This document shows, piece after piece, positions 1-64,000 of a stretch of DNA of 64,000 bases. Made by a program: the position numbers and the translations under genes. The DNA is from Acetobacteraceae bacterium. Its GTDB lineage: Bacteria > Pseudomonadota > Alphaproteobacteria > Acetobacterales > Acetobacteraceae. The stretch spans positions 1 through 64,000 of the forward strand of contig JAMXLO010000123.1 of NCBI GenBank assembly GCA_024280945.1. The letters run 5' to 3'. Under the pieces are notes generated by a model. That model was given only the letters and a program-made list of their open reading frames with translations, was not told the DNA's origin and searched no databases. Positions within the stretch are counted from its first letter, which is position 1, and each line of letters begins with the position of its first letter.

Positions 1-53
1 AGTCCGTATCTAGCGGAACCACACTGTGACGGACTTCCGAATCGGGACACTAG
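1..53 (-). repeat. Truncated palindromic element, copy 1 (MITE/REP-like)
   Basis: The first 53 bases, read on the minus strand, match the left two thirds of the element at 7182-7257 with about five differences, including one 1-base gap. The end reads ACGGACTTCC then GGGACACTAG, the same terminus as the other copy. The left part of the element lies outside the window. It sits about 30 bases upstream of the coiled-coil gene starting at 83. No transposase is encoded, so any mobility would be non-autonomous; that is inference. Confidence 0.75.
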
Positions 54-82
54 CGATCGTCTTCAACAGGAAAGGACCACAC

Positions 83-853
83 ATGCTTCAGTTCATGCGC
101 AATCTGGTCGGCGTGAAGGCCGACAAGGCGGTACAGGCCGGTGTCGAGGCCCTGGTCCGCTGGGACCCGCAGTCAGCAAGCGAGGCTGAGTTGCGCACAA
201 TGGAGCAGCATCTGGACGAATTGGGCCAGCAGGTCGCGCGCGCCCGGCAGAGCTATGACAAGGAAATGCGCGAAGCAAATGCCATCCAGGCGCTGTCGGC
301 GCAGCGGATGGCTGCAGCGGAGCACTTGCAAAGCCAGCTCAACGCCGAGTCGGATCCGGCAAAGAAGGCCGGTCTGGAGCAAAGCCTGACGACGCTGGTG
401 AACATGTTGGAACAGATGGCCCCCGAGGTGGACCGCGAGAAGAAAGACGCCGTCGACGCCAAGGACTTCCTGGAGATGCTCGAAAAGACCTATGCCGAGG
501 CAGGCGGCAAGCTGCGCGCGGGACGCTCGCAACTGGAACGCGCGCAACGCGACATGGCACGCGCCGGCCAGCAGCGGCAGATGGCCGAGCAGCAGGCCGA
601 TGCGGCACGTCGTGCGGCGGGACTGACCACCACGACAAGCAGCCTCAACGTCGCGTTGAAGGCGATGCAGGACACCGCGGCGCGTGACCTGGCGAATGCC
701 GAGGCGGCGAACATGAAGGCGAAACTGCTGAAGCCGACGCAGCCGGAACAGGACGATGCGAATATCGCACGGGCGATGGATTACGCGGCCGGCAAGCCTG
801 CGGCGCCAACCAGCCTCAGCGATCGGCTGGCGGCACTGCGCGCACGCTCGTAG
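83..853 (+). CDS. Alanine/glutamine-rich coiled-coil protein, possibly PspA/IM30-like
   Basis: This is a soluble protein of 256 residues, almost entirely predicted alpha helix with long heptad-like stretches rich in Ala, Gln, Glu, Lys and Arg. It has no signal peptide or membrane segment. The size and the helical hairpin-like composition recall the PspA/IM30 (phage shock, membrane maintenance) family, but I cannot see a diagnostic motif, so that assignment is tentative. The ATG at 83 is preferred to the upstream GTG-type start at 26 because AGGAAAGGA stands just before it and the upstream codons fall inside the palindromic element at 1-53. The gene converges on the ABC exporter with only 5 bases between the stops. 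Confidence 0.75.
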   Translation: MLQFMRNLVGVKADKAVQAGVEALVRWDPQSASEAELRTMEQHLDELGQQVARARQSYDKEMREANAIQALSAQRMAAAEHLQSQLNAESDPAKKAGLEQSLTTLVNMLEQMAPEVDREKKDAVDAKDFLEMLEKTYAEAGGKLRAGRSQLERAQRDMARAGQQRQMAEQQADAARRAAGLTTTTSSLNVALKAMQDTAARDLANAEAANMKAKLLKPTQPEQDDANIARAMDYAAGKPAAPTSLSDRLAALRARS

Positions 854-858
854 CCGGG

Positions 859-2796
859 TTATTTCGCCGCCACGTCCGCCAGTTCCGGCGTAAACCCGCC
901 AGACTGCCGGCGCCATAGCCGCGCGTAGGTGCCGTCGTGCGCCAGCAGTTGGCTATGGCTGCCCGTCTCCACGATGCGCCCATGGTCCAGCACGACGAGG
1001 CGATCCATGCGTGCAATCGTCGACAGACGGTGTGCGATGGCGATCACGGTGCGTCCGCGCATCAGCCCATCGAGCTGGCCCTGAATTGCCGCCTCCACCT
1101 CGGAATCCAGCGCCGAGGTCGCCTCGTCCAGCACCAGAATGGGCGCGTCTTTCAGGATCACGCGCGCCAGTGCGACGCGTTGCCGCTGGCCACCGGACAG
1201 TTTCACGCCGCGCTCGCCGACATGCGCATCGTAGCCGCGCCGGCCGTGCCAGTCCTCCAGCGTCAGAATGAAGTCGTGCGCCTCGGCGCGCTTCGCAGCA
1301 TCCTCGATCATCGCCTGCGTCGCACCTGGTCGGCCGTAGCGGATGTTGTCGCTGATCGAGCGATGCAGCAGCGATGTGTCCTGTGTCACCATGGCGATCT
1401 GCGTGCGCAGACTCTCCTGCGTCACCAACGAGATGTCCTGCCCATCGATCACGATGCGCCCGCGCTCGGGGTCATAAAAATGCAGCAGCAAATTCACCAG
1501 CGTTGACTTGCCGGCACCCGAGGGGCCGACCAACCCGACGCGCTCGCCAGCAGCGATGTGCAGGTCGATCCCATGCAGTACACCGCCACGCTCTGGACGC
1601 CGATGGCGGCCATAGTCGAAGTGAACGTCCTCGAAGCGGATCTCGCCGCGTGTGACCTCCAGCTCTCGCACGTTGGGCGGATCCGGCATTTGGCGCTCCA
1701 CCGCGATCGAGCGCATGCCGTCCTGCACCGTGCCGATGTTCTCGAAGATCGCGGTGACACTGCGCGCCACCCAGCCGGCCATGTTGGTGATCTGCCAGGT
1801 CAGCGGCAGCACCATGGCCACCGCGCCCACGGAAATTCGCCCAATGCTCCATTGCCAGATCGCGAGCGACGACGTGCTGACGATCAGCGAGGCATTCATC
1901 AGCGCCAGCAGCACCACATAGCCGGTGATCATCCGTGTCTGGTCACGGAAGGAACCGGTGTGCAGATCGACCGCCTCGCGCACGAACGCATCCTCGTCGC
2001 GCGCACGCGCAAACAGCTTGACGGTGAGGATGTTGGTATAGCTGTCTACCACGCGCCCGGTGAGCAGCGACCGCATCTCCGATACGGCGCGCGATCGCTC
2101 GCGCAGGCGCGGGACGAAATAACGCAGAATGCCAGCATAGCAGGCGAACCACAGCAGGATCGGCGGCGTCAGTCGCCAGTCGGTGGAGGCGAGCAGCAAC
2201 AGCGCACTGCTGCCATAGACGACGATGTACCATGCGGCATCGAACGACATCACCACGCTTTCGCGCAGCGCCGGTCCGGTCTGGAGCACGCGGTTGGCGA
2301 TGCGTCCGGCGAAGTCATTTTGGAAGAACGTCCAGCTCTGCCGCACCACATGCCAGTGATTCTGCCAGCGGATCATGTTCGACAGGCCGGGATTGACGAT
2401 CTGGTTGATCAGCACGACGTGGCAGAGGAATACGGTCGGCCGGACCAACAGCAGGACGACGGCCATGCCGGCAAGCTGCGGCCAGGCGTCGCGCAACATG
2501 GACTGCGGCGTGTGGTCGGTGACGAGACCGACGACCCGTCCGATGAAGGCGGGGATCGTGACGTCCAGGATGCCGATCAGCCCGCCAAACAGGAACAGGG
2601 CGCCCAGGACCCAGCGCTCCTGACGAAGATAGTGCCAGTAGAACCGCAACAGCCCGGTGTCGGCGTCCGGACCCGTCCCTGGGGTCGGCGGTGCCTCCGG
2701 CTGCCGGGCGGTCGGGTGTAGCAAGGCTTCGGCGCGACGCAGCATCTCGCTGAGCGACTCCGTCAACTGCCCCCACGCCAGGCCTGGTTCAGGCAT
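859..2796 (-). CDS. ABC-type exporter, fused permease and ATPase
   Basis: This is a half-transporter of 645 residues with the type I (MsbA/multidrug-like) exporter layout. A proline-rich N-terminal tail of about 50 residues precedes a six-helix membrane domain (about 60-345) and a C-terminal nucleotide-binding domain. The ATPase motifs are all present: Walker A GPSGAGKST (about 424-432), signature LSGGQRQR (about 533), Walker B ILVLDEATSALD (about 553) and the switch histidine in AIAHRLST. It should act as a homodimer in the inner membrane exporting a lipid, drug or peptide; the substrate cannot be read from sequence. No partner gene is adjacent. It is divergent from the MetE-like gene, with 64 bases between them. 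Confidence 0.93.
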   Translation of the reverse strand: MPEPGLAWGQLTESLSEMLRRAEALLHPTARQPEAPPTPGTGPDADTGLLRFYWHYLRQERWVLGALFLFGGLIGILDVTIPAFIGRVVGLVTDHTPQSMLRDAWPQLAGMAVVLLLVRPTVFLCHVVLINQIVNPGLSNMIRWQNHWHVVRQSWTFFQNDFAGRIANRVLQTGPALRESVVMSFDAAWYIVVYGSSALLLLASTDWRLTPPILLWFACYAGILRYFVPRLRERSRAVSEMRSLLTGRVVDSYTNILTVKLFARARDEDAFVREAVDLHTGSFRDQTRMITGYVVLLALMNASLIVSTSSLAIWQWSIGRISVGAVAMVLPLTWQITNMAGWVARSVTAIFENIGTVQDGMRSIAVERQMPDPPNVRELEVTRGEIRFEDVHFDYGRHRRPERGGVLHGIDLHIAAGERVGLVGPSGAGKSTLVNLLLHFYDPERGRIVIDGQDISLVTQESLRTQIAMVTQDTSLLHRSISDNIRYGRPGATQAMIEDAAKRAEAHDFILTLEDWHGRRGYDAHVGERGVKLSGGQRQRVALARVILKDAPILVLDEATSALDSEVEAAIQGQLDGLMRGRTVIAIAHRLSTIARMDRLVVLDHGRIVETGSHSQLLAHDGTYARLWRRQSGGFTPELADVAAK

Positions 2797-2860
2797 GGCC
2801 GCGCGGGGCGGGATGGGTAATGCTCGGACGTGTAACAGTCAACGAAAGGCAGGGACGCGC

Positions 2861-4150
2861 ATGCAGGCCAGCCATGACCACATCCTGACCAGCCATGTCG
2901 GCAGCCTTCCGCGTCCGGACGGGCTGATCGCGGCGCACCGTGCGCATGAAACTGGAGAACCCATCGAACAAGCGACGTTTCAGCGAACGTTGCGCGAGGC
3001 GGTGGCCGAGGTGGTGCGTCGGCAGCGCGAGATCGGCATCGACGTGCCCGGCGACGGCGAGTTCGGCAAGCCAATGGCCACTCGTGTGCAGTACGGCTCA
3101 TGGTGGCGCTATTCCTGGGGCCGTCTCGGCGGTCTCGACTTTCCCACCGCGCCGAGCCCATTTGACACGACGCCGCGGCGGTCTCGTCCCGGCGACGTGG
3201 TATTGACCAGCTTCGCCGATCGGCGTGACCGCAGCCGGTTCGCCGCCGCCTATTTGGACCCCGAGTGCGGCATCACCACCGGCCCCCGTCCGCCGGCACC
3301 GGTGTGCGTGGGGCCGATCACCTATATCGGCCATGGCGCAATCGCCGCCGACATCGCCAACTTCAAGGCGGCAATGCAGGCGGCTGGAATTCAGGAGGGC
3401 TTCATGAGCGCGGTCGCGCCCGGAAGCGCCTCACGCATTGCCAACAGCTATTACAAGACCGAGGAGGAGTTGCTCTATGCCTGCGCCGATGCGATGCGCG
3501 AGGAGTATCAGGCCATCGTCGATGCTGGATTGATCCTTCAGTTGGACGACCCGGCGATCGCCGAGAACTGGGACATGATCAATCCTGCGCCGACCGTGGA
3601 GGAGTACCGAAGGTTCTCGATGGTACGCGTCGAGGCGCTGAACCACGCAGTCCGTGGACTGCCAGAAGATCGTATCAGATTTCACCTTTGCTGGGGCAGC
3701 TGGCACGGCCCTCATACCACCGATATTCCGATGCAGGACATCGTTGGGGTGATGCTGGCAGTCAACGCCGGCGCCTATTCCTTCGAGGCCGGCAATGTTC
3801 GGCACGAGCATGAGTGGAAGGTGTGGCACGAGGTGAAGCTGCCAGACCACAGGCTGATACTCCCCGGCATCGTCTCTCACGCGACCAATGTGGTGGAGCA
3901 TCCGGAACTGGTCGCAGAACGGATCCTGCGATTTGCGAATTTGGTCGGGCGGGAGCGGGTGATCGCGTCAACCGACTGCGGCCTCGGCGGGCGGATTCAC
4001 CCCGATATCGCCTGGGCGAAACTAGCGGCGCTGGTCCAGGGGGCGGCGCTGGCAAGCAAGCGTCTGTGGGCCTCATCCCAGCGAAGCCATCCGGCTGATC
4101 TGCTGCCGCCACCGGCTGATGCGCGTGCAGGAGGCGGCGCACGTGGCTGA
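2861..4150 (+). CDS. MetE-like cobalamin-independent methionine synthase family protein
   Basis: The protein has 429 residues and corresponds to the catalytic C-terminal half of MetE (COG0620), without the N-terminal duplicated barrel. The zinc site of the family is visible: the His-x-Cys pair in FHLCWG, the Glu in SFEAGN, and the late Cys in STDCGLGG. Proteins of this short class are annotated as 5-methyltetrahydropteroyltriglutamate-homocysteine methyltransferase-like, but many act on other methyl donors or thiols, so the exact substrate is open. I chose the ATG at 2861 because family homology begins at SHVGSLPRP just after it; 68 upstream in-frame codons overlap the ABC exporter start and look non-coding. 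The last 25 or so residues after LASKRLW are low-complexity. Confidence 0.85.
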   Translation: MQASHDHILTSHVGSLPRPDGLIAAHRAHETGEPIEQATFQRTLREAVAEVVRRQREIGIDVPGDGEFGKPMATRVQYGSWWRYSWGRLGGLDFPTAPSPFDTTPRRSRPGDVVLTSFADRRDRSRFAAAYLDPECGITTGPRPPAPVCVGPITYIGHGAIAADIANFKAAMQAAGIQEGFMSAVAPGSASRIANSYYKTEEELLYACADAMREEYQAIVDAGLILQLDDPAIAENWDMINPAPTVEEYRRFSMVRVEALNHAVRGLPEDRIRFHLCWGSWHGPHTTDIPMQDIVGVMLAVNAGAYSFEAGNVRHEHEWKVWHEVKLPDHRLILPGIVSHATNVVEHPELVAERILRFANLVGRERVIASTDCGLGGRIHPDIAWAKLAALVQGAALASKRLWASSQRSHPADLLPPPADARAGGGARG

Positions 4151-4564
4151 CGGCTTGCTCTGCTCCTCGGTATCGGTGCGGTTTCCTCCTGGTTTTGCGC
4201 GTCGCCAGACGCGGCACGTGGCGATGCGGCGGGTTACCACCCCAGCCCAGGCAGAGCCACGCGACCTCGGCGGGTTGGAGGGATGGCGCTGGGGGCGAGC
4301 CAGGGCGACGTGGTCATGGTACCAAACAGCACCTGACCAGGACCATCGCGGGAAAAGGCTGGCGCGCCGGGGGGATACGCGCGCCAGAAAGTTTTAGACA
4401 TCCTCGATACTGTGACTATACATTAACGGTGTCGCAATAATCATTCCGGGGAATTAAACGTTCGAACCCAAATCCATTCCGGGCTGCGGGTGGTTGCAAC
4501 TAATTGACGGATTGACCGCATTGCCTTCACGCCAGGGTGTGCTCCTGCTGGCAGCATTCGCCCC
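4151..4564. other. Gene-poor spacer after the MetE-like gene
   Basis: This stretch has no ORF that I believe. It contains an AT-richer patch around 4390-4460 (TATACATTAACGG and neighbours) that differs from the surrounding GC-rich DNA and could hold a promoter for the small ORF at 4565. I could not identify a clear -35/-10 pair. Confidence 0.4.
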
Positions 4565-4744
4565 ATGCTATCCAAGCTACCTCCGCCGTGGGGGCCGACG
4601 GTTCAGCAGCTTCTGGAACTGGAACACCGTTGTCGGCTGATGGCGGCACAAGCCATCACAAAGCGCGCCAAGAAGATATTCACCCTGCTGGCCGACCGAT
4701 ATCGTGCGGAGGCCGACAGCCGGAAGAAAAAAGAGGAGTGTTAG
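4565..4744 (+). CDS. Small helical charged protein of unknown function (59 aa)
   Basis: An ATG at 4565 opens a 59-residue frame ending at TAG 4742-4744. The product begins with a proline-rich head (LPPPWGPTV), followed by what looks like one long amphipathic helix and a strongly basic/acidic tail (SRKKKEEC). Codon choice (many CTG, GCC, AAG, CGC codons) resembles the flanking genes and the other two frames are worse. There is no strong ribosome-binding site and I recognise no family. It stands alone in an otherwise gene-poor 1 kb region. The call rests only on composition and frame, so it is tentative. Confidence 0.4.
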   Translation: MLSKLPPPWGPTVQQLLELEHRCRLMAAQAITKRAKKIFTLLADRYRAEADSRKKKEEC

Positions 4745-5158
4745 CCGGGCTGTATAGGTGACAGCCTACACGCGCCACTCTCCATCCGGACGCAGCTACA
4801 CTCGCCAGAGAGTCTCGAACCTGATTTCATGCGCATGAAGCCGTGGCTGCAAACGCCGGCGACCCTGCGCCGGCAATCTGTCCACCCTCGTTCGTCGGTG
4901 CCGGTTGCAGCATCCGCCTGACTGGCGCGGCTCGCGTCCGTCGTGTCTCGGCGAGGGGCGCTACGCTGCACGAAGCTTTGATCACATACCTGCCAGCACG
5001 GACACCATGCGGTCGAACCTGGTCGCCCGTTGGTGTACATCGCGGCGGAACGGCCTATCGAACTAGCGGCTCATCGTAACCGGCGCTGCGGAATCCGGAA
5101 ACCAGCAACGACAAGAAGGCCGATCGCAGAGGCACAGCTGATGGATGGAGGATGCTGC
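4745..5158. other. Spacer without recognisable genes
   Basis: I see no credible coding frame on either strand here; the frames that stay open have no family features and unbalanced composition. One short GC-rich hairpin (GCCGGCG ... CGCCGGC, about 4855-4874) is the only structure noted. Confidence 0.35.
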
Positions 5159-5353
5159 ATGTCCCACCGTTCCGATATCGTGGACCTGGCGAGCGAAATC
5201 GCCGACATTGCGCGGAGTACGACAGACGCCGAAACAGGCCTCCGCCTCATGCGCCTGGTGCACCGTCTGCTGACCGAAGCAGGACTTGATCCCGAGCCTG
5301 GTCAGGATGGCCCAAGTGCGGGAGCATTGCCACTTCGCCTCGTGGCTGATTAA
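5159..5353 (+). CDS. Small hypothetical protein (64 aa)
   Basis: The ATG at 5159 is preceded by GGAGG with an 8-base spacer, which decides the start over the ATG at 5141. The product is short and mostly helical, with regularly spaced hydrophobics (IVDLASEIADIARS and LRLMRLVHRLLTEAG) that would suit a two-helix bundle or dimerisation hairpin. It ends in a Pro/Gly-rich tail. It has no membrane segment or cysteines. It lies 123 bases upstream of the Rieske oxygenase genes and could be cotranscribed with them, but I recognise no family and infer no function. Confidence 0.55.
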   Translation: MSHRSDIVDLASEIADIARSTTDAETGLRLMRLVHRLLTEAGLDPEPGQDGPSAGALPLRLVAD

Positions 5354-5476
5354 GGCGTGACGCAGTCGGCGGACGTGACAGACGGACATCTGGCGCCCCG
5401 GTTGAGGGTGCAGCTTCCCGACCTCCTCTCGCCGTGCCTAAACTCCCGCCAACCGCGCGAGCCGCAGGAGGCACTG

Positions 5477-6721
5477 ATGTCTGAAGCCGTTCTAACTCCT
5501 GAACCCCGTGTCGCCTGGCCGTCGAACGGCATCAGCGAAGTGCCGTTCCGGCTTTACACTGACCCTGCGCAGTACCAGCGCGAGCAGGAGCGCATATTCA
5601 AAGGTCCCACCTGGAACTATCTCTGCCTTGCGGTGGAGCTGGCCAGGCCCGGTGACTATGTCGCCACCACCGTCGGCGAGACGGCAGTCATCGTCGTACG
5701 CGATGCGGCGGGCGCTATCAACGCCTTCGTCAACCGCTGCGCCCATCGCGGCAACCTGCTGTGCATCGAGCGCGCCGGTAATGTCCGCGAATTCTCCTGC
5801 ATCTACCACGGCTGGACCTACGACCTAGCCGGCCAGCTCACCGGGGTCGCGTTCGAGCACGGCGTAAAGCGTCAAGGCGGGATGCCGCCTGAGTTTCGCA
5901 AGGAGGAGCATCGGCTTCAGCGACTGCGGACAGCGGAACTCGGGGGTTTGGTATTCGGTACGTTCAGCAATGCCGCACCCGATCTGGAAACCTATCTTGG
6001 CCCCGATGTTACTCGCGGACTGCTGAGGGTGATGAACCGGACGCCGGTCTTGCTCGGGCGCAGCACGCAGGCGATGCCGAACAACTGGAAACTTTACTTC
6101 GAGAACGTCAAGGATACCTATCACGCTTCGATCCTGCACCTGTTCCTGACGACCTTCCGGATCAACCGGCTCAGCATGCCAGGCGGCATCTACATCGACC
6201 GCCAGGGCGGCAATCACTACAGCTACGCCAAGCTGGATTACGCGGCCGAGGACGCCGATTACAAAGCGGCGGCGCTGCGCGCCGACAGCGAATTCCAATT
6301 GCAGGACCGCTCGGTGGTGGAGTCGGTGGACGAGTACGGCGATGGCGTGTCGGTGCAGATCCTGACGATCTTTCCGGGTATGGTGCTGCAGCAGGTGCGG
6401 AACACGATCGCTGTGCGCGTGATCCGTCCGCGCGGTGTCGACAAGGCGGAGCTGGAATGGATCCATCTCGGTTTCGACACCGACGACGAAGCGATGACCG
6501 AACGCCGGCTGCGCCAGGGCAATCTGATCGGTGCAGCAGGCTATATATCGATGGAGGATGGCTGCGTCGGTGGCTTTGTGCAGCGCGCACTGCAATACAA
6601 CGACGAGGGCGCGGGCCTGGTGATGATGGGCGGCCATGAAGCGGAGTCGCAGAGCTTCCGCGCCAGCGAAGCGGCGATCCGTGGCTTCTGGAAACACTAT
6701 CGCAGCCTGATGGGCGAGTGA
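5477..6721 (+). CDS. Aromatic ring-hydroxylating Rieske oxygenase, alpha (large) subunit
   Basis: This 414-residue protein is the catalytic subunit of a Rieske non-haem iron oxygenase, which hydroxylates aromatic substrates with O2 and electrons from a reductase. The [2Fe-2S] ligands are in CAHRG (Cys88, His90) and CIYHGW (Cys108, His111). The mononuclear iron site is in DTYHASILH (His216, His221), with the bridging Asp213. Overall it resembles the anthranilate/salicylate-hydroxylase branch (AntA/NagG type), including the late RRLRQGNL segment; the real substrate is unknown. The ATG at 5477 follows GCAGGAGG; 40 upstream in-frame codons are rejected. The stop overlaps the beta-subunit start (TGATG). 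No ferredoxin or reductase gene is nearby. Confidence 0.92.
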   Translation: MSEAVLTPEPRVAWPSNGISEVPFRLYTDPAQYQREQERIFKGPTWNYLCLAVELARPGDYVATTVGETAVIVVRDAAGAINAFVNRCAHRGNLLCIERAGNVREFSCIYHGWTYDLAGQLTGVAFEHGVKRQGGMPPEFRKEEHRLQRLRTAELGGLVFGTFSNAAPDLETYLGPDVTRGLLRVMNRTPVLLGRSTQAMPNNWKLYFENVKDTYHASILHLFLTTFRINRLSMPGGIYIDRQGGNHYSYAKLDYAAEDADYKAAALRADSEFQLQDRSVVESVDEYGDGVSVQILTIFPGMVLQQVRNTIAVRVIRPRGVDKAELEWIHLGFDTDDEAMTERRLRQGNLIGAAGYISMEDGCVGGFVQRALQYNDEGAGLVMMGGHEAESQSFRASEAAIRGFWKHYRSLMGE

Positions 6722-7185
6722 TGGACCTGCTGCCAGGCATTCATGACCTGATCGCTGAGTATTGCGAATGTATCGACGAGGACCGGCTGGAGGCATGGCC
6801 GGAGCTTTTCGCCGACCCTTGTCGGTACCTGGTGATCAGCCGCGTCAACCACGAGGCAGGGCTGCGCCAAGGGGTGATGTATGCCGCCTCGCGTGGCATG
6901 TTGCTGGACCGCGTCTTCTCGATCCGACGCGCCAACATCTTCGAGCCCCACCGTTATCGGCATGTCATCGGGCCAGTCCGGCTGAAGGACACACAGAACG
7001 GCGTCGCTGTGGTGCACGCGCACTTTCTGTGTGCGCGCATCATGCACGACGGCACCACGACGCTGTTCGCCAGTGGCCGCTACCTCGATCGGATCGACGT
7101 CACTGCAACGCCGTTCCGTTTCAAGGAGCGGATCGTGGTATTGGACAGCGACAAGATCGATACATTGCTGGCAATTCCGCTCTAG
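6721..7185 (+). CDS. Rieske oxygenase, beta (small) subunit
   Basis: The protein has 154 residues and is of the SnoaL-like ring-hydroxylating beta-subunit family, which packs against the alpha subunit in an alpha3beta3 oxygenase and has mainly a structural role. Length, the N-terminal helix with the ECIDEDRLEAWPELFAD pattern and the late RYLDRID strand fit the family. Its ATG overlaps the alpha stop codon, indicating translational coupling; a GTG three bases earlier is possible. The last codons and the TAG stop coincide with the CTAG end of the palindromic element at 7182, so the present C-terminus may have been set by that insertion. Confidence 0.9.
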   Translation: MDLLPGIHDLIAEYCECIDEDRLEAWPELFADPCRYLVISRVNHEAGLRQGVMYAASRGMLLDRVFSIRRANIFEPHRYRHVIGPVRLKDTQNGVAVVHAHFLCARIMHDGTTTLFASGRYLDRIDVTATPFRFKERIVVLDSDKIDTLLAIPL

Positions 7186-7257
7186 TGTCCCGGTTCGGAA
7201 GTCCGTCACGGTGTGGATTCCGTCAGATACGGACTTCCGAATCGATAAGGACACTAG
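7182..7257 (+). repeat. Palindromic element, copy 2 (complete, 76 bp)
   Basis: The element runs from CTAGTGTCC to GGACACTAG. The outer 9 bases pair perfectly. Inside them, a 16-base arm (CGGTTCGGAAGTCCGT) pairs with ACGGACTTCCGAATCG with one mismatch, after a 4-base asymmetry (ATAA). The central 22 bases are unpaired. It matches the truncated copy at 1-53 in opposite orientation. The size, terminal inverted repeats and CTAG ends suggest a MITE or REP-like unit. It provides the stop codon of the preceding gene and could also fold as a terminator for the oxygenase operon. Confidence 0.85.
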
Positions 7258-7270
7258 CAACCTGCTGATT

Positions 7271-7347
7271 CTAGTGTGGTTTCTGGTTCCGAAGTCCGCT
7301 ACGTCGGCTGATCCACAAAGCGGCGGACTTTGGAACCACCACACTGG
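7271..7347 (+). repeat. Second, related palindromic element (77 bp)
   Basis: Thirteen bases after copy 2 a different palindrome begins with CTAGTGTGG and ends with CCACACTGG. The inner arms GGTTCCGAAGTCCGC and GCGGACTTTGGAACCA pair almost fully. It shares the CTAGTGT terminus and the CCGAAGTCCG-type core with the first element type, but not its detailed sequence, so it looks like a sister family. No coding capacity is present. Confidence 0.75.
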
Positions 7348-7430
7348 CCGGGTTACCGCGGCAGCGACCACGGCTCGTGCTGCGTCGCTGGCCCGCCCGC
7401 CAAGCGGAAGGAGGCGAGTAGGATAGGGGC

Positions 7431-8417
7431 ATGGCTGCTGATGCGCGCATCGTCTCTATGGACGAGGCGGACATTCGACTGGATCGGTGGTTTCGCCGGC
7501 ACTTTCCGGGGCTGACCCAGGGTGCGGTTCAAAAACTGTGCCGCACCGGACAGGTGCGGGTCGACGGGCACCGCGCCCAAGCCGCGACACGGCTGAGCCC
7601 GGGACAATCGGTGCGCATCCCGCCGATGCCCCCGTTACCGGCGCCGCGGCTGACGCCGGAAATCGAACCGAACACCGCACGCGACCTGCAACGGCTGGTG
7701 ATCCACCGCGACGATAGCGTGCTGGTGTTGAACAAGCCGCATGGGATGCCGGTGCAGGGCGGCCCGGGCATCACGCGACACCTCGACGGTCTGTTGGACG
7801 CGCTGCGCTTCGGCGCGCCGGATCGGCCGCGGCTGGTGCACCGGCTCGATCGGGATACGTCCGGCGTCTTACTGCTCGCGCGTACCCCGGGCACGGCCGC
7901 AAAGCTGGCCGCGGCCTTCCGCGGACGCGATGTGGAGAAGACATACTGGGCCGTGGTCGCCGGCCGCCCGGTTCCGCCCGCTGGCCGCATCGACCTCGCC
8001 CTCCGCCGCATCGGGGGGCCCCGCGGCGAACGCACCGAAATTGCCGACCGCAGCGACGAGGACGCCGCACGCGCCATCACTGATTACCGTACTCTCGATC
8101 ACGCCGGGCAAAAGCTTGCCTGGCTGGAACTCCAACCCCTGACGGGGCGCACGCATCAGCTTCGCGTGCACTGCGTCGCACTCGGAGCGCCGATCCTGGG
8201 GGATGTTAAGTACGCGCGCCCGGACCAGAACAATGCATTCAGTGCCACCGTCGCGGGACTTTCCAGTGAACTTCACTTGCATGCGCGCGTGCTGCGGTTG
8301 CCCCATCCCGCGGGCGGAACATTGCTGGTGGAAGCCGACCTGCCGCCCCACATGACGGAGACGTTCCGCACGCTGGGCTTCGATGCTCCCGCGGCGCGGA
8401 AACCGCAGCGGGGCTAG
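7431..8417 (+). CDS. RluA-family 23S rRNA pseudouridine synthase (RluC-like)
   Basis: The enzyme isomerises uridine to pseudouridine in RNA. The 328-residue protein has an N-terminal S4 RNA-binding domain (about 13-60) and an RluA catalytic domain. The hallmark RLVHRLDRDTSG contains the catalytic Asp (Asp140), and TGRTHQLRVH is the second conserved block. The S4 domain and the context upstream of an ATP12 gene, an arrangement I know from alphaproteobacteria, favour RluC (large-subunit rRNA), but RluD-type targets cannot be excluded. The gene begins about 80 bases after the palindromic element at 7271-7347 and is followed at 15 bases by the AsmA gene. Confidence 0.9.
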   Translation: MAADARIVSMDEADIRLDRWFRRHFPGLTQGAVQKLCRTGQVRVDGHRAQAATRLSPGQSVRIPPMPPLPAPRLTPEIEPNTARDLQRLVIHRDDSVLVLNKPHGMPVQGGPGITRHLDGLLDALRFGAPDRPRLVHRLDRDTSGVLLLARTPGTAAKLAAAFRGRDVEKTYWAVVAGRPVPPAGRIDLALRRIGGPRGERTEIADRSDEDAARAITDYRTLDHAGQKLAWLELQPLTGRTHQLRVHCVALGAPILGDVKYARPDQNNAFSATVAGLSSELHLHARVLRLPHPAGGTLLVEADLPPHMTETFRTLGFDAPAARKPQRG

Positions 8418-8432
8418 GAGGAACGCGCACTT

Positions 8433-10736
8433 ATGGCACCGCGAAAGGCTTTCAGACCGGCACGCATTGTTCTGTGGTCGCTTGCGGGCGTCGTCGCAGT
8501 CATCATCGTCGCCGGTATTGTCCTGGCGCTCAGCTTCGATCCCAACAGCTTCAAGCCGCGCGTGATCGCCGCGGTGAAGCAGGCGACGGGGCGCGACCTG
8601 GTGCTGCAGGGTCCGATCCGCCTCGGGCTGTCATTGAAGCCAACGCTGGTGGTGCAGGGCGCCAGCCTGTCCAACCCGTCTGGGTTCTCCCGGCCGCAAA
8701 TGGCGACGCTGGAAGAGCTCGACTTGAAGCTGGCGCTGACCCCGCTGTTGAGCCGCCGCGTGGTGGTCGATCACCTGGTGCTGGTGAAGCCCGACATCCT
8801 GCTGGAGACCAACGCGCAAGGACAGGCGAACTGGCAGTTCACGCCCGAGGGCGGCACTGCGCCGGCGCAGCAACCGGCTGCAGGCGAGGCGAAGGAGAAG
8901 TCGGCAACGCAGATCAGCATCGCCGATGTCAGCGTGAACAATGGCACGCTCGCCTGGCGCGATGACCGCAGTGGCCGCAGCGCGGTGCTGGGCATCGTCA
9001 GCCTGCGCGCCAGTGCACCGTCGGCCGACGCCAACATGCATCTCGCGGCGAACGCCACCTATAACGGCGCACCGTTTACGCTGGCTGGCGAATTTGGACC
9101 TCTGGCGCGCTTGCAGGACCCTGCTGGAACCACGCCGTGGCCGACCCAGCTGCAGGTGGAGGCAGCCGGCGCCAAGCTGACAGCAGACGGTACGATCGCG
9201 CAGCCGCTGCAAGGTCGCGGCTATGCGATGAAGGCAACGGCCAGTATCCCAGACCTGGCCGCACTCGCGCCGTTCCTTCCAGGACAGCGGCTGCTGGCGC
9301 TGCGCGATGTCAACCTGGCGGCGGAGATAGCCGACAGCGGCGGGCCGGTGCCGCGGATTTCGAGCCTGGCGCTGCATGTCGGCTCCTCTGACCTGAGCAG
9401 CAGTGTGGCCGGGTTGAAGCTCGACAAGCTGGATGTCGCCGCTGCGGCGCTGGACCAGCCGGCAAAGCTTGCGGCACAAGGAAGTCTCGGCGGATCGCCC
9501 GTCATGCTGGCCGGGACCCTTGGTGCCCCGGCTACGCTTCTGCCAGGCGGCAAGCCCGGCACGCCGCTTCCGGTCGATGTCAGTTTGCAGGCACCTGGCT
9601 CGAGCCTGAGCGTCAAGGGAAGCATCAGCACCGGCGCCGACGGACGTCCGTCAGTGCAGGCCGAATTGGCGGCGGACAACATCGATGCCGACGCAATGCG
9701 CAGCGCGCTGGCCAAGCCGCAATCCGAGCAAGGAACAGCCGCTCCTGCTGCACCGGCAGCGCCATTGCCGCCGCGCACAAGCGGCACAATGATTCCGGAC
9801 ACACCAATCCCGTTCGGGCCGCTCCGTCTGGCAGATGCCGATGTGAGGCTCAATGTTGCGCAGCTGAAGACGGGCGGCGCGCTGTACCGCGCGATTGCTG
9901 GCCATATCGTCCTGCGCAATGGCAAGCTGCAGATCGATCCGCTGTCGGCCGATCTGCTGGAAGGCCATGTCAACGCGTCGCTCAGCGCCGATGCGACGCA
10001 GCAAAATCCGCTCGTGGCGATCCGGGCGCAGATCCCAGCGCTTGCCTTGCAGCCGCTGCTGGCAGCAATGGGCAAACCCGAAGTGATCAACGGCACCTTG
10101 AACGTACAGGCTGATCTGCGTGGCGCCGGGACAACCCCGCACGCGATTGCCTCGACGTTGGACGGTTCATTCAGTGCCACCATGGGTAAGGGTACAATCG
10201 ACAATCGCCTGCTTGGCAGTACGCTCGCCTCGGTGCTGCGCGAGATCAACATGCTCGACCTGGTCGGTCGCGGCGGTACCAGCCAGGTCGAGTGCTTTGC
10301 GGCCAATGCCACAGTCAATCACGGGGTCGCCACGTTGCATTCGCTGGCCTTTGCCTCGTCCTTATTGACCATGGACGGAGGAGGCAGCGTTGATCTTGGG
10401 AGCGAAACGGTCGATCTGCGGGTCCGTCCGCAGGGGAGGGTGGCTGGCACCGAGATCGTCGTGCCGCTGCGGATCAGTGGGCCGTGGCGGTCGCCAGCGA
10501 CAGCGCCAGATGCGGCTGCGGCAGTGACTTCTAACGCTGGCAGCGTTGCAGGCGCGGTGCTTGGCCAGACGACGCCGCTTGGCGCAATCGCCGGCGCCTT
10601 GGGCGGCAAGCAGCTGCTTGGGCGCGCGGAGGGCGGTTGCGGAAGCCCACGTCCCGCGGCCAACCCGACGGCACCCCCGACGCAGGCGCCGAAGGCGCCG
10701 AATGTAGGCAATGTTCTGAAGCAGTTGTTGCGATGA
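8433..10736 (+). CDS. AsmA family inner-membrane/periplasmic protein
   Basis: This is a 767-residue AsmA-like protein. A basic N-terminus is followed by one membrane anchor (about 12-35) and a long beta-rich periplasmic region. The N-terminal AsmA signature with NSFKPRVIAAV and LEELDLKLALTPLL is present, and the C-terminal AsmA_2 region covers the MGKGTIDNRLLG area and the segment after it. Family members are thought to act in phospholipid transfer to, or assembly of, the outer membrane. The tail is Pro/Ala-rich before a final NVLKQLLR. RBS GGAGGAACG lies just before ATG 8433. It sits between the pseudouridine synthase and ATP12 genes and is probably cotranscribed with both. Confidence 0.9.
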   Translation: MAPRKAFRPARIVLWSLAGVVAVIIVAGIVLALSFDPNSFKPRVIAAVKQATGRDLVLQGPIRLGLSLKPTLVVQGASLSNPSGFSRPQMATLEELDLKLALTPLLSRRVVVDHLVLVKPDILLETNAQGQANWQFTPEGGTAPAQQPAAGEAKEKSATQISIADVSVNNGTLAWRDDRSGRSAVLGIVSLRASAPSADANMHLAANATYNGAPFTLAGEFGPLARLQDPAGTTPWPTQLQVEAAGAKLTADGTIAQPLQGRGYAMKATASIPDLAALAPFLPGQRLLALRDVNLAAEIADSGGPVPRISSLALHVGSSDLSSSVAGLKLDKLDVAAAALDQPAKLAAQGSLGGSPVMLAGTLGAPATLLPGGKPGTPLPVDVSLQAPGSSLSVKGSISTGADGRPSVQAELAADNIDADAMRSALAKPQSEQGTAAPAAPAAPLPPRTSGTMIPDTPIPFGPLRLADADVRLNVAQLKTGGALYRAIAGHIVLRNGKLQIDPLSADLLEGHVNASLSADATQQNPLVAIRAQIPALALQPLLAAMGKPEVINGTLNVQADLRGAGTTPHAIASTLDGSFSATMGKGTIDNRLLGSTLASVLREINMLDLVGRGGTSQVECFAANATVNHGVATLHSLAFASSLLTMDGGGSVDLGSETVDLRVRPQGRVAGTEIVVPLRISGPWRSPATAPDAAAAVTSNAGSVAGAVLGQTTPLGAIAGALGGKQLLGRAEGGCGSPRPAANPTAPPTQAPKAPNVGNVLKQLLR

Positions 10737-10743
10737 GGTTGAG

Positions 10744-11457
10744 TTGAGGCGCTTTTGGGATACCGTCAGAGTGGAGTCGGACAATACCGGCTACGCGATA
10801 TTGCTGGACGGCAAGCCGATGCATTTACCGAGCGGTGCAGTGTTGCGCGTGCACGCGGAACCGCTGGCGTGCGCCATCGCGGAAGAATGGCAGACGGCTG
10901 GTGGTGCGAACGGCGGCGAGATGTCATTCGAGGACACGCCGCTCACTCGCCTCGCTGGGACAGCGCAGCAGCGCATCGCGCCGGATCCTGCGCCGACTGT
11001 CGATGCGATTGCCCGTTTCGCGGAGAGTGACCTGCTGTGCTATCGGGCGGACGCGCCGGAGAAACTGGTGGCACGGCAGACGCGTGAGTGGCAGCCATGG
11101 TTGGACTGGGTAGCGACGACGTATCATGCGCCGCTGCGCGTCGGGACCGGCATCGCCTACGTGAAGCAGCATCGCGGCAGTGTGGCAGCACTGCGCAATG
11201 CCGTGGCGGAACTGGACGTTGCCGCGCTGGCAGCGCTTGGTATTGCCGTCCCGGCGTTGGGCAGCCTGGTGCTGGGGCTGGCCTTGGCAGAGCGGCAGTT
11301 GGATGCGGAAAGCGCACATGCACTGGGCGCACTCGACGAACTGTTCCAGGTTGAAGCATGGGGTGAAGACGCTGAAGCCGCTGCACGCCGCGCCTCGATC
11401 GCCGCCGATATCGCGCTGGCGGAACGCTTTCTGCACCTGACACGGCAGCGCGTATGA
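10744..11457 (+). CDS. ATP12-type F1-ATPase assembly chaperone
   Basis: The 237-residue protein belongs to the ATP12 family, which binds the F1-ATPase alpha subunit during assembly and is typical of alphaproteobacteria and mitochondria. Recognisable features are the N-terminal RRFWDTV, the [12 protein letters not shown] strand pair, the EWQ segment, and the [13 protein letters not shown] and WQPWLDW blocks. The start is a TTG at 10744, seven bases after the AsmA stop, with GATGAGG before it; no ATG/GTG alternative keeps the conserved N-terminus. Its stop overlaps the acylphosphatase ATG by four bases. Confidence 0.92.
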
Positions 11458-11729
11458 ACAGCAAGCGGCTGATCATAAGCGGGCGAGTCCAGGGCGTCGG
11501 CTATCGCGAGTGGATGGTAGAAAAAGCGCGTGTTCTCGGGGTGTCCGGGTGGGTGCGCAACCGTATCGATGGATCAGTGGAGGCGTTGGTAGCCGGCGAT
11601 ACCGCAGCGGTTGAGGAGTTGTTGCGGCTGTGCCGCCGAGGGCCACGCATGGCGGAAGTCGTGAGCATCGACGAGGACCTTGCCGATCCGCCAGAACATT
11701 TTGGCTTCCGTCAAGTACCGACAGCTTGA
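11454..11729 (+). CDS. acyP: Acylphosphatase
   Basis: This small enzyme (91 residues) hydrolyses acyl phosphates such as carbamoyl- or acetyl-phosphate. Both active-site elements are present: the phosphate-binding loop GRVQGVGYR with catalytic Arg18 and the Asn36 in [12 protein letters not shown]. Length and fold match classical acylphosphatases. The ATGA overlap with the ATP12 stop implies translational coupling and places it last in the rluC-asmA-atp12-acyP run. Confidence 0.95.
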
Positions 11730-11942
11730 GCCGAAGTCGAATTGGACTGTTCTGCGATTAGTTTTGCGCTGGTCGATGGCTGTTTTTGCTGACCTGTGAA
11801 TTCGACCACAAATGGCAATGCTGCAAGTGTCCAGGCGGAAAGAAGAAACGACGTCGATGTGAGGCCATTCACAGGCAGAAGTCGTTGAAACGGACATTTT
11901 CGCTTTGTGCATGGGGTCAACGTGATCCCGCGTGGAGGGAAA

Positions 11943-12170
11943 ATGATCTTAGGCACAATTGTAGTTGCTGTCGGTGCGGTCGCTCTGCCAGTTCTGAGTG
12001 GCCTCTTGCTGGCACCACGCGGCGGATACTCGGCAGCCGCACACAGCGAACGGAGCCGCAGCCGGCCTGCGAATTTGATCTTTCCAGGGCGACACCCTTG
12101 GAGAGCATCAAAAGCATGGATCGCGAGGGCGGCGGCCATCGCATTTCCAGCGCAATCAGAGATGCATTGA
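11943..12170 (+). CDS. Possible small membrane protein (75 aa)
   Basis: The ATG at 11943 follows GTGGAGGGAAA, a good ribosome-binding site. The product begins with one hydrophobic segment (ILGTIVVAVGAVALPVLSGL), typical of a signal anchor, then a basic Ser/Arg-rich tail. I recognise no family. A competing frame on the minus strand (11711-12139) also stays open but lacks a start signal, so coding here is not certain. The 213 bases between the acylphosphatase and this ORF hold nothing else that I can support. Confidence 0.35.
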   Translation: MILGTIVVAVGAVALPVLSGLLLAPRGGYSAAAHSERSRSRPANLIFPGRHPWRASKAWIARAAAIAFPAQSEMH

Positions 12171-12237
12171 TCTCAACCTGATTTCCCCGCGCTGAAGTCG
12201 ACTATAGCTGTCCAAAAGCCGCAAGGAGGAGCGTACG

Positions 12238-13383
12238 TTGGCAAAACGCGCAAACGAGGACGGCGTGCCACAATTTCCCACGCTCGCTTCCAAGCGGTCG
12301 GCGCATCTGTCCGATGCGCAGACCCTTCATAGCGCAGTACTGGGTCGATTTCTGCGATTCAGCTGCCTTGCACGCGGTGTGGGCTGCGCCGCTTTGCTGA
12401 TCCCGCGAGAGTCGCATGCGCACATCAAATGGTTCTGCGCCTACGACACGGCGGTTCCGCCGCTACCGCTCAGCGAGGTAATAACCCCGATTTTTACTAC
12501 CGTCGCAGTCGCCTTCGGTCTCTTGATGTTTCTCGCTTATGCCATCGATGCCGCAATCGGCGGATCGAAACAGGTCGAGCGCATCGACAACGCGCTCTTG
12601 CAGTGGAGGGGTCATATCGACCCTTTACTGCGTGCCACTATAGGTGCCTTTTTTGTCTCGTTGTGGACATCGGGAGGGATTATTCTAACGCCGGAATTGA
12701 AGAGTTCCAACAACGTCATTCCCTGGATCCAGTTGGGCATTGCAGCGTCGATGTTGTTCCGGCCCACCCTTATAGCGGGCGCAGCGGGAATCATGGGCCT
12801 CTACGCCTGTGGCATAGCCCGCTATGGCGCATTCCACATGATGGACTATCCGATTTTTCCTGGGCTTGCGGCCTATCTGGTGCTCACCGCGATGCCGGAC
12901 CAGAGGTCGCGCGCATCGAGCCTGCCGATTCTGTACACAAGCATCGCGCTCACGATGATGTGGGGAGCGGTCGAGAAGTTCGGCTATCCCGCCTGGACAT
13001 TCCCGCTGCTCGCGGCCCACCGGGAACTGACTCTGGGCCTGAACTTCGATTGGTTCATGGTGATTGCCGGCTTCGTTGAATTCAGTCTGGCCTTCTTCAT
13101 CCTGACGGGCACTGCCCTGCTGCGCTTGGCGTCCCTGGCGTTGCTGGCTCTGCTGACAAGTGCGGTGCCGGAATTCGGCAAAATCGACGCGGTCGGACAC
13201 GCGCTGATCATCACCGGACTGATCGTCATAATCATTGCTGGACAGCATAGCATTCAAATGCCCGTCCTGCTGTGTCGCCATGGCGTAGCGGCACGGGCCG
13301 GTACCATGACTTTGAGCTATGCCGGAACCATGGCCGGGATCTTCGTGCTATATTACGGTGCGCAGTATTTCGCGGGGCGGTAG
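12238..13383 (+). CDS. Polytopic membrane protein of unknown function (DoxX-like in character)
   Basis: The protein has 381 residues with about eight hydrophobic segments after a 60-residue N-terminal part. The start is TTG 12238 with a strong AAGGAGGA eight bases upstream. A hydrophobic stretch ends in SHAHIKWFCAYD, a His/Trp-rich motif I associate with a class of uncharacterised DoxX-like membrane proteins. Conserved-looking polar residues (ARYGAFHMMDYP, GAVEKFGYP, HALIITGL) lie in or near membrane segments and may form a metal or haem site, but that is inference. It is monocistronic and converges with uvrB, 22 bases apart. Confidence 0.8.
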   Translation: MAKRANEDGVPQFPTLASKRSAHLSDAQTLHSAVLGRFLRFSCLARGVGCAALLIPRESHAHIKWFCAYDTAVPPLPLSEVITPIFTTVAVAFGLLMFLAYAIDAAIGGSKQVERIDNALLQWRGHIDPLLRATIGAFFVSLWTSGGIILTPELKSSNNVIPWIQLGIAASMLFRPTLIAGAAGIMGLYACGIARYGAFHMMDYPIFPGLAAYLVLTAMPDQRSRASSLPILYTSIALTMMWGAVEKFGYPAWTFPLLAAHRELTLGLNFDWFMVIAGFVEFSLAFFILTGTALLRLASLALLALLTSAVPEFGKIDAVGHALIITGLIVIIIAGQHSIQMPVLLCRHGVAARAGTMTLSYAGTMAGIFVLYYGAQYFAGR

Positions 13384-13405
13384 GTGCCGTTACATGTGGA
13401 AGCAG

Positions 13406-15601
13406 TCACGGCCCTCTGCGCCGCATGCTGCCGCGGTTGCGTCGCTTGCTTGGGTCGTAGCCGCCACCGCCGGGACCCATGGGTTCCGGTGTGCGATCGC
13501 GCCGCGGACGCAGTGAGGCGCTGGGGGCCGGTGGCGGTTCCAGCCCGAGGTCCAACGCTTCCAGCCGGCGTATTTCGTCCCGCAGACGCGCTGCCGTTTC
13601 GAATTCGAGATCGGCCGCGGCGCCGCGCATGCGCTTTTCCAGATCGGCGATCGCCGATTTCAAGTCCTTGCCGACGAACTCGGCAACGCCTGTGTCCTTC
13701 ACCGGTGCGACCGTCACGTAGTCCTGCTCGAACACGCTCTCCAGCACCTTGCCGATCTGCCGCTTGATCGACACCGGCGTGATGCCATGCGCGTCGTTCC
13801 AGGCACGCTGCTTGTTGCGGCGACGCTCGGTCTCCTCGATCGCCGTACGCAGGCTGTTGGTCATGGTGTCGGCATATAGAATCACCCGGCCATCGATGTT
13901 GCGCGCAGCGCGGCCGATGGTCTGGATCAACGAGGTCTGCGATCGGAGGAACCCTTCCTTGTCGGCATCCAGAATCGCCACCAAGGCGCATTCCGGGATG
14001 TCGAGGCCCTCGCGCAGCAGGTTGATGCCCACCAGCACGTCGAACACGCCAAGGCGCAGGTCGCGAATGATCTCGATGCGCTCCAGCGTGTCGATGTCGG
14101 AGTGCAGATAGCGCACCTTCACGCCGTGTTCGGTAAGGTAGTCGGTCAGGTCCTCGGCCATGCGCTTGGTCAACGTGGTGACCAGCACGCGCTGGCCGCT
14201 TGCCGCGAGCGTGCGACATTCCGCCAGCAGGTCGTCGACCTGTCGCTCCACCGGACGCACGTCGCACACCGGGTCGATCAGCCCGGTGGGACGGATCACC
14301 TGTTCGGCGAACACGCCTTGCGTTCGCTCCATCTCCCATGGGCCAGGTGTGGCGGACACGAAGATGGTCTGCGGCCGATACGTCTCCCACTCTTCGAACT
14401 TCAGCGGACGGTTGTCGACGCAGGAGGGCAGGCGGAAGCCGAACTCTGCAAGGATGGACTTCCGGTTGAAGTCACCACGGAACATGCCGCCGAGTTGCGG
14501 CACCGTGACGTGACTCTCATCGACGATCAGCAGCGCATTCTCCGGCAGGTATTCGAACAACGTCGGCGGTGGTTCGCCAGGATTGCGCCCGGTGAGATAG
14601 CGGGAATAGTTTTCAATGCCTTTGCACGATCCCGTCGTCTCCATCATCTCGATGTCGAACGTCGTGCGTTGCTGCAGGCGTTCGGCCTCCAGCAGTTTTC
14701 CCTCCGCCGTCAGCTCGGTCAGACGCGCTTTCAATTCCACCTTTATGTCAGCGATCGCCTGCGTCAGTGTGGGCCGCGGTGTCACGTAATGGCTGTTGGC
14801 GTAAACAGTGACTTCCTGCAGCGCGGCAGTCCTTTCGCCGGTCAGTGGGTCGAATTCGTGAATTCCCTCCACTTCGTCACCGAACAGCGTGATGCGCCAG
14901 GCGCGGTCCTCGTAGTGACTCGGAAAAATGTCCACCGTCTCGCCGCGCAAACGAAAGGTGCCGCGCTGGAATGCTGCGTCGTTGCGTCGGTACTGCAGCT
15001 CGACCAGCGCCTTTGCCAGAACGTCGCGATCGATGTGGCCGCCGGTCTCCAGCTTCACCACCATGCGCGAGTACGTCTCGACCGAGCCGATACCGTAGAT
15101 ACAGGACACCGATGCGACGACCACGACGTCATTGCGCTCCAGCAGTGACTGCGTCGCCGCGTGACGCATGCGGTCGATCTGTTCGTTTATCTGCGCATCT
15201 TTTTCGATGTAGGTATCGGTGCGCGGGACGTACGCCTCGGGCTGGTAGTAGTCGTAGTACGAGACGAAGTATTCCACGGCATTGTCAGGGAAGAACTGCT
15301 TCATCTCGCCGTAGAGCTGCGCGGCCAGCGTCTTGTTCGGCGCCAGGATCAGGGTCGGCTTTTGCACCGCCTCGATCACCTTCGCCATGGTGAAGGTCTT
15401 GCCCGAGCCGGTGACGCCCAGCAGCACCTGGTCACGCTCGCCCTGGACAACACCGCTGGTGAGTTCGGCGATTGCCGTCGGCTGGTCACCGTTCGGCGCA
15501 TACTCCGACACCACCTTCAAATGCCGGGTCAGCGGCTTGGCCGGCTGCTTCTCTGGGATGAACAGCAAGTGCGGCGACGGGCGAAGCAGGGTCTGGGACA
15601 T
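13406..15601 (-). CDS. uvrB: Excinuclease ABC subunit B
   Basis: UvrB is the damage-verifying helicase-like subunit of nucleotide excision repair, working with UvrA and UvrC. The 731-residue protein has Walker A GVTGSGKT (about 62-69), the beta-hairpin region with [13 protein letters not shown], the DESH helicase motif, QTIGRAARN (motif VI) and a C-terminal UVR helical hairpin. After that follows a basic Pro/Gly/Arg-rich tail of about 50 residues not found in E. coli UvrB. The start at 15601 ([10 protein letters not shown]) is preferred; the open frame continues upstream to 16132 but overlaps the divergent gene at 15713. No SOS box was searched for computationally. Confidence 0.97.
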
Positions 15602-15712
15602 GGCAAGAGAGATGGGGGATTCCCGCGGCCGCGTCGAGAGGGCAGGATCGCACTCTCTGTCCTGCGCGCAGCCGCCATACCAACCCTGCGCGCGAACGCA
15701 CCGGAGGAAGCC

Positions 15713-16348
15713 ATGCCCAAGGGTCTGCTGTTCGCCTCTTTCGACTTCTCGCCCACCCAGGCCGACGAATTTCACGACTGGTACGACCTGGAGCACATCC
15801 CGGAGCGCCTGCGGGTGCCGGGCTTCCTGAATGCCGAGAGGTGGATCGGGGTGGAGAACCCGAAGATCGCCGTGGCCACCTATGACCTGGAGAATCTGGC
15901 GGTGCTGCACAGCGCGCCATACAGGGCGATCGGCTACGACAATGCCTCGGTCTGGACCAAGCGGGTCACGGCGATCGCCAAGCGGCTGCTGCGGTTCACC
16001 GGGGAGCAGGTCAAGCCGGGCGATGCTGTGGCGCCATCCGGTGCCGCTGCCCTGCTGGCGGTGTCGATGAATGTCGATCCCGCGGCCGAACACGAATTCA
16101 ACGAGTGGTACAACAGCGAGCACCTGCCGCAATTGGGCGCGGTGCCGGGTGTGCTGAGCGCGCGGCGGTACAGTTCATCCGAGGCCGATCGCGAGCGGAC
16201 GTATCTGGCGCTGTATCACCTGACCGGCCCGGAGGTGACACGCAGCGAAGCGTGGAAGAAGGCCGCCGACACGCCCTGGACACAGCGCATGCGGCCACAC
16301 TTCCGCGACCTGCTGCGGTTCGATTGCCGGCGGTACGTGCGGAAGTAG
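15713..16348 (+). CDS. Duplicated dimeric alpha/beta-barrel (EthD-like) protein
   Basis: The 211-residue protein consists of two similar ferredoxin-like halves. The first has [14 protein letters not shown] and the second [13 protein letters not shown], each starting with a beta strand (LLFASFD and LLAVSMN). Such W-Y-x-x-E-H repeats occur in small cofactor-poor oxygenase/hydrolase-like families that form dimeric alpha/beta barrels; here the tandem makes an intramolecular barrel. The conserved His in each half may be functional, but the substrate is unknown. ATG 15713 follows GGAGGAAG. The gene is divergent from uvrB (111 bases between the starts) and ends before a hairpin at 16351. Confidence 0.75.
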
Positions 16349-16350
16349 GG

Positions 16351-16371
16351 GCAGCCCCGCGAGGGGGCTGC
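16351..16371 (+). terminator. GC-rich hairpin after the alpha/beta-barrel gene
   Basis: GCAGCCCC-GCGA-GGGGGCTGC forms an 8-base stem with a tetraloop 2 bases after the stop at 16348. There is no T-run, so it may be a pause or mRNA-end stabiliser rather than a classic intrinsic terminator. Confidence 0.5.
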
Positions 16372-16447
16372 GGCTGCGGCGAAGACCGCAATCACACTCT
16401 CGGGGAAAATATTCCTTGACGCGCCGCTCCCACTTCGTGTTCTCTAT

Positions 16448-17122
16448 ATGTTCATGTCGGACGGGCCCAACACCGCCGCGCCTCCCCCCACCGATCCCCC
16501 GGTCACCGGGTCTGGGCGCCTCCTGGGCCTCGTCCGCAGGCTCATCGACTACGGCAACACGCTCCTGGCCACCCTCCGTCAACAGCCCTCGCCGGAAGCG
16601 CTCTTCGACATCAGCCGCTGCTTCGGCACGCTCGACGCCGCGCTGATCATCGCCCGCATCATCCGCGGCCTGCGCCTCGCCGCCGCGCTCCAGGACCGGC
16701 TGGTGCGCAACTCCCACCGCCTCGACAAGCCAAGGGCGAGCGTCGCCGCGTCCCGGCCGCCGCGCCGGTCAGGCCCAGCCTGTCCCAGGCCCGCCCCGCA
16801 TCCCGCGGACGCCGCCGATCTCGCTGCACTCCCGACACCGGAGGAAATCGCCGCCAAGATTCGCCGGCGCCCTATCGGCGCCGTTCTCGCCGACATCTGC
16901 AGCGATCTCGGCATTACGGCCAACCACCCGCTGTGGCGCGACCTGCATCAAGCCGTCATGCGTCACGGAGGCAGTTGTCTGCGCATGATCCGGGACCTCT
17001 TCCATCGCGTCCGGCTGACCAACTTCATACCGCCCGACACACCGCTCGATCCTCTGTCGCTGCTTTCCCCACAGGACGTGGCACCCAGCACATCGCTCGC
17101 AACCGGCACCGGTCCGCCCTGA
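16448..17122 (+). CDS. Conserved hypothetical protein of Acetobacteraceae type
   Basis: This 224-residue soluble protein has three parts. A Pro-rich head is followed by a helical domain (about 25-90) with LLGLVRRLIDYG and IIARIIRGLRLAAALQDRL; then comes a Pro/Arg/Ala linker and a second helical domain (about 130-205) with PTPEEIAAKIRRRPIGAVLADIC and HPLWRDLHQAVMRHGG. I have the impression of a recurring family in acetic-acid-bacterium relatives, often in several genomic copies, but no function is known to me. ATG 16448 or 16454 may be the true start. It is flanked by unrelated genes. Confidence 0.7.
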   Translation: MFMSDGPNTAAPPPTDPPVTGSGRLLGLVRRLIDYGNTLLATLRQQPSPEALFDISRCFGTLDAALIIARIIRGLRLAAALQDRLVRNSHRLDKPRASVAASRPPRRSGPACPRPAPHPADAADLAALPTPEEIAAKIRRRPIGAVLADICSDLGITANHPLWRDLHQAVMRHGGSCLRMIRDLFHRVRLTNFIPPDTPLDPLSLLSPQDVAPSTSLATGTGPP

Positions 17123-17151
17123 CCAATTGCGAGAGCAGGATCAGAACGAGT

Positions 17152-17586
17152 TCATAGATATCTGCGATATTGAACGAAGCGCGTCAGCGTCGCGACACTG
17201 TCGTAGAGCGCGCGCGCCGTCGTGTTGTTCATATCTGTGTTCCAGTAGACCCTGCTCGCTTTCGCTTCCTTGGCGCGCGCGCAGACGGCTTCCAGCAAAG
17301 CTCGTCCCGCCCCCCTTCCTCGCGCGGCTTCCGCCACGAACATGTCCTGCAGGTAGCAGATAGGGGCAATTTGCGCTGTCGAACGATGGAAAAGATAGTG
17401 CGCCAACCCGATCAAGGCATCTCCCTCTTCAGCGACAAGCGCATGAACGGGTTCGAGATCATCGAAAAAGCGCCGCCATGTCAGCTCGGTCACTTCATCA
17501 GGAACCTTGCGAGAGGTCTGGTAACCTTGCCAAAGCGGTTCCCAGCGCGGCCGGTCCATCGGCTCGACGGTCCTGACACTGAACAA
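17152..17586 (-). CDS. GNAT family N-acetyltransferase
   Basis: The 144-residue protein has a GCN5-type acetyltransferase fold. The acetyl-CoA pyrophosphate loop is ARGRGAGRALL (motif A), preceded by the strand CYLQDMFV, and the C-terminal region NTDMNNTTARALYDS matches motif B. The acceptor (amine, amino acid or polyamine) cannot be told. It lies 48 bases downstream of the metallo-beta-lactamase-like gene start region in the same orientation, but nothing else ties them functionally. Confidence 0.88.
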   Translation of the reverse strand: MFSVRTVEPMDRPRWEPLWQGYQTSRKVPDEVTELTWRRFFDDLEPVHALVAEEGDALIGLAHYLFHRSTAQIAPICYLQDMFVAEAARGRGAGRALLEAVCARAKEAKASRVYWNTDMNNTTARALYDSVATLTRFVQYRRYL

Positions 17587-17634
17587 ACTGGCCAGCTCTC
17601 TTTCTCCCCAGTCGAGCGTTCCGCAACGACTCGC

Positions 17635-18900
17635 TCAGCCTGCCGCGCGCGCCTTCGCGTCACGCTGATACACGGCCAGGAACGCGCGGCCCATCAGCGA
17701 TGTCTCCTGCTCCATGCAGTGTTCCAGCACCTGTGCCCGCGTTGCCTGAACTCTTTTGTCGTCGGGCGCGGCACCGGCGGCGAACTCCGCGAGGTGAGCG
17801 GCGAGCCGCGTCTGTCCGCCCTCGGCGAGCGCCGCCGCCCGCATGGCCAACCTGTCCGCTCCTCCCGCCAGTGCCGCCAGTTCAGCCGCCAGTTCGGCGG
17901 CATGCGCCGGCTTGAGATGCGCCGGATTGCCATCGAACCACCCGCCGTAGAGATGCCAGATCGCACGCACGACGAACTCCGGATCGTCATATTCCGGGAG
18001 CAGATAAGGTTTCGCCAGCAACTCTGCCGGGGCCGACACGCTGCGCAGCACCTCGTCCAGCGTGCATCCCCGGTTCATCAGCGCAAGTGTCTGGCCTACC
18101 AGGCTTTCCAGCAGCGTCGCGCCATCGTCCAGCACCTGACCGGCGCGCGCCGCGCCGAAGATCACCGGCCCATGCCCGGGGATCAGCACCTCGGGCTTGA
18201 GCGTCTGCATCCGCCGCAAAGACTCCGCCCATTCCGCCGCGTAGCGCTGCACCTTGCGCGGATTGCCCACGTTCGGGAACATCCAGATCACGAAATCCCC
18301 GCTGACCAACACGCCCCGCTCGGGCAGCCAGACGAATGTCGCGTCGTCGGTTTCCCCACGCCCATGGAACAGCTCCAATCGCTCGCCGCCAATCATCAGC
18401 GACAGCGTGTCGTCATACACCTGGTCAGGCTGCCGCTGGCCGACGGGATAGGTGTAGTTTGGGTAGTTGAACTGCTGACCTTGCACCACGCTGTTGAAGC
18501 CCTGCGTCATCTTGTAGCGCTCCATCCGCCGCGGAACGTCGCGATGGGCAATGATGCGCGGCCGGGCAAGGCCGCGTGCGTCCGCCTCCTCATCGATGAC
18601 CTTGATGCCGCCGGTATGGTCGACATGACCGTGCGTATAGATAATCGTATGGACCGGGCTGTCGTCCCAGCGCCGGATCGCCGCCAGGGTCTGGCCCGCC
18701 AGCGCGGCATTCGCCGTGTCGACCAGCAGCAACCCGGCCGAAGTGCGGATGGCGGTGACGCTGCCGCAGAAATAGGTCGAGTGGATGGTGACGATGTTCT
18801 CGGCGACCGCCGTGATGGCGGTGTTCGACACGGCCTGCGTCCACTCCTCCATCGGCGCGGCGCCACACCAAAGCCGTTCAAAAAGCTGGTCCTGCTCCAC
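17635..18900 (-). CDS. Alkylsulfatase-like metallo-beta-lactamase-fold hydrolase
   Basis: The 421-residue protein has an N-terminal metallo-beta-lactamase domain with THGHVDH (89-95) and the later GHG and GDFV metal-ligand regions. A helical segment with YGGWFDGNPAHLKP follows, which is the dimerisation-domain signature of class III (SdsA-type) secondary alkylsulfatases. The C-terminal SCP2-like domain of full SdsA1 (about 650 residues) is missing, and there is no signal peptide, so it is a short cytoplasmic member. Likely a hydrolase of sulfate esters or related substrates. It starts with GTG 18900 behind AGGAGAGA. Confidence 0.85.
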   Translation of the reverse strand: MEQDQLFERLWCGAAPMEEWTQAVSNTAITAVAENIVTIHSTYFCGSVTAIRTSAGLLLVDTANAALAGQTLAAIRRWDDSPVHTIIYTHGHVDHTGGIKVIDEEADARGLARPRIIAHRDVPRRMERYKMTQGFNSVVQGQQFNYPNYTYPVGQRQPDQVYDDTLSLMIGGERLELFHGRGETDDATFVWLPERGVLVSGDFVIWMFPNVGNPRKVQRYAAEWAESLRRMQTLKPEVLIPGHGPVIFGAARAGQVLDDGATLLESLVGQTLALMNRGCTLDEVLRSVSAPAELLAKPYLLPEYDDPEFVVRAIWHLYGGWFDGNPAHLKPAHAAELAAELAALAGGADRLAMRAAALAEGGQTRLAAHLAEFAAGAAPDDKRVQATRAQVLEHCMEQETSLMGRAFLAVYQRDAKARAAG

Positions 18901-19003
18901 GACATCTCTCCTGCGCGCCGTCGCATGAGGCGCGCGCCGGCAGCAGCGGTCTTACAGCCGTGGCCACTCCTGTCGAAGCCCACGCCAGAATGGGCGCGTG
19001 CCC

Positions 19004-19249
19004 TCAGAGTGTGCGGTGCGTTCCGTCGCAGCGCGGCTTGTTGGCGCTGTTCTTGCAGCCGCAGAATGCGATCGTGGCGGATTCCTCCGCCTTGAACTCG
19101 ACCGGGGAAAAGCCGCTGCCGCGATGTGACCCATCGCAGAACGGCTGGTTGCCGCTCTTGCCGCAGGCGCACCACCAGTACGACTTGCCGGCCTCCACCT
19201 CCATCCGATACGGGCTCTTCTGTGCGATAACCGGTTGCGTGCCTGACAT
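19004..19249 (-). CDS. Twin CDGSH-type iron-sulfur protein
   Basis: This small protein (81 residues) carries two CDGSH iron-sulfur motifs, CACGKSGNQPFCDGSH and CGCKNSANKPRCDGTH. Each has the three Cys and one His that bind a [2Fe-2S] cluster (mitoNEET/MiNT family). Such proteins are redox or cluster-transfer factors. I prefer ATG 19249 (GGAAGA just upstream); an upstream in-frame ATG at 19282 would overlap the aminotransferase stop by 17 bases. It is directly downstream of the aminotransferase in the same direction and may be cotranscribed. Confidence 0.9.
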   Translation of the reverse strand: MSGTQPVIAQKSPYRMEVEAGKSYWWCACGKSGNQPFCDGSHRGSGFSPVEFKAEESATIAFCGCKNSANKPRCDGTHRTL

Positions 19250-19265
19250 TCTTCCAGTTCCCCTT

Positions 19266-20642
19266 TCAGTTGGCTCGGACATCCGCCCAGGTGTCGTCCA
19301 GCGTGCGGGCGAGACGCGCCGCCATGTCGTCCACCTCGGCGTCAGTGATGATCAGCGGCGGCGAGAACGCGATGCGGTCGCCGATGAAGCGCGTGATCAG
19401 CCCATGTTTGCGCGCATGGCCATCGGCGATGCGACCGACGCCACGCGACGCATCGAATGGCGTGCGGGTCGACTTGTCGGCCATCATCTCCATGCCGCAC
19501 AGCAGCCCGACGCCGCGCACATCGCCGATCAGCGGGTGGTCGGCGAATCTTCGCAATGCCTGCTGCATGTATGGCCCGACCTGCTGGACGTGGCCGATCA
19601 TGTCCATCTCCTCGTAGATACGCAGCGTCTCCATCGCAACCGCCGTGGTCACGGGATGGCCGGCATAGGTGAAGCCGTGCGCGAAATTGCCCAGCTTGCG
19701 GCTTTCGTCCAGCATCGCCTCGAACACACGCTGATTGATCAGCAGTGCCGAGATCGGCTGCATGCCGGCCGACAGTGCCTTGGCGGACGAGATCATGTCG
19801 GGCTGCAGATCATAGGTCTGGCTGCCCCACATATTGCCGGTGCGGCCAAAGCCACAGATCACCTCGTCCGCGATGAACAGCACGTCGTACTTGCGCAGGA
19901 CGGCCTGTATTTTCGCCCAATAGGTGCGCGGCGGAGTCAGGCCGCCGCCCGCGCCCATCACGGGTTCGGCGATGAACCCACCGACCGTATCGTCGCCTTC
20001 GGCGACGATCAGCGCTTCGAGCGCATCGGCCATCCTGGTGGCGAACTGCTCCTCGCTCTCGCCATCTGCATGCAGGCGGTAGTAGTGCGGGTATTCGGTG
20101 TGGCGGAAATCCGGGAATGGCAGGCCGAAATCGGCATGCATGTCGGCCTTGCCTGACGCGCTGATCGAGGCTGAGGTGCTGCCGTGATAGCCCATCCTGC
20201 GGCCGATGATCTTGCGCTTGGCCGGCTTGCCGATCGCGGCGTGGTAATACCAGACGAGCTTGATCGCGGTGTCATTCGCTTCCGAGCCGGAGCACTGGAA
20301 CAGCACCTTGTTCATCGGGACCGGAGCGATCTGCAACAGCTTTTCGGCGAGGTCGACGCCGGGTTCGTTGGTGGTGCCGCGATACAGGTGCGCATATCCC
20401 AGCTTGCGCATCTGCTCGTAGGCCACGCGCGCGAGCCGCTCGGACGCGTAACCCAGCGAGGCGCACCACAGGCCAGCGGCAGCGTCGAGGAACTGAGTGC
20501 CGGAATCGTCCCAGACATAGATGCCCTGGCCGCGCGACATGACGACGGGGCCTTCCTCGAGATGCTGCGCCAGATTGGTCTGCGGATGGACGATGGAGGC
20601 GATATCGCGCGCCTGCACCGAATTGGGCGCCACATAGGTCAT
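19266..20642 (-). CDS. Class III (omega-amino acid:pyruvate type) aminotransferase
   Basis: This is a PLP-dependent fold-type I transaminase of 458 residues. It transfers an amino group from an omega-amino acid, polyamine or similar donor to pyruvate or a keto acid. Seen motifs: the PLP-phosphate site CSGSEANDTAIKL, the carboxylate-side FIADEVICGFGRTG with the PLP-binding Asp, and SSAKALSAG with the Schiff-base Lys. The substrate is undetermined. It follows hyuB by 75 bases on the same strand, suggesting that it processes an amino compound released by the hydantoinase-type enzymes. CCGGAG precedes its ATG. Confidence 0.93.
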   Translation of the reverse strand: MTYVAPNSVQARDIASIVHPQTNLAQHLEEGPVVMSRGQGIYVWDDSGTQFLDAAAGLWCASLGYASERLARVAYEQMRKLGYAHLYRGTTNEPGVDLAEKLLQIAPVPMNKVLFQCSGSEANDTAIKLVWYYHAAIGKPAKRKIIGRRMGYHGSTSASISASGKADMHADFGLPFPDFRHTEYPHYYRLHADGESEEQFATRMADALEALIVAEGDDTVGGFIAEPVMGAGGGLTPPRTYWAKIQAVLRKYDVLFIADEVICGFGRTGNMWGSQTYDLQPDMISSAKALSAGMQPISALLINQRVFEAMLDESRKLGNFAHGFTYAGHPVTTAVAMETLRIYEEMDMIGHVQQVGPYMQQALRRFADHPLIGDVRGVGLLCGMEMMADKSTRTPFDASRGVGRIADGHARKHGLITRFIGDRIAFSPPLIITDAEVDDMAARLARTLDDTWADVRAN

Positions 20643-20717
20643 ATATGGCTCCGGGTGACAGCCCGGCCTCCTGCTGTCATGGCCAGACTTGATCGGGCCA
20701 TCATTCGCATCTCCTCC

Positions 20718-22412
20718 TCAGATGGACTCGGCGCCGTAGTCACGACGCGCCGCCAGTGAAGTAACGTATCCGTCCAGCAGGTCGGCGGAAAGCCGGGCGC
20801 GATCCCGTCGCGAGGGTGACCCGTAACCGCCCGAGCCGGGCGCCTCGACCACAACCAGCGAGCCGGCCGGCGCGATGAAACCGCCCTTGCTGTTGAGTTT
20901 GCGCGCGTTGCCTTGCGGCGGGATCAGTTCCAGCCGCGCCGCGCCGCCGGATTTGCCATCCGCAAGGCCGAACGGCGGCGTCACTGTGCGCTCGCAACAG
21001 ACTGCGGCGTGAGCGTCGCGTTCCAGCACGCGCCAGATGCGGCGCACCCCGAGACCGCCGCGCCAGGTGCCGGCGCCGCCGCTGTCAGGCACCAGCGCGT
21101 ACTCTTCCACGCGCAAGGGGAAGCTCATCTCGATGATCTCGACCGGCGTGTTCATCATGTTCGAGACCGTCGAGGCGACGGCGTTGATGCCGTCCTTGAC
21201 CGGTCGCGCGCCGAAGCCGCCTTTCACTGACTCATAACTGACATAGCGTTCGTCGGTGCGATAGTCGACGCCACCGAACGTCACGACAGCCGAGGTGCCC
21301 TGCGATCCTGCCATCACGGTGCGCGGCGTGAAGGCGAACATCGCCGCCATCACCATGTCGGCGACGCGATGCGACATCTCATGGTTGGCATAGACGACGG
21401 GTGCGGGCAACTGCGCGTTCACCACCGAGCCGGATGGTGCGGTCACGGTGACCGGGCGCCAGCAACCCGAGTTCGGCGGGATCAGGCTTTTCGGGTCGGC
21501 GATCATCTTCAATGCGCAGAACACGCCGGATGCGGTGACGGTCAGCGGCGCATTCATCGGCCCTGGCACCTGGGGATCGGAGCCTGTGAAGTCGGCGGTG
21601 ATGGTATCGCCACGCTTGGTGATGCGCAGCTTCACGGTGAAGGTTTCGTCGTCGATCTCGCCCGGCGCGATGACGCCGTCGCCATCGAAGATGTCGGTGA
21701 ACTCGGCTTCGCCATCGGGCAACGCGCGCAGCGCGGCGCGCATCATGGTCTCGGAGTAGTCCTGCACCTCCTGCATGATGTCGAGCAGCGTCTCGGTGCC
21801 GTATTTCGCGGCCAGCTCCTGCAGGCGCGTCGCGGCACGCCAGTTCGCCGATACCTGCGCGCGCAGGTCGCCCAGGCGTTCGGTGGGCGTGCGCACGTTG
21901 GCGAAAATGATTGCCTCGATGGCCGGATCGGGTTTGCCGTCGCGATAGAGGCGGATGGGCGGCAGCCGCAGCCCCTCGCCATAGATCTCGGTCACTGCGC
22001 CATAGCTGCCGGGCGTGGCGCTGCCGATGTCCGGCCAGTGCGCGCGCACGCAGCCGAAGCCGAGCAGGCGATCGTCATGGAATGCGGGAGCGATGACGTT
22101 CACGTCCGGCAGGTGCGAACCGCCGTGGTATGGGTCGTTGTGGATGAAGACGTCGCCTGGTGCCACGTCGGGGAACGCCTGCACCACGGCGCGCACGGCA
22201 TCGGGCATCGAGCCGAGATGGATCGGCAGATCGGGGCCTTGCGCGACCATGTTGCCGTGCATGTCGAAGACGCCGCAGGAATAGTCGCCGGCGACCTTCA
22301 GCAACGGGGAATACGCGGTCTTCGCGAGAACGATCTTCATTTCCTCGGCGGCGCAGGTCAGCGCGTTCTTCACAACTTCGAAGCGAGCCGGGTCAGTCCT
22401 CAGCAAGGGCAT
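20718..22412 (-). CDS. hyuB: Hydantoinase B/oxoprolinase subunit (locus 1)
   Basis: The 564-residue protein belongs to the HyuB family. It pairs with HyuA in ATP-dependent N-methylhydantoinase, 5-oxoprolinase and acetone/acetophenone-carboxylase-like enzymes. The family hallmark HNDPYHGGSHLPDV is present, as are the N-terminal EMKIVLAKTAYSP block and the C-terminal SGGYGSP. CAGGAG stands 7 bases before the ATG. Its expected partner hyuA (23938-26010) is upstream on the same strand, but the two are separated by 1.5 kb carrying an opposite-strand protease gene, whereas the second locus (29732-33417) keeps the normal overlap. Confidence 0.93.
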   Translation of the reverse strand: MPLLRTDPARFEVVKNALTCAAEEMKIVLAKTAYSPLLKVAGDYSCGVFDMHGNMVAQGPDLPIHLGSMPDAVRAVVQAFPDVAPGDVFIHNDPYHGGSHLPDVNVIAPAFHDDRLLGFGCVRAHWPDIGSATPGSYGAVTEIYGEGLRLPPIRLYRDGKPDPAIEAIIFANVRTPTERLGDLRAQVSANWRAATRLQELAAKYGTETLLDIMQEVQDYSETMMRAALRALPDGEAEFTDIFDGDGVIAPGEIDDETFTVKLRITKRGDTITADFTGSDPQVPGPMNAPLTVTASGVFCALKMIADPKSLIPPNSGCWRPVTVTAPSGSVVNAQLPAPVVYANHEMSHRVADMVMAAMFAFTPRTVMAGSQGTSAVVTFGGVDYRTDERYVSYESVKGGFGARPVKDGINAVASTVSNMMNTPVEIIEMSFPLRVEEYALVPDSGGAGTWRGGLGVRRIWRVLERDAHAAVCCERTVTPPFGLADGKSGGAARLELIPPQGNARKLNSKGGFIAPAGSLVVVEAPGSGGYGSPSRRDRARLSADLLDGYVTSLAARRDYGAESI

Positions 22413-22427
22413 ATTCTGCTCCTGGGC

Positions 22428-23894
22428 GTGGAGTGGTGTGACAAAGCGATCCGGAGGGGAGGGCGAGTAGGAACCTCGCGGGATGCGCTAAAGGGCATTC
22501 TTCCGACTATCACTCTGGTAAGCCAGACGAACTATCGCGTTCGCCAGTATATTGTCTTTGACGCAGAACGTCTGCTCGCTCGCCCGGTGAGAACCTTCTT
22601 TGAGGCGGATATTGTAGAGCAGGCACTGAAAGCTGTTCTTGACCCGGGTCTTTCCTTTTCGGTTGAGAGCCTGCCGACTGCGCGCTTCGTGCCCTATGAG
22701 AGCATAGAGTTACCATTCATCCCCCAACGCGTTGCCGTGTTGGTGTCGTCTGGTGAGACTGAAGCAGTTGCCGAGAGAGCCGCGCTCGACGTGCGCAAGT
22801 CCGTCGAAGACCTGATCGACAGGGAAGGCAAACAGCGCGTTCTGGGCATCGGCGCCGATGTTCCTATCGTGCCGGCCGACTTCAGTTGCCAGCATATGAT
22901 GGACGTCGATGTGTTCGGCACCAGGGCCGATGCTCATCGGGTGACCAAGATCGATCAGCTTCCCGCCAGCTTCAGTGGTCTTACCGGGGCAGGCGTGAAT
23001 GTGGTGATCATTGATTCAGGTCTGGACGTGGCTCTCGTCCCCGCCGGTCAATGGGGCGGCGGCTGGCAACCACTGGCAACCAGTTCGCTTCCGGCTGGTC
23101 CGGTTCCGGGGACAACCACCGGCAAGGACGCCACGCACGGCTCGATGATTTTACAGAACATTCTGGCCGTTGCTCCGCTGGCCCGGATCTGGGACGTGCC
23201 GTTGATACAACCGCCGCGCATCAACGATATCACCGCTTTTCTTGCTCAGGCGGAGGGAACATTCCAGAAGATGATCGCTGACATCGCGAGCATGCCCGGG
23301 CAGCAATGGGTATTCATGAATGCCTGGGCGATCTTTGATCGCCGTTCGGAAGTGCCGCCGGGCGATTACACGGAAAACAATCCGACCGGTGGCGGCAATC
23401 ATCTGTTCATTGACCTTATCGAATCCCTCGCAGCGAAGAACTTCGATATGGTCTTCTGCGCCGGTAATTGCGGCGGTGTCTGCCCTGACGGGCGATGTGG
23501 TCCTAACGATTTCGGCCCTGGGCGGGGTATCTGGGGTGCCAATGCACATGCAAAAGTGCTGACCGTCGGTGCGACACGGACGCACGGCGCCTGGATGGGC
23601 TACTCCTCGGAGGGACCACTGCTTGGGACCAAGCTGGCAAATGACAAGCCTGATATCTGCGCACCCAGCCAGTATACCGAAACAGGCGGGCCAGTGCCGG
23701 CGAATATAGGAACGTCTGCGTCTGCGGCGCTTGCCTGCGGCGTGGTTACGGCGTTCCGAAGCAGATGGCCACAGAGCATGGTACCACCCTCGCAAGTGAT
23801 CTGGGCGCTGCAAACAGGCGCGGGTCCGGTCTGGACCTCCAGGCTGGGGCATGGAGTTCTGAACGCTCGAGCCGCGGCGGGGGCATTGCCTTGA
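22428..23894 (+). CDS. Subtilisin-like (S8) serine protease, inserted between hyuA and hyuB
   Basis: The product has about 488 residues. The S8 catalytic triad is intact: Asp196 in VVIIDSGLD, His237 in DATHGSM and Ser430 in NIGTSASAALA, with the oxyanion Asn347 in FCAGNCGG. An N-terminal region of about 180 residues with no signal peptide precedes the protease domain and may be a prodomain or recognition part. A Cys-rich loop (CGGVCPDGRC) is notable. The start is uncertain: GTG 22428 overlaps the hyuB leader, while the strong GGAGGGGAGGG at about 22455 has no ATG/GTG/TTG suitably placed; GTG 22587 is an alternative. Codon choice looks less GC-biased than in its neighbours, hinting at recent transfer. 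Confidence 0.85.
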   Translation: MEWCDKAIRRGGRVGTSRDALKGILPTITLVSQTNYRVRQYIVFDAERLLARPVRTFFEADIVEQALKAVLDPGLSFSVESLPTARFVPYESIELPFIPQRVAVLVSSGETEAVAERAALDVRKSVEDLIDREGKQRVLGIGADVPIVPADFSCQHMMDVDVFGTRADAHRVTKIDQLPASFSGLTGAGVNVVIIDSGLDVALVPAGQWGGGWQPLATSSLPAGPVPGTTTGKDATHGSMILQNILAVAPLARIWDVPLIQPPRINDITAFLAQAEGTFQKMIADIASMPGQQWVFMNAWAIFDRRSEVPPGDYTENNPTGGGNHLFIDLIESLAAKNFDMVFCAGNCGGVCPDGRCGPNDFGPGRGIWGANAHAKVLTVGATRTHGAWMGYSSEGPLLGTKLANDKPDICAPSQYTETGGPVPANIGTSASAALACGVVTAFRSRWPQSMVPPSQVIWALQTGAGPVWTSRLGHGVLNARAAAGALP

Positions 23895-23937
23895 GGCAAT
23901 GGCAACCGCGCTTTGCCCGATGCCATGATTTGCCGCC

Positions 23938-26010
23938 TCATGCGCGTGTCAGCCGAATGTAACCAGGATCCAGCACCTGCGCCTGCCATCCCGGCGGTAC
24001 CACCACTGTCGAGTCCATCGCCTCGACGATCGCCGGGCCGGCGATCCCAGTGCCGGATAGCAGGCCTTCGCGCCAATGCACCGGCGTTGGCACCATTCCC
24101 GCATCGGTGAACCAAACTTCGCGCATTGTTTCGCGTGCACGCGCCGCATCGCCGCGTTGCGCCAGCGGCACATCCGGCAGTCGTCCGAGTGCCGTCAGTC
24201 GTAGGTTGACCAACTGCACGCGCTCTGAGCGATTGGCATGACCATAGGTCTGCTCGTGCCTGACGTGAAAAACCTCGGCCAGTTCATCCAGGGATGCACC
24301 TGTGATCGCGCCATCGGCGATCGGTACGGTGAGCTCGTAGGCCTGTCGGCGATAGCGCACATCGGCCAGGCGGAGCAGCGCCTGCCGGTCCGCTGGCACG
24401 CGCGCGGCGCGCAGCATCTCGCGTCCTGCCTGCTCCATGGCGGCGATCACATCGGCAACCCTGGCGGGATCGATCGTCGCGAGATCGGCGTACAGCGTGC
24501 GAGAGTAATCGCGCTTGAGGTCGCTCGCGACGAGACCGAGCGCGGAGAAAGCGCCGGGTGAGGGCGGCACGATTACTTCCGCGATGTGCAATTCCTCCGC
24601 CAGCGCCACCGCGTGTACTGGACCAGCGCCGCCGAACGCGATGAGGCTGAATTCCTGCGGGTCGTAGCCGCGCTCGATCGACACGATGCGGAGCGCCTGC
24701 GCCATGTTGCTGTTGACCACTTCGATGATGCGCGCGGCGGCTTCTGGTACGGTCAGGCCGAGTGGGCGGGCGATGGCCGTATCGATCGCGCGCTCTGCGG
24801 CGGCGAGGTCAAGGCGCAGATTGCCGCCCAGCAATGCTTCGCGATCCAGATAACCGAGCACGATATCGGCGTCGGTGACCGTAGGCAGCGTGCCACCGGC
24901 GGCGTAAGCGGCGGGGCCTGGCGTGGCGCCGCCGCTTTGCGGGCCGACCTTCAGCGCGCCGCCTGGATCGATCCAGGCGATCGAGCCACCGCCCGCACTG
25001 ACCTCTGCCAGATCGATCACCGGCACGCGGATCGGATGCCCGGTGCCGTGCATCCAGCGGTTGGCGTGGCCGGCGCCGCCGACCTCATACTCCGCCGTCA
25101 CCGAGACTTCGCCATTGGCGATGACGCTGGCCTTCGCGGTCGTGCCGCCCATGTCGAACGAGATCAGGTTCGGACGCGCTAACTGCCGACCCGCCAACGC
25201 TGCCGCGATGACGCCGGCTGCGGGACCGGATTCGACTGCCATTGCCGGCATACGCAGTCCTTCGGCGATGTCGAACACGCCGCCAGACGAGCCCATGATG
25301 TGCAATTGCGGAAGTCCGAGACCGGAGACCGCGGTTTGCAGCCGGTCGAGATACGAGGCCAATACCGGCCCAACCACTGCGCACACCGCTGTGGTACTGG
25401 CGCGTTCGAATTCGCGGATCTCCGGCAGCACTTCGGATGACAGATAGATGCCCACGTCGGGCAAAGCCGCGCGCAGCGCTGCGCCGACACGCCGTTCGTG
25501 CGCGTCATTCAGGAACGAGAACAGGAATGACACGGCGACCGTCTGCAATTCCGCATCGCGGATGGCCTCGATCAACGCCGGCAGTTCGTCCTCGGCCAGT
25601 GGCGTCACCACCTCGCCCTGTGCGTCGATGCGTTCGGTGATCTCGAAGCGCCAACGCCGTGGTACCAGCACGGCGGGAGCGTCCTGCAACAGATCATACA
25701 GGTCTGCGCGTGATGAGCGGCGCAGCTCCAGCAGATCGCGCATACCGCGCGTTGCAACGAATCCCGCGCGCGCTCCCTTGTTCTCCAGCAGCGCATTGGT
25801 CACCACCGTGGTCGCGTGCGCCAACAGCGAGACATCGGCTGGTTCTATGCGATTGCTGTCGAGTGCCTGGCGGATGCCGTCGATCACCGCCTGGCCGAAG
25901 TCGTGCGGCGTGGTTGGCAGCTTGGCAATGGCGATGCGGCCGGTGTCTTCCTCCACCAGGGCGACATCAGTGAAGGTGCCGCCGATGTCGATGCCGATCC
26001 GCCATGCCAT
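23938..26010 (-). CDS. hyuA: Hydantoinase A/oxoprolinase subunit (locus 1)
   Basis: The 690-residue ATP-binding subunit of the HyuA family has the N-terminal IGIDIGGTFTDVAL phosphate loop and the central LISFDMGGTTAKAS block of the ASKHA fold. It phosphorylates the lactam/hydantoin carbonyl in concert with HyuB. The divergent start lies 41 bases from the MFS gene (26052), suggesting a shared control region. The product could open hydantoins, oxoproline or similar amides; the substrate is not defined. Its natural downstream partner hyuB is displaced by the protease gene. Confidence 0.93.
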   Translation of the reverse strand: MAWRIGIDIGGTFTDVALVEEDTGRIAIAKLPTTPHDFGQAVIDGIRQALDSNRIEPADVSLLAHATTVVTNALLENKGARAGFVATRGMRDLLELRRSSRADLYDLLQDAPAVLVPRRWRFEITERIDAQGEVVTPLAEDELPALIEAIRDAELQTVAVSFLFSFLNDAHERRVGAALRAALPDVGIYLSSEVLPEIREFERASTTAVCAVVGPVLASYLDRLQTAVSGLGLPQLHIMGSSGGVFDIAEGLRMPAMAVESGPAAGVIAAALAGRQLARPNLISFDMGGTTAKASVIANGEVSVTAEYEVGGAGHANRWMHGTGHPIRVPVIDLAEVSAGGGSIAWIDPGGALKVGPQSGGATPGPAAYAAGGTLPTVTDADIVLGYLDREALLGGNLRLDLAAAERAIDTAIARPLGLTVPEAAARIIEVVNSNMAQALRIVSIERGYDPQEFSLIAFGGAGPVHAVALAEELHIAEVIVPPSPGAFSALGLVASDLKRDYSRTLYADLATIDPARVADVIAAMEQAGREMLRAARVPADRQALLRLADVRYRRQAYELTVPIADGAITGASLDELAEVFHVRHEQTYGHANRSERVQLVNLRLTALGRLPDVPLAQRGDAARARETMREVWFTDAGMVPTPVHWREGLLSGTGIAGPAIVEAMDSTVVVPPGWQAQVLDPGYIRLTRA

Positions 26011-26051
26011 CCGATTGTGTCCCGTCCCGTAGCCGCTACAACCGACGGATC

Positions 26052-27320
26052 ATGCCAGAGGCTCGCCCCAACCTGCCCGGATCGCCGCCCGGGCAGGCCA
26101 TCTCCCGCCTGATGCTGTTCTTCGCCATTGTCTACACCGTCGAGGGCTTCTGCCAAGCCAAGGCAGGGGTCATGTGGCAGCCACTGACACACTACCTGAA
26201 GCAGACCCAGGGCTGGGACACGGTGCAGATCGCGGCATCGCTGGCAATTCTCGACGTGCCATGGGTGGTGAAGCCGATCTACGGCATCATCTCGGACTTC
26301 CTGCCGCTGTTCGGGTATCGTCGCCGTTCCTATCTGCTACTGGCGAACATCGGCGCGGTTGCCGCGTTCCTATGGACCACCCAGGTGCTGGCGCCTTCCG
26401 CCATTGTCTTCGCATTGCTGCTGACGGCGATCGCGATGGCGATGGCGAGCACGGTCTGTGGTGCGTTGCTGGTCGAGAACGGGCAGAAGCACAATGCCAG
26501 CGCGGCGTTCATCAACCAGCAGTGGCTATGGTTCAACGTCGCCATGATGATCGGCTCGCTGCTCGGCGGCGGCGTGATCGAGCTTTTGTCGGCGCCAGGC
26601 GCCCTGCATGCCGCCGCGGCAATCGCCGCTGTCGCGCCGATCCTCGTCGTCGCCAGCTGCATTGCGCTGGTGGACGAGCGACACGCGGCAATGAATGTCG
26701 CGGGGTTTCGGCGGGCACTGCATGGGTTTCTCGAGACATTTCGTTCGCGTACACTCTGGCTGATCGCTGCATTCCTGTTCTGCTACTACTTCAGCCCTGG
26801 GTTCGGCACGCCGCTGTATTTCCACATGACCGATACTCTGCGCTTTTCCCAGACCACGATCGGCATGTTGTCATCGGTCAGTGCGGGCGGCTGGATCGTT
26901 GGCGGCCTGATGTATCGCTATCTGCTGTCCGGCATAACTCCGCGCGGTCTGCTCAATCTCAGCATTCTTGGTGGCGTGCTGGGGACACTTGCGTATCTTG
27001 GCATGGTCGATGTCCCGAGTGCTGTTGCGATTTCATTCATCAATGGCATTGCCGGGATGATCGCCAGCATTGCGACACTGTCGCTGGCAGCGGAACATTG
27101 TCCGGAAGGGTCGGAAGGGTTCGCATTCGCCGCGTTGATGTCAGTGATCAATCTTGCCGCACCTTTGTCAGATACCAGCGGCGCGTTCCTGTACGAGCAC
27201 CTGTTCAACCGAGCGTTTGCGCCGTTGATCGTTGTATCAGCCGCCTTCACGGCGATGAATTTTGCGTTCGTCTTGTTGCTGGGGAAGTTCGCCCCAGTGA
27301 CATACAGCTCGCTGCGCTGA
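26052..27320 (+). CDS. MFS transporter of the folate-biopterin (BT1) type
   Basis: The 422-residue membrane protein has about 12 predicted helices. The stretch DVPWVVKPIYGIISDFLPLF followed by GYRRRSYL matches the conserved block of the BT1/FBT folate-biopterin branch of the MFS. Ligands of bacterial members are largely unknown, so folate transport is only a possibility. Start ATG 26052 (MPEARPN) is preferred over the upstream 26004, which would run into the divergent hyuA. Given the divergent arrangement with hyuA, uptake of the hyuAB substrate is an alternative role. Confidence 0.85.
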   Translation: MPEARPNLPGSPPGQAISRLMLFFAIVYTVEGFCQAKAGVMWQPLTHYLKQTQGWDTVQIAASLAILDVPWVVKPIYGIISDFLPLFGYRRRSYLLLANIGAVAAFLWTTQVLAPSAIVFALLLTAIAMAMASTVCGALLVENGQKHNASAAFINQQWLWFNVAMMIGSLLGGGVIELLSAPGALHAAAAIAAVAPILVVASCIALVDERHAAMNVAGFRRALHGFLETFRSRTLWLIAAFLFCYYFSPGFGTPLYFHMTDTLRFSQTTIGMLSSVSAGGWIVGGLMYRYLLSGITPRGLLNLSILGGVLGTLAYLGMVDVPSAVAISFINGIAGMIASIATLSLAAEHCPEGSEGFAFAALMSVINLAAPLSDTSGAFLYEHLFNRAFAPLIVVSAAFTAMNFAFVLLLGKFAPVTYSSLR

Positions 27321-27493
27321 CGAAAAGATGCTCAAGGGGAGTGCCTATCTGCCTGCAACTACAAGTTGAGACATCGTGGTGGATCGGCGGACGCTGCGGT
27401 TACGGATTCCCAGCGAATATGAACAAAGGTTAGTGCCTTCGTCACGGTGTGGTGCGCGCGAAGCCGCCATTCTATGCGGTGGAGACCAGGACG

Positions 27494-27577
27494 ATGCGCG
27501 CGTACGTTGCCGTAATGGGAGTAGTGCTTGGTTTGGTCGTCGTGTGGGCCGCCCTGGTGCCGTTCGTTGACTTCTAA
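27494..27577 (+). CDS. Putative 27-residue single-span membrane peptide
   Basis: ATG 27494 follows GGAGACCAGGACG, with GGAG about 9 bases upstream. The 27-codon frame is nearly all hydrophobic (AVMGVVLGLVVVWAALVPFV), with a basic N-terminal Arg and an acidic Asp near the C-terminus, as expected for a positive-inside small transmembrane peptide. It ends TAA at 27575. It recalls accessory micro-subunits such as CydX/KdpF in shape only. Coding is inferred from the ribosome-binding site and composition. Confidence 0.4.
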   Translation: MRAYVAVMGVVLGLVVVWAALVPFVDF

Positions 27578-27652
27578 GGCGCTGCCGGCACGCGTGCGTG
27601 TGGTCAAAGGCCATGCGGCGCGGGTCAGCCCAGGCGCTGAGCTATGCAAGTG

Positions 27653-27683
27653 GCCGGGCCGTCGGTTTTGACGGCGGCCCGGC
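27653..27683 (+). terminator. GC-rich inverted repeat
   Basis: GCCGGGCCGTC, a GGTTTT loop, and GACGGCGGCCCGGC pair with a small bulge. It lies 75 bases after the 27-residue ORF and could end its transcript; on the other strand it lies just downstream of the kinase remnant. No T-run follows on either side. Confidence 0.4.
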
Positions 27684-27700
27684 TCGCTGGCGGCGATGCG

Positions 27701-27886
27701 TCATCTGCCGGTGCGTTGGCCGAGAGAGGCCATCTTCTCGGCTTGGATGAGGCTGGCCTGCGCCGCTTTCAGATCGCGATAGGCGGCCTCGATGGTGCGG
27801 CTGGCTCTCAGCAACGCCGCGTTGGCGCGCCGAAAGTTCTTGCCAATTCCCGGTCTGCTGTCGCGCTCATTTGCCGCTTCCCCCAT
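27701..27886 (-). pseudogene. Remnant of a sensor histidine kinase
   Basis: The 61-codon frame ends in DLKAAQASLIQAEKMASLGQ. This is the coiled-coil leading into the dimerisation/phosphoacceptor helix of many sensor kinases (normally continuing L-T-A-G-I-A-H-E). Here the frame departs from the consensus right after MASLGQ and stops four codons later, so the phosphoaccepting His and the whole ATPase domain are absent. No further kinase sequence is visible on either side in this window. I take it as a decayed fragment. Confidence 0.55.
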
Positions 27887-28352
27887 GCGCCCAGACCTGA
27901 CGCGGTGCGCCTCTCGACTGCTGGTGGCTGCCGCGCCTCAGGCTATCACTGCCTGTCCGGCGAAGGGGAGTGCAACCCGTTAGGTGGGCCAGCAGTCTGG
28001 TCTTCAGGGGTAATGAAAAGAAGAGCAGGCATGCGTCGGTCGGGGCACCTCGCATGCCTGCTCGCAGGCGCCATGCCGACCAAGTGGGGACCGAAGATAC
28101 GGAGTTCGGGGAGGACGTATCTCGGACCTGTTCGACACTCGCGGCGCCAGCAGTAATGCCACCAGCCGTTGTGGCGATCGCGGCACGGCCTCTGTGCCGC
28201 GACAAACGACTTATGCTGTTACCACCAAATGCGAAACAGGAAGCCGAGCCCGTCACTTCTGCAAGAAAAACCGACGGGAAATCCGCTGAGCAAGCGTGGC
28301 ATTCCTATCGGAATTTGCCCGCCCGCTGGCGCCGAGTTTTTCGTTTTGTTCC
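27887..28352. other. Non-coding spacer with terminator hairpin
   Basis: Between the kinase remnant and the FHA-domain gene I find no credible ORF. The notable structure is the inverted repeat at 28023-28063 described separately. Confidence 0.4.
28010..28063 (-). terminator. Rho-independent-like terminator downstream of the FHA gene
   Basis: A perfect 13-base inverted repeat, GAGCAGGCATGCG and CGCATGCCTGCTC, is separated by 15 bases. Read on the minus strand it is followed by TTCTTTTCATT, a T-rich tail, as in intrinsic terminators. It is 290 bases downstream of the FHA gene stop, so the transcript would have a long 3' untranslated region, or a small RNA could end here. Confidence 0.6.
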
Positions 28353-29666
28353 TTACGACACACGACCACGGCGTGGTCGAAGCACCGTCACTTCGCCGAA
28401 TGGACGCCGCCGTTGCGTCGTGTCGGCTGAGTCGAAGTGCAGCACACTTTGGTATTCACAGGTCAGCACGTAGTTGCCAACCCGCAGCAGCGCGCCATGC
28501 GGCAGTGGTGCGGTCCCGGTCAGCCGGTTGTTGTCGATGAACGTGCCGTTGGTCGAATTCAGATCGGTGACGCTGACGTCATCGCCATCGACGTCAATGC
28601 GGCAGTGGGTACGCGACACCTCCGGGGCTTCGAGCAGCAGGGTGCTGGGTGGCGCGCGGCCAATGGTCAGCGCCCCGGGCATCATCGCTACCCGCCGGAC
28701 TGCGGATTCCGGTTGCAGTATGACCAGATGATGTTGTGGCTCCGGCTCAGCCATATGTTGCCTGGCCTGAGCCGGCCGCAGGTTCAGCGTTGCCTCGGAC
28801 GAATGGCGGTCCACCGGTTCGGGTGAAGCGGCGGCGAGCGCTCGGGCAACGTCTGGCAAAGCGGCAGCCGCGCTGCCGAGTGCCTGATGGAGGTCGCTTG
28901 CCGCCGATGCGGACAGCGCGACGCGCAGCGACTTGCCAGGCTGTCGCTCCAGCAGACCGAGTGACATCAAGTAGGAGATGTGATCGCGCGTGGTCTGGAA
29001 ATTCTGCCCCGTAAGGTTGAGCAGGGTCGCTGCCATCTGATCAGCCAGGATGCCTTTCTCACTGCCAGCAAAGGCGGAGACGCCGTAGCGCAGCTCCACT
29101 GCCATGTGCAGCAGCGTCCAGTGTGACAGCGAGTTGAGATGGCGGATCGCCTCGACCCGGCGTGCGCGCGATAGGTTGATCGCGTCGAAGATGCGATCGA
29201 GCGCCTGCCGCCACGGCTCGCGACAACGCTCGAGCGATTGCAGGATGATCCGTCGCTGCTCGGCATCGATCCGATAGGGCGGCGCGACGTGCGTTGCCGG
29301 ATCCAGCAACGATGCGGTCGCACACAACTCCTTGGACAGCGCGATCAGGTGGCGGTCGAATAAATCAAGCAGCGCTGGTGTGGGAACGACAACCGAACGC
29401 GCAGACAGTGTAGTGTCGGGAGGATCGACAACGCAAAGCTGCAATTCCTTGATCTCGAGAATGCGCTCTTTGACCGTCGAGTCATCGAGCAGAAAGATCT
29501 GCTTGACCAAGCCGTACAATTCGCCGACAGCGGCACCTTCGCGACCCTGGGTGCAGAGATGCGTCACGATATGCCACTGCGCCCGCCGAAACAGACTGGG
29601 GAAGTGCGCGTGCCATATCGTCTGGTAGGCGGATAGGAATCGTACGACCTCGCGCTCAGCCTGCAT
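28353..29666 (-). CDS. FHA-domain protein with two MarR-like winged-helix segments
   Basis: The 437-residue protein carries a C-terminal forkhead-associated (phosphothreonine-binding) domain at about 333-405, with GRAPPS, SRTHCRI and the diagnostic NSTNGTFID. The N-terminal 270 residues look like two winged-helix units: one at about 25-95 (WHIVTHLCTQ ... VKERILEIKEL) and one at about 182-262 (WTLLHMAVELRYG ... TTRDHISYLMSLGLLERQPG). A Pro/Ala/Glu linker joins them to the FHA domain. I infer a transcription regulator whose DNA binding may be tuned by a Ser/Thr kinase, but no kinase gene is in the window. AGGAGGTCTG precedes the ATG. It lies 65 bases after hyuB of locus 2. Confidence 0.8.
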   Translation of the reverse strand: MQAEREVVRFLSAYQTIWHAHFPSLFRRAQWHIVTHLCTQGREGAAVGELYGLVKQIFLLDDSTVKERILEIKELQLCVVDPPDTTLSARSVVVPTPALLDLFDRHLIALSKELCATASLLDPATHVAPPYRIDAEQRRIILQSLERCREPWRQALDRIFDAINLSRARRVEAIRHLNSLSHWTLLHMAVELRYGVSAFAGSEKGILADQMAATLLNLTGQNFQTTRDHISYLMSLGLLERQPGKSLRVALSASAASDLHQALGSAAAALPDVARALAAASPEPVDRHSSEATLNLRPAQARQHMAEPEPQHHLVILQPESAVRRVAMMPGALTIGRAPPSTLLLEAPEVSRTHCRIDVDGDDVSVTDLNSTNGTFIDNNRLTGTAPLPHGALLRVGNYVLTCEYQSVLHFDSADTTQRRRPFGEVTVLRPRRGRVS

Positions 29667-29731
29667 CAGACCTCCTGGTTTGCACCGAATTTTAGACTAC
29701 CCGTGTAGGTAAGGCAAAGCTATGAACTGGC

Positions 29732-31396
29732 TCAACTCTTTGCCCGTCCTAGGGCAGGAACCTTGCCACTGCGCAAATCTGCCGTGACAGCCGCCGGGTC
29801 GCGTTCCGCCGGGTCGCCGTAACCGCCACCACCGCCGGTCTCGATGCGCACGGTTTCGCCGGCGGCCAGGACGATGCTGGCGGTCTTGGAGGAGAGCTCT
29901 TCCTCGCGATCGGTGCCGAAATTGCGGATCAGGCGCGCGGTGCGCCCCGGCTTGCCGCCGGCCAGGCCCGGCGCGCCCAGCAAGTGGCCATCGGAGCGGA
30001 CCGAGAAAATGACGCCGTCGCGCACCGCCCTGATCTGCCGCGCAATCCCCAGGCCGCCGCGATGCCGGCCGGCACCGCCGGAACCCGGCACCAGGGCGTA
30101 TTCGTCCACCAGCAGTGCATATTCGTTCTCCAATGCCTCTGTCGGCAGGTTGGAGGTGTTCGTCAGGTGCACGTGGATTGCTTCCATGCCGTCGGCATCC
30201 GAACGTGCGCCCATGCCGCCGCCGATGGTTTCAAGGTAAACGAAACTGCCGTCACCGGTCCGGCGCGGCCCGGAGAAGATGATCGCCGGCACGCTGTCGT
30301 GCGAGGCCGCCATCGCGCGGTCCGGTGGCAGCAGTTCCGCGAATGCGCCGAACAACGCGCGAGCGACCTTGTTGCAGGTGATGCTGCGCGCACCGACCGC
30401 GGCAGGGAACTGTGGGTCGACCAGCGTCCCCGGCTCGGTACGAATCTCGATGCAGTCGAACATGCCGCTGTTCGGCAGCAGCTCGGGGTCGAGCAACGTC
30501 TTCACCGTGTAATAGACCGTGGCACGCAACGCACTTTCCGGAACATTGAAGGCGCCGCGTGTCGCTGGAGCGGTGCCGGTGAAATCCGTGGTGAGTGTAT
30601 CGTTGTGTACGGTCACGGTGGCACGGATCGGAACAGGGTCGCCGTCGATCCCATCGTCGTCGAGATAGGCGGTGAAGCTCGACTGCCCGTCGGCCATGGC
30701 CCGCACACGATTGCGCAATCTCCGCGCGGTGTAGGCGAGCAGATCATCGGTCGCCTCGGTGACCGCGGCGAGCCCCGTGCGGTCGACCAGTTCCCGCATC
30801 AGCGTCACGCCACGCGCATTTGCGGCAACCTGCACCTTCAGATCGAGGGAACGCTCATCCGGATCGCGCGAGTTATGCGCGATCAGCGCCAGCAGGTCTT
30901 CGTCCAGTTCGCCGCCGCGTACCAGGCGGATCACCGGCAGGCGCAGACCTTCCTCGAACACTGAACGGGCACGTCCGGAAATCGATCCGGGCACAGGGCC
31001 GCCGACGTCCGAATGATGTCCGACATTGGCGGCAAATGCGCGCACTGTGCCATCGATGAAGACTGGTGTGACAATCGATATGTCCGGCATGTGCGTGCCG
31101 CCGGCCAGATACGGGTCGTTCAGCACGAACGCGTCTCCGTCGCACATCCGGTCCGTGGCGTAGCGCGCGAGCACCGCCTGTACGCTGCCCAGCAAGGAGC
31201 CGAGATGCAGCGGGATGTGCGATGCCTGGGCAATCAGCCGGCCATGCGAGTCGAACAGGCCGACCGAGCAATCCTTGCGTTCCTTGATGTTGGTGGAGAA
31301 CGACGAGCGGATCAGCGTGCTGCCCATGTCTTCGGTGATGGAGAGCAGGCGGTTGCTGAACACTTCCATCGCGATGGGATCGACGAGGCGACTCAT
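29732..31396 (-). CDS. hyuB: Hydantoinase B/oxoprolinase subunit (locus 2)
   Basis: This is a second HyuB-family protein of 554 residues. The LNDPYLAGGTHMPD motif corresponds to the metal-binding hallmark of the family, and the C-terminal glycine-rich GGGGGYGDP is present. It overlaps the upstream hyuA stop by four bases (ATGA), the normal coupled arrangement. It is clearly divergent from the HyuB at 20718-22412, so the two loci probably serve different substrates rather than being a recent duplication. Confidence 0.93.
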   Translation of the reverse strand: MSRLVDPIAMEVFSNRLLSITEDMGSTLIRSSFSTNIKERKDCSVGLFDSHGRLIAQASHIPLHLGSLLGSVQAVLARYATDRMCDGDAFVLNDPYLAGGTHMPDISIVTPVFIDGTVRAFAANVGHHSDVGGPVPGSISGRARSVFEEGLRLPVIRLVRGGELDEDLLALIAHNSRDPDERSLDLKVQVAANARGVTLMRELVDRTGLAAVTEATDDLLAYTARRLRNRVRAMADGQSSFTAYLDDDGIDGDPVPIRATVTVHNDTLTTDFTGTAPATRGAFNVPESALRATVYYTVKTLLDPELLPNSGMFDCIEIRTEPGTLVDPQFPAAVGARSITCNKVARALFGAFAELLPPDRAMAASHDSVPAIIFSGPRRTGDGSFVYLETIGGGMGARSDADGMEAIHVHLTNTSNLPTEALENEYALLVDEYALVPGSGGAGRHRGGLGIARQIRAVRDGVIFSVRSDGHLLGAPGLAGGKPGRTARLIRNFGTDREEELSSKTASIVLAAGETVRIETGGGGGYGDPAERDPAAVTADLRSGKVPALGRAKS

Positions 31397-33417
31397 TGCG
31401 CGAGTTCCAGCAAGAGGTTGCCGAAGTCGTCGACGCGCAAGCCCCAGTCGGGTGGCACGAGTGTCGTGGCACTCATCTCGTCGATCACGGCGGGCCCGGT
31501 GAGTTGCGTGCCGACGGCGAGACCGGCGCGGTCGAAGACCGGCGTGGCGGCCCAGCCGTCATCGAAACGGACCTGGCGTTCCGCCTTCGGTTGCGGAGCG
31601 CCGGCGACAGCGCTGAACACCGTTCTCGGGCGGTCGATCAATCCAATCGCTTTGAGGCGGCAGTTCACCACCTCGATCGTTCGGTCAGGTATATCGTAAT
31701 CATATTCGCGCCGATGTGCCTCCGCGAAGGCTCGGAGGAATCCGGCGTATGCCATATCCGCCAACCGCACCTGCACCTCATGGTTTTGCCCCTTGTAGCG
31801 GGCTTCGATCACATGGATGAACCGCCGCCGATCAGCCACGACCTGTTCGCTGTCCAGCCAACTGTTCGCGTCTGTCCGCATCGTGCTGAAGCGCTGTACG
31901 ATACTGGGCCAGAGCCGATCCTCCGCATCGGTGATTTCGCTGCGCACCAGGTCAAGGCTCAAGTCGGACAACAGGATACCACGCGCGCACATCGTGCCGG
32001 GCTCTACGGGCACCAGCGCGCGCCGAATGCCGCATTCCGCTGCTACAGCGACGGCGTGCAGTGGGCCGGCACCGCCATATGGGAACAGCACGAACTCGCG
32101 CACATCGTGACCCTTCTCGGTGGACACGGAACGAATTGCGCGACTCATGTTCGCGGCGGCAATGCGAATGATGCCGAGTGCCGCCTGTTCGACCGATAGC
32201 CCCATCGGCGTGGCAATTCTCTCGGCTATCGCGTGTCGCGCCGCAGCGGCATCGATCGGCATACGGCCGCCCAATAGCGCCGTCGGGTCGAGCCGCTGCA
32301 GGACGATGTTGGCATCTGTCAGCGTCGGCTCGTTGCCGCCCTTGCCATACGCGACCGGTCCCGGGTCGGCACCTGCGCTGCGTGGCCCGACCTTCAGCGC
32401 GCCAGCATCGTCCAGCCAGGCGATGGAGCCGCCGCCGGCGCCGATCACATGGACGTCGACCATCGGCGAACGCACCGGATAATCGGCAATTGTCCTGCTC
32501 GAAGCGAAGGCCGGCACCCCTCGCTCGATCAGCGAGACGTCGGTGGACGTCCCGCCGGCGTCGAACGTGATCAGGTTGCTGTATCCCGCCTCGCGCGCCA
32601 CCTCGGCGGCGCCGACGACACCGGCCGCCGGACCCGAAAGGCAGCAGCGCACAGGGAAGGCGCGCACCGTTTCGACCGGCAGCAGGCCACCATTGGAATG
32701 GACGGTGTAGGGCTGCACGGTCAGGCCAAGCCCTGCCAGCCGGCCGAGGAACCGGTCCAGATAGCGCTCCATACGCGGGCCGATGGCGGCGTTGATGGCC
32801 GTGGTGGAGAAGCGCTCGAACTCGCGGAATTCCGGCAGCACGCCGGACGAGGTCGCAAGATATACATGCGGCAGACGCGTGCGAACGATCGCTGCCGCGC
32901 GACGCTCGTGAGCGTCGTTCAGATAGCTGTGCAGGAAACAGATGGCGATCGCCTGCACACCCTGCGCTGCGAGCGCATCGGCGGCTGCTGCGACCGCAGC
33001 CTCGTCCAGCGGTATCAGCACGTTGCCGCCGGCATCGATGCGTTCGGGCACTTCCAGCCGACATTCGCGCGGCACTAATGGCGCCGGCGTGCGCACGGTG
33101 TAGTCGTAGAGATGGGGCCGAACCTGCCGCCCGATCTCCAAGACGTCGCGAAAGCCGCTTGTGGTGATCAGCCCGGTGGGCGCGCCTCGGCGCTCGATCA
33201 CCATGTTGGTGGCCACGGTGGTGCCATGGCCGATGAAGCTGACTTCCGCCGGCTGTGCGTTCAGTTCGGCGAGCAGCGAGCGGAGGCCGGTCTCGATTGC
33301 CTCGGACGGGTCTGTCGGCGTAGACGGTACTTTGACGTGTCGCAGTTCGCCGATCGCGGTGTCGTGGAGAGTAAAGTCGGTGAATGTCCCGCCGACGTCG
33401 AAGCCAATACGATACAT
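31393..33417 (-). CDS. hyuA: Hydantoinase A/oxoprolinase subunit (locus 2)
   Basis: The 674-residue HyuA-family protein begins MYRIGFDVGGTFTDFTLHD, the ASKHA phosphate-binding strand, and carries LITFDAGGTSTDVSLI as the second block. It couples ATP hydrolysis to opening of a cyclic amide together with the overlapping HyuB. Upstream in-frame codons to 33612 are rejected because homology begins at the ATG at 33417 and the extension is Pro/Arg-rich. The 250-base gap to the divergent glycosyltransferase should hold the promoter; I see no other feature there. Confidence 0.92.
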   Translation of the reverse strand: MYRIGFDVGGTFTDFTLHDTAIGELRHVKVPSTPTDPSEAIETGLRSLLAELNAQPAEVSFIGHGTTVATNMVIERRGAPTGLITTSGFRDVLEIGRQVRPHLYDYTVRTPAPLVPRECRLEVPERIDAGGNVLIPLDEAAVAAAADALAAQGVQAIAICFLHSYLNDAHERRAAAIVRTRLPHVYLATSSGVLPEFREFERFSTTAINAAIGPRMERYLDRFLGRLAGLGLTVQPYTVHSNGGLLPVETVRAFPVRCCLSGPAAGVVGAAEVAREAGYSNLITFDAGGTSTDVSLIERGVPAFASSRTIADYPVRSPMVDVHVIGAGGGSIAWLDDAGALKVGPRSAGADPGPVAYGKGGNEPTLTDANIVLQRLDPTALLGGRMPIDAAAARHAIAERIATPMGLSVEQAALGIIRIAAANMSRAIRSVSTEKGHDVREFVLFPYGGAGPLHAVAVAAECGIRRALVPVEPGTMCARGILLSDLSLDLVRSEITDAEDRLWPSIVQRFSTMRTDANSWLDSEQVVADRRRFIHVIEARYKGQNHEVQVRLADMAYAGFLRAFAEAHRREYDYDIPDRTIEVVNCRLKAIGLIDRPRTVFSAVAGAPQPKAERQVRFDDGWAATPVFDRAGLAVGTQLTGPAVIDEMSATTLVPPDWGLRVDDFGNLLLELAQ

Positions 33418-33667
33418 GCCACGACTTTGCGGGCTGCGTGCGCGGCACTCAAGTCGGCGCGGTGGCCCGCGCAGAACAACGGCTGCACGCGCCGGGTCCC
33501 TGGCCCTGCGTCTCGCGGCACTCGGCGATACCGGGTATATTGGTATCGGCGTGCTGGGAGGCCTGGGAGGTCGCCGAACAGCCCGAGGCCGTTCAGGAGC
33601 GGTGAAGATCACGCACCGAACCGATGCGTAAGCGCCGCCTTAACCGCGGGTGTGCAGGCTGTCGGGC

Positions 33668-34621
33668 ATGCACATCGGCGTTGTCGTTCCTGCCTACAAT
33701 GCGGCCGCGTGGGTCGGGGACGCGATCGCGTCGGTGCGGGCGCAGACGCATCGCGACTGGTCCCTGGTGGTGGTCGATGACGGTTCTACGGACGGCACCA
33801 GTGCGGTGGCTGCCAGCTTTCAGGATGCGCGCATTCGGCTGATCAGGCAGGCGAACGGGGGCGTGTCGGCGGCGCGCAATCGGGGGATCGCGGAACTCTT
33901 CGGTGCGGCCCCTTCCCCCCAATCCGCTCCCGCGAGGGAAGGGGGGGTGGTGTTCCTGGATGCCGATGACTGGTTGGCACCCGACGCGCTGTCGCGTCTG
34001 AACGCAGCACTGGAAGGAACGCCGGAGGCTGTCGCGGCCAGCGGACCATGCAGGTTTGCCGATACTGGCGCCGTGCGGAGGCCGGCCTCCGTCGATGTTC
34101 TGCCGCGTCTGTTGGTCCGCAACCTGTTCGCCAATTGCGGGCAGCTGCTGCTGCGCACAGAGGCAGTGAAGGCTGCCGGCGGCTTTCTGCCAGGCATTGC
34201 CTATGGCGAGGACTGGGAGTTCTGCATTCGAATTGCGCTGCAAGGTCCATTCGCTTTGGTGTGTGGCGAGCATCCGGTGTTGTCGGTTCGCCGACATGCC
34301 GAAGGCGCGTATCGACGCCTCGCACGGAACCCGGATGCGTTCGCACCCTGTATGGACGCGATCTTCGGTAACCCGGCGTTGCTCGCGCGATTTGGCGTGG
34401 ATGGGTTGGCAGGGCTTCGGCGACTCACCGACGCCGAGAACACCTGGATCGCTGGCCGCGAACAAGTCCGCCACGGTTACCGGGCATCTGGCCTCGGGTT
34501 GCTGCGCCGCTCGGTCCGCGACCATCCCACCGTGCGGCGCGCGATGCTGTTGGCCGCCGCGCATCTGCTTCACCTGCTGCCGATGAGCTGCAGAGGGCCG
34601 CTCAGGCCGTATCGCGCCTGA
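33668..34621 (+). CDS. Family 2 glycosyltransferase
   Basis: The 317-residue GT-A fold transferase has the N-terminal VVVPAYNAAAWVGDAI, the nucleotide-sugar strand VVVDDGSTDGT, the GGVSAARNRGIA block and the DXD-type metal motif LDADDWL; YGEDWEFCIRIAL is the ED-type acceptor-side motif. It should add a sugar to a surface polysaccharide or lipid. Between GIAELF and VVFLDADD lies an extra stretch of about 14 residues (APSPQSAPAREGG) encoded by a GC-rich palindrome at 33909-33948; the frame is kept. The gene's 3' end overlaps the convergent selD by 20 bases. ATG 33668 starts the homology. Confidence 0.9.
   Translation: MHIGVVVPAYNAAAWVGDAIASVRAQTHRDWSLVVVDDGSTDGTSAVAASFQDARIRLIRQANGGVSAARNRGIAELFGAAPSPQSAPAREGGVVFLDADDWLAPDALSRLNAALEGTPEAVAASGPCRFADTGAVRRPASVDVLPRLLVRNLFANCGQLLLRTEAVKAAGGFLPGIAYGEDWEFCIRIALQGPFALVCGEHPVLSVRRHAEGAYRRLARNPDAFAPCMDAIFGNPALLARFGVDGLAGLRRLTDAENTWIAGREQVRHGYRASGLGLLRRSVRDHPTVRRAMLLAAAHLLHLLPMSCRGPLRPYRA
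33909..33948 (+). repeat. GC-rich palindromic (REP-like) unit inside the glycosyltransferase gene
   Basis: The sequence CCCCTTCCCCCC, a spacer containing GCTCCCGCGA, and GGGAAGGGGGGG form an imperfect hairpin. It resembles the intergenic unit at 40005-40044 in layout (C-rich arm, CTCCCGC loop, G-rich arm). Here it lies within a coding sequence and adds about 14 codons in frame between two conserved motifs. Confidence 0.65.
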
Positions 34622-36752
34622 GTGACTGAGTCGCCTCGAGGCGCAGCGCTGGATCACCGGCTTCGACCATACCGACGACCGTCGCCGGCATACCATGCTG
34701 GCGCATGGCCGCCACGCACGCATCGGCCTTGTTGGCCGGAACGCCCGCGAGCAGACCGCCCGACGTTTGTGGATCGAACAGCAGCGCAGTTACCGCGCCT
34801 GTTGCGGTGCCGGACAGTGCACGCCGGTTCTGCGGAGCAAGCGTGCTCTCGACACCCTGTGCGGCAAGTTCCAGTGCGCCAGGCAGCGCAGGGACTGCAT
34901 CTGTCCAGAGCACGGCACCCACGCCCGACGCCTGCAACATTTCCATCAAATGGCCCGCCAGGCCGAACCCGGTGACATCGGTACACGCCGTTGCACCGAA
35001 TTCGCCTAACACCTGCGATGCCATGGCGTTGCTGGTCCGCATCGATCCGACTGCTGCCTGCAGCCACGCTGCGTGCGCCAGCCCGCGCATGTGGCCCGCC
35101 AGGACGATGCCCGTGCCGAGTGGCTTGGTCAGAATGAGTGCATTGCCTGGCTGCAGACCGGATTTGCGAAGCAGCCTACCCGGGTCGGCAAGACCCGTGA
35201 CCGAAAAGCCGAGCGCCGGTTCAGCAGCCTCAGCGCTATGACCGCCGACCAGCGCGCAGCCATCGGCGGCCAGGACATCCGTCGCGCCCTTCAACATGTC
35301 GGCGAGTTCCGCTCGCATCCTGCGCGCGGATGCATAGGGGACGGCGGCGACCGCCAGAGCGGTCCACGGCCGCGCGCCCATTGCGTGCAGATCGGACAGC
35401 GCATGCGCAGCTGCGATTTCGCCGAACACGAATGGGTCGTCGATGAAGGCACGGAAGTGATCCACGCTCTGTACCACTGCCATTCCCGGTGGCGGCAGCA
35501 TGACGGCGGCATCGTCCGGCGCGTCCAAGCCGATCAGCACGTCGGCACCGGGCAGACGCGGCAGCCCAGCAAGCGCACCGGCCAGCACCTCGGCGCCGAC
35601 CTTGGCGCCGCAGCCGCCGCAGCGCATCGGATCCTCTCCCGCCATGCGCGCCATCGGGCGCTGGTACATGCGCATCCAGCGCCGGTCGATCCAATCCTTC
35701 CAGCGCCAGATTGGCCGGCCGGCCACCGCCACACCATTCCTCCAGGCCAATGCGCGTCCGTCGCCAAGGCCCACGATGGCCAGCGCATCCGGCTGTGGCC
35801 GCCAGCGGCGCAGCTTGCGCCCTGCGGCGGCACGCCGGAGATTGGCCGCCAGCGGCGCGCCGGCGCGCACCGCCCACACGCCGGCTTTCGGCCTGGTATT
35901 TCCGTCGACCGTGGCGCAGTCGCCAGCAGCGAAGACGAATGCATGGCTGACGCTTTGCAGCGTTGACGCCACCCGCACGCATCCAGTGGCGTCGCAGGCG
36001 AGCCCGGAGGCCGCAAGTAACGCCGGCCCCACCACGCCCGTTGCCCACAGCGCGGCCGCCACGTCCAGGAAGCTTCCATCAGACAGCGGGAGGCGGCCGT
36101 TGGCCCAGGCGCCGGCGCTGACGCCGCAGGCCAGCTCCACTCCCGCATCGACCACCGTACTTCGCGCAATGGAGCGCGCATAGGCGGGAGCGCCTGCCAA
36201 CGGTTCAGGACTGTCGCAGACCAGGACAATGTGGACGCGATTGCGATAGCGACGCGCCAGGGCGAGAGCAAGCTCGGTGCCCCCGGCGCCACCACCAACG
36301 ACGGCAATCCTCGCGCCGGCAGCCAGTTGCTCCTCCAACGCCGACAGGCGGGCGAGAAACTGGCCGATTGGTTTGACGGGTTGGCCTCCGTCGGGCGGCA
36401 TCGCCGGCTCGCCGCCAATATCGATCGACAGCAGATCGAACGGGATCGTGGGACGGCCGGTTACTGCCACCTGCCGTTCAGCCAGATCGATCGCAGTTGC
36501 TTCTGCCAGGATCAGTCGCGCGCGCGCTGCGGCGGCAAGTGGCGCAAGATCGATATGCGCCTGTTCAAAGCTGTAGTCGCCACGAATCAGGCCGGGCAGC
36601 ATGCCGGTGTATGGCGTCTCCGGTTCCCGACCAATCAGTGTCAAGCGTACCCCGGGTTCCGGCCGCATGGCAAAGTGCCGCAACACCTCGACATGAGCGT
36701 GACCCGCGCCCAGCAGGACAAGATCGGTGCTGATGGGCTCGTCGGAACGCAT
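34602..36752 (-). CDS. selD: FAD-dependent oxidoreductase/selenide, water dikinase fusion
   Basis: The 716-residue protein has two parts. Residues 1-370 form a pyridine nucleotide-disulfide-type oxidoreductase (NDH-2-like), with VLLGAGHAH for FAD, VVGGGAGGTE for NAD(P)H and AAGDCATVDG near the C-terminal FAD loop. Residues 375-716 are SelD, which makes selenophosphate from selenide and ATP. The SelD active loop reads GGCGAKV, keeping the Cys (381) and Lys (384) equivalent to E. coli Cys17 and Lys20, with Ala in place of the second Cys. DDAAV, GGHS and DPQTSGGLL are further SelD motifs. This fusion is a known architecture. selA, selB and mnmH (ybbB) are not in the window. Confidence 0.92.
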   Translation of the reverse strand: MRSDEPISTDLVLLGAGHAHVEVLRHFAMRPEPGVRLTLIGREPETPYTGMLPGLIRGDYSFEQAHIDLAPLAAAARARLILAEATAIDLAERQVAVTGRPTIPFDLLSIDIGGEPAMPPDGGQPVKPIGQFLARLSALEEQLAAGARIAVVGGGAGGTELALALARRYRNRVHIVLVCDSPEPLAGAPAYARSIARSTVVDAGVELACGVSAGAWANGRLPLSDGSFLDVAAALWATGVVGPALLAASGLACDATGCVRVASTLQSVSHAFVFAAGDCATVDGNTRPKAGVWAVRAGAPLAANLRRAAAGRKLRRWRPQPDALAIVGLGDGRALAWRNGVAVAGRPIWRWKDWIDRRWMRMYQRPMARMAGEDPMRCGGCGAKVGAEVLAGALAGLPRLPGADVLIGLDAPDDAAVMLPPPGMAVVQSVDHFRAFIDDPFVFGEIAAAHALSDLHAMGARPWTALAVAAVPYASARRMRAELADMLKGATDVLAADGCALVGGHSAEAAEPALGFSVTGLADPGRLLRKSGLQPGNALILTKPLGTGIVLAGHMRGLAHAAWLQAAVGSMRTSNAMASQVLGEFGATACTDVTGFGLAGHLMEMLQASGVGAVLWTDAVPALPGALELAAQGVESTLAPQNRRALSGTATGAVTALLFDPQTSGGLLAGVPANKADACVAAMRQHGMPATVVGMVEAGDPALRLEATQSLRRDTA

Positions 36753-36796
36753 GGTGCAGCCTAGCCGGCTTGCGGCGAGTCGTCTGTGCGGTAAGC

Positions 36797-37513
36797 ATGG
36801 CGCGCATGACCTGGTCCATCCTGGCGCGCGATCCGGCCACCGGCGCCCTTGGCGCTGCGGTCGCCACGCGATTTTTTGCGGTTGGTGCGCTGGCGATCCA
36901 TGTCGAGGGCGGGGTTGCTGCGCTGGCCACGCAGGCGCTCATCAATCCGATGTATGCCGTGACCGGCATGGCCCGCCTACGCTCCAGTGAAGCACCTGAC
37001 GCCATCGTCGCGGCGTTGCTGGAAGCGGATGCGGGACGAGATCATCGGCAGCTGCACATCTTGGACACGCAGGGCCGCATCGCGCAGCACACCGGTCGCG
37101 CCTGTATCGCCTGGTGTGGTTCGGTGCGCGGCACTGACGTGTCGGTCGCAGGCAACATGCTGGCCGGTTCAGCGGTGATCGAGCGCACGCTCGAGGCGTT
37201 CCTGAACGCTACGGGCCCGCTGGCCGAACGGCTGTTGACGGCACTCGAGGCTGGCGAGGCGGCCGGTGGCGACAAGCGGGGCAAGCAGTCCGCCGCGTTG
37301 AAGGTCTGCACCGGCGATCCGTTTCCTGACCTGGATATCCGTACCGACGACCATCCTGATCCGTTGCACGAGCTACGGCGTCTGTATGCTGTCAGCCAGG
37401 AGAAGTTTGCAGTGTTTCGCCGCTTCCTTGCCGGCGCCGACAGCCCGTGCGGCGTATTCGACCGTGTCGTGCTCGACGCCGCTATCGCGCGTGACGGAAA
37501 ACCGCCGGCGTGA
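36797..37513 (+). CDS. DUF1028 (Ntn-hydrolase-like) protein
   Basis: The 238-residue protein matches the DUF1028 family, with the N-terminal TWSILARDPATGALGAAVAT, HVEGGVAALATQA, HTGRACIAW and GNMLAG blocks. The family has an Ntn-hydrolase-like fold and unknown activity. Its position directly before a peptide-type ABC binding protein (30 bases to the next ATG) suggests a role in processing the imported substrate. The start could be 36770, 36797 or 36806; family homology begins at the Thr after 36806, and all have weak ribosome-binding sites. It is divergent from selD. Confidence 0.85.
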   Translation: MARMTWSILARDPATGALGAAVATRFFAVGALAIHVEGGVAALATQALINPMYAVTGMARLRSSEAPDAIVAALLEADAGRDHRQLHILDTQGRIAQHTGRACIAWCGSVRGTDVSVAGNMLAGSAVIERTLEAFLNATGPLAERLLTALEAGEAAGGDKRGKQSAALKVCTGDPFPDLDIRTDDHPDPLHELRRLYAVSQEKFAVFRRFLAGADSPCGVFDRVVLDAAIARDGKPPA

Positions 37514-37542
37514 CCAAATCAAGAAGACCAGGGAGTTGCTTC

Positions 37543-39045
37543 ATGCGCCGCCTGTTGCTTGTCGTTGTCTGCGTCGCGGCCACTGCGCTGCCTGCCAATG
37601 CGCAGACACTGCGTATCGCCTTGCGGGAGGATCTCGATGTGCTCGATCCAACGCTTGCCACCACCTATGTCGGACGAATCGTGTTCGCCGGATTGTGCGA
37701 CAAGCTGTTCGACATCGACGAAAAGCTGCACATCGTGCCGCAGCTTGCGACCGGCTATGAATGGGCTGACGACCGGACGCTGGTGATCCACCTGCGGCAA
37801 GGGGTGAAGTTCCATAACGGCGAACCGCTTGACGCGGCGGCGGTGAAGTACTCTCTGGAGCGTCACCTGAACCTGCAGGGCAGCTTCCGCAAGAGCGAGA
37901 TCAGCTCGGTCGATCACATCGAGGTGGTGGACCCTGCGACGGTACGCATCGTATTGAAGACGCCATCAGGCGCCTTCATCGCTCAGCTGACCGATCGTTC
38001 GGGCATGATCTACCCGCCGAAGGCCACTGAGGCCGCAGGCAAGGACTTCGCCAGCCATCCGGTGTGCAGTGGTCCATTCAAGTTTGTGGAGCGCGTGCCG
38101 CAGGATCATGTGACGCTGGAGCGGTTCGCGGATTACTGGGACGCCAAGTCGATCCACTTCGACAAGGTGGTCTACCAGGTCTTCGTGGATTCATCTGTGC
38201 GGCTGGCGAACCTGAAGGCTGGCACGACCGATCTGAGCGAATACATCGCGCCGACCGATGCCGCGGCCGTGAAAGCGGATCCTAAGCTGAAGCTCGTGGT
38301 TTCCGACGCGCTTGGCTATCTCGGTATCACAAACAACCTCGACAACGGTGTCCGTGCCGACACGCCGTACGGTAAGAATCCGCTTGTACGACAGGCCTTC
38401 GATGCGGCGATCGACCGCGCGGCTCTGGTCGACGTGGTGTTCAGCGGCATGTACGCGCCCAGCGTGCAGCCGGTGCCGCAGAGCTCGCCGTTCTACGACG
38501 AAGCGCTGCCCACGCCATCGCGCGACCTTGCCAAGTCCAAGGCATTGCTGAAGCAGGCAGGCGTCGCGCTACCGGTGAAGGTCGAGTTACTGACGCCGAA
38601 CCAGCCCGACCAGATGCAGGCTGCAGAGGTGATCCAATCCATGGTGGCCGAGGCGGGGTTCGACCTGCGCATCCAGGCGATCGAGTTCGCCTCATCCCTG
38701 CAGGCTTCGCAGCGCGGCGACTATCAGCTCTACCTGATCGGCTGGTCGGGGCGGGTCGATGTCGATGGAAATACCTATCAGTTTCTGCATACCGGCCAGG
38801 GCAACAATGCCAGCCACTACAGCAGCCCCACGGTGGACAAGCTGCTTGAGGAAGGTCGCGGCTTGACCGACGAGGCGAAGCGGCGGCCGATCTACGCACA
38901 GGTGTTTCAGCAGGTCCGTCAGGATTTGCCGCTGTCCTACCTCTACAACGCCCGCAACATCGTCGCCATGACCACGAAGCTGCAAGGCTTCCGACCCGTG
39001 CCTGACGGAATGATCCGTCTGCAAGGCCTGGAGACGGCGAAGTAG
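37543..39045 (+). CDS. ABC transporter substrate-binding protein, peptide/nickel (family 5) type
   Basis: The periplasmic binding protein has 500 residues with an Sec signal peptide (RRLLLVVVCVAATALPANAQ). Family-5 features include LATGYEWADDRTLVIHLRQG, VKFHNGEPLDAAAV and the C-terminal LPLSYLYNARN. It binds a peptide, opine or similar solute for the permeases that follow. GGGAG precedes ATG 37543. Its stop overlaps the GTG start of the first permease (TAGTG). Confidence 0.93.
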   Translation: MRRLLLVVVCVAATALPANAQTLRIALREDLDVLDPTLATTYVGRIVFAGLCDKLFDIDEKLHIVPQLATGYEWADDRTLVIHLRQGVKFHNGEPLDAAAVKYSLERHLNLQGSFRKSEISSVDHIEVVDPATVRIVLKTPSGAFIAQLTDRSGMIYPPKATEAAGKDFASHPVCSGPFKFVERVPQDHVTLERFADYWDAKSIHFDKVVYQVFVDSSVRLANLKAGTTDLSEYIAPTDAAAVKADPKLKLVVSDALGYLGITNNLDNGVRADTPYGKNPLVRQAFDAAIDRAALVDVVFSGMYAPSVQPVPQSSPFYDEALPTPSRDLAKSKALLKQAGVALPVKVELLTPNQPDQMQAAEVIQSMVAEAGFDLRIQAIEFASSLQASQRGDYQLYLIGWSGRVDVDGNTYQFLHTGQGNNASHYSSPTVDKLLEEGRGLTDEAKRRPIYAQVFQQVRQDLPLSYLYNARNIVAMTTKLQGFRPVPDGMIRLQGLETAK

Positions 39046-39992
39046 TGCGTGGACATCTTGGCACTCGCATAGCGCAGATCATCCCAACGCTGATCCTGGT
39101 CAGCGTGCTGGTGTTCTGTCTGCAGCAGTTGATGCCGGGCGATCCGGCGCTGGTGATGGCCGGCGAGGAGCGCGGCGATCCACAGGTGCTCGCGCAGATC
39201 CGTGCCGAGCTGTGGCTCGATCGCTCGTTGCCGGTGCAGTACCTGCACTGGATCGGCAATGTGCTGCAGGGCAACCTCGGCTATTCGTGGCGCATTCGCC
39301 AACCGGTGGCGCAGCTTGTTGCGGAGAAGCTGCCGGTGACGCTGCAACTGGGTGCGATGGCATTCGTCATCGCTGTGCTGATCGGTGTGCCGACCGGGAT
39401 CATCGCCGCCGTACAACGCAACAAATTCTGGGATTATCTCGCCAACGCAATTGGGCTGGCGGGTCTGTCGACGCCGACATTCTGGCTTGGGATCATGCTG
39501 ATCCTGCTGATATCGGTCGATCTCGGCTGGCTGCCACCGTCGGGCTATGTGCCGCTGACGGAGGACTGGCGGCAGTCGCTGGCCACGACGATCATGCCGG
39601 CGTTCGTGCTGGGCAACGCGATCGCTGCGATCCTGATGCGACATACGCGCAGTGCGATGCTGACCTCGCTGGATCAGGACTATGTGCGCACCGCGCGTGC
39701 CAAGGGGCTGCGCGAGTTTGTCGTGGTCATTCGCCATGCGCTGCGCAATGCGCTGATACCAGTGGTGACGCTTGGTGCGCTGGAGCTGGGCACGCTTTTC
39801 TCGGGCGCGGTGCTGACCGAGCAGGTGTTCAGCATTCCAGGGTTCGGCAAAATGATCGTCGATGCGGTGTTCAACCGGGATTATCCAGTGGTGCAGGGCG
39901 TCGTTCTGGTGACTGCGTTCCTCTATGTGATGCTGAACCTCTTGGCCGACGTGCTTTACGTAGTGATCAATCCGCGGTTGCGGGGTGCGTAG
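39045..39992 (+). CDS. ABC transporter permease, DppB type
   Basis: The 315-residue inner-membrane permease has six helices and the EAA-type loop around YVRTARAKGLREFVV, followed by HALRNALIPVVT, as in DppB/OppB. It starts with GTG overlapping the preceding stop. It pairs with the DppC-type permease at 40056. Confidence 0.93.
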   Translation: MRGHLGTRIAQIIPTLILVSVLVFCLQQLMPGDPALVMAGEERGDPQVLAQIRAELWLDRSLPVQYLHWIGNVLQGNLGYSWRIRQPVAQLVAEKLPVTLQLGAMAFVIAVLIGVPTGIIAAVQRNKFWDYLANAIGLAGLSTPTFWLGIMLILLISVDLGWLPPSGYVPLTEDWRQSLATTIMPAFVLGNAIAAILMRHTRSAMLTSLDQDYVRTARAKGLREFVVVIRHALRNALIPVVTLGALELGTLFSGAVLTEQVFSIPGFGKMIVDAVFNRDYPVVQGVVLVTAFLYVMLNLLADVLYVVINPRLRGA

Positions 39993-40004
39993 CGTGGCCC
40001 GTTA

Positions 40005-40044
40005 CCCCCTCTCCCCGACCCCCTCCCGCAAGGGGAGGGGGAGG
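40005..40044 (+). repeat. GC-rich palindromic (REP-like) unit between the permease genes
   Basis: CCCCCTCTCCCCGACC, then CCCTCCCGCA, then AGGGGAGGGGGAGG folds as a strong C-rich/G-rich hairpin. The G-rich right arm ends 11 bases before the ATG at 40056 and may act as, or mask, the ribosome-binding site of the second permease. Similar layout to 33909-33948. Confidence 0.7.
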
Positions 40045-40055
40045 TTTCACGCGCC

Positions 40056-40940
40056 ATGAGCACCACCGTTGCCCCCTCGGTCACGCGCGACGTCGTCATG
40101 CCGCGCAGCCCGCTGCAGTTGGCGCTGCGTCGTTTCCTGCATCGCCCAGTAGCTGTGATCGGCCTTGCAGTCATCGCGCTGTTCATCGCCGTGGCGATCT
40201 TCGCGCCGCTGATTGCACCATATGATCCGGTGGCAACGTCGTGGTCGGCGATCCGCAAGGCTCCCTCCGCTGCGCATTGGATGGGCACCGACGAGAACGG
40301 GCGCGACGTGCTCAGTCGGGTGATCTTCGGTGCGCGCGCCAGCCTGCTTGCCGGCGTCGTCGCCGTGTTGATTGCCGCCGGCATCGGCGTGCCGGCTGGT
40401 CTGCTCGCGGGCTTCACCGAAGGCTGGGTCGATAGCGTGCTCAGCCGCATCGTCGATGCGATGCTGGCGTGTCCGTTCCTGATCCTGGCGATCGCGCTGG
40501 CGGCCTTTCTCGGCCCCGATCTGACCAACGCGATGATCGCGATTGGCGTCTCTACCGCACCACGCTTCATGCGGGTTGCACGCGCAGCGACCCTGGATGC
40601 CAGCAGCAACGATTACGTCGAAGCAGCACGCGCGATCGGCAATCCGGGTTGGCGCGTCGCCGTGCGCCACGTGCTGCCGAACATCGTGCCGCCGGTCATG
40701 GTGCAGGGGACGCTCGCGATTGCTGCGGCGATCATCGCCGAGGCCAGCCTGTCGTTTCTTGGCTTGGGCCAGCAGCCGCCGGCGCCATCATGGGGATCGA
40801 TGCTGAACTCGGCACAGCGGTTCCTGTCGCAGGCACCGTGGCTCGCGGTGTTTCCAGGCCTCGCCATCTTCCTCGCCGTTCTGTCGTTCAATCTGGTGGG
40901 AGACGGCTTGCGCGACGCGCTTGATCCGCGCGGGAGATGA
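40056..40940 (+). CDS. ABC transporter permease, DppC type
   Basis: The 294-residue permease has the DppC-type N-terminal cytoplasmic segment, a first helix (VIGLAVIALFIAVAIFAPLI), the HWMGTDENGRDVLSR motif and the EAA loop with YVEAARAIGNPGWRVAVRHV. It completes the membrane part of the transporter. No DppD/DppF ATPase gene follows; the next gene is on the opposite strand. The ATPases must be supplied from elsewhere. Confidence 0.93.
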   Translation: MSTTVAPSVTRDVVMPRSPLQLALRRFLHRPVAVIGLAVIALFIAVAIFAPLIAPYDPVATSWSAIRKAPSAAHWMGTDENGRDVLSRVIFGARASLLAGVVAVLIAAGIGVPAGLLAGFTEGWVDSVLSRIVDAMLACPFLILAIALAAFLGPDLTNAMIAIGVSTAPRFMRVARAATLDASSNDYVEAARAIGNPGWRVAVRHVLPNIVPPVMVQGTLAIAAAIIAEASLSFLGLGQQPPAPSWGSMLNSAQRFLSQAPWLAVFPGLAIFLAVLSFNLVGDGLRDALDPRGR

Positions 40941-40943
40941 CGC

Positions 40944-41546
40944 TCAGTCGGGGTGGTGCTTGACGCTGTCCAGGTATCGCAGCCATGCCTGTGGCAGGCC
41001 ATGCGCGCGCGCACCGTCACGCAACAACGAGATGTACCGACGTGACGGCAAACCATCCGTCTCCCTGCCACGCGCCATATAGGTCACCGCCGTGACGACG
41101 TTCCCGTCGGTGTCCTCGGCAGGCACGATGACATGGCGATAATGTCGGCCGGGTACGCCCTCGGTGGAGTCGAGCCGCAGCAGTTCGCGTCGCGTGATCC
41201 GATACAGTACGCCCCAAAGTTCGCAGTCGGGATCGAGGCATATGTTGGCGGGAGCGGCCTTACCCTTTGGCCGGCCGTCCAGGTTGAAGCGCAGCCGATA
41301 ACCGGGCACGCGCGCGACACGCCACTCGGTCGGCTTCATGCCGCGACGTTCGCGGAACGCGGTGTGGTGCATATTGGATCCGTAGGCGAAGTACCACACC
41401 GGGTCCGATGGACGACCATCGAGCACCATCCCGTATCTGCTGTAGTGCCACCGCGAAAGTCTCCATGATCGCATCAGAAGCTTCCGCCAGCGGCGTCGCA
41501 CCGCTCTGCGTGGCGCGTCGATGCGGTCGGCGAGGAATTTTAGCAT
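40944..41546 (-). CDS. Gamma-glutamylcyclotransferase-like (AIG2/GGCT fold) protein
   Basis: The protein has about 200 residues. The signature VWYFAYGSNMH at the first strand and the later RLDSTEGVPGRHYRHV, with the candidate catalytic Glu, match the gamma-glutamylcyclotransferase-like fold. Such enzymes release 5-oxoproline from gamma-glutamyl compounds. The start is uncertain: ATG 41546 avoids overlap with vapC, 41588 would overlap it, and ATG 41429 would start right before the conserved domain. If active, its 5-oxoproline product would be a possible substrate of the hyuAB-type enzymes in the window; that link is speculation. Confidence 0.75.
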   Translation of the reverse strand: MLKFLADRIDAPRRAVRRRWRKLLMRSWRLSRWHYSRYGMVLDGRPSDPVWYFAYGSNMHHTAFRERRGMKPTEWRVARVPGYRLRFNLDGRPKGKAAPANICLDPDCELWGVLYRITRRELLRLDSTEGVPGRHYRHVIVPAEDTDGNVVTAVTYMARGRETDGLPSRRYISLLRDGARAHGLPQAWLRYLDSVKHHPD

Positions 41547-41554
41547 CACCGGCT

Positions 41555-41995
41555 TTATGGGGTGCGCGCGATCAGCGGATTCGTCCACCTGAGCCCTGGG
41601 AAACGCACGAAGTCACGATCCGTGGTACACAGTGTGGCGCCATGCTCCACGGCGATAGCAGCTAGCGCAGCATCCATGAGAAGTGGGCCAGTCGTCTGAC
41701 CCACATCCATCAATTCTCTCAAGATCCCCCAGTGCCGCTCACCTGGTTCGAGCAGTCCTGCTGTGGGCGCAGCAAGCCATGACGAAACCACTCCTGCGGC
41801 CTCGGAGGCCGAGAGTGGACGCTCGAAGACGCGCGAATTCGTCGAGATCCTCAGGAACGCCCACAACGTGAGCCAGGCAAAGCGCACGAGTTCTGGCCCC
41901 GAAAGCATCCTCTCCAGCCAAGCCCGGCTTGCCGCGTGCTGTTCCGCCCTGGGATGATATGCGTACAGCAGCAGGTTCGCATCGATCAGAATCAC
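41555..41995 (-). CDS. vapC: VapC-type PIN-domain toxin (ribonuclease)
   Basis: The 146-residue PIN-domain protein has the acidic residues of the family visible: Asp in MILIDANLLLYAY, the Glu/Asp in the middle (LLEPGERHW), LMDAALAAIA, and TTDRDFVRFPGL near the end. It should be an RNA-cleaving toxin neutralised by the antitoxin whose stop overlaps its ATG by four bases. Confidence 0.9.
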   Translation of the reverse strand: MILIDANLLLYAYHPRAEQHAASRAWLERMLSGPELVRFAWLTLWAFLRISTNSRVFERPLSASEAAGVVSSWLAAPTAGLLEPGERHWGILRELMDVGQTTGPLLMDAALAAIAVEHGATLCTTDRDFVRFPGLRWTNPLIARTP

Positions 41996-42240
41996 CGATG
42001 AAGCGAACCTTCGATCTGTTCGATCATTTCGGCGATGTTGTCCAGCGACAGCCCAGGCCGGAGATTGCCGAGATCGCGGGGTTCAATTGTAAAGTTCTGT
42101 CGCGATGATATGGCCCGCCGGCTGGCCAGCCCGCGCCGCAGCGTGTCATTGACAACGTCGCGAAAGGGGCGGCCGGCACGCCGTGCTTCCGCGCGCAGCT
42201 TGGCGGCTACGTCGTCGTCCAGGGTCAATGTCGTGCGCAT
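41992..42240 (-). CDS. vapB: VapB-type antitoxin, ribbon-helix-helix
   Basis: The 82-residue protein opens with the beta strand RTTLTLDDDVAAKL and two helices (GRPFRDVVNDTLRRGL), the ribbon-helix-helix DNA-binding fold. The C-terminal half (SLDNIAEMIEQIEG) would bind the PIN toxin. Such antitoxins autoregulate the operon; a candidate operator lies immediately upstream. Confidence 0.88.
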   Translation of the reverse strand: MRTTLTLDDDVAAKLRAEARRAGRPFRDVVNDTLRRGLASRRAISSRQNFTIEPRDLGNLRPGLSLDNIAEMIEQIEGSLHR

Positions 42241-42241
42241 G

Positions 42242-42277
42242 CTTTGATGCTATTGTGCAGGCATCATGATGTCAAAG
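42242..42277. promoter_or_regulatory. Candidate vapBC operator
   Basis: Directly upstream of the vapB ATG, CTTTGATGC is followed after 10 bases by GCATCA-TGATG-TCAAAG, an interrupted inverted repeat. Position and symmetry fit an autoregulatory ribbon-helix-helix site; no binding data exist. Confidence 0.35.
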
Positions 42278-42347
42278 TTCAGGCACCAGCTGTCGCGCAG
42301 GCGGAGCACGAGAACTTCGGCGCGGACTGGTTTGTTCCCGCAGAACC

Positions 42348-43277
42348 TCATTCCGGCTGTGTCGCCTTGTGCGCGAGCAACGCCATCAGGCGGCGGTCAC
42401 GCCACTCCTGTCGGACTGGCTGCATGTTGGCCGGCAACTCTGCTCGCCGTGCCGACTGCAGCTTGTCGGTCAGCGCGGGACCCCATGCGCGTGGTGTCAT
42501 CTGCTGCTGCAGTTCCGCGTAGAGCGGGCCATAGCGCTCGCAGTAGTCCCTCAATCCACCCGGCGCGTTGAGGTCGATCGTCTCCAGCGGACCCATGAAA
42601 CTCCAACGCAGGCCAAGTCCGTCCTTGACCAGTGCATCGAGATCCGTGGGCGAGATCACATCATCGTCGATCAGCCGGAACGCCTCGGCGAGCAACGCAC
42701 CCTGCAGGCGGTTCAGCGCGAACCCTGCCATTTCCTTTTTGACTGTCGCGGGCACCTGTCCGGCGCCGGTCATCAGCGCGCGGGTGCGCATGACCGCGGC
42801 CGGGTCAGTCCACGGTGCGGGGCACAGTTCGACGAGTGGGATCAGGTAGGGCGGATTGACCGGATGCGCGACCAGGCAGCGGGCGCGTCCAGCCAGCGCT
42901 TCGGTGAATGCGCTTGCCGGGATGCCGCTCGTTGAGCTGGCCAGGACCGTCTGGGGCTGCGCCAGGCGATCGAGTTCGGCAAACAGGGCCCGCTTGGCAT
43001 CGACCTGCTCTGGTCCGTTCTCCTGCACGTGCTCCGCTGGTGTGACCGCCGCGGTCAACGTGGCTGCGGGACGCACCCGCCGGAGCACCAGCTGTGGCGG
43101 TTCCTTCAGCAGCCCCGCCTGTTCCAACTCCGGCAGGCGCTCGCCGATGAAAGAAAGAGCGGCTTCCACCTGTTGAGCGACCGGGTCCCACAGCAGAACG
43201 TCGAACCCTGCGCGCGCGAACACGATCGACCAGGCACGGCCGATCAAGCCTGCACCAACCACTGCCACCTGGGTCAT
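42348..43277 (-). CDS. 3-hydroxyacyl-CoA dehydrogenase family, lambda-crystallin/L-gulonate 3-dehydrogenase type
   Basis: The 309-residue NAD-dependent dehydrogenase has the Rossmann VVGAGLIGRAWSIVFA motif, the STSGIP loop, the catalytic-His block VAHPVNPPYLIPLVEL and the C-terminal MAGFALNRLQGALLAEA, all closely following vertebrate CRYL1. Likely substrates are L-gulonate-like or short 3-hydroxy acids. ATG 43277 follows AAGGAGGG; upstream codons to 43352 are excluded. It is divergent from the NAD(P)HX repair gene. Confidence 0.88.
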   Translation of the reverse strand: MTQVAVVGAGLIGRAWSIVFARAGFDVLLWDPVAQQVEAALSFIGERLPELEQAGLLKEPPQLVLRRVRPAATLTAAVTPAEHVQENGPEQVDAKRALFAELDRLAQPQTVLASSTSGIPASAFTEALAGRARCLVAHPVNPPYLIPLVELCPAPWTDPAAVMRTRALMTGAGQVPATVKKEMAGFALNRLQGALLAEAFRLIDDDVISPTDLDALVKDGLGLRWSFMGPLETIDLNAPGGLRDYCERYGPLYAELQQQMTPRAWGPALTDKLQSARRAELPANMQPVRQEWRDRRLMALLAHKATQPE

Positions 43278-43334
43278 GCCAGCCCTCCTTAAGAACCACT
43301 TGAGGTCAGCCTTGCCACCGCACAGAGTCAACGC

Positions 43335-44813
43335 GTGGCATTCGATCCTCATTGGTATCGTGGGATTGTCGGCCGGCCAGAACTGTTGGCCCCGGACGAC
43401 ATGGCGCGCGCCGACGCAGCTGCGCCACGCCTTGGAGTTCCTGGCGAGACGCTGATGGCGAATGCTGGCCGCGCCGTGGTGCGCGCGATCCTACGCCGGT
43501 TCCGTCCCTGCCGGACACTCGTGCTGGCCGGTCCCGGCAACAATGGCGGCGACGGTTATGTCGTGGCGCGGCTATTGCAGCAGCAGGGCTGGCCGGTGGC
43601 ACTGGCAGCACTTGCCGCACCACGAGACGGGTCGGACGCTGCGCGTGCGGCATCACTTTGGCGTGGCCCTGCCGTCTCCTTTTCTGCCGATGAGGCAGCG
43701 CGTGCCGAACTGGCGATCGATGCGGTGTTCGGCGCGGGCCTGGCACGCGATGTCGATGCCTCCGTCGCCGATGTGCTGCGGGGCGCACGGCGCGTTGTCG
43801 CCGTCGATGTGCCGAGTGGTCTCGATGGCGCAACCGGCACGGTCCGCGGCTTCGCCCCTCGGGCAGAACTGACAGTCAGCTTCTTTCGGCTGAAGCCGGG
43901 GCATGTATTGCTGCCCGGGCGCGAGCTGTGCGGCCAGATCGTGCTGGCTGATATCGGCATGCCCGCAGGCGTGTGGGACGAGGTGCAGGCAAACTGCTTC
44001 GTCAATCTGCCGGAGCTGTGGCGTCTGCCGACGCCGGACGCTCAGTCGCACAAGTATACCCGCGGCCACGTAACCATCGTGGGTGGCACGACCATGACCG
44101 GTGCGGCGCGTCTTGCGGCCGATGCCGCGCGACGTGCCGGCGCGGGTCTTGTAACTATTGCCGCCCGTGGCAATGGCGACATTTATCGCGTCGGTTCGCC
44201 TGGGGTGCTGATCAGCGATGCACCGCTGCCGGAACTGCTGGAGGACAAACGTCGCGAGGTCTGGGTGTGCGGACCAGGGCTCGGCATCGACGCGGCGAGG
44301 GAAGTGCTGCCTCTTCTGCTGTCGGCTGGGCGCAGCGTGGTGGCTGATGCCGATGTGTTCTCCGCCTTTGCGCACTCGCCTGACGCGTTTCGTGGCTCCA
44401 CTGTGCTGACACCGCATGCTGGCGAGTTCGCCCGAGCATTTGGGGAACATGGCACCGACCGCGCCGCCGCGGTCCGCGCGGCGGCGGCACGTACCGGTGC
44501 GGCGGTGCTGCTGAAGGGGGCCGACACGATGATCGCCGCACCGGATGGCAGGCTGGCGATCAACGTGTCCGCGCCGCCCTGGCTGGCGACTGCCGGTTCA
44601 GGCGATACGCTCGCCGGGCTCATCGCCGGCCTGCTCGCGCAGGGCATGCTGCCGTGGGAGGCCGCGGCGGCGGGGGCCTTTCTGCACGGGCGCGCGGGAG
44701 CAATTGCCGGACAGGGTCTGATCGCCGAGGACCTGCTGCCCGCCATCCCGGCCGCTCTGGTCGAAACACTGTCGCCGACACATCTCTCACCATACGGCTC
44801 GCGCGAGGACTGA
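43335..44813 (+). CDS. nnrD: Bifunctional NAD(P)HX epimerase/dehydratase
   Basis: The 492-residue two-domain repair enzyme converts damaged, hydrated NAD(P)HX back to NAD(P)H. The N-terminal YjeF_N epimerase domain (about 1-215) has MARADAAAPRLGVPG, LMANAGRA and GPGNNGGDGYVVAR. The C-terminal kinase-like dehydratase domain has TPHAGEFARAFG and the catalytic-Asp motif AGSGDTLAGLIAG. The start is a GTG at 43335 with little ribosome-binding signal and may lie slightly downstream. The stop is 4 bases before the malonyl-CoA decarboxylase ATG. Confidence 0.93.
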   Translation: MAFDPHWYRGIVGRPELLAPDDMARADAAAPRLGVPGETLMANAGRAVVRAILRRFRPCRTLVLAGPGNNGGDGYVVARLLQQQGWPVALAALAAPRDGSDAARAASLWRGPAVSFSADEAARAELAIDAVFGAGLARDVDASVADVLRGARRVVAVDVPSGLDGATGTVRGFAPRAELTVSFFRLKPGHVLLPGRELCGQIVLADIGMPAGVWDEVQANCFVNLPELWRLPTPDAQSHKYTRGHVTIVGGTTMTGAARLAADAARRAGAGLVTIAARGNGDIYRVGSPGVLISDAPLPELLEDKRREVWVCGPGLGIDAAREVLPLLLSAGRSVVADADVFSAFAHSPDAFRGSTVLTPHAGEFARAFGEHGTDRAAAVRAAAARTGAAVLLKGADTMIAAPDGRLAINVSAPPWLATAGSGDTLAGLIAGLLAQGMLPWEAAAAGAFLHGRAGAIAGQGLIAEDLLPAIPAALVETLSPTHLSPYGSRED

Positions 44814-44817
44814 ATGC

Positions 44818-46194
44818 ATGAGTGAAGTCGCCACACCAGGTCTTCTCGACCGGGCCATTCGCCGCATTACCACCGTGTGGCGCGAAATGGCCGCCGGCGT
44901 AGAGGACGAGTCAATCGCGGCACAGATGCGCGCCTGCCTCGCGGCGCGCGGCGGCGAAGTGAGTGCGCGCAACCGGGCCGCCAAGTTGGCCGAGACCTAT
45001 CAGAGGCTGGACGACGGTGGGCGGCGAGAGTTCCTACGCACGCTCGCCAGCTTCGATTCCGATCCGGATGCGGTGGCCGCTGCTTATGCCGAAGTGCAGG
45101 CGGCGGAGGATCCGGCGGAACGCGCGACCGCGAAGGCCGCACTGCGCCGCGCACTGGAGCCGCCGCGGCTCCGCCTGCTGACGCAGTTCACCAGCATTCC
45201 GGACGGCAGGAAATTCCTGGTGGACCTGCGTGCCTTCCTGCTGCGTAACCGCAAGGACGACAAGCTTCTCGCTGCGCTGGAGGCGGATCTGCGCGGGCTG
45301 CTCGCCGCCTGGTTCGATATCGGCTTCCTGGAAATGCAGCGCATCGACTGGAACAGCCCCGCGGTGCTGCTGGAGAGGCTGGTCGAATACGAGGCGGTGC
45401 ACGCCATCCGGTCCTGGCGCGATCTCAAGAACCGCCTGGATTCCGACCGCCGCTGCTATGCCTTCTTGCATCCCCGGATGCCGGGCGAACCGCTGATCTT
45501 CGTCGAGGTTGCGCTGGTGAAGGGATTGGCCGGCAGCGTGCAGAGTTTGCTCGACGAGAAGGCGCCATTGCTCGACCCGCGTGAGGCCGACACGGCGATC
45601 TTCTACTCGATCAGCAACTGTCAGCGTGGGCTGGCAGGGATCAGCTTCGGCAATTTCCTGATCAAGCGCGTGGTGGAGGAACTGTCGGCCGAATTCCGCA
45701 ACCTTCGCACCTTTGCCACGTTGTCGCCGGTCCCGGGCTTTCGCTCCTGGCTGGATACGAAGTTGAGCGAGAGCGAATCGCGCGTGCTGTCAGACGATGA
45801 GTCGGCAAGCCTGATGTCGGCGATGCCTGCACAGTCGGGTGTCGAGGCGTTGGCTGCCATCGTCGCCAAGCGTGGCTGGTGGCGGGAAGCCGGGCTGCGA
45901 AAAACCGCTGAGCCGGTGCTGCTGCGACTGTGCGCGCGCTACCTGCTGATCGAGACCAACGGCAGACGTGCGCGCGACCCGGTCGCACATTTCCATTTGT
46001 CAAACGGCGCACGCATCGAGCGCCTGAACATGCTGGGCGACACCTCGGAAAAGGGCGCCAAGGAGAGCGCGACGTTGATGGTCAATTACCTGTATGATCC
46101 GCAAAAGATCGAGGACTGGCACGAGGATTATGCCGGCGAGGGCAAGCGCAATGCCTCCACGACCGTGCGGCGGCTCGCGCGCGGGTGGGCATGA
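44818..46194 (+). CDS. Malonyl-CoA decarboxylase (mitochondrial/MCD type)
   Basis: This is a 458-residue MCD-family enzyme converting malonyl-CoA to acetyl-CoA and CO2, with an N-terminal helical domain (about 1-160) and a C-terminal acetyltransferase-like catalytic domain. RCYAFLHPRMPGEPLIFVEVAL, FYSISNCQRGL and FATLSPVPGF (with the family's catalytic Ser) are visible, and VAHFHLSNGA carries the catalytic His. It is tightly linked to nnrD and followed at 41 bases by the E1-type gene, so the three may form an operon. Confidence 0.93.
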   Translation: MSEVATPGLLDRAIRRITTVWREMAAGVEDESIAAQMRACLAARGGEVSARNRAAKLAETYQRLDDGGRREFLRTLASFDSDPDAVAAAYAEVQAAEDPAERATAKAALRRALEPPRLRLLTQFTSIPDGRKFLVDLRAFLLRNRKDDKLLAALEADLRGLLAAWFDIGFLEMQRIDWNSPAVLLERLVEYEAVHAIRSWRDLKNRLDSDRRCYAFLHPRMPGEPLIFVEVALVKGLAGSVQSLLDEKAPLLDPREADTAIFYSISNCQRGLAGISFGNFLIKRVVEELSAEFRNLRTFATLSPVPGFRSWLDTKLSESESRVLSDDESASLMSAMPAQSGVEALAAIVAKRGWWREAGLRKTAEPVLLRLCARYLLIETNGRRARDPVAHFHLSNGARIERLNMLGDTSEKGAKESATLMVNYLYDPQKIEDWHEDYAGEGKRNASTTVRRLARGWA

Positions 46195-46235
46195 CAGGCT
46201 GACGGCTTCGGGGGGCTAGGGAGGAAACCGACGGC

Positions 46236-48623
46236 ATGAACGATCCCGACCTGACACTTGCCGCACCGACGTCGGCGACGGCGGCTGACAGGATCAGGAT
46301 CCTGCAGCAGCTGGAGAAGAAGCTGTTGTGGCTGTCGTCGTGGATGATCCATCACGCCAATCACATGCGGCCGAACCGGGACGGCCTGAAGGTTGGCGGT
46401 CATCAGGCGTCGTGCGCGTCGGTCATCTCGATCATGACCGCACTCTATTTCGAGATCGCGCGACCGCAGGACCGCATCGCGGTGAAACCGCACGCGGGTC
46501 CGGTGTTCCATGCGATCAACTACCTGTTCGGCCGGCAGACCCTGGAGAAGATGCAGGGCCTGCGGCAGCTAGGTGGCGTGCAGTCGTATCCGTCGCGCGT
46601 AAAGGACGGACCGGAGGTTGATTTCTCCACCGGCTCCGTCGGCCTTGGCGTCGCGATGACGACGTTCTCGGCGCTGATGGCGGACTATGTGCGGCTGCAC
46701 GGCCTTGGCCGCAGCGACCTACCGAGTGGGCGGCACATCGCCATCGCGGGAGATGCCGAACTCGATGAAGGCAACATCTATGAGGCGTTGCTGGAAGGGT
46801 GGAAGCACGACGTTCGCAATCTTTGGTGGATCGTCGACTACAATCGCCAGAGCCTGGATTCCGTCGTGCCTGATCGGCTGTTCGGCCGCATCGAGGGCCT
46901 GTTCCGCGATATGGGCTGGAACGTCGTTACCATCAAATACGGGCGCAAGCTGGAGGCTGCGTTTGCGCGGGAGGGTGGCGAGGCGCTGCGGGCGTGGATC
47001 GATGACTGCCCGAACTCGCTCTACTCGGCGCTGACGTTCCAGGGCGGTGCGTCGTGGCGGCAGGCATTGCTGGCGGATCTCGGGCGATCGAAGGCGCGCG
47101 AGATCATCGACGCGCTGTCGGACGAGGACCTGGGCGCGCTGATGACCAATCTCGGCGGCCACGATATCGAGACGGTGATCGAAACGCTGCGCACAGAGTC
47201 GGAAACCGATCAGCCAACGTGTTTCATTGCCTATACGATCAAGGGCATGGGTCTGCCATTTGCGGGCCATAAAGACAACCACGCGGGGCTGATGACCAAG
47301 GAGCAGATGGAGGTGTTTCGCACCTCCATGGGCATCCGTCCGGGCCACGAGTGGGATCCGTTCGAAGGCCTGGACATGCCGGAAGCCGAGCTGCGTCGCT
47401 TCATCGCCGACTGTCCGTTCGCAACACCGCTGACGCCGGAAGGTCGTGCGCTCGACGCGCCGACAGTGCCCGTGCCAGCAGCGCTGCCGCTGGGAAAACT
47501 GGCGGGACGGCGAATGTCCACACAGGCCGGGTTCGGCGACATACTCGCCGAGATCGGGCGAGGGCAAGGGGAACTGAAGGCATTGGCCGAGCACATCGTC
47601 ACCACGTCGCCTGACGTGACGGTGTCGACCAACCTGGGACCCTGGGTGAACAGGCGCGGCATCTTCGACCGCCACACGCGCAACGACGTGTTCCGCGACG
47701 CCAAGCTGGCCAGCGCTCAACGGTGGGGCATGTCACCGAAGGGTCAGCATATCGAACTGGGTATAGCCGAGCAGAATTTGTTTCTGCTGCTGGGGGCGGC
47801 GGGGCTGACGCCGGCGATGACCGGTGCCCGGCTGCTGCCGGTCGGCACGGTCTACGATCCCTTCGTCAACCGCGGGCTCGATGCACTGATCTACGCCTGC
47901 TACCAGGACGCGCGGTTCCTGCTGGTGTCGACACCTTCGGGACTGACGCTGGCTCCTGAGGGCGGGCAGCACCAGTCGATCAATACGCCACTGATCGGCA
48001 TCGCCGCCGACCGGCTGGCAAGCTTCGAACCGGCACATGTCGACGAGCTCGCGGTCTTGCTGCGCCACGCGTTCGAGCATATGCAGCAACTCGACGGTTC
48101 CGCTGTGTGGCTACGTTTGTCGACACGCCAGCTGGAACAGCCGGCGCGTGCGCTGGATGCCCAGGCAGTGATCGCGGGAGCGCATTGGGTGGTGCCACCG
48201 GCACAGGGGGCGCGGATCGCGATCGGATATCAGGGACCCGTGGCGCCGGAGGCATCCGAGGCGTTTGCGCAGTTGGTGAGCGAGGAGCCGGGGGCAGGAC
48301 TGTTGGCGATCACCAGTCCGGACCGCCTGCATGCCGACTGGATAGGGGCTTTGCGTGCCCGGCGCGACGGCCATGCGGCGAAGTCGCATGTAGAGCGGAT
48401 TCTGGCGCCGCTGGCGCCGGGTGCCGCGCTGGTGACAGTGCTCGACGGGCATCCCGCCACGCACGCCTGGCTGGGGTCGGTACGCGGACACCGCGCGGTG
48501 CCGCTCGGGCCAGAGCGGTTCGGGCAGAGCGGCGATATCCCCGACCTCTACCGTGAGTATGGCATGGACAGCGATGCCATCCTGGATGCCTGCGCACAGG
48601 CGCTGCTGACCTGGAGCGGCTGA
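46236..48623 (+). CDS. AceE/MdeB-type thiamine diphosphate-dependent 2-oxoacid dehydrogenase E1
   Basis: The 795-residue transketolase-fold E1 is of the homodimeric type (AceE, or MdeB acting on 2-oxobutyrate). The ThDP-Mg motif is GDAELDEGN (172-180), with the second Mg ligand in VDYNRQSLD. GGVQSYPSRVKDG, TIKGMGLPFAGHKDNH and LAPEGGQHQSI are AceE/MdeB-like blocks. It is about 90 residues shorter than E. coli AceE. GGAGGAAAC precedes the ATG. No E2 or E3 gene is adjacent, so it must borrow them or act as an E1 alone. Confidence 0.88.
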   Translation: MNDPDLTLAAPTSATAADRIRILQQLEKKLLWLSSWMIHHANHMRPNRDGLKVGGHQASCASVISIMTALYFEIARPQDRIAVKPHAGPVFHAINYLFGRQTLEKMQGLRQLGGVQSYPSRVKDGPEVDFSTGSVGLGVAMTTFSALMADYVRLHGLGRSDLPSGRHIAIAGDAELDEGNIYEALLEGWKHDVRNLWWIVDYNRQSLDSVVPDRLFGRIEGLFRDMGWNVVTIKYGRKLEAAFAREGGEALRAWIDDCPNSLYSALTFQGGASWRQALLADLGRSKAREIIDALSDEDLGALMTNLGGHDIETVIETLRTESETDQPTCFIAYTIKGMGLPFAGHKDNHAGLMTKEQMEVFRTSMGIRPGHEWDPFEGLDMPEAELRRFIADCPFATPLTPEGRALDAPTVPVPAALPLGKLAGRRMSTQAGFGDILAEIGRGQGELKALAEHIVTTSPDVTVSTNLGPWVNRRGIFDRHTRNDVFRDAKLASAQRWGMSPKGQHIELGIAEQNLFLLLGAAGLTPAMTGARLLPVGTVYDPFVNRGLDALIYACYQDARFLLVSTPSGLTLAPEGGQHQSINTPLIGIAADRLASFEPAHVDELAVLLRHAFEHMQQLDGSAVWLRLSTRQLEQPARALDAQAVIAGAHWVVPPAQGARIAIGYQGPVAPEASEAFAQLVSEEPGAGLLAITSPDRLHADWIGALRARRDGHAAKSHVERILAPLAPGAALVTVLDGHPATHAWLGSVRGHRAVPLGPERFGQSGDIPDLYREYGMDSDAILDACAQALLTWSG

Positions 48624-48737
48624 GCGGCATATTCTTTCGTGCGAGCCAGAGACTGGCTCATCAGATTGGACGGTTGCGCCGGTCGGCAGCTCCAGGCTCT
48701 TTCGCAGAGCATAACCAACATTGCGGAGGGGAAACCC

Positions 48738-50030
48738 ATGAGAGGCGCGGTCTTTGCGGCGGCGCTGGTTGCTGCAAGCCAAGCACATGCTGCTACGACC
48801 GCGACACCGGCTGCCACCTTCCTGTCCTCACTCGGTATCGACACGCACGTCGCGCAGGGTTACGAGCCGGCGCAGTACGTGCCGATGTTGCGGTACACTG
48901 GCATAGGGAACCTGCGGGACAGCTACGGCAATGTCGACGGCCTGATCATGCTGCACCAGCAGACCGGCGTCGTGGCGGACATCATCACCGGCTGCGATGT
49001 GGCGGAGACCTTGGCTGCGGCACGCAGGCTGGCTGACGCCGGCGCGCTGCTGGCAATCGAGGGGCCGAACGAGCCCAATAATTTTCCGATCGTCTTCAAC
49101 GGCCAGAGAGGTGGCGGCAGCGGCAGCTGGACCGCAGTTGCCGCGTGCCAGGCGGCGCTCTATGCGGGGGTGAAAAGCGACGCCACGCTGAAGAATTACC
49201 CAGTGTTCCACGTTTCGGAAGGCGGCGCGGAGACCGACAATGTCGGCTTGCAGTTCCTGGTGGTCCCGCCGGGCGCGCGGGGTCTGACGACGCCGGGGAC
49301 CCGGTTTGCCGATTACGCGAACCCGCACAATTACGTCAGTGGTCACGTGGGCCGCTATGTTGCCAATATGCCTTGGTCGGCCGCTGATCCCCTACTCGAT
49401 GGCCCGTGGGACAGTCTGTACGGCGAGTACGGCCGCACCTGGCTGAAGGGCTTTGCGGGCTATTCGAACAGTGAGCTTATGACGTTGCCCCGGGTGACCA
49501 CCGAGACCGGCTGGGATTCGGTCGAGGACGAGGGCGGTGAGACGGTGCAAGGCAAGGTGCTGAGCAACGTCTATCTCGCGCAGTTCGCACGAGGTTGGCG
49601 ATACACGTTCATCTATGAGATGGTCGACGCGCAAGGCTCGGTCGGTGCGCAGGGCTTATATCGTGCCAATGGCTCAGCCAAGCCTGCGGCCGATTACATA
49701 CACAATCTCACGACGATCCTTGCTGACGACCGGAGCTCCGCGGCGCCGAAGTCGCTGAACTATTCGATTCCCAATCAGCCGGTGACAGTGCACGACCTGC
49801 TGTTGCAGAAATCAGACGGAACCTTTGCGCTGATCGTATGGGGCGAGCAGGTGCTCGGCAGCAACGCTGTTACGGTGCAACTCGGTGCAACTTTCGCGAG
49901 TGTGAATGTATACGACATCACCGTTGGCACGGCGCCGCAACAGTCTTTCAAACGGGTCAAATCGGTACCCCTCTCGGTGTCGGACCATGCACTGATCATC
50001 GAGGCGTCAGGGCCTATGCCGCCAAGATAG
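48738..50030 (+). CDS. Secreted TIM-barrel glycoside hydrolase-like protein (clan GH-A features)
   Basis: The 430-residue protein has a signal peptide (MRGAVFAAALVAASQAHA). AIEGPNEPNNF contains the Asn-Glu pair expected for the acid/base residue (Glu112), and TTETGWDS holds a second Glu (Glu256) at the position of a clan GH-A nucleophile. A beta-rich C-terminal domain follows from about residue 340. It probably cleaves a plant or microbial polysaccharide in the periplasm or outside; the family number cannot be assigned by eye. GGAGGGGAAA precedes ATG 48738; the in-frame upstream codons are rejected. Confidence 0.82.
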   Translation: MRGAVFAAALVAASQAHAATTATPAATFLSSLGIDTHVAQGYEPAQYVPMLRYTGIGNLRDSYGNVDGLIMLHQQTGVVADIITGCDVAETLAAARRLADAGALLAIEGPNEPNNFPIVFNGQRGGGSGSWTAVAACQAALYAGVKSDATLKNYPVFHVSEGGAETDNVGLQFLVVPPGARGLTTPGTRFADYANPHNYVSGHVGRYVANMPWSAADPLLDGPWDSLYGEYGRTWLKGFAGYSNSELMTLPRVTTETGWDSVEDEGGETVQGKVLSNVYLAQFARGWRYTFIYEMVDAQGSVGAQGLYRANGSAKPAADYIHNLTTILADDRSSAAPKSLNYSIPNQPVTVHDLLLQKSDGTFALIVWGEQVLGSNAVTVQLGATFASVNVYDITVGTAPQQSFKRVKSVPLSVSDHALIIEASGPMPPR

Positions 50031-50186
50031 GGCGTGTCTACCCACCGGTGCATGACCTGCTCAACTCAGCGTTGCGACACAGGTATCTGTCCATTGCTCT
50101 ATGGCGGGTGAGAGTGCGCAGCACCAGGGTGACTTTTCCGCCGTATCGATGTCGCTATCCTGCGGGCCAGCAGAAAGGAGCAGACT

Positions 50187-51770
50187 ATGCGGCGGCGGAC
50201 ATTGCTGAAGGCAGCGGCGGTTGGAATGACAGCCGCTCTGCCACGATTTTCCATAGCGCAGCCGGCAAATACGCGCGTGCTGCGTTTCGTGCCGCAGGCA
50301 AATCTGACACTGCTCGATCCGATCATCACCACAGCCGCGGTGACGGCCAACCACGCCTGGATGGTGTGGGACACGCTGTTCGGTGTGAATGCTGCGCAAC
50401 AGCCCAAGGCGCAGATGGCGGAAGGCTACAGCGTCTCTGACGATGGACGCACCTATACGATCAGGCTACGCGATGGCCTGAAATGGCACGACGGGGAGCC
50501 AGTCCGGGCGCAGGACTGCGCCGCGAGCCTGGCGCGCTGGGCGGCACGCGATACGTTCGGCCAAACCGTCGCCAAGGTCGTCGATACCTGGGGCGCAGCC
50601 GATGACCGCACGATCAAGGTCACGCTGAAGCAGCCGTTCCCATTGCTGATCGAGGCAATCGCCAAACCTGACGCACAGATCGCATTCATGATGCCGGAGC
50701 GGGTCGCGAAGACCGATCCGTTCAAGGCGATCACCGAGATCGTCGGCTCCGGCCCGTACCGGTTTGTGATGGACCAGTTCGTTGCTGGCAGCAGTGCGGC
50801 CTGGGCGAAGTTCGACGGCTATGTGCCGCGGCAGGAGCCGCCGGAATGGACCTCGGGCGGCAAGATCGCACATTTCGAACGCATCGAATGGAAGATCATC
50901 CCCGATGCGGCGACGGCCTCGGCTGCTTTGCAGAACGGCGAGGTGGACTGGTACGAGCAGGTGCAGGCCGACCTCGTGCCACTGCTCAAGCGAAGCAGCG
51001 ATATCACCTTCGCCGCTTCGAACCCGCAGGGCTACGTCGCAGGATTGCGATTCAATCACCTGCACCCGCCGTTCAACGACGTGCGTATGCGCCGCGCAGT
51101 GCTGACCGCGGTGAAGCAGGCGGATTACATGGGTGCGATAACCGGCAACGATCCGTCGGAGTGGCGTGTGTGCAAATCACAGTTTCCTTGCGGCACGACC
51201 TACGGAACCGAGATGAGCTTGCCGGTGCAGCAGGGTGACCTGGAAACGGCGAAAAAGCTGATCAAGGAGTCGGGGTATAGCGGGCAGAAGGCGGTGATCA
51301 TCAACCCCACCGACTTCGCGACCATCGGGCCACTCGGTGACATCACCTACGATATGTTCCAGAAGCTGGGGATCAACACCGAGATGGTGGCGACCGACTG
51401 GGGATCGGTGGTGCAGCGCCGGGCGAGCAAGGAGCCAGTGGAGAAGGGGGGCTGGTCGGTATTCCATACCTGGTTTACCGGCGGCTTCATCATCAATCCG
51501 GTGGTCAGTGCCCCGTTTCGCGGGCAAGGCGCGGCTGGCTGGTTCGGCTGGTACGACAATCCGAAGATCGAGGCGCTGACCCAGGAGTGGCTGGACGCGA
51601 AGGATGAGGAGGGAAGGAAGAAAGTCGCGGCGGCGATACAGCAGGAGAATTACCAACAGGTGCCTACAGTGACCCTGGGACAATTCCAGATACCGACGGC
51701 ATATCGTAGGAGCCTGGCTGGGCGGGTGGACTGCGGCAACCCGGTATTCTGGAACATCAGGCGGGTCTGA
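50187..51770 (+). CDS. ABC transporter substrate-binding protein, family 5 (peptide type), Tat-like signal
   Basis: The 527-residue periplasmic solute-binding protein has an N-terminal MRRRTLLKAAAVGMTAALP that looks like a twin-arginine leader. Family-5 features are AEGYSVSDDGRTYTIRLRDG, LKWHDGEPVRAQDC and SGPYRFVMDQF. AAAGGAGC precedes the ATG. Its permeases and ATPases are not adjacent, so it is an orphan binding protein or works with a system elsewhere. It converges on the RraA-like gene. Confidence 0.92.
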   Translation: MRRRTLLKAAAVGMTAALPRFSIAQPANTRVLRFVPQANLTLLDPIITTAAVTANHAWMVWDTLFGVNAAQQPKAQMAEGYSVSDDGRTYTIRLRDGLKWHDGEPVRAQDCAASLARWAARDTFGQTVAKVVDTWGAADDRTIKVTLKQPFPLLIEAIAKPDAQIAFMMPERVAKTDPFKAITEIVGSGPYRFVMDQFVAGSSAAWAKFDGYVPRQEPPEWTSGGKIAHFERIEWKIIPDAATASAALQNGEVDWYEQVQADLVPLLKRSSDITFAASNPQGYVAGLRFNHLHPPFNDVRMRRAVLTAVKQADYMGAITGNDPSEWRVCKSQFPCGTTYGTEMSLPVQQGDLETAKKLIKESGYSGQKAVIINPTDFATIGPLGDITYDMFQKLGINTEMVATDWGSVVQRRASKEPVEKGGWSVFHTWFTGGFIINPVVSAPFRGQGAAGWFGWYDNPKIEALTQEWLDAKDEEGRKKVAAAIQQENYQQVPTVTLGQFQIPTAYRRSLAGRVDCGNPVFWNIRRV

Positions 51771-51772
51771 GT

Positions 51773-52447
51773 TTACTGGTTCTGCTGCGCCAGGATCTCG
51801 GCGATACGGGCGTTGGTGCCGTTGATATCAGGCAGTCGCTCGCCTTTGGCGACACGGGCGAGCGAGTGTTTTTCCGCCTCCTGCATGGCGATAGCACGCT
51901 CGGCCGACGCCTGGATATCGGACGGCGGCATCACCAGCACGCCGTTCTCATCCGCCAGGACCGCATCGCCTGGGCTCACCGCAACACCGCCGCAGGAAAC
52001 CGGTGTGGCGAACTCACCGTGCAGGAAAAGACGTTTGCCGGTGACGGTGGACAGACCACGCGCCCATACAGGCAGGCCATAGTCGCGCAGCTCATCGATA
52101 TCGGTAGCCATGCCGTCGATGATGATGCCGACGCAGCCTGCTTCGCGGGCGGCGAATGCCACGCCACCGCCGCATGCTGCATGGCGCATGTCACCCGCAC
52201 GATCGATCACCATAACGTCACCCGGCCGCAGCTTGCCGAGCGCATAATGAACGATCGCGGTGTCCGGACCGAAGCAGCGCACGGTGACGGCAGTGCCGGC
52301 GATGCGCTGACCAGACAGGAGTGACCGAACGCCCGGGTCCATGAAACCCACGTGGCGGAAGTGACCGATCGTCGCCGGCTCCGCCTGGCGCAGCAGCGCG
52401 ACCAGAGCGGGATCGATTGGCTGCGGCACGTCGTTGACGAGGAACAT
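51773..52447 (-). CDS. RraA-like/HMG-aldolase family protein
   Basis: The 224-residue protein has the RraA/4-hydroxy-4-methyl-2-oxoglutarate aldolase fold. The core GGGVAFAAREAGCVGIIIDG is followed by MATDIDELRDYGLPVWARG. In the aldolases the equivalent of MATD is usually a V-R-D triplet with a substrate-binding Arg; here Thr replaces that Arg while the metal-side Asp is kept. So aldolase activity on the usual substrate is not assured. It lies upstream of nothing cotranscribed and converges on the binding-protein gene by 2 bases. Confidence 0.82.
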   Translation of the reverse strand: MFLVNDVPQPIDPALVALLRQAEPATIGHFRHVGFMDPGVRSLLSGQRIAGTAVTVRCFGPDTAIVHYALGKLRPGDVMVIDRAGDMRHAACGGGVAFAAREAGCVGIIIDGMATDIDELRDYGLPVWARGLSTVTGKRLFLHGEFATPVSCGGVAVSPGDAVLADENGVLVMPPSDIQASAERAIAMQEAEKHSLARVAKGERLPDINGTNARIAEILAQQNQ

Positions 52448-52478
52448 CGGGCTGATGTCCCAACGTGCCGTAGCCCTG

Positions 52479-52619
52479 TCAAGCTCGCAGTGGCTCGGGC
52501 GGCGGTTCGGTCGGCGGTACCGGTATGGGGTGTGGCGGCTCCTCGATCGGTACGGGATCGTCTGGATCAGGCTCGTCCGGCGGCCGGCCAGGTGGTTTTG
52601 GTGGATCAGACAGGATCAT
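52479..52619 (-). CDS. Proline-rich micro-protein (46 aa) coupled to glgX
   Basis: The ATG at 52619 overlaps the glgX stop (ATGA), and the frame runs 46 codons to TGA at 52479-52481. The product is extremely rich in Pro, Glu and Asp (PPKPPGRPPDEPDPDDPVPI and so on), with no hydrophobic core, so it must be disordered or extended. Composition this biased with an exact overlap start suggests a real, translationally coupled gene. I know similar short Pro-rich ORFs in proteobacteria but no function. Confidence 0.55.
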   Translation of the reverse strand: MILSDPPKPPGRPPDEPDPDDPVPIEEPPHPIPVPPTEPPPEPLRA

Positions 52620-54838
52620 TCGGCAGGCTCTTCCACCATTGCGGGAAGCGGTGCAGCGGTGATCTGGCGCAACGCCTGTCGTGCACGTGCGAGCGCGACC
52701 GACTGCACGTTGTCGGGCTGCAGCGCGAAGACCAGCAAGGAACGGCCGGTCACTTCATATTCGTCGCCGGTCTGGAAACGTGGGGTTTCGATGCGCTCTG
52801 GCAGGTTGGTATCCAGCAGGCACCGCCAAGTCTGGCCGCCGACCACCTCGGGCAACTTGAATTTGACCACATCGTGGTAGGCATTCAGCACCAGCAGCAC
52901 CGTCGCATCCATGGAACGCCGCTTGATACCGGTCGCCTGCGCTCGCCCATCCATCAGCATGCCAAGACAGCGCGCGTTGCCGTCCTGCCATTGCTCTGGC
53001 TCCATGTCGACTGCCGCCGGCGTGAGCCAGCGAACGTCCCGCACGTCGAGGTCGGCGTTGTATTCGCCGGTGAGGAAGCGGGAACGGCGCAGGATGGGGA
53101 AAGCGTCGCGCAGCGTGATCACTCGGCGCACAAACTCGATCAGCGCGGCGCCGTCCTCGGGTATGTTCCAGTCGACCCAGCTGAGCGGGTTATCCTGTGC
53201 GTAGGCATTATTGTTGCCTTGCTGGGTGCGGCTGAATTCATCGCCGGCCAGCATCATGGGCGTGCCTTGCGCCAGCAGCAGCGTTGCCAGGAGGTTGCGT
53301 TTCTGGCGGTTGCGCACGGCTATGATCTCGGGATCGTCCGTGGGCCCTTCGGCGCCGCCGTTCCAGGACAGGTTATCAGAGTGGCCGTCCTGATTGTTCT
53401 CGCCGTTCGCCTCGTTGTGCTTCTCGTTGTACGAGACGAGATCGCTGAGTGTGAAGCCGTCGTGCGCGGTAACGAAATTTATGCTTGACCATGGCTTGCG
53501 GCCACGCCGGGCGAAAGCGTCGGCCGAGGCGGCAAGTCGGGTTGCCAGATCCGACAGCTTGCCTTCGTCGCCGCGCCAGAAAGCGCGCACCGTGTCGCGG
53601 AACTTGTCGTTCCATTCCGCCCACCCGGGCGGGAAGCCGCCCACCTGATACCCGCCTGGGCCGATATCCCACGGCTCGGCGATCATCTTCACCTGCGACA
53701 ATACCGGATCCTGCATGCAGCTTTGCAGGAAGCCGTGGTCCGAGGTGAACCCATCGGGCTGACGCGCGAGGATTGTGCCGAGGTCGAAGCGGAAACCGTC
53801 GACATGCATCTCGGTTACCCAGTATCGCAGCGAGTCGGTCACCATCTGCAGGACATTGGGATTGCTCAGGTTGAGCGTGTTCCCGGTGCCGGTGTCGTTG
53901 ATGTAATAGCGTGGTTCTTCGGGCAGCAGCCGATAGTACGACACGTTATCGATGCCGCGGAACGATAGGGTCGGACCTCGTTCGTTGCCTTCGGCTGTAT
54001 GGTTGTAGACGACATCGAGGATCACTTCGAGACCGGCGTCGTGCAGGCGTGCGACCATCTCCTTGAATTCGGAGAAGACAAATGCCGGGACGGCGGAATA
54101 CCGCGGATCAGGCGCGAAGAAGCCGATCGTGTTATAGCCCCAATAGTTCGTCAGGTGCTTTTCCAGCAAGTGCCGGTCGTTGACGAAGGCGTGGATCGGC
54201 AGAAGTTCGATCGAGGTGACGCCGAGTGAGCGGATATAGTCGACGACCTCCTTGCGACCGAGGCCCGAGAAGGTGCCACGCAGATTCTCCGGCACTGCGG
54301 GGTGCTGCTTGGTATAGCCGCGGACATGGGTTTCATAGATGATGGTGCGATCCCAGGGGACATTGGGACACCGCTCACGCCCCCAGGTGAAGGCGGGATC
54401 GATTACCCGGCATTTCGGCATGTAGCGCGCACTGTCGCGTCGGTCGAAACTCAGGTCGCCGTCGCGCGCACCGATGGTGTAGCCGAACAGCGCATTGTCC
54501 CAGCGCAACGCACCGACAAAGGCCTTTGCGTACGGATCAAGCAGCAGCTTGTGGGGGTTGAAGCGGTGGCCGTTGCGCGGATCATATGGTCCGTGCACGC
54601 GGAAGCCGTAGATCGTACCGGGACGCGCCTCGGACAGATAGCCGTGCCAGACCTCGTTGGTGTACTCGGGCAGCTCGATGCGTTCCAACTCCGTGCGGCC
54701 GGTGTCGTCGAACAGGCACAGCTCTACCTTCGTGGCACTTGCCGAAAAAAGTGCGAAGTTGACGCCAAGGCCGTCCCACGTCGCGCCGCGCGGGTTGGGT
54801 GAGCCCTCGCTGACGCGCGACTTGCGGATCGCCGGCAT
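52616..54838 (-). CDS. glgX: Glycogen debranching enzyme GlgX
   Basis: The 740-residue isoamylase-type GH13 enzyme hydrolyses alpha-1,6 branches of glycogen trimmed by phosphorylase. The N-terminal early-set domain (GSPNPRGATWDGLGVNFALF), the (beta/alpha)8 barrel with the nucleophile Asp in DGFRFDLG, the acid Glu in KMIAEPWD and the third Asp in VTAHDGFTL are all present, with a C-terminal beta domain. GGAGAGGG precedes the ATG. No other glycogen gene is in the window, although glg genes are usually clustered. Confidence 0.95.
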   Translation of the reverse strand: MPAIRKSRVSEGSPNPRGATWDGLGVNFALFSASATKVELCLFDDTGRTELERIELPEYTNEVWHGYLSEARPGTIYGFRVHGPYDPRNGHRFNPHKLLLDPYAKAFVGALRWDNALFGYTIGARDGDLSFDRRDSARYMPKCRVIDPAFTWGRERCPNVPWDRTIIYETHVRGYTKQHPAVPENLRGTFSGLGRKEVVDYIRSLGVTSIELLPIHAFVNDRHLLEKHLTNYWGYNTIGFFAPDPRYSAVPAFVFSEFKEMVARLHDAGLEVILDVVYNHTAEGNERGPTLSFRGIDNVSYYRLLPEEPRYYINDTGTGNTLNLSNPNVLQMVTDSLRYWVTEMHVDGFRFDLGTILARQPDGFTSDHGFLQSCMQDPVLSQVKMIAEPWDIGPGGYQVGGFPPGWAEWNDKFRDTVRAFWRGDEGKLSDLATRLAASADAFARRGRKPWSSINFVTAHDGFTLSDLVSYNEKHNEANGENNQDGHSDNLSWNGGAEGPTDDPEIIAVRNRQKRNLLATLLLAQGTPMMLAGDEFSRTQQGNNNAYAQDNPLSWVDWNIPEDGAALIEFVRRVITLRDAFPILRRSRFLTGEYNADLDVRDVRWLTPAAVDMEPEQWQDGNARCLGMLMDGRAQATGIKRRSMDATVLLVLNAYHDVVKFKLPEVVGGQTWRCLLDTNLPERIETPRFQTGDEYEVTGRSLLVFALQPDNVQSVALARARQALRQITAAPLPAMVEEPAE

Positions 54839-54849
54839 ATAACCCTCTC

Positions 54850-54883
54850 CCCCTGCTGTCAGATAGCAATTTGGCAGCAGGGG
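54850..54883. terminator. Hairpin between the CsbD-like gene and glgX
   Basis: CCCCTGCTG and CAGCAGGGG form a perfect 9-base inverted repeat around a 16-base loop, 24 bases downstream of the CsbD-like stop. No T-run follows. It could separate the two transcripts. Confidence 0.4.
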
Positions 54884-54907
54884 CTGATTACGCCAGACAA
54901 CTCTTGG

Positions 54908-55132
54908 TCAGGTGAAACGGCCCAGCAGGTAACCAATGCCGATGGCAACCAGCGCAGAGGTGATCGGCTGATCTCTGATCACGTCGCTCAGGCGCGAAAT
55001 CTGCTGTTCCGCCTGGCCGGACGCCTGGTTATACAATCCTTCTGCCTGGGTTTTCGTGTCTCCCGCGTACTCTCCCACCTTCTGCTGGACGCGACCGCCC
55101 ATATCGCGAACGGTGCCTCTGAACTCGCTCAT
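54908..55132 (-). CDS. CsbD-like/DUF883-like stress protein
   Basis: The 74-residue protein starts with a CsbD-type amphipathic repeat (RGTVRDMGGRVQQKVGEYAG) and ends in a membrane-associated Gly-zipper segment (ALVAIGIGYLLGRF), like ElaB/YqjD. Such proteins are induced in stress and stationary phase and may tether to the inner membrane. GGAGGCATCCAC precedes the ATG. Confidence 0.85.
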   Translation of the reverse strand: MSEFRGTVRDMGGRVQQKVGEYAGDTKTQAEGLYNQASGQAEQQISRLSDVIRDQPITSALVAIGIGYLLGRFT

Positions 55133-55193
55133 GTGGATGCCTCCATGAAAAGAGGCGGCAATAACGAGGGACCGGCGTTCGGGTTCCCAGCCG

Positions 55194-56105
55194 TCAGGTG
55201 AAATTCAGGCGAAGCCCGGGCTCTCCCCAGTCGAGTTCTCCCAATCGTCCGGTCGCCGACAAGGTGACATAGGCGGTACGCAGATCGGGGCCACCGAAGC
55301 AGATGTTGGTGGGGAACTCATCCGGCATGGTGACCTGGCGCACAACGCTGCCATTGGGTGCGATGACGGTGATGCAACCAGCATGCAAGGTGGCCACGGC
55401 GACGTTGCCGCTCGCCTCGACGGCCAGGCTGTCGAAGCGCTGGAAACCGCCGAGTCCGGCGATGATCCTGCCACCGTGCGGCGACGGCCACCCTTGCTTC
55501 TTTAGCACCCCAGGAGATTCGATATCGAACGCCCAGAGGCGGGCCGGCTCGGTGTCGGCGACATACAAAGTCTTGCCATCGGGCGAGAGGCCACATCCGT
55601 TGGGGCTGAGGATCGGGTATGCCACTTCGACGATTTTTGAGCCATCTGGTAACGCGTAGTACAGGCCACCATGGTCGCGCGTGCGGGCGAAACGCTTGCC
55701 AAGATCGGTGAAGTAGAAGCCGCCATGCGTGTCGAAGACCAGGTCGTTGGGCGCAGACAGCTTGTGCCCGTTGACGTGCGTGTAGAGCACGCGCGTGTCG
55801 CCTGTCTTCGGATCGATGCGCTGGATGCAGCCGCCGTCGTAGTCGTCGGCGGGGCCTATCGCCATCCAATGGCCGGCCGGGTACTTGCCTCCACCGTTGT
55901 TGCAGCAGTACAGGGCGCCGTCCGGGCCTAGCGCCAGGCCGTTCGGGCCGCCGCCTGCATTGCCGACCTTTGAGCGTGCACCGTCAGGGCCGATCCGTGT
56001 GCAGCAGCGACCGGCTATCTCGGTCAGGATGACGGCGCCATCGGGCATGACGACGGGGCCCTCGGGAAAGCCGAAATTGCTCGCCACGATACGCACGTCC
56101 GCCAT
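55194..56105 (-). CDS. SMP-30/gluconolactonase-like protein
   Basis: The 303-residue six-bladed beta-propeller is of the SMP-30/gluconolactonase/LRE family, which hydrolyses sugar or aromatic lactones with a divalent metal. The first-blade FGFPEGPVV with the metal Glu, SAPNDLVFDTHGGFYFTD, and LSPNGCGLSPDGKTLYVADT with the conserved Asn/Asp are visible. ATG 56105 follows GGGGGAA; the open frame to 56162 overlaps the MFS gene by a few bases and is not preferred. The linkage with the upstream MFS carrier suggests a sugar-acid catabolic pair. Confidence 0.88.
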   Translation of the reverse strand: MADVRIVASNFGFPEGPVVMPDGAVILTEIAGRCCTRIGPDGARSKVGNAGGGPNGLALGPDGALYCCNNGGGKYPAGHWMAIGPADDYDGGCIQRIDPKTGDTRVLYTHVNGHKLSAPNDLVFDTHGGFYFTDLGKRFARTRDHGGLYYALPDGSKIVEVAYPILSPNGCGLSPDGKTLYVADTEPARLWAFDIESPGVLKKQGWPSPHGGRIIAGLGGFQRFDSLAVEASGNVAVATLHAGCITVIAPNGSVVRQVTMPDEFPTNICFGGPDLRTAYVTLSATGRLGELDWGEPGLRLNFT

Positions 56106-56158
56106 GTCCGTTCCCCCGTCGATTGTCCGTGCCAAGTCTGACGCATGCGACGCTCGCG

Positions 56159-57460
56159 TCAACCGGTAGCGCGCGCCATGCCGACGGCCACTGGTGCCTC
56201 CTCGCCCAGTGTGTGACGCGTTAGGGCGAACGACACGACTGCACCGATCAGCGCGAGCGCTCCAGCGAGCATAAAGGCAGAGGCAAAGCTACCGGTCGCA
56301 CTGACGATGTAGCCGGTCACGATCGGTGCGAGCAGGCCGAACGTATTGCCGCCAAGCACCATAAACGCGAAGGCGCGTCCGCTGTCGGCGCGTGAGCGCA
56401 GCAGATCGTTGCACAGCGCCGCATTGGTGGCCGTGGCCGTATTCCCGAAACTGACTGGGAAGATGGTGAGGATGACAACGAGAGCAAGCGAGTCCACGAA
56501 CGGAATTGCCATGCCGAGGGCGCAGAGCAACAAGCATGCGACGACGACGATGCGTCTTGCGCCCTGATGCATCGTCTGATGGGTCAACATGCGATCGCCA
56601 ACCCAGTTGGTCAGGATGATGACGGCAGCGCCGATCAGGAAAGGCACCGAGGTGAACAGGCCGGATTTCACAATGGACAGTCCGCGTGCGGTCTGCAGAT
56701 AATCAGGGAGCCAGCTGAGATAGAGATAGACCGAATAGACAGCGGTGCCCTGCGAAACGGCGAGTCCCCACATCGATGGTGAACGCAGCAGGCCACGATA
56801 GCCGACGCCGCCCGTTGGCATCACTTCGCCAGCGTGGCGTTCGTCGAGGATGCGCTGACGTTCCGGTTCGGGAATCCAGCGCGTCTTTTCTGGTGTGGAG
56901 ACGAGAGCAACCCATACGACGACCCAGACGAGGCCCACGGCACCGGTGACGAAGAAAGACATGCGCCATGATGTCGCAGTGATGAGCCATGCCACGAGCG
57001 GCGCGCTGAGCGCAGGGCCTAGCAGCGTGCCGGCCTGGATGCAGCCAACGGCGATGCCGCGTTCGGTGTAGGGCCCCCAATCGCGTACGGCGCGGTAGCT
57101 GACAGGGAAGGTCGGCGCCTCACCGGCGCCAAGACCGAGACGGGTCAGCAGCATGGTGGCGAAGCCCGTTGCTGCGCCGCTGAGCATCTGGGCAATCGAC
57201 CAGACTGTGGCGCCGATTGCGGCCATTCGGTGAGCACCAAGACTGTCCACCAATCGGCCACTCGGCAGCATCATGATGACATAGGCCCAGAGGAAGGAGG
57301 AGAACAGATAGCCGAGTGCAACAGGCGACAGGGCGAATTCCTGTGCGACCGAACGACCGGCGACCGACATGTTGATGCGATCGAGGTAGCAGATGACGTT
57401 GAACAGAAAGAGCAGGAAGTACACCCAGTAGCGCCGGTGAGTCATCGGCCCGGTCTCCAT
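56159..57460 (-). CDS. MFS transporter, anion:cation symporter (ACS) type
   Basis: The 433-residue, 12-helix carrier has the ACS-family N-terminus (NVICYLDRINMSVAG), SGRLVDSLGAHR as the MFS loop 2-3 motif and GAGEAPTFPVSYR in helix 4-5, a block typical of hexuronate/glucarate/galactonate symporters. It is followed after 53 bases by the SMP-30 lactonase, consistent with uptake of a sugar acid or lactone. A second in-frame ATG at 57445, preceded by GGAG, may be the actual start. Confidence 0.9.
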   Translation of the reverse strand: METGPMTHRRYWVYFLLFLFNVICYLDRINMSVAGRSVAQEFALSPVALGYLFSSFLWAYVIMMLPSGRLVDSLGAHRMAAIGATVWSIAQMLSGAATGFATMLLTRLGLGAGEAPTFPVSYRAVRDWGPYTERGIAVGCIQAGTLLGPALSAPLVAWLITATSWRMSFFVTGAVGLVWVVVWVALVSTPEKTRWIPEPERQRILDERHAGEVMPTGGVGYRGLLRSPSMWGLAVSQGTAVYSVYLYLSWLPDYLQTARGLSIVKSGLFTSVPFLIGAAVIILTNWVGDRMLTHQTMHQGARRIVVVACLLLCALGMAIPFVDSLALVVILTIFPVSFGNTATATNAALCNDLLRSRADSGRAFAFMVLGGNTFGLLAPIVTGYIVSATGSFASAFMLAGALALIGAVVSFALTRHTLGEEAPVAVGMARATG

Positions 57461-57523
57461 TGGCTTGTCGGTTACGCCAATACGATAGGCGTGACGGATT
57501 GGAGCGGCCAGATGGCGCGGATG

Positions 57524-57688
57524 CTATTGTTTGGCTGACGTATAAGGCCAGATCAGGGTTCCCGACTTCAGCTCCTGAGGCAGCAACACGACCTCGATCG
57601 CCGGGTCCTGAACTGTTCCAGGTCGTTGCCCTGCCGGCGGGACAGCGGCCAGCAGCAGTGTGAGCAGCGCTGCGATTGGTGGACGCAT
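57524..57688 (-). CDS. Small secreted protein (54 aa)
   Basis: ATG 57688 follows GGGGGGAAC; the frame has 54 codons to TAG at 57524. The N-terminus (MRPPIAALLTLLLAAVPPAG) is a typical short signal peptide with no lipobox Cys. The mature peptide of about 34 residues contains a hydrophobic strand (IEVVLLPQEL) and ends WPYTSAKQ. It lies between the MFS gene (63 bases downstream) and the divergent SGNH hydrolase. Signal-like architecture plus a good ribosome-binding site make coding likely; the function is unknown. Confidence 0.55.
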   Translation of the reverse strand: MRPPIAALLTLLLAAVPPAGQRPGTVQDPAIEVVLLPQELKSGTLIWPYTSAKQ

Positions 57689-57747
57689 TGTTCCCCCCGG
57701 GCACGGCGTGGCACAGTCAAGCTTACCCGTTCAACCGAGGTCAGACC

Positions 57748-58890
57748 ATGACGAGTGGCAAGCACTGGGTCGGCAGCTGGACGGCGGCGCCCGCCCCGGC
57801 CGAAGGCGCCGCACTGAGCAACCAGACCCTGCGGATGAACGCGCGCCTGAGCATCGGCGGCGACACGTTGCGCGTCCGATTGTCGAATGCGTATGGCGTG
57901 CGCCCGCTGACGATTGGTGCCGCGCGTATCGGTTTGCGCGAGTCGGGTCCGAGCGTCGTCGCAGGTTCCGAACGGGAGCTGACATTCGGCGGAGAGACGT
58001 CAGCCACCATCGCAGCGGGCGCATTGCTGCTGAGCGACCCGGTAGAACTGCCGGCGGCGCCGCTGTCCGATTTGGCGGTCACCTTCTGGCTTCCAACCGA
58101 TGTGCCGGCGAGCTTCGGGATCACCGGCCGCTATGCCAGGCAGACCAACTACATTTCGCCGCCTGGAAATTTCTCGGCCGAGAGAGTGATGCCGGTTGGC
58201 CGCATCACCGACGACTGGTTCTTCATCAACGGCATTGACGTGTTGGCATCGGCAGATACGGGCGGCATTGTCGCCCTTGGCGATTCGTTGACCGACGCCA
58301 ACATCTCAACGCACGACGTGTTCTGTCGTTGGCCCGATGAGCTCGCCCGGCGACTGATCGAACGGGGCGGCAGGCCGCTGGGTGTCATGAACCAAGGGCT
58401 CGGGGGCAACCGCATTTTGCATGACATCCGAGGCGACAGCGGTCTGCGCCGGTTCGATCGCGATGTGCTGGCGCAGCCCGGGGTGACCCACGTTATCGTG
58501 CTGCTTGGCACCAACGATCTGCGCAATCGCTGGGCCAAGGCCGAGGAAGAGGTGACGGCCGAGCAGATGATCGCCGGGCTGAAGCAGATGGCTCTGCGGG
58601 CGCACGCACGAGGCATCAGGATCTTCGGCGGCACGCTGATGCCATTCGAGAACGAGACCTTCCTGGTCGGCGCCTGGACTCCGGCGCGCGAAGCCGTGCG
58701 ACAATCGGTCAATGCCTGGATCCGCAACGGTGGCGCGTTCGATGCGGTGATCGACTTCGACGAGGGCGTTCGTGACCCGGAACACCCGACCAGCATGTTG
58801 CCGCGATACGATTGCGGCGATCACCTGCACCCGAGTGATGCCGGTTACAACCGGATGGGCGAGATCATCGATTTGGCGCTGTTCGACTAG
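57748..58890 (+). CDS. SGNH/GDSL-type hydrolase (esterase/lipase fold)
   Basis: The 380-residue hydrolase has an N-terminal beta-rich domain (about 1-165) and a C-terminal SGNH domain. Block I GDSLTD carries the nucleophile Ser180, NQGLGGNRIL gives Gly/Asn, LLGTNDLR the oxyanion Asn, and DHLHPSD the Asp-His pair. Similar proteins with this N-terminal jelly-roll act on carbohydrate esters. ATG 57748 with GAGGTCA upstream is preferred; no signal peptide is evident from this start. Confidence 0.88.
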   Translation: MTSGKHWVGSWTAAPAPAEGAALSNQTLRMNARLSIGGDTLRVRLSNAYGVRPLTIGAARIGLRESGPSVVAGSERELTFGGETSATIAAGALLLSDPVELPAAPLSDLAVTFWLPTDVPASFGITGRYARQTNYISPPGNFSAERVMPVGRITDDWFFINGIDVLASADTGGIVALGDSLTDANISTHDVFCRWPDELARRLIERGGRPLGVMNQGLGGNRILHDIRGDSGLRRFDRDVLAQPGVTHVIVLLGTNDLRNRWAKAEEEVTAEQMIAGLKQMALRAHARGIRIFGGTLMPFENETFLVGAWTPAREAVRQSVNAWIRNGGAFDAVIDFDEGVRDPEHPTSMLPRYDCGDHLHPSDAGYNRMGEIIDLALFD

Positions 58891-58974
58891 TGCCCTCGAT
58901 TGCTGGGGCGCGACGCGCCAACGTCATGGCCCCCCTCGTGATGGACGAGCCGGACCATGACGCGAAGCACGACT

Positions 58975-59008
58975 GACGCTCCTTTGATGTGGACGCTCCT
59001 TTGATGCG
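58975..59008. repeat. Tandem 17-bp direct repeat
   Basis: Two copies of GACGCTCCTTTGATG plus two bases (TG, then CG) are directly adjacent, just before the stop of the deacetylase-like gene on the minus strand at 59011. The 120-base convergent spacer 58891-59010 holds nothing else of note. Confidence 0.7.
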
Positions 59009-59010
59009 TA

Positions 59011-59949
59011 CTAGCTCAAACTTCCAGTATGATCGCGCCATACGCTCGGCTCCAACTTGAGAAATTGTTCCGCAGGGTAGGTCGCTTTCCAGTATCGCGC
59101 GCATTCGGCGCTGCACGGATTCCAAACCCCGGGAAATCCTCGCGCGTGTGCCAGGAAGTCCTCCAGCAGTTGCAGCCTGTGCGCCCATCCTATCATGCCC
59201 GGATGCAACACCATGTTGAACTGCCGTCCTCGCTTGTACTGCGCGTTGAAATCCGCCAGGGAGTTACGGAACAGATCGTCGGCGTGTTCCAGCCCGGTAC
59301 CCCGGCGAGGAAACAGCAAGAACCACTGGTCGTCGAAGTGGTAGTAATACGGCAAGGTCAGCAAAGCCCGGCGCGTAGCGAAATCCGTCACCCAATAATG
59401 TGGCAGGTCATCAGCCAAGCCATTGCCCATGTACTCGTAACCGGCGTCGATCAGCAGATCCATGGTGTTCGCGCTGATCGTGCCTCCGGCAAACGAGTCT
59501 TCCTGCCGCGGCAGGCAGAACCAGCCGCTGGGACGCTGTCCGGTCACGCGAGCCAATATGTCAGTTGCCAGGTCAAGTCGCGCCTTCTCCTCGACCGCGC
59601 TCAAGCGGCTGACATCCTCGTGCTTCAGTCCATTTCCGGCGATCTCATGCCCACCCGCCAGCAGATCGCGCAGCCGCTCGGCTCGCAACTGCGCGATGAC
59701 AGCCGGTACGGCGAAAGTCGCCCTGATGTCGAAGCGGCGGAGCAGAGCCACAAGCCGGTCGAGGCCGTCGTGGGCGGCAAAGTAGGCATCGGGATGCATC
59801 AGGTCCGCCGCGCGGATCCCTTCCGGACCTCGCGCGACGCTGAGATCGACCGTGACGGTAAAGCAGAATCGGTTGCCATCGGGCCAGCGCACCTCGTCGT
59901 CACGCAGTCCGACTTCATCCGAGATCGTGTAGCCTTGCTTCCACGGCAT
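59011..59949 (-). CDS. Polysaccharide-deacetylase-fold protein with substituted metal ligands
   Basis: The 312-residue protein has a NodB-homology/PuuE-like fold. Compared with its upstream neighbour, the catalytic-base Asp is kept (TVTVDLS), but the next-but-one metal Asp is Ser. The His-x3-His pair reads HEIAGNGLKHED, with Asn in place of the first His. The late conserved His is present in VLHPGMIG. Two of three metal ligands are thus absent, so it is either a metal-independent amidase-like hydrolase (as known for PuuE-type enzymes) or a regulatory/structural partner. ATG 59949 overlaps the preceding stop by one base (TGATG), implying coupled translation. Confidence 0.85.
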   Translation of the reverse strand: MPWKQGYTISDEVGLRDDEVRWPDGNRFCFTVTVDLSVARGPEGIRAADLMHPDAYFAAHDGLDRLVALLRRFDIRATFAVPAVIAQLRAERLRDLLAGGHEIAGNGLKHEDVSRLSAVEEKARLDLATDILARVTGQRPSGWFCLPRQEDSFAGGTISANTMDLLIDAGYEYMGNGLADDLPHYWVTDFATRRALLTLPYYYHFDDQWFLLFPRRGTGLEHADDLFRNSLADFNAQYKRGRQFNMVLHPGMIGWAHRLQLLEDFLAHARGFPGVWNPCSAECARYWKATYPAEQFLKLEPSVWRDHTGSLS

Positions 59950-60833
59950 CACACGACCTCCGCGACAGGATGATGGGCAAGGCAATGTCGCGCCACATCC
60001 TCACAGGTGGCGAACCAGACGCCGGGCAGCGTCTTCATGCGGGTGATCAGCCGGTCCATCATCTCGATGCGCAATGCGCGTCCCGAGACGAACGGATGAA
60101 CGACAATATTGAGGTATCCGCCGGCACGGTATTGCTGCCAGAATGCTGCCCACCACAAATCGAATACCCGATCCGGATCGGTGATTCGCTGCGCCGCATT
60201 GCCGCTGCCCAACCAGGCGAAGCTGTAGAACATCGCGTCGTCGATTGCGTAATGAAACGGCAGATTCAGCATTGGATTGGCGCCGGCGGCGTCGCGCACG
60301 TAATACGGCAGGTGATCGGCGGAATCTTCCGATATGTACAGGAACCCTTCCTGCCGCAGCAGTCCCAGGGAATGCGAACTTCGAGTCCCCACCGGTCGAC
60401 GCCCGGCGATCGACTCCAGGGCCCCGGCTGTCTTCAGCAGGTGGTCGCGTTCCAGGGCCGGATCTTTGGGCACGTGATGTTCCCACATGTGATCGGCAAT
60501 CTCGTGCCCACTATGCGCCACCGCGCGCAGGGCTCGGGGATACAGCTCGCAGATCCGGCCTGGGGTGAAGATCGTCGCCTTGATACGATGCGAGTCGAAC
60601 AGCTCTATCAGGCGCCATATGCCGACACGTCCCCCGAACTCACCTTTGGCAAGCTGCATCGGTGGCTCGTTCAGCAGTCGGCGCAGCAGCATGGCGTCGA
60701 AATCGGCGGTGAAGTTGACCGCGATGCGCGCACCATGCGGCCAAGTCAATCCGGGAATACGCTGGTGACGCGCATCGTATTGCCGCGCCGCGGCACAAAG
60801 GTCGTCGATATCCTGTTCGAGCTGGCTGGTCAT
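59949..60833 (-). CDS. Polysaccharide deacetylase/PuuE-like hydrolase with canonical metal site
   Basis: The 294-residue protein has the polysaccharide-deacetylase fold. The metal/base motif is NFTADFDAM (Asp-x-Asp), the His pair is in HEIADHMWEHH, RPVGTRSSHS corresponds to the RxPxG-type loop, and VVHPFVSG carries the late catalytic His. Substrates of this branch include acylated amino sugars, imides and allantoin-like ring amides. ATG 60833 is chosen because the in-frame extension to 61007 is Arg-rich and overlaps the divergent gene at 60947. Coupled to the degenerate paralogue downstream. Confidence 0.87.
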   Translation of the reverse strand: MTSQLEQDIDDLCAAARQYDARHQRIPGLTWPHGARIAVNFTADFDAMLLRRLLNEPPMQLAKGEFGGRVGIWRLIELFDSHRIKATIFTPGRICELYPRALRAVAHSGHEIADHMWEHHVPKDPALERDHLLKTAGALESIAGRRPVGTRSSHSLGLLRQEGFLYISEDSADHLPYYVRDAAGANPMLNLPFHYAIDDAMFYSFAWLGSGNAAQRITDPDRVFDLWWAAFWQQYRAGGYLNIVVHPFVSGRALRIEMMDRLITRMKTLPGVWFATCEDVARHCLAHHPVAEVV

Positions 60834-60946
60834 TCTCCTGGCGTCCCGTTTGTAACGCAACAATGCTATCACACCTGTTGACTTCGTCCGCGGCCGCGTC
60901 CCACAGTTTCTGGCACGGCGAACAGCCGCTATAACAGGAGGTCCGC

Positions 60947-62182
60947 TTGGGGGCGTTGCTGAAATGGAGCGCCGGCGTTGCGCTGCTGTGCGCATCGCAG
61001 GCCACAACGGCCGCGACCGTTGGTCCGGTCACTGATGATCTTGGCGTGATCCGCATTGCCAAAGGCGCACCGATCCAGATTGGCGCCTACTGGGTCTTAT
61101 CCGGTGCCGACACCGCGCTAGGCCTTGACGAAAAACGCGGTGTCGAGATCGCGTTCAAGGACATGGGTGGCAAGCTTCTCGGTCATCCGCTGAAGCTGAA
61201 TGCGGAAGACGATGGCTGCAACGCCGAAGGTGGGCAGACCGCGGCAACCAAACTCGCCGCCAATCCGCAGACCGTGATCGTGCTGGGGCCCGCCTGTTCG
61301 TCTGCCGCTACACCCGGCGCGCCAATACTCTGGCAGCAGGGAATCGTCGATATCTGCACCGCGTGCACTGCACCTGCGCTCACCGCCCCAACCCGCAAGA
61401 AGGAATATGACGGCTTCGCCCGCACCGTGTTCAGTGATAGCGAGCAGGGCAAGGCGGACGCGACGTATGTACACAACGTCCTCAAGGCACCTTCAGTAGT
61501 TACCATCCACGATGGCAGCCCATACGCGCAGCAGCTGCAGCAGGTGATGGCCGACAACTTCAGGCAGCTGGGAGGCAAGGTGCTGTCGCAGGAAGCGATC
61601 GCGCCGACCGACGTCGATATGAAGCCGCTGCTGACCCGCATCGCCAGCGAAAAGCCGGACCTGATCTACTTCCCCGTCTTCACCGCGGCCGCGGCGCAGA
61701 TCGTCCGGCAGGCAAGGGGTACGCCAGGGCTCGAGAAGACCAAGTTGATGGGCGGCGGCTCGCTGCTGTCTGCCGACTTTATCGAGGCTGCTGGTCCTGC
61801 TGTGGTTGGCTTCATCATCGGCTACCCTGATCTGTCGCCAGAGGCCATGGGCAAGAATTATCCGAAGTTCGTCGAGGAGTACAAGAAGGCCTACAACGAG
61901 GCGCCGATCTCGGGCTACCACGCCAACGCCTATGACGGCGCGATGCTGGCCGTGAAGGCAATCGAGAAGGTTGCGAAGACCGATAAAGACGGCAACCTAT
62001 ACATCGGCAAAAAGGCTCTGCGCGACGCGGTGTTTGCCACCACGTTCGACGGCATCAGCGGCCCGATCGCCTGCGACCAGTACGGCGAATGCTCGCAATT
62101 CAAGCCTTCGGTGCTGGAGTTCACGTCGTCCGATCCGAAGACGTTCGGCGTCGGCAAGAACCCGAAGAAGATCTGGCCGTAG
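60947..62182 (+). CDS. ABC transporter substrate-binding protein, branched-chain amino acid (LIV) type
   Basis: The 411-residue periplasmic binding protein has a signal peptide (LLKWSAGVALLCASQATTAA). Type I periplasmic-binding features are IQIGAYWVLSGADTALG, GVEIAFKDMGG, VIVLGPACSSAATPGAPI and HANAYDGAMLAVKAI. The ligand could be an amino acid, amide or aromatic acid. It starts at TTG 60947 behind AACAGGAGGT. It is followed at 3 bases by the livH-type permease. Confidence 0.92.
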   Translation: MGALLKWSAGVALLCASQATTAATVGPVTDDLGVIRIAKGAPIQIGAYWVLSGADTALGLDEKRGVEIAFKDMGGKLLGHPLKLNAEDDGCNAEGGQTAATKLAANPQTVIVLGPACSSAATPGAPILWQQGIVDICTACTAPALTAPTRKKEYDGFARTVFSDSEQGKADATYVHNVLKAPSVVTIHDGSPYAQQLQQVMADNFRQLGGKVLSQEAIAPTDVDMKPLLTRIASEKPDLIYFPVFTAAAAQIVRQARGTPGLEKTKLMGGGSLLSADFIEAAGPAVVGFIIGYPDLSPEAMGKNYPKFVEEYKKAYNEAPISGYHANAYDGAMLAVKAIEKVAKTDKDGNLYIGKKALRDAVFATTFDGISGPIACDQYGECSQFKPSVLEFTSSDPKTFGVGKNPKKIWP

Positions 62183-62185
62183 TAG

Positions 62186-63247
62186 GTGGTTGGTCGCAAC
62201 ATCGCCCGGCTCAACGCGGTCGATGTCGTTCTTTGGGGTCTGCGTGTCGGTGTCGTGGCCGTCGTGGTCATCGGCACCGTCGGCACCCTGATCAAGGGTC
62301 GTTATAACGCGGCCCAATGGTTCGACTTCATCATGTTCGGCCTGACCATCGGCAGTATCTACGCGCAGATTGCGCTTGGGTATACGATGGTCTATGGCGT
62401 ATTGCGACTGATCAATTTCGCGCACGGCGATATCGTGATGACCGGCGCGTTTGCCGGCTACTTCGTCGCCATGCCGCTCGACCGCTCTGGTTTCCTGGAA
62501 GACAATCCGGTGCTCGCCATGGCGGCGATCCTGCTGGTGGCGGTCATCGTCTCAACCAGTATTGCCGTCCTGACGGAACGAATCGCATATCGGCCATTTC
62601 GCCGTGTCGTCGGACTTGCGCCTTTGATCTGCGCGATCGGCGTGTCGTTCTTCCTGGAGCAGACCTTCCGCGGCATGTTCGGTTCGGCGGTGAAATCCTA
62701 TCCAGATCCCCAGTGGCAGCGTGCCGCGTTTCACGTCTTTGGCTTCAATGTCCCGCGTATCGATGTGCTGGTGATCGGGCTTGCGCTCATCTTCATGGGA
62801 CTGCTCTACCTGATCGTGCAGCGCACGCGTATGGGCACTGCGATGCGGGCGGTGGCCGAGGACGGCGAGGCCGCGGCGCTGATGGGCATCGACGTGAACA
62901 AGGTGGTGGTGTTCACCTTCGTGCTTGGTGGCGCCATGGCCGGCATCGCCGGCGTGTTTTATGCGTTCGTATATAAGCAGGTGTATTTTCTGATGGGGTT
63001 TACGCCCGGCATCAAGGCATTCGGCGCCGCGGTGCTGGGCGGTATAGGCAACATTCCCGGTGCCATGTTGGGTGGCTTCTTCCTGGGCATGGTCGAATCG
63101 GTCGGGCCTACGCTGTTCCTCGACGGCATCGGCATTCCGGCACCATACCAGCTGCGTGACCTGATCGCTTTCACGCTGCTGATCATGGTGCTGATCTTCC
63201 GTCCGCACGGTCTGTTGGGCGAGGCCCTGGCAAAGAAGCGGGCATGA
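62186..63247 (+). CDS. livH: ABC transporter permease, LivH type
   Basis: The 353-residue permease has LivH hallmarks: GLTIGSIYAQIALGYTMVYG, the LINFAHGDIVMTGAF motif, and AVAEDGEAAALMGIDVNKV in the cytoplasmic loop contacting the ATPase. It carries about 50 extra N-terminal residues with one added hydrophobic segment before the usual start. GTG 62186 is used. Its stop overlaps the livM-type start (ATGA). Confidence 0.92.
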   Translation: MVGRNIARLNAVDVVLWGLRVGVVAVVVIGTVGTLIKGRYNAAQWFDFIMFGLTIGSIYAQIALGYTMVYGVLRLINFAHGDIVMTGAFAGYFVAMPLDRSGFLEDNPVLAMAAILLVAVIVSTSIAVLTERIAYRPFRRVVGLAPLICAIGVSFFLEQTFRGMFGSAVKSYPDPQWQRAAFHVFGFNVPRIDVLVIGLALIFMGLLYLIVQRTRMGTAMRAVAEDGEAAALMGIDVNKVVVFTFVLGGAMAGIAGVFYAFVYKQVYFLMGFTPGIKAFGAAVLGGIGNIPGAMLGGFFLGMVESVGPTLFLDGIGIPAPYQLRDLIAFTLLIMVLIFRPHGLLGEALAKKRA

Positions 63248-64000
63248 TGCGTCGCGCTGCGCTGATCGGTCTCGCATTCGGTGCCGGCGCGGTACATCTG
63301 GCGGCGGTAGGTGTGCTGCTGGCAATGCACCAGCGCTGGATCATCGTCGAGGCGCTGACGCTCGGACAGGCGGCATTGCTGCTGCTCGCCGGCGGTGCCG
63401 GTGCGATGACGCGCGGCCCTGTCATGGGCGCGCTGGCCGGCGCCGCTGCAGGCGTGCCGGTGGTCGCGCTGTTGGCCGCGATGTCGCTGGTGCCGCTGAA
63501 TTCGATCTTCATCGCGTTGTCGCACGATCTGTTCAACATGCTCACGTTGGGGGTCGGTCTTGCAGCTGGTGTGGCCATTCTGATCGGCGGGGGTGCGATC
63601 GCCGGTCTGGTTGGCGTGCTGCTGTCGAACAGCTCACAGATGGTGCGCCGGGCGATCTTTCCCGGAGCGATCTCTGTCGTGGTCGCCGGCGTATTTCAGG
63701 AACTGATCCAGCTCATGCTGCAGCAATACGAAGGACCCGTCGGCGACTTCCGCGACTTCATCTATACCTGGGAAGGACTCAGCCTTCAGGGGGCCATCGC
63801 GATCTTCGTCCTCGCCGCGCTGCTCAGCGAGGTGTTCGGATTCATCTGGCGTATGCGCGCTGAACGCACTGCCAGCCACGACCACCGTCGCGAGCGCATG
63901 GTCCGTGCCGGCATCGCCTTGTTGATCCTGGTGTTGTTGCCGATGCTGGGCGGGTCCTATGTCGGCCAGGTGCTGATGCTGGTCGGCCTCTATATCCTGA
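63244..64000 (+). CDS. livM: ABC transporter permease, LivM type, 3' end outside the window
   Basis: The frame opens at ATG 63244 (or 63247) overlapping the livH stop and is still open at 64000 (252 codons visible). The segment LLPMLGGSYVGQVLMLVGLY near the end is where normal LivM proteins begin. The preceding 225 or so residues form an unusual extension with several hydrophobic segments (AALIGLAFGAGAVHLAAVG, LLLLAGGAGAM, VALLAAMSLVPL and others) and a basic loop with RMRAERTASHDHRRERM. The translation is free of stops throughout. ATPase genes livG/livF presumably follow. Confidence 0.85.
   Translation, partial: MMRRAALIGLAFGAGAVHLAAVGVLLAMHQRWIIVEALTLGQAALLLLAGGAGAMTRGPVMGALAGAAAGVPVVALLAAMSLVPLNSIFIALSHDLFNMLTLGVGLAAGVAILIGGGAIAGLVGVLLSNSSQMVRRAIFPGAISVVVAGVFQELIQLMLQQYEGPVGDFRDFIYTWEGLSLQGAIAIFVLAALLSEVFGFIWRMRAERTASHDHRRERMVRAGIALLILVLLPMLGGSYVGQVLMLVGLYIL

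What the first reader, a model, noticed from the sequence alone, without database searches (positions are those of the whole stretch)
22428..23894. Subtilisin-like protease gene inserted antisense between hyuA and hyuB
hyuA (23938-26010) and hyuB (20718-22412) are on the minus strand and normally overlap or abut, as they do at 31393-31396. Here they are split by 1.5 kb carrying a plus-strand S8 protease with an intact triad and a codon choice that looks less GC-biased. The insertion leaves hyuB needing its own promoter, which would overlap the protease start. A protease placed as a divergent/convergent cargo in a metabolic operon suggests either recent transfer or a new functional pairing.
Basis: partly seen in the sequence, partly recalled or inferred. 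Interest (0 to 1): 0.65.

Follow-up and report, generated by a model that had tools for sequence, protein, structure and literature searches.

The report
Stray protease of a three-gene module
A lone subtilisin-type protease gene has dropped between two enzyme genes that are side by side in related bacteria, and its closest kin elsewhere sit in a three-gene set, not found in the papers searched, with a phosphatase that carries a strange short-peptide repeat.

Summary
An S8 (subtilase) gene lies on the plus strand at 22428-23894 between hyuA and hyuB, with its Asp/His/Ser triad intact. It is a derived insertion: in 5 of 5 close orthologues (66-85% identity) hyuB follows hyuA after -10 to 147 nt; here 1,525 nt intervene. 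No edge repeats or mobile genes were found.

A new pairing with hydantoinase genes is poorly supported: 2 of 86 relatives' loci have hyu genes within 8 kb. Instead, the window protein falls in a supported set of 27 alphaproteobacterial proteases; 26 of the 26 others lie near a TPR-regulator gene and 25 of 26 near a PAP2 (acid-phosphatase-like) gene, the exception on a 3.8-kb contig. The window copy has neither. The genome keeps complete S8 modules on contigs C7 and C152, and one with a G1 peptidase on C16. So this is a stray member of a module I found in no paper searched.

Its start codon is doubtful, so it may be functional or decaying.

The module is the more interesting result. Its peptidase is S8, G1 or apparently C1, largely by clade. 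Most of its PAP2 proteins begin with a tandem short-peptide repeat, perfect in amino acids but varied in codons. Proteolysis of that repeat is my boldest, untested reading.

The parts
22428..23894 (+). S8 subtilase gene, 488 codons from GTG 22428 to TGA; the true start may lie further downstream at a non-canonical codon
22428..22535 (+). codons 1-36: leader without support from relatives, pLDDT under 50, likely flanking DNA read in frame
22542..22859 (+). residues 39-144: strand-helix-strand-helix-strand N-terminal region, prodomain-like (inferred from order of elements, partly low confidence)
22905..23876 (+). residues 160-483: subtilisin-fold catalytic region
23013..23015 (+). catalytic Asp196
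   Evidence: invariant column
23136..23138 (+). catalytic His237
   Evidence: invariant column
23715..23717 (+). catalytic Ser430
   Evidence: invariant column
23460..23500 (+). family-typical AGNCG..CPD.RCG stretch (Cys348, Cys352, Cys357)
   Evidence: Cys348 and Cys357 invariant in 49 rows; sequence
22413..23937 (.). 1,525 nt between hyuB start and hyuA stop; -10 to 147 nt in 5 close orthologues
20718..22412 (-). hyuB (Hydantoinase_B)
23938..26010 (-). hyuA (Hydant_A_N, Hydantoinase_A)

Best explanation
The gene is a stray, probably still coding, member of a family of subtilases that in Alphaproteobacteria belongs to a three-gene module (TPR regulator, PAP2 acid-phosphatase-like protein, peptidase). 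It came to lie between hyuA and hyuB after this lineage split from its sampled relatives, without its partners. Mechanism: a subtilisin-fold protease with an N-terminal prodomain-like region that would be removed by self-cleavage (inferred); if made, it would act on proteins of the modules that remain elsewhere in the genome, or has no role left. It has no shown link to hydantoin or lactam breakdown. Shown: insertion, intact triad, family, absence of partners on the 64-kb window. Inferred: self-activation, intracellular site (no signal-peptide tool was run), action in trans, route of arrival.
For: Empty site in 5 of 5 close orthologues. Tree of 38 proteases: window inside a starred (100/99) set of 27, and with own paralogues L008, L009 and L017, L029, L021 at 93/94, below the star limit. 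Of the other 26 in that set, 26 have the TPR-regulator profile and 25 the PAP2 profile in the DNA held around them; the exception, L022, is a 3.8-kb contig (recounted). Neither profile hits the 64-kb window at E 0.01 and no PAP2 lies on its contig in a whole-genome search. The 6 other S8 matches in 100 relatives all lie in such modules. Subtilisin fold: profile against subtilisin BPN' 1e-22, AlphaFold2 mean pLDDT 79, Foldseek 1e-13 to a BPN'-derived peptiligase at 19% identity.
Against: The clade with own paralogues is not starred and the window end branch is long (0.94, median 0.51), so its closest kin is not certain. The TPR-regulator profile was not run on bases 64001-104993 of the contig. 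The weak start could mean a decaying relic, or a start that I misjudge. No expression data.
Confidence: 0.8

Rival explanations
1. Decaying relic: the gene lost its own start and ribosome-binding site when it landed and is no longer translated.
For: No in-frame ATG/GTG/TTG from 22431 to 22560, 16-28 extra residues before the catalytic Asp, first 36 residues disordered; long branch; no convincing promoter.
Against: About 450 codons of homologous frame without a stop, all triad residues and the Cys-rich stretch kept; neighbours of protein level divergence keep subtilisin fold.
Confidence: 0.3
2. Recent horizontal transfer of a single protease gene from an unsampled donor.
For: GC3 0.64 and CAI 0.50 below the neighbours; no relative above 48% identity; sparse in relatives (4 of 100 genomes, own included).
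Against: Paralogues in the same genome have nearly the same low values and are among the nearest in the tree; no mobile element or edge repeat found.
Confidence: 0.3
3. New functional pairing: the protease matures or turns over HyuA/HyuB.
For: Position between the two genes; 2 of 86 relatives' loci have hyu genes within 8 kb, one of them (L021) in the same weak clade as the window copy.
Against: 84 of 86 loci show none; in L021 a LysR-like gene lies between, the pair is intact and the protease has its module; hyu-like genes are many (11 matches at E 1e-100 in this genome), so near ones are expected now and then; 28 of 28 other hyuA loci do without.
Confidence: 0.08
4. Assembly or binning artefact: the protease was joined into the contig wrongly.
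For: The genome is in 156 contigs with 1.73% contamination; composition dips exactly at the gene.
Against: It lies inside a 105-kb contig with hyuA and hyuB complete on either side, and its kin are in the same genome and genus.
Confidence: 0.04

Closest known systems
Subtilase family S8 (Pfam PF00082; subtilisin BPN')
   Same: Fold, Asp-His-Ser order and motifs
   Different: About 19-20% identity over the fold; a Cys-rich AGNCG..CPD.RCG stretch; N-terminal region of its own
Mycosin, type VII secretion protease (NCBIfam TIGR03921)
   Same: Best NCBIfam hit, C-terminal half of the catalytic domain (33 bits)
   Different: Far below the family cut-off of 278.75 bits
Regulator-PAP2-peptidase module of Alphaproteobacteria (unnamed; described here)
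   Same: The protease family; 2 complete S8 modules in the same genome (C7, C152) and one with a G1 peptidase (C16)
   Different: The window copy has neither the TPR regulator nor the PAP2 gene
Class A acid phosphatases / PAP2 (for the module's second protein)
   Same: Profile hit to 7f18 at 1e-17, fold hit to 7f17 at 1.9e-6; K-x6-R, PSGH and R-x5-H-x3-D motifs (motif names recalled)
   Different: N-terminal tandem oligopeptide repeat; vanadium haloperoxidases score lower by fold (E 0.01 or more)
NTP-dependent conflict systems with cNMP cyclase, TIR and peptidase domains (PMC7159879, PMC8195603; passages seen)
   Same: Theme of cyclase, TIR and unrelated peptidases with TPR proteins
   Different: The word PAP2 occurs in neither paper's text; I did not look for their MoxR, vWA or VMAP parts in the modules

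Membership tests
S8 subtilase | Pfam gathering score | tested here: met
   30.7 bits against 21.8
S8 subtilase | Asp-His-Ser triad in order | tested here: met
   Asp196, His237, Ser430 invariant in 49 rows
S8 subtilase | subtilisin fold | tested here: met
   model pLDDT 79, Foldseek 1e-13
S8 subtilase | proteolytic activity | not testable with these tools
   needs an assay
Regulator-PAP2-peptidase module | protease belongs to the module's S8 clade | tested here: met
   starred set of 27
Regulator-PAP2-peptidase module | TPR regulator and PAP2 genes nearby | tested here: not met
   no hit on the 64-kb window; no PAP2 on the contig
Mycosin TIGR03921 | curated score | tested here: not met
   33 against 278.75 bits
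Anti-phage defence subtilase (PADLOC) | convincing match to a PADLOC model | tested here: inconclusive
   PDLC03014 subtilase E 0.0011, 16.6 bits
Mobile genetic element cargo | edge repeats, transposase or integrase beside it | tested here: not met
   none found; phage records no match

The most novel reading that the evidence does not exclude
The family of this protease marks an undescribed alphaproteobacterial system: a TPR regulator with an exchangeable N-terminal domain (nucleotide cyclase, winged helix/SARP, in one case TIR), a soluble acid-phosphatase-like PAP2 protein that displays a lineage-specific tandem oligopeptide array at its N-terminus, and one peptidase of three unrelated folds (S8, G1, C1). 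The peptidase recognises or cuts the array, which would explain why all units of an array stay identical as protein while their codons vary and why units differ between close relatives. The window gene is a peptidase that has escaped from such a system.
Probability: 0.3. Interest if true: 0.8.

Novelty: new variant of a known kind. Interest (0 to 1): 0.5.

Why it matters
As a lone gene the finding is modest: a protease copy that interrupts an operon in one genome. It matters because it led to a gene set with a clear and testable logic that I could not find in print (seven searches of an open-access library). The set joins a signalling or regulatory protein, a phosphatase and a protease. Its phosphatase starts with a repeat that selection seems to hold uniform at the protein level, which is unusual. 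If the protease cuts or reads that repeat, the lineage-specific arrays become a direct experimental handle on an unknown bacterial signalling or conflict system.

Tried and rejected
Hydantoinase-linked protease: rejected as main reading, see rivals; 2 of 86 loci with nearby hyu genes are reported as evidence the other way. Type VII secretion mycosin: below cut-off. Phage cargo: no match in phage records, weak PHROG hit only (E 0.032). Plasmid-borne close relatives: only 3 plasmid records matched, at 27-33% identity. First genome-contig scan with the single protein found nothing; the alignment A1 found 369 relatives, of which the tool kept the best 80.

Microsatellite explanation of the PAP2 repeats: rejected for the set counted, since adjacent units differ synonymously in 239 of 363 codon comparisons (zero nonsynonymous is by construction, as only perfect runs were taken). 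Free swapping of peptidases: not borne out; on the PAP2 tree the three classes need 3 changes, the least possible being 2. An idea that repeat type tracks peptidase type stays confounded by descent and I make no claim on it.

Eyeballed likeness of the hyuB leader to the tail of hyuA in L107 was not significant and is not used. Solved-structure search with the single protein gave nothing.

Full report
What is there. The window holds hyuB (20718-22412, minus), a plus-strand S8 protease frame ending at 23894, and hyuA (23938-26010, minus). Pfam supports all three. The protease has Asp196, His237 and Ser430, invariant in 49 aligned relatives. Its fold is that of subtilisin: a profile of the family finds subtilisin BPN' at 1e-22, and the AlphaFold2 model (mean pLDDT 79.1) matches a BPN'-derived enzyme at 1.1e-13 with 19% identity. 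Residues 39-144 form a strand-helix-strand-helix-strand region that looks like a subtilase prodomain; this is my reading of the element order, and parts have low confidence.

The start is weak. From GTG 22428 the protein is 488 residues long, but no ATG, GTG or TTG in frame follows up to 22560, and the catalytic Asp lies 16-28 residues further from the start than in L017, L008 and L009. The first 36 residues have pLDDT under 50. The native start may have been lost on insertion.

It is a derived insertion. hyuA orthologues with 66-85% identity in G001, G015, G025, G003 and G070 (loci L107-L111) have hyuB directly behind, with estimated gaps of 31, 147, 5, -10 and 26 nt. Of 28 other hyuA loci in all, 23 have hyuB directly behind, 3 look fused and 2 have their only hyuB hit upstream. 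G001 is of the same genus and has the empty site. Here 1,525 nt intervene. No direct or inverted repeat of 8 nt or more joins the edges (22396-22530 against 23881-23960), both edges occur once in the genome, and none of 9 neighbouring proteins is a transposase or integrase.

Codon use. GC3 is 0.64 and CAI 0.50, below 8 neighbours (the CAI reference was those 8 genes). The S8 paralogue on C7 is as low and that on C152 in between, so this does not by itself show recent transfer.

Relatives. In 100 genomes (own included) 4 have a match, 7 matches in all. A scan of GTDB contigs with alignment A1 found 369 relatives; the best 80 were kept. Of these, 22 are alphaproteobacterial (L017-L037, L077), 56 actinobacterial, 1 myxobacterial and 1 gammaproteobacterial. 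In a tree of 38 proteases the window copy lies in a starred set of 27 alphaproteobacterial proteins, and weakly (93/94) with its own paralogues L008 and L009 and with L017, L029 and L021. Highest identity is 45% over 360 columns; the first search gave 48% over part.

Their neighbours. Proteins beside the S8 genes are a TPR protein, mostly with an N-terminal class III nucleotide cyclase domain, and a PAP2 protein. Within the set of 27, all 26 others have the TPR-regulator profile and 25 the PAP2 profile in the DNA held; L022 is a 3.8-kb contig. The 58 non-alphaproteobacterial loci show neither at E 0.01, and the Sinorhizobium plasmid locus L014 shows only a distant TPR-regulator hit. The window shows neither on its 64 kb, and a whole-genome PAP2 search puts none on its contig. 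So the window protease is a stray. The genome has complete S8 modules on C7 and C152 and a third module with a G1 peptidase on C16.

hyu genes near relatives. As a check I searched 86 loci for hyuA/hyuB: 2 have them, L021 (34% identity, both genes) and L035 (hyuA only, at the contig end). In L021 the pair is intact and a LysR-like gene lies between it and the protease (LysR by eye). hyuA-like genes are frequent in such genomes (11 matches at 1e-100 in this one). This is weak evidence for a pairing and I report it as such.

The module beyond S8. A PAP2 profile (A2) hit 12 of 385 genomes of the class, 36 of 299 of the order and 6 of 398 of the phylum, listed hits there all in the same class. I examined 77 loci with home-made profiles: 46 have TPR regulator, PAP2 and S8; 16 have TPR regulator, PAP2 and a G1 (Pfam Peptidase_A4) protein; 13 have the first two only; L022 lacks PAP2 and L163 the regulator, both on short contig pieces. 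No locus had both S8 and G1. The loci were gathered by S8 or PAP2, so only the partners are independent evidence. Peptidase_A4 passed Pfam's cut-off in 6 of 6 proteins tested. Of the 13 remaining loci, 7 have a papain-like protein by a home-made profile, five of them being its source and L178 weak; Pfam's C1 cut-off was passed in 2 of them only, L181 and L186. Among 61 TPR proteins Pfam found a cyclase domain in 34, Trans_reg_C in 12, BTAD in 7 and TIR in 1; the TIR one is L164 by my reading of the sequence. On the PAP2 tree S8, G1 and C1 need 3 changes, the extra one being L189.

The repeat. Of 25 distinct PAP2 proteins first seen, 22 carry a perfect tandem repeat of 2-3 residues near the N-terminus; adjacent units use identical codons in 124 and synonymous ones in 239 of 363 comparisons. 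In 66 distinct loci, 55 have at least four units of 2-4 residues, against 6 of 1286 other stop-to-stop frames and 0 of 66 TPR proteins (the control took the first 130 residues of such frames, not of annotated genes, and some of the 6 are antisense to the repeat). L189 has a five-residue repeat and L179 a repeat seen; L013, L017 and L181 have none, L020, L146 and L176 are unclear. Sister proteins L032 and L027 carry different units throughout. The PAP2 core resembles soluble class A acid phosphatases.

Named examples. Of four plasmid regions read, three (Palleronia, Paracoccus, Rhizobium leguminosarum) have PAP2 followed by an S8 peptidase gene, and their PAP2 proteins carry NR, TAQ and NK repeats; the fourth (Bosea) has a PAP2 in two pieces without a peptidase in the stretch. 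Their S8 proteins are too distant for BLAST to join them to the window's. In R. leguminosarum a HEXXH peptide-modification protein and a ThiF protein follow.

Verdict. The protease is best read as a stray member of an apparently undescribed module. Seven paper searches of an open-access library found no description; of two related papers I saw only passages.

Noticed in passing
L008-L189 (module PAP2 genes), e.g. L027:5010-6044 and L032:4588-5619: N-terminal tandem oligopeptide repeats, uniform as protein, varied in codons, with units that differ between sister proteins.
   Followed up: partly
L136:7724-8581 (own contig C16): Module variant with a G1 (Peptidase_A4) protein in place of S8; 16 of 77 loci have it.
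   Followed up: yes
L164:8389-10509: TPR regulator with a TIR-like N-terminus where others have a cyclase.
   Followed up: no
L192 (R. leguminosarum pR132501): SARP regulator, PAP2 and S8 genes followed by a HEXXH putative peptide-modification protein and a ThiF protein, reminiscent of peptide natural-product clusters.
   Followed up: no
L193 (Bosea plasmid pNBC550): A PAP2 relative in two overlapping pieces without peptidase in the stretch: perhaps another stray module gene.
   Followed up: no
window 29732-33612: A second hyuAB-like pair with 4-nt overlap, 3.7 kb from the first.
   Followed up: no
L014:5482-7173 (Sinorhizobium chiapasense plasmid): A distant S8 relative whose own N-terminus carries long imperfect repeats.
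   Followed up: no
L015 and L016 (Nonomuraea, Streptomyces): Actinobacterial relatives followed by a short gene of 84-89 residues on the same strand, without Pfam hit in the one tested.
   Followed up: no
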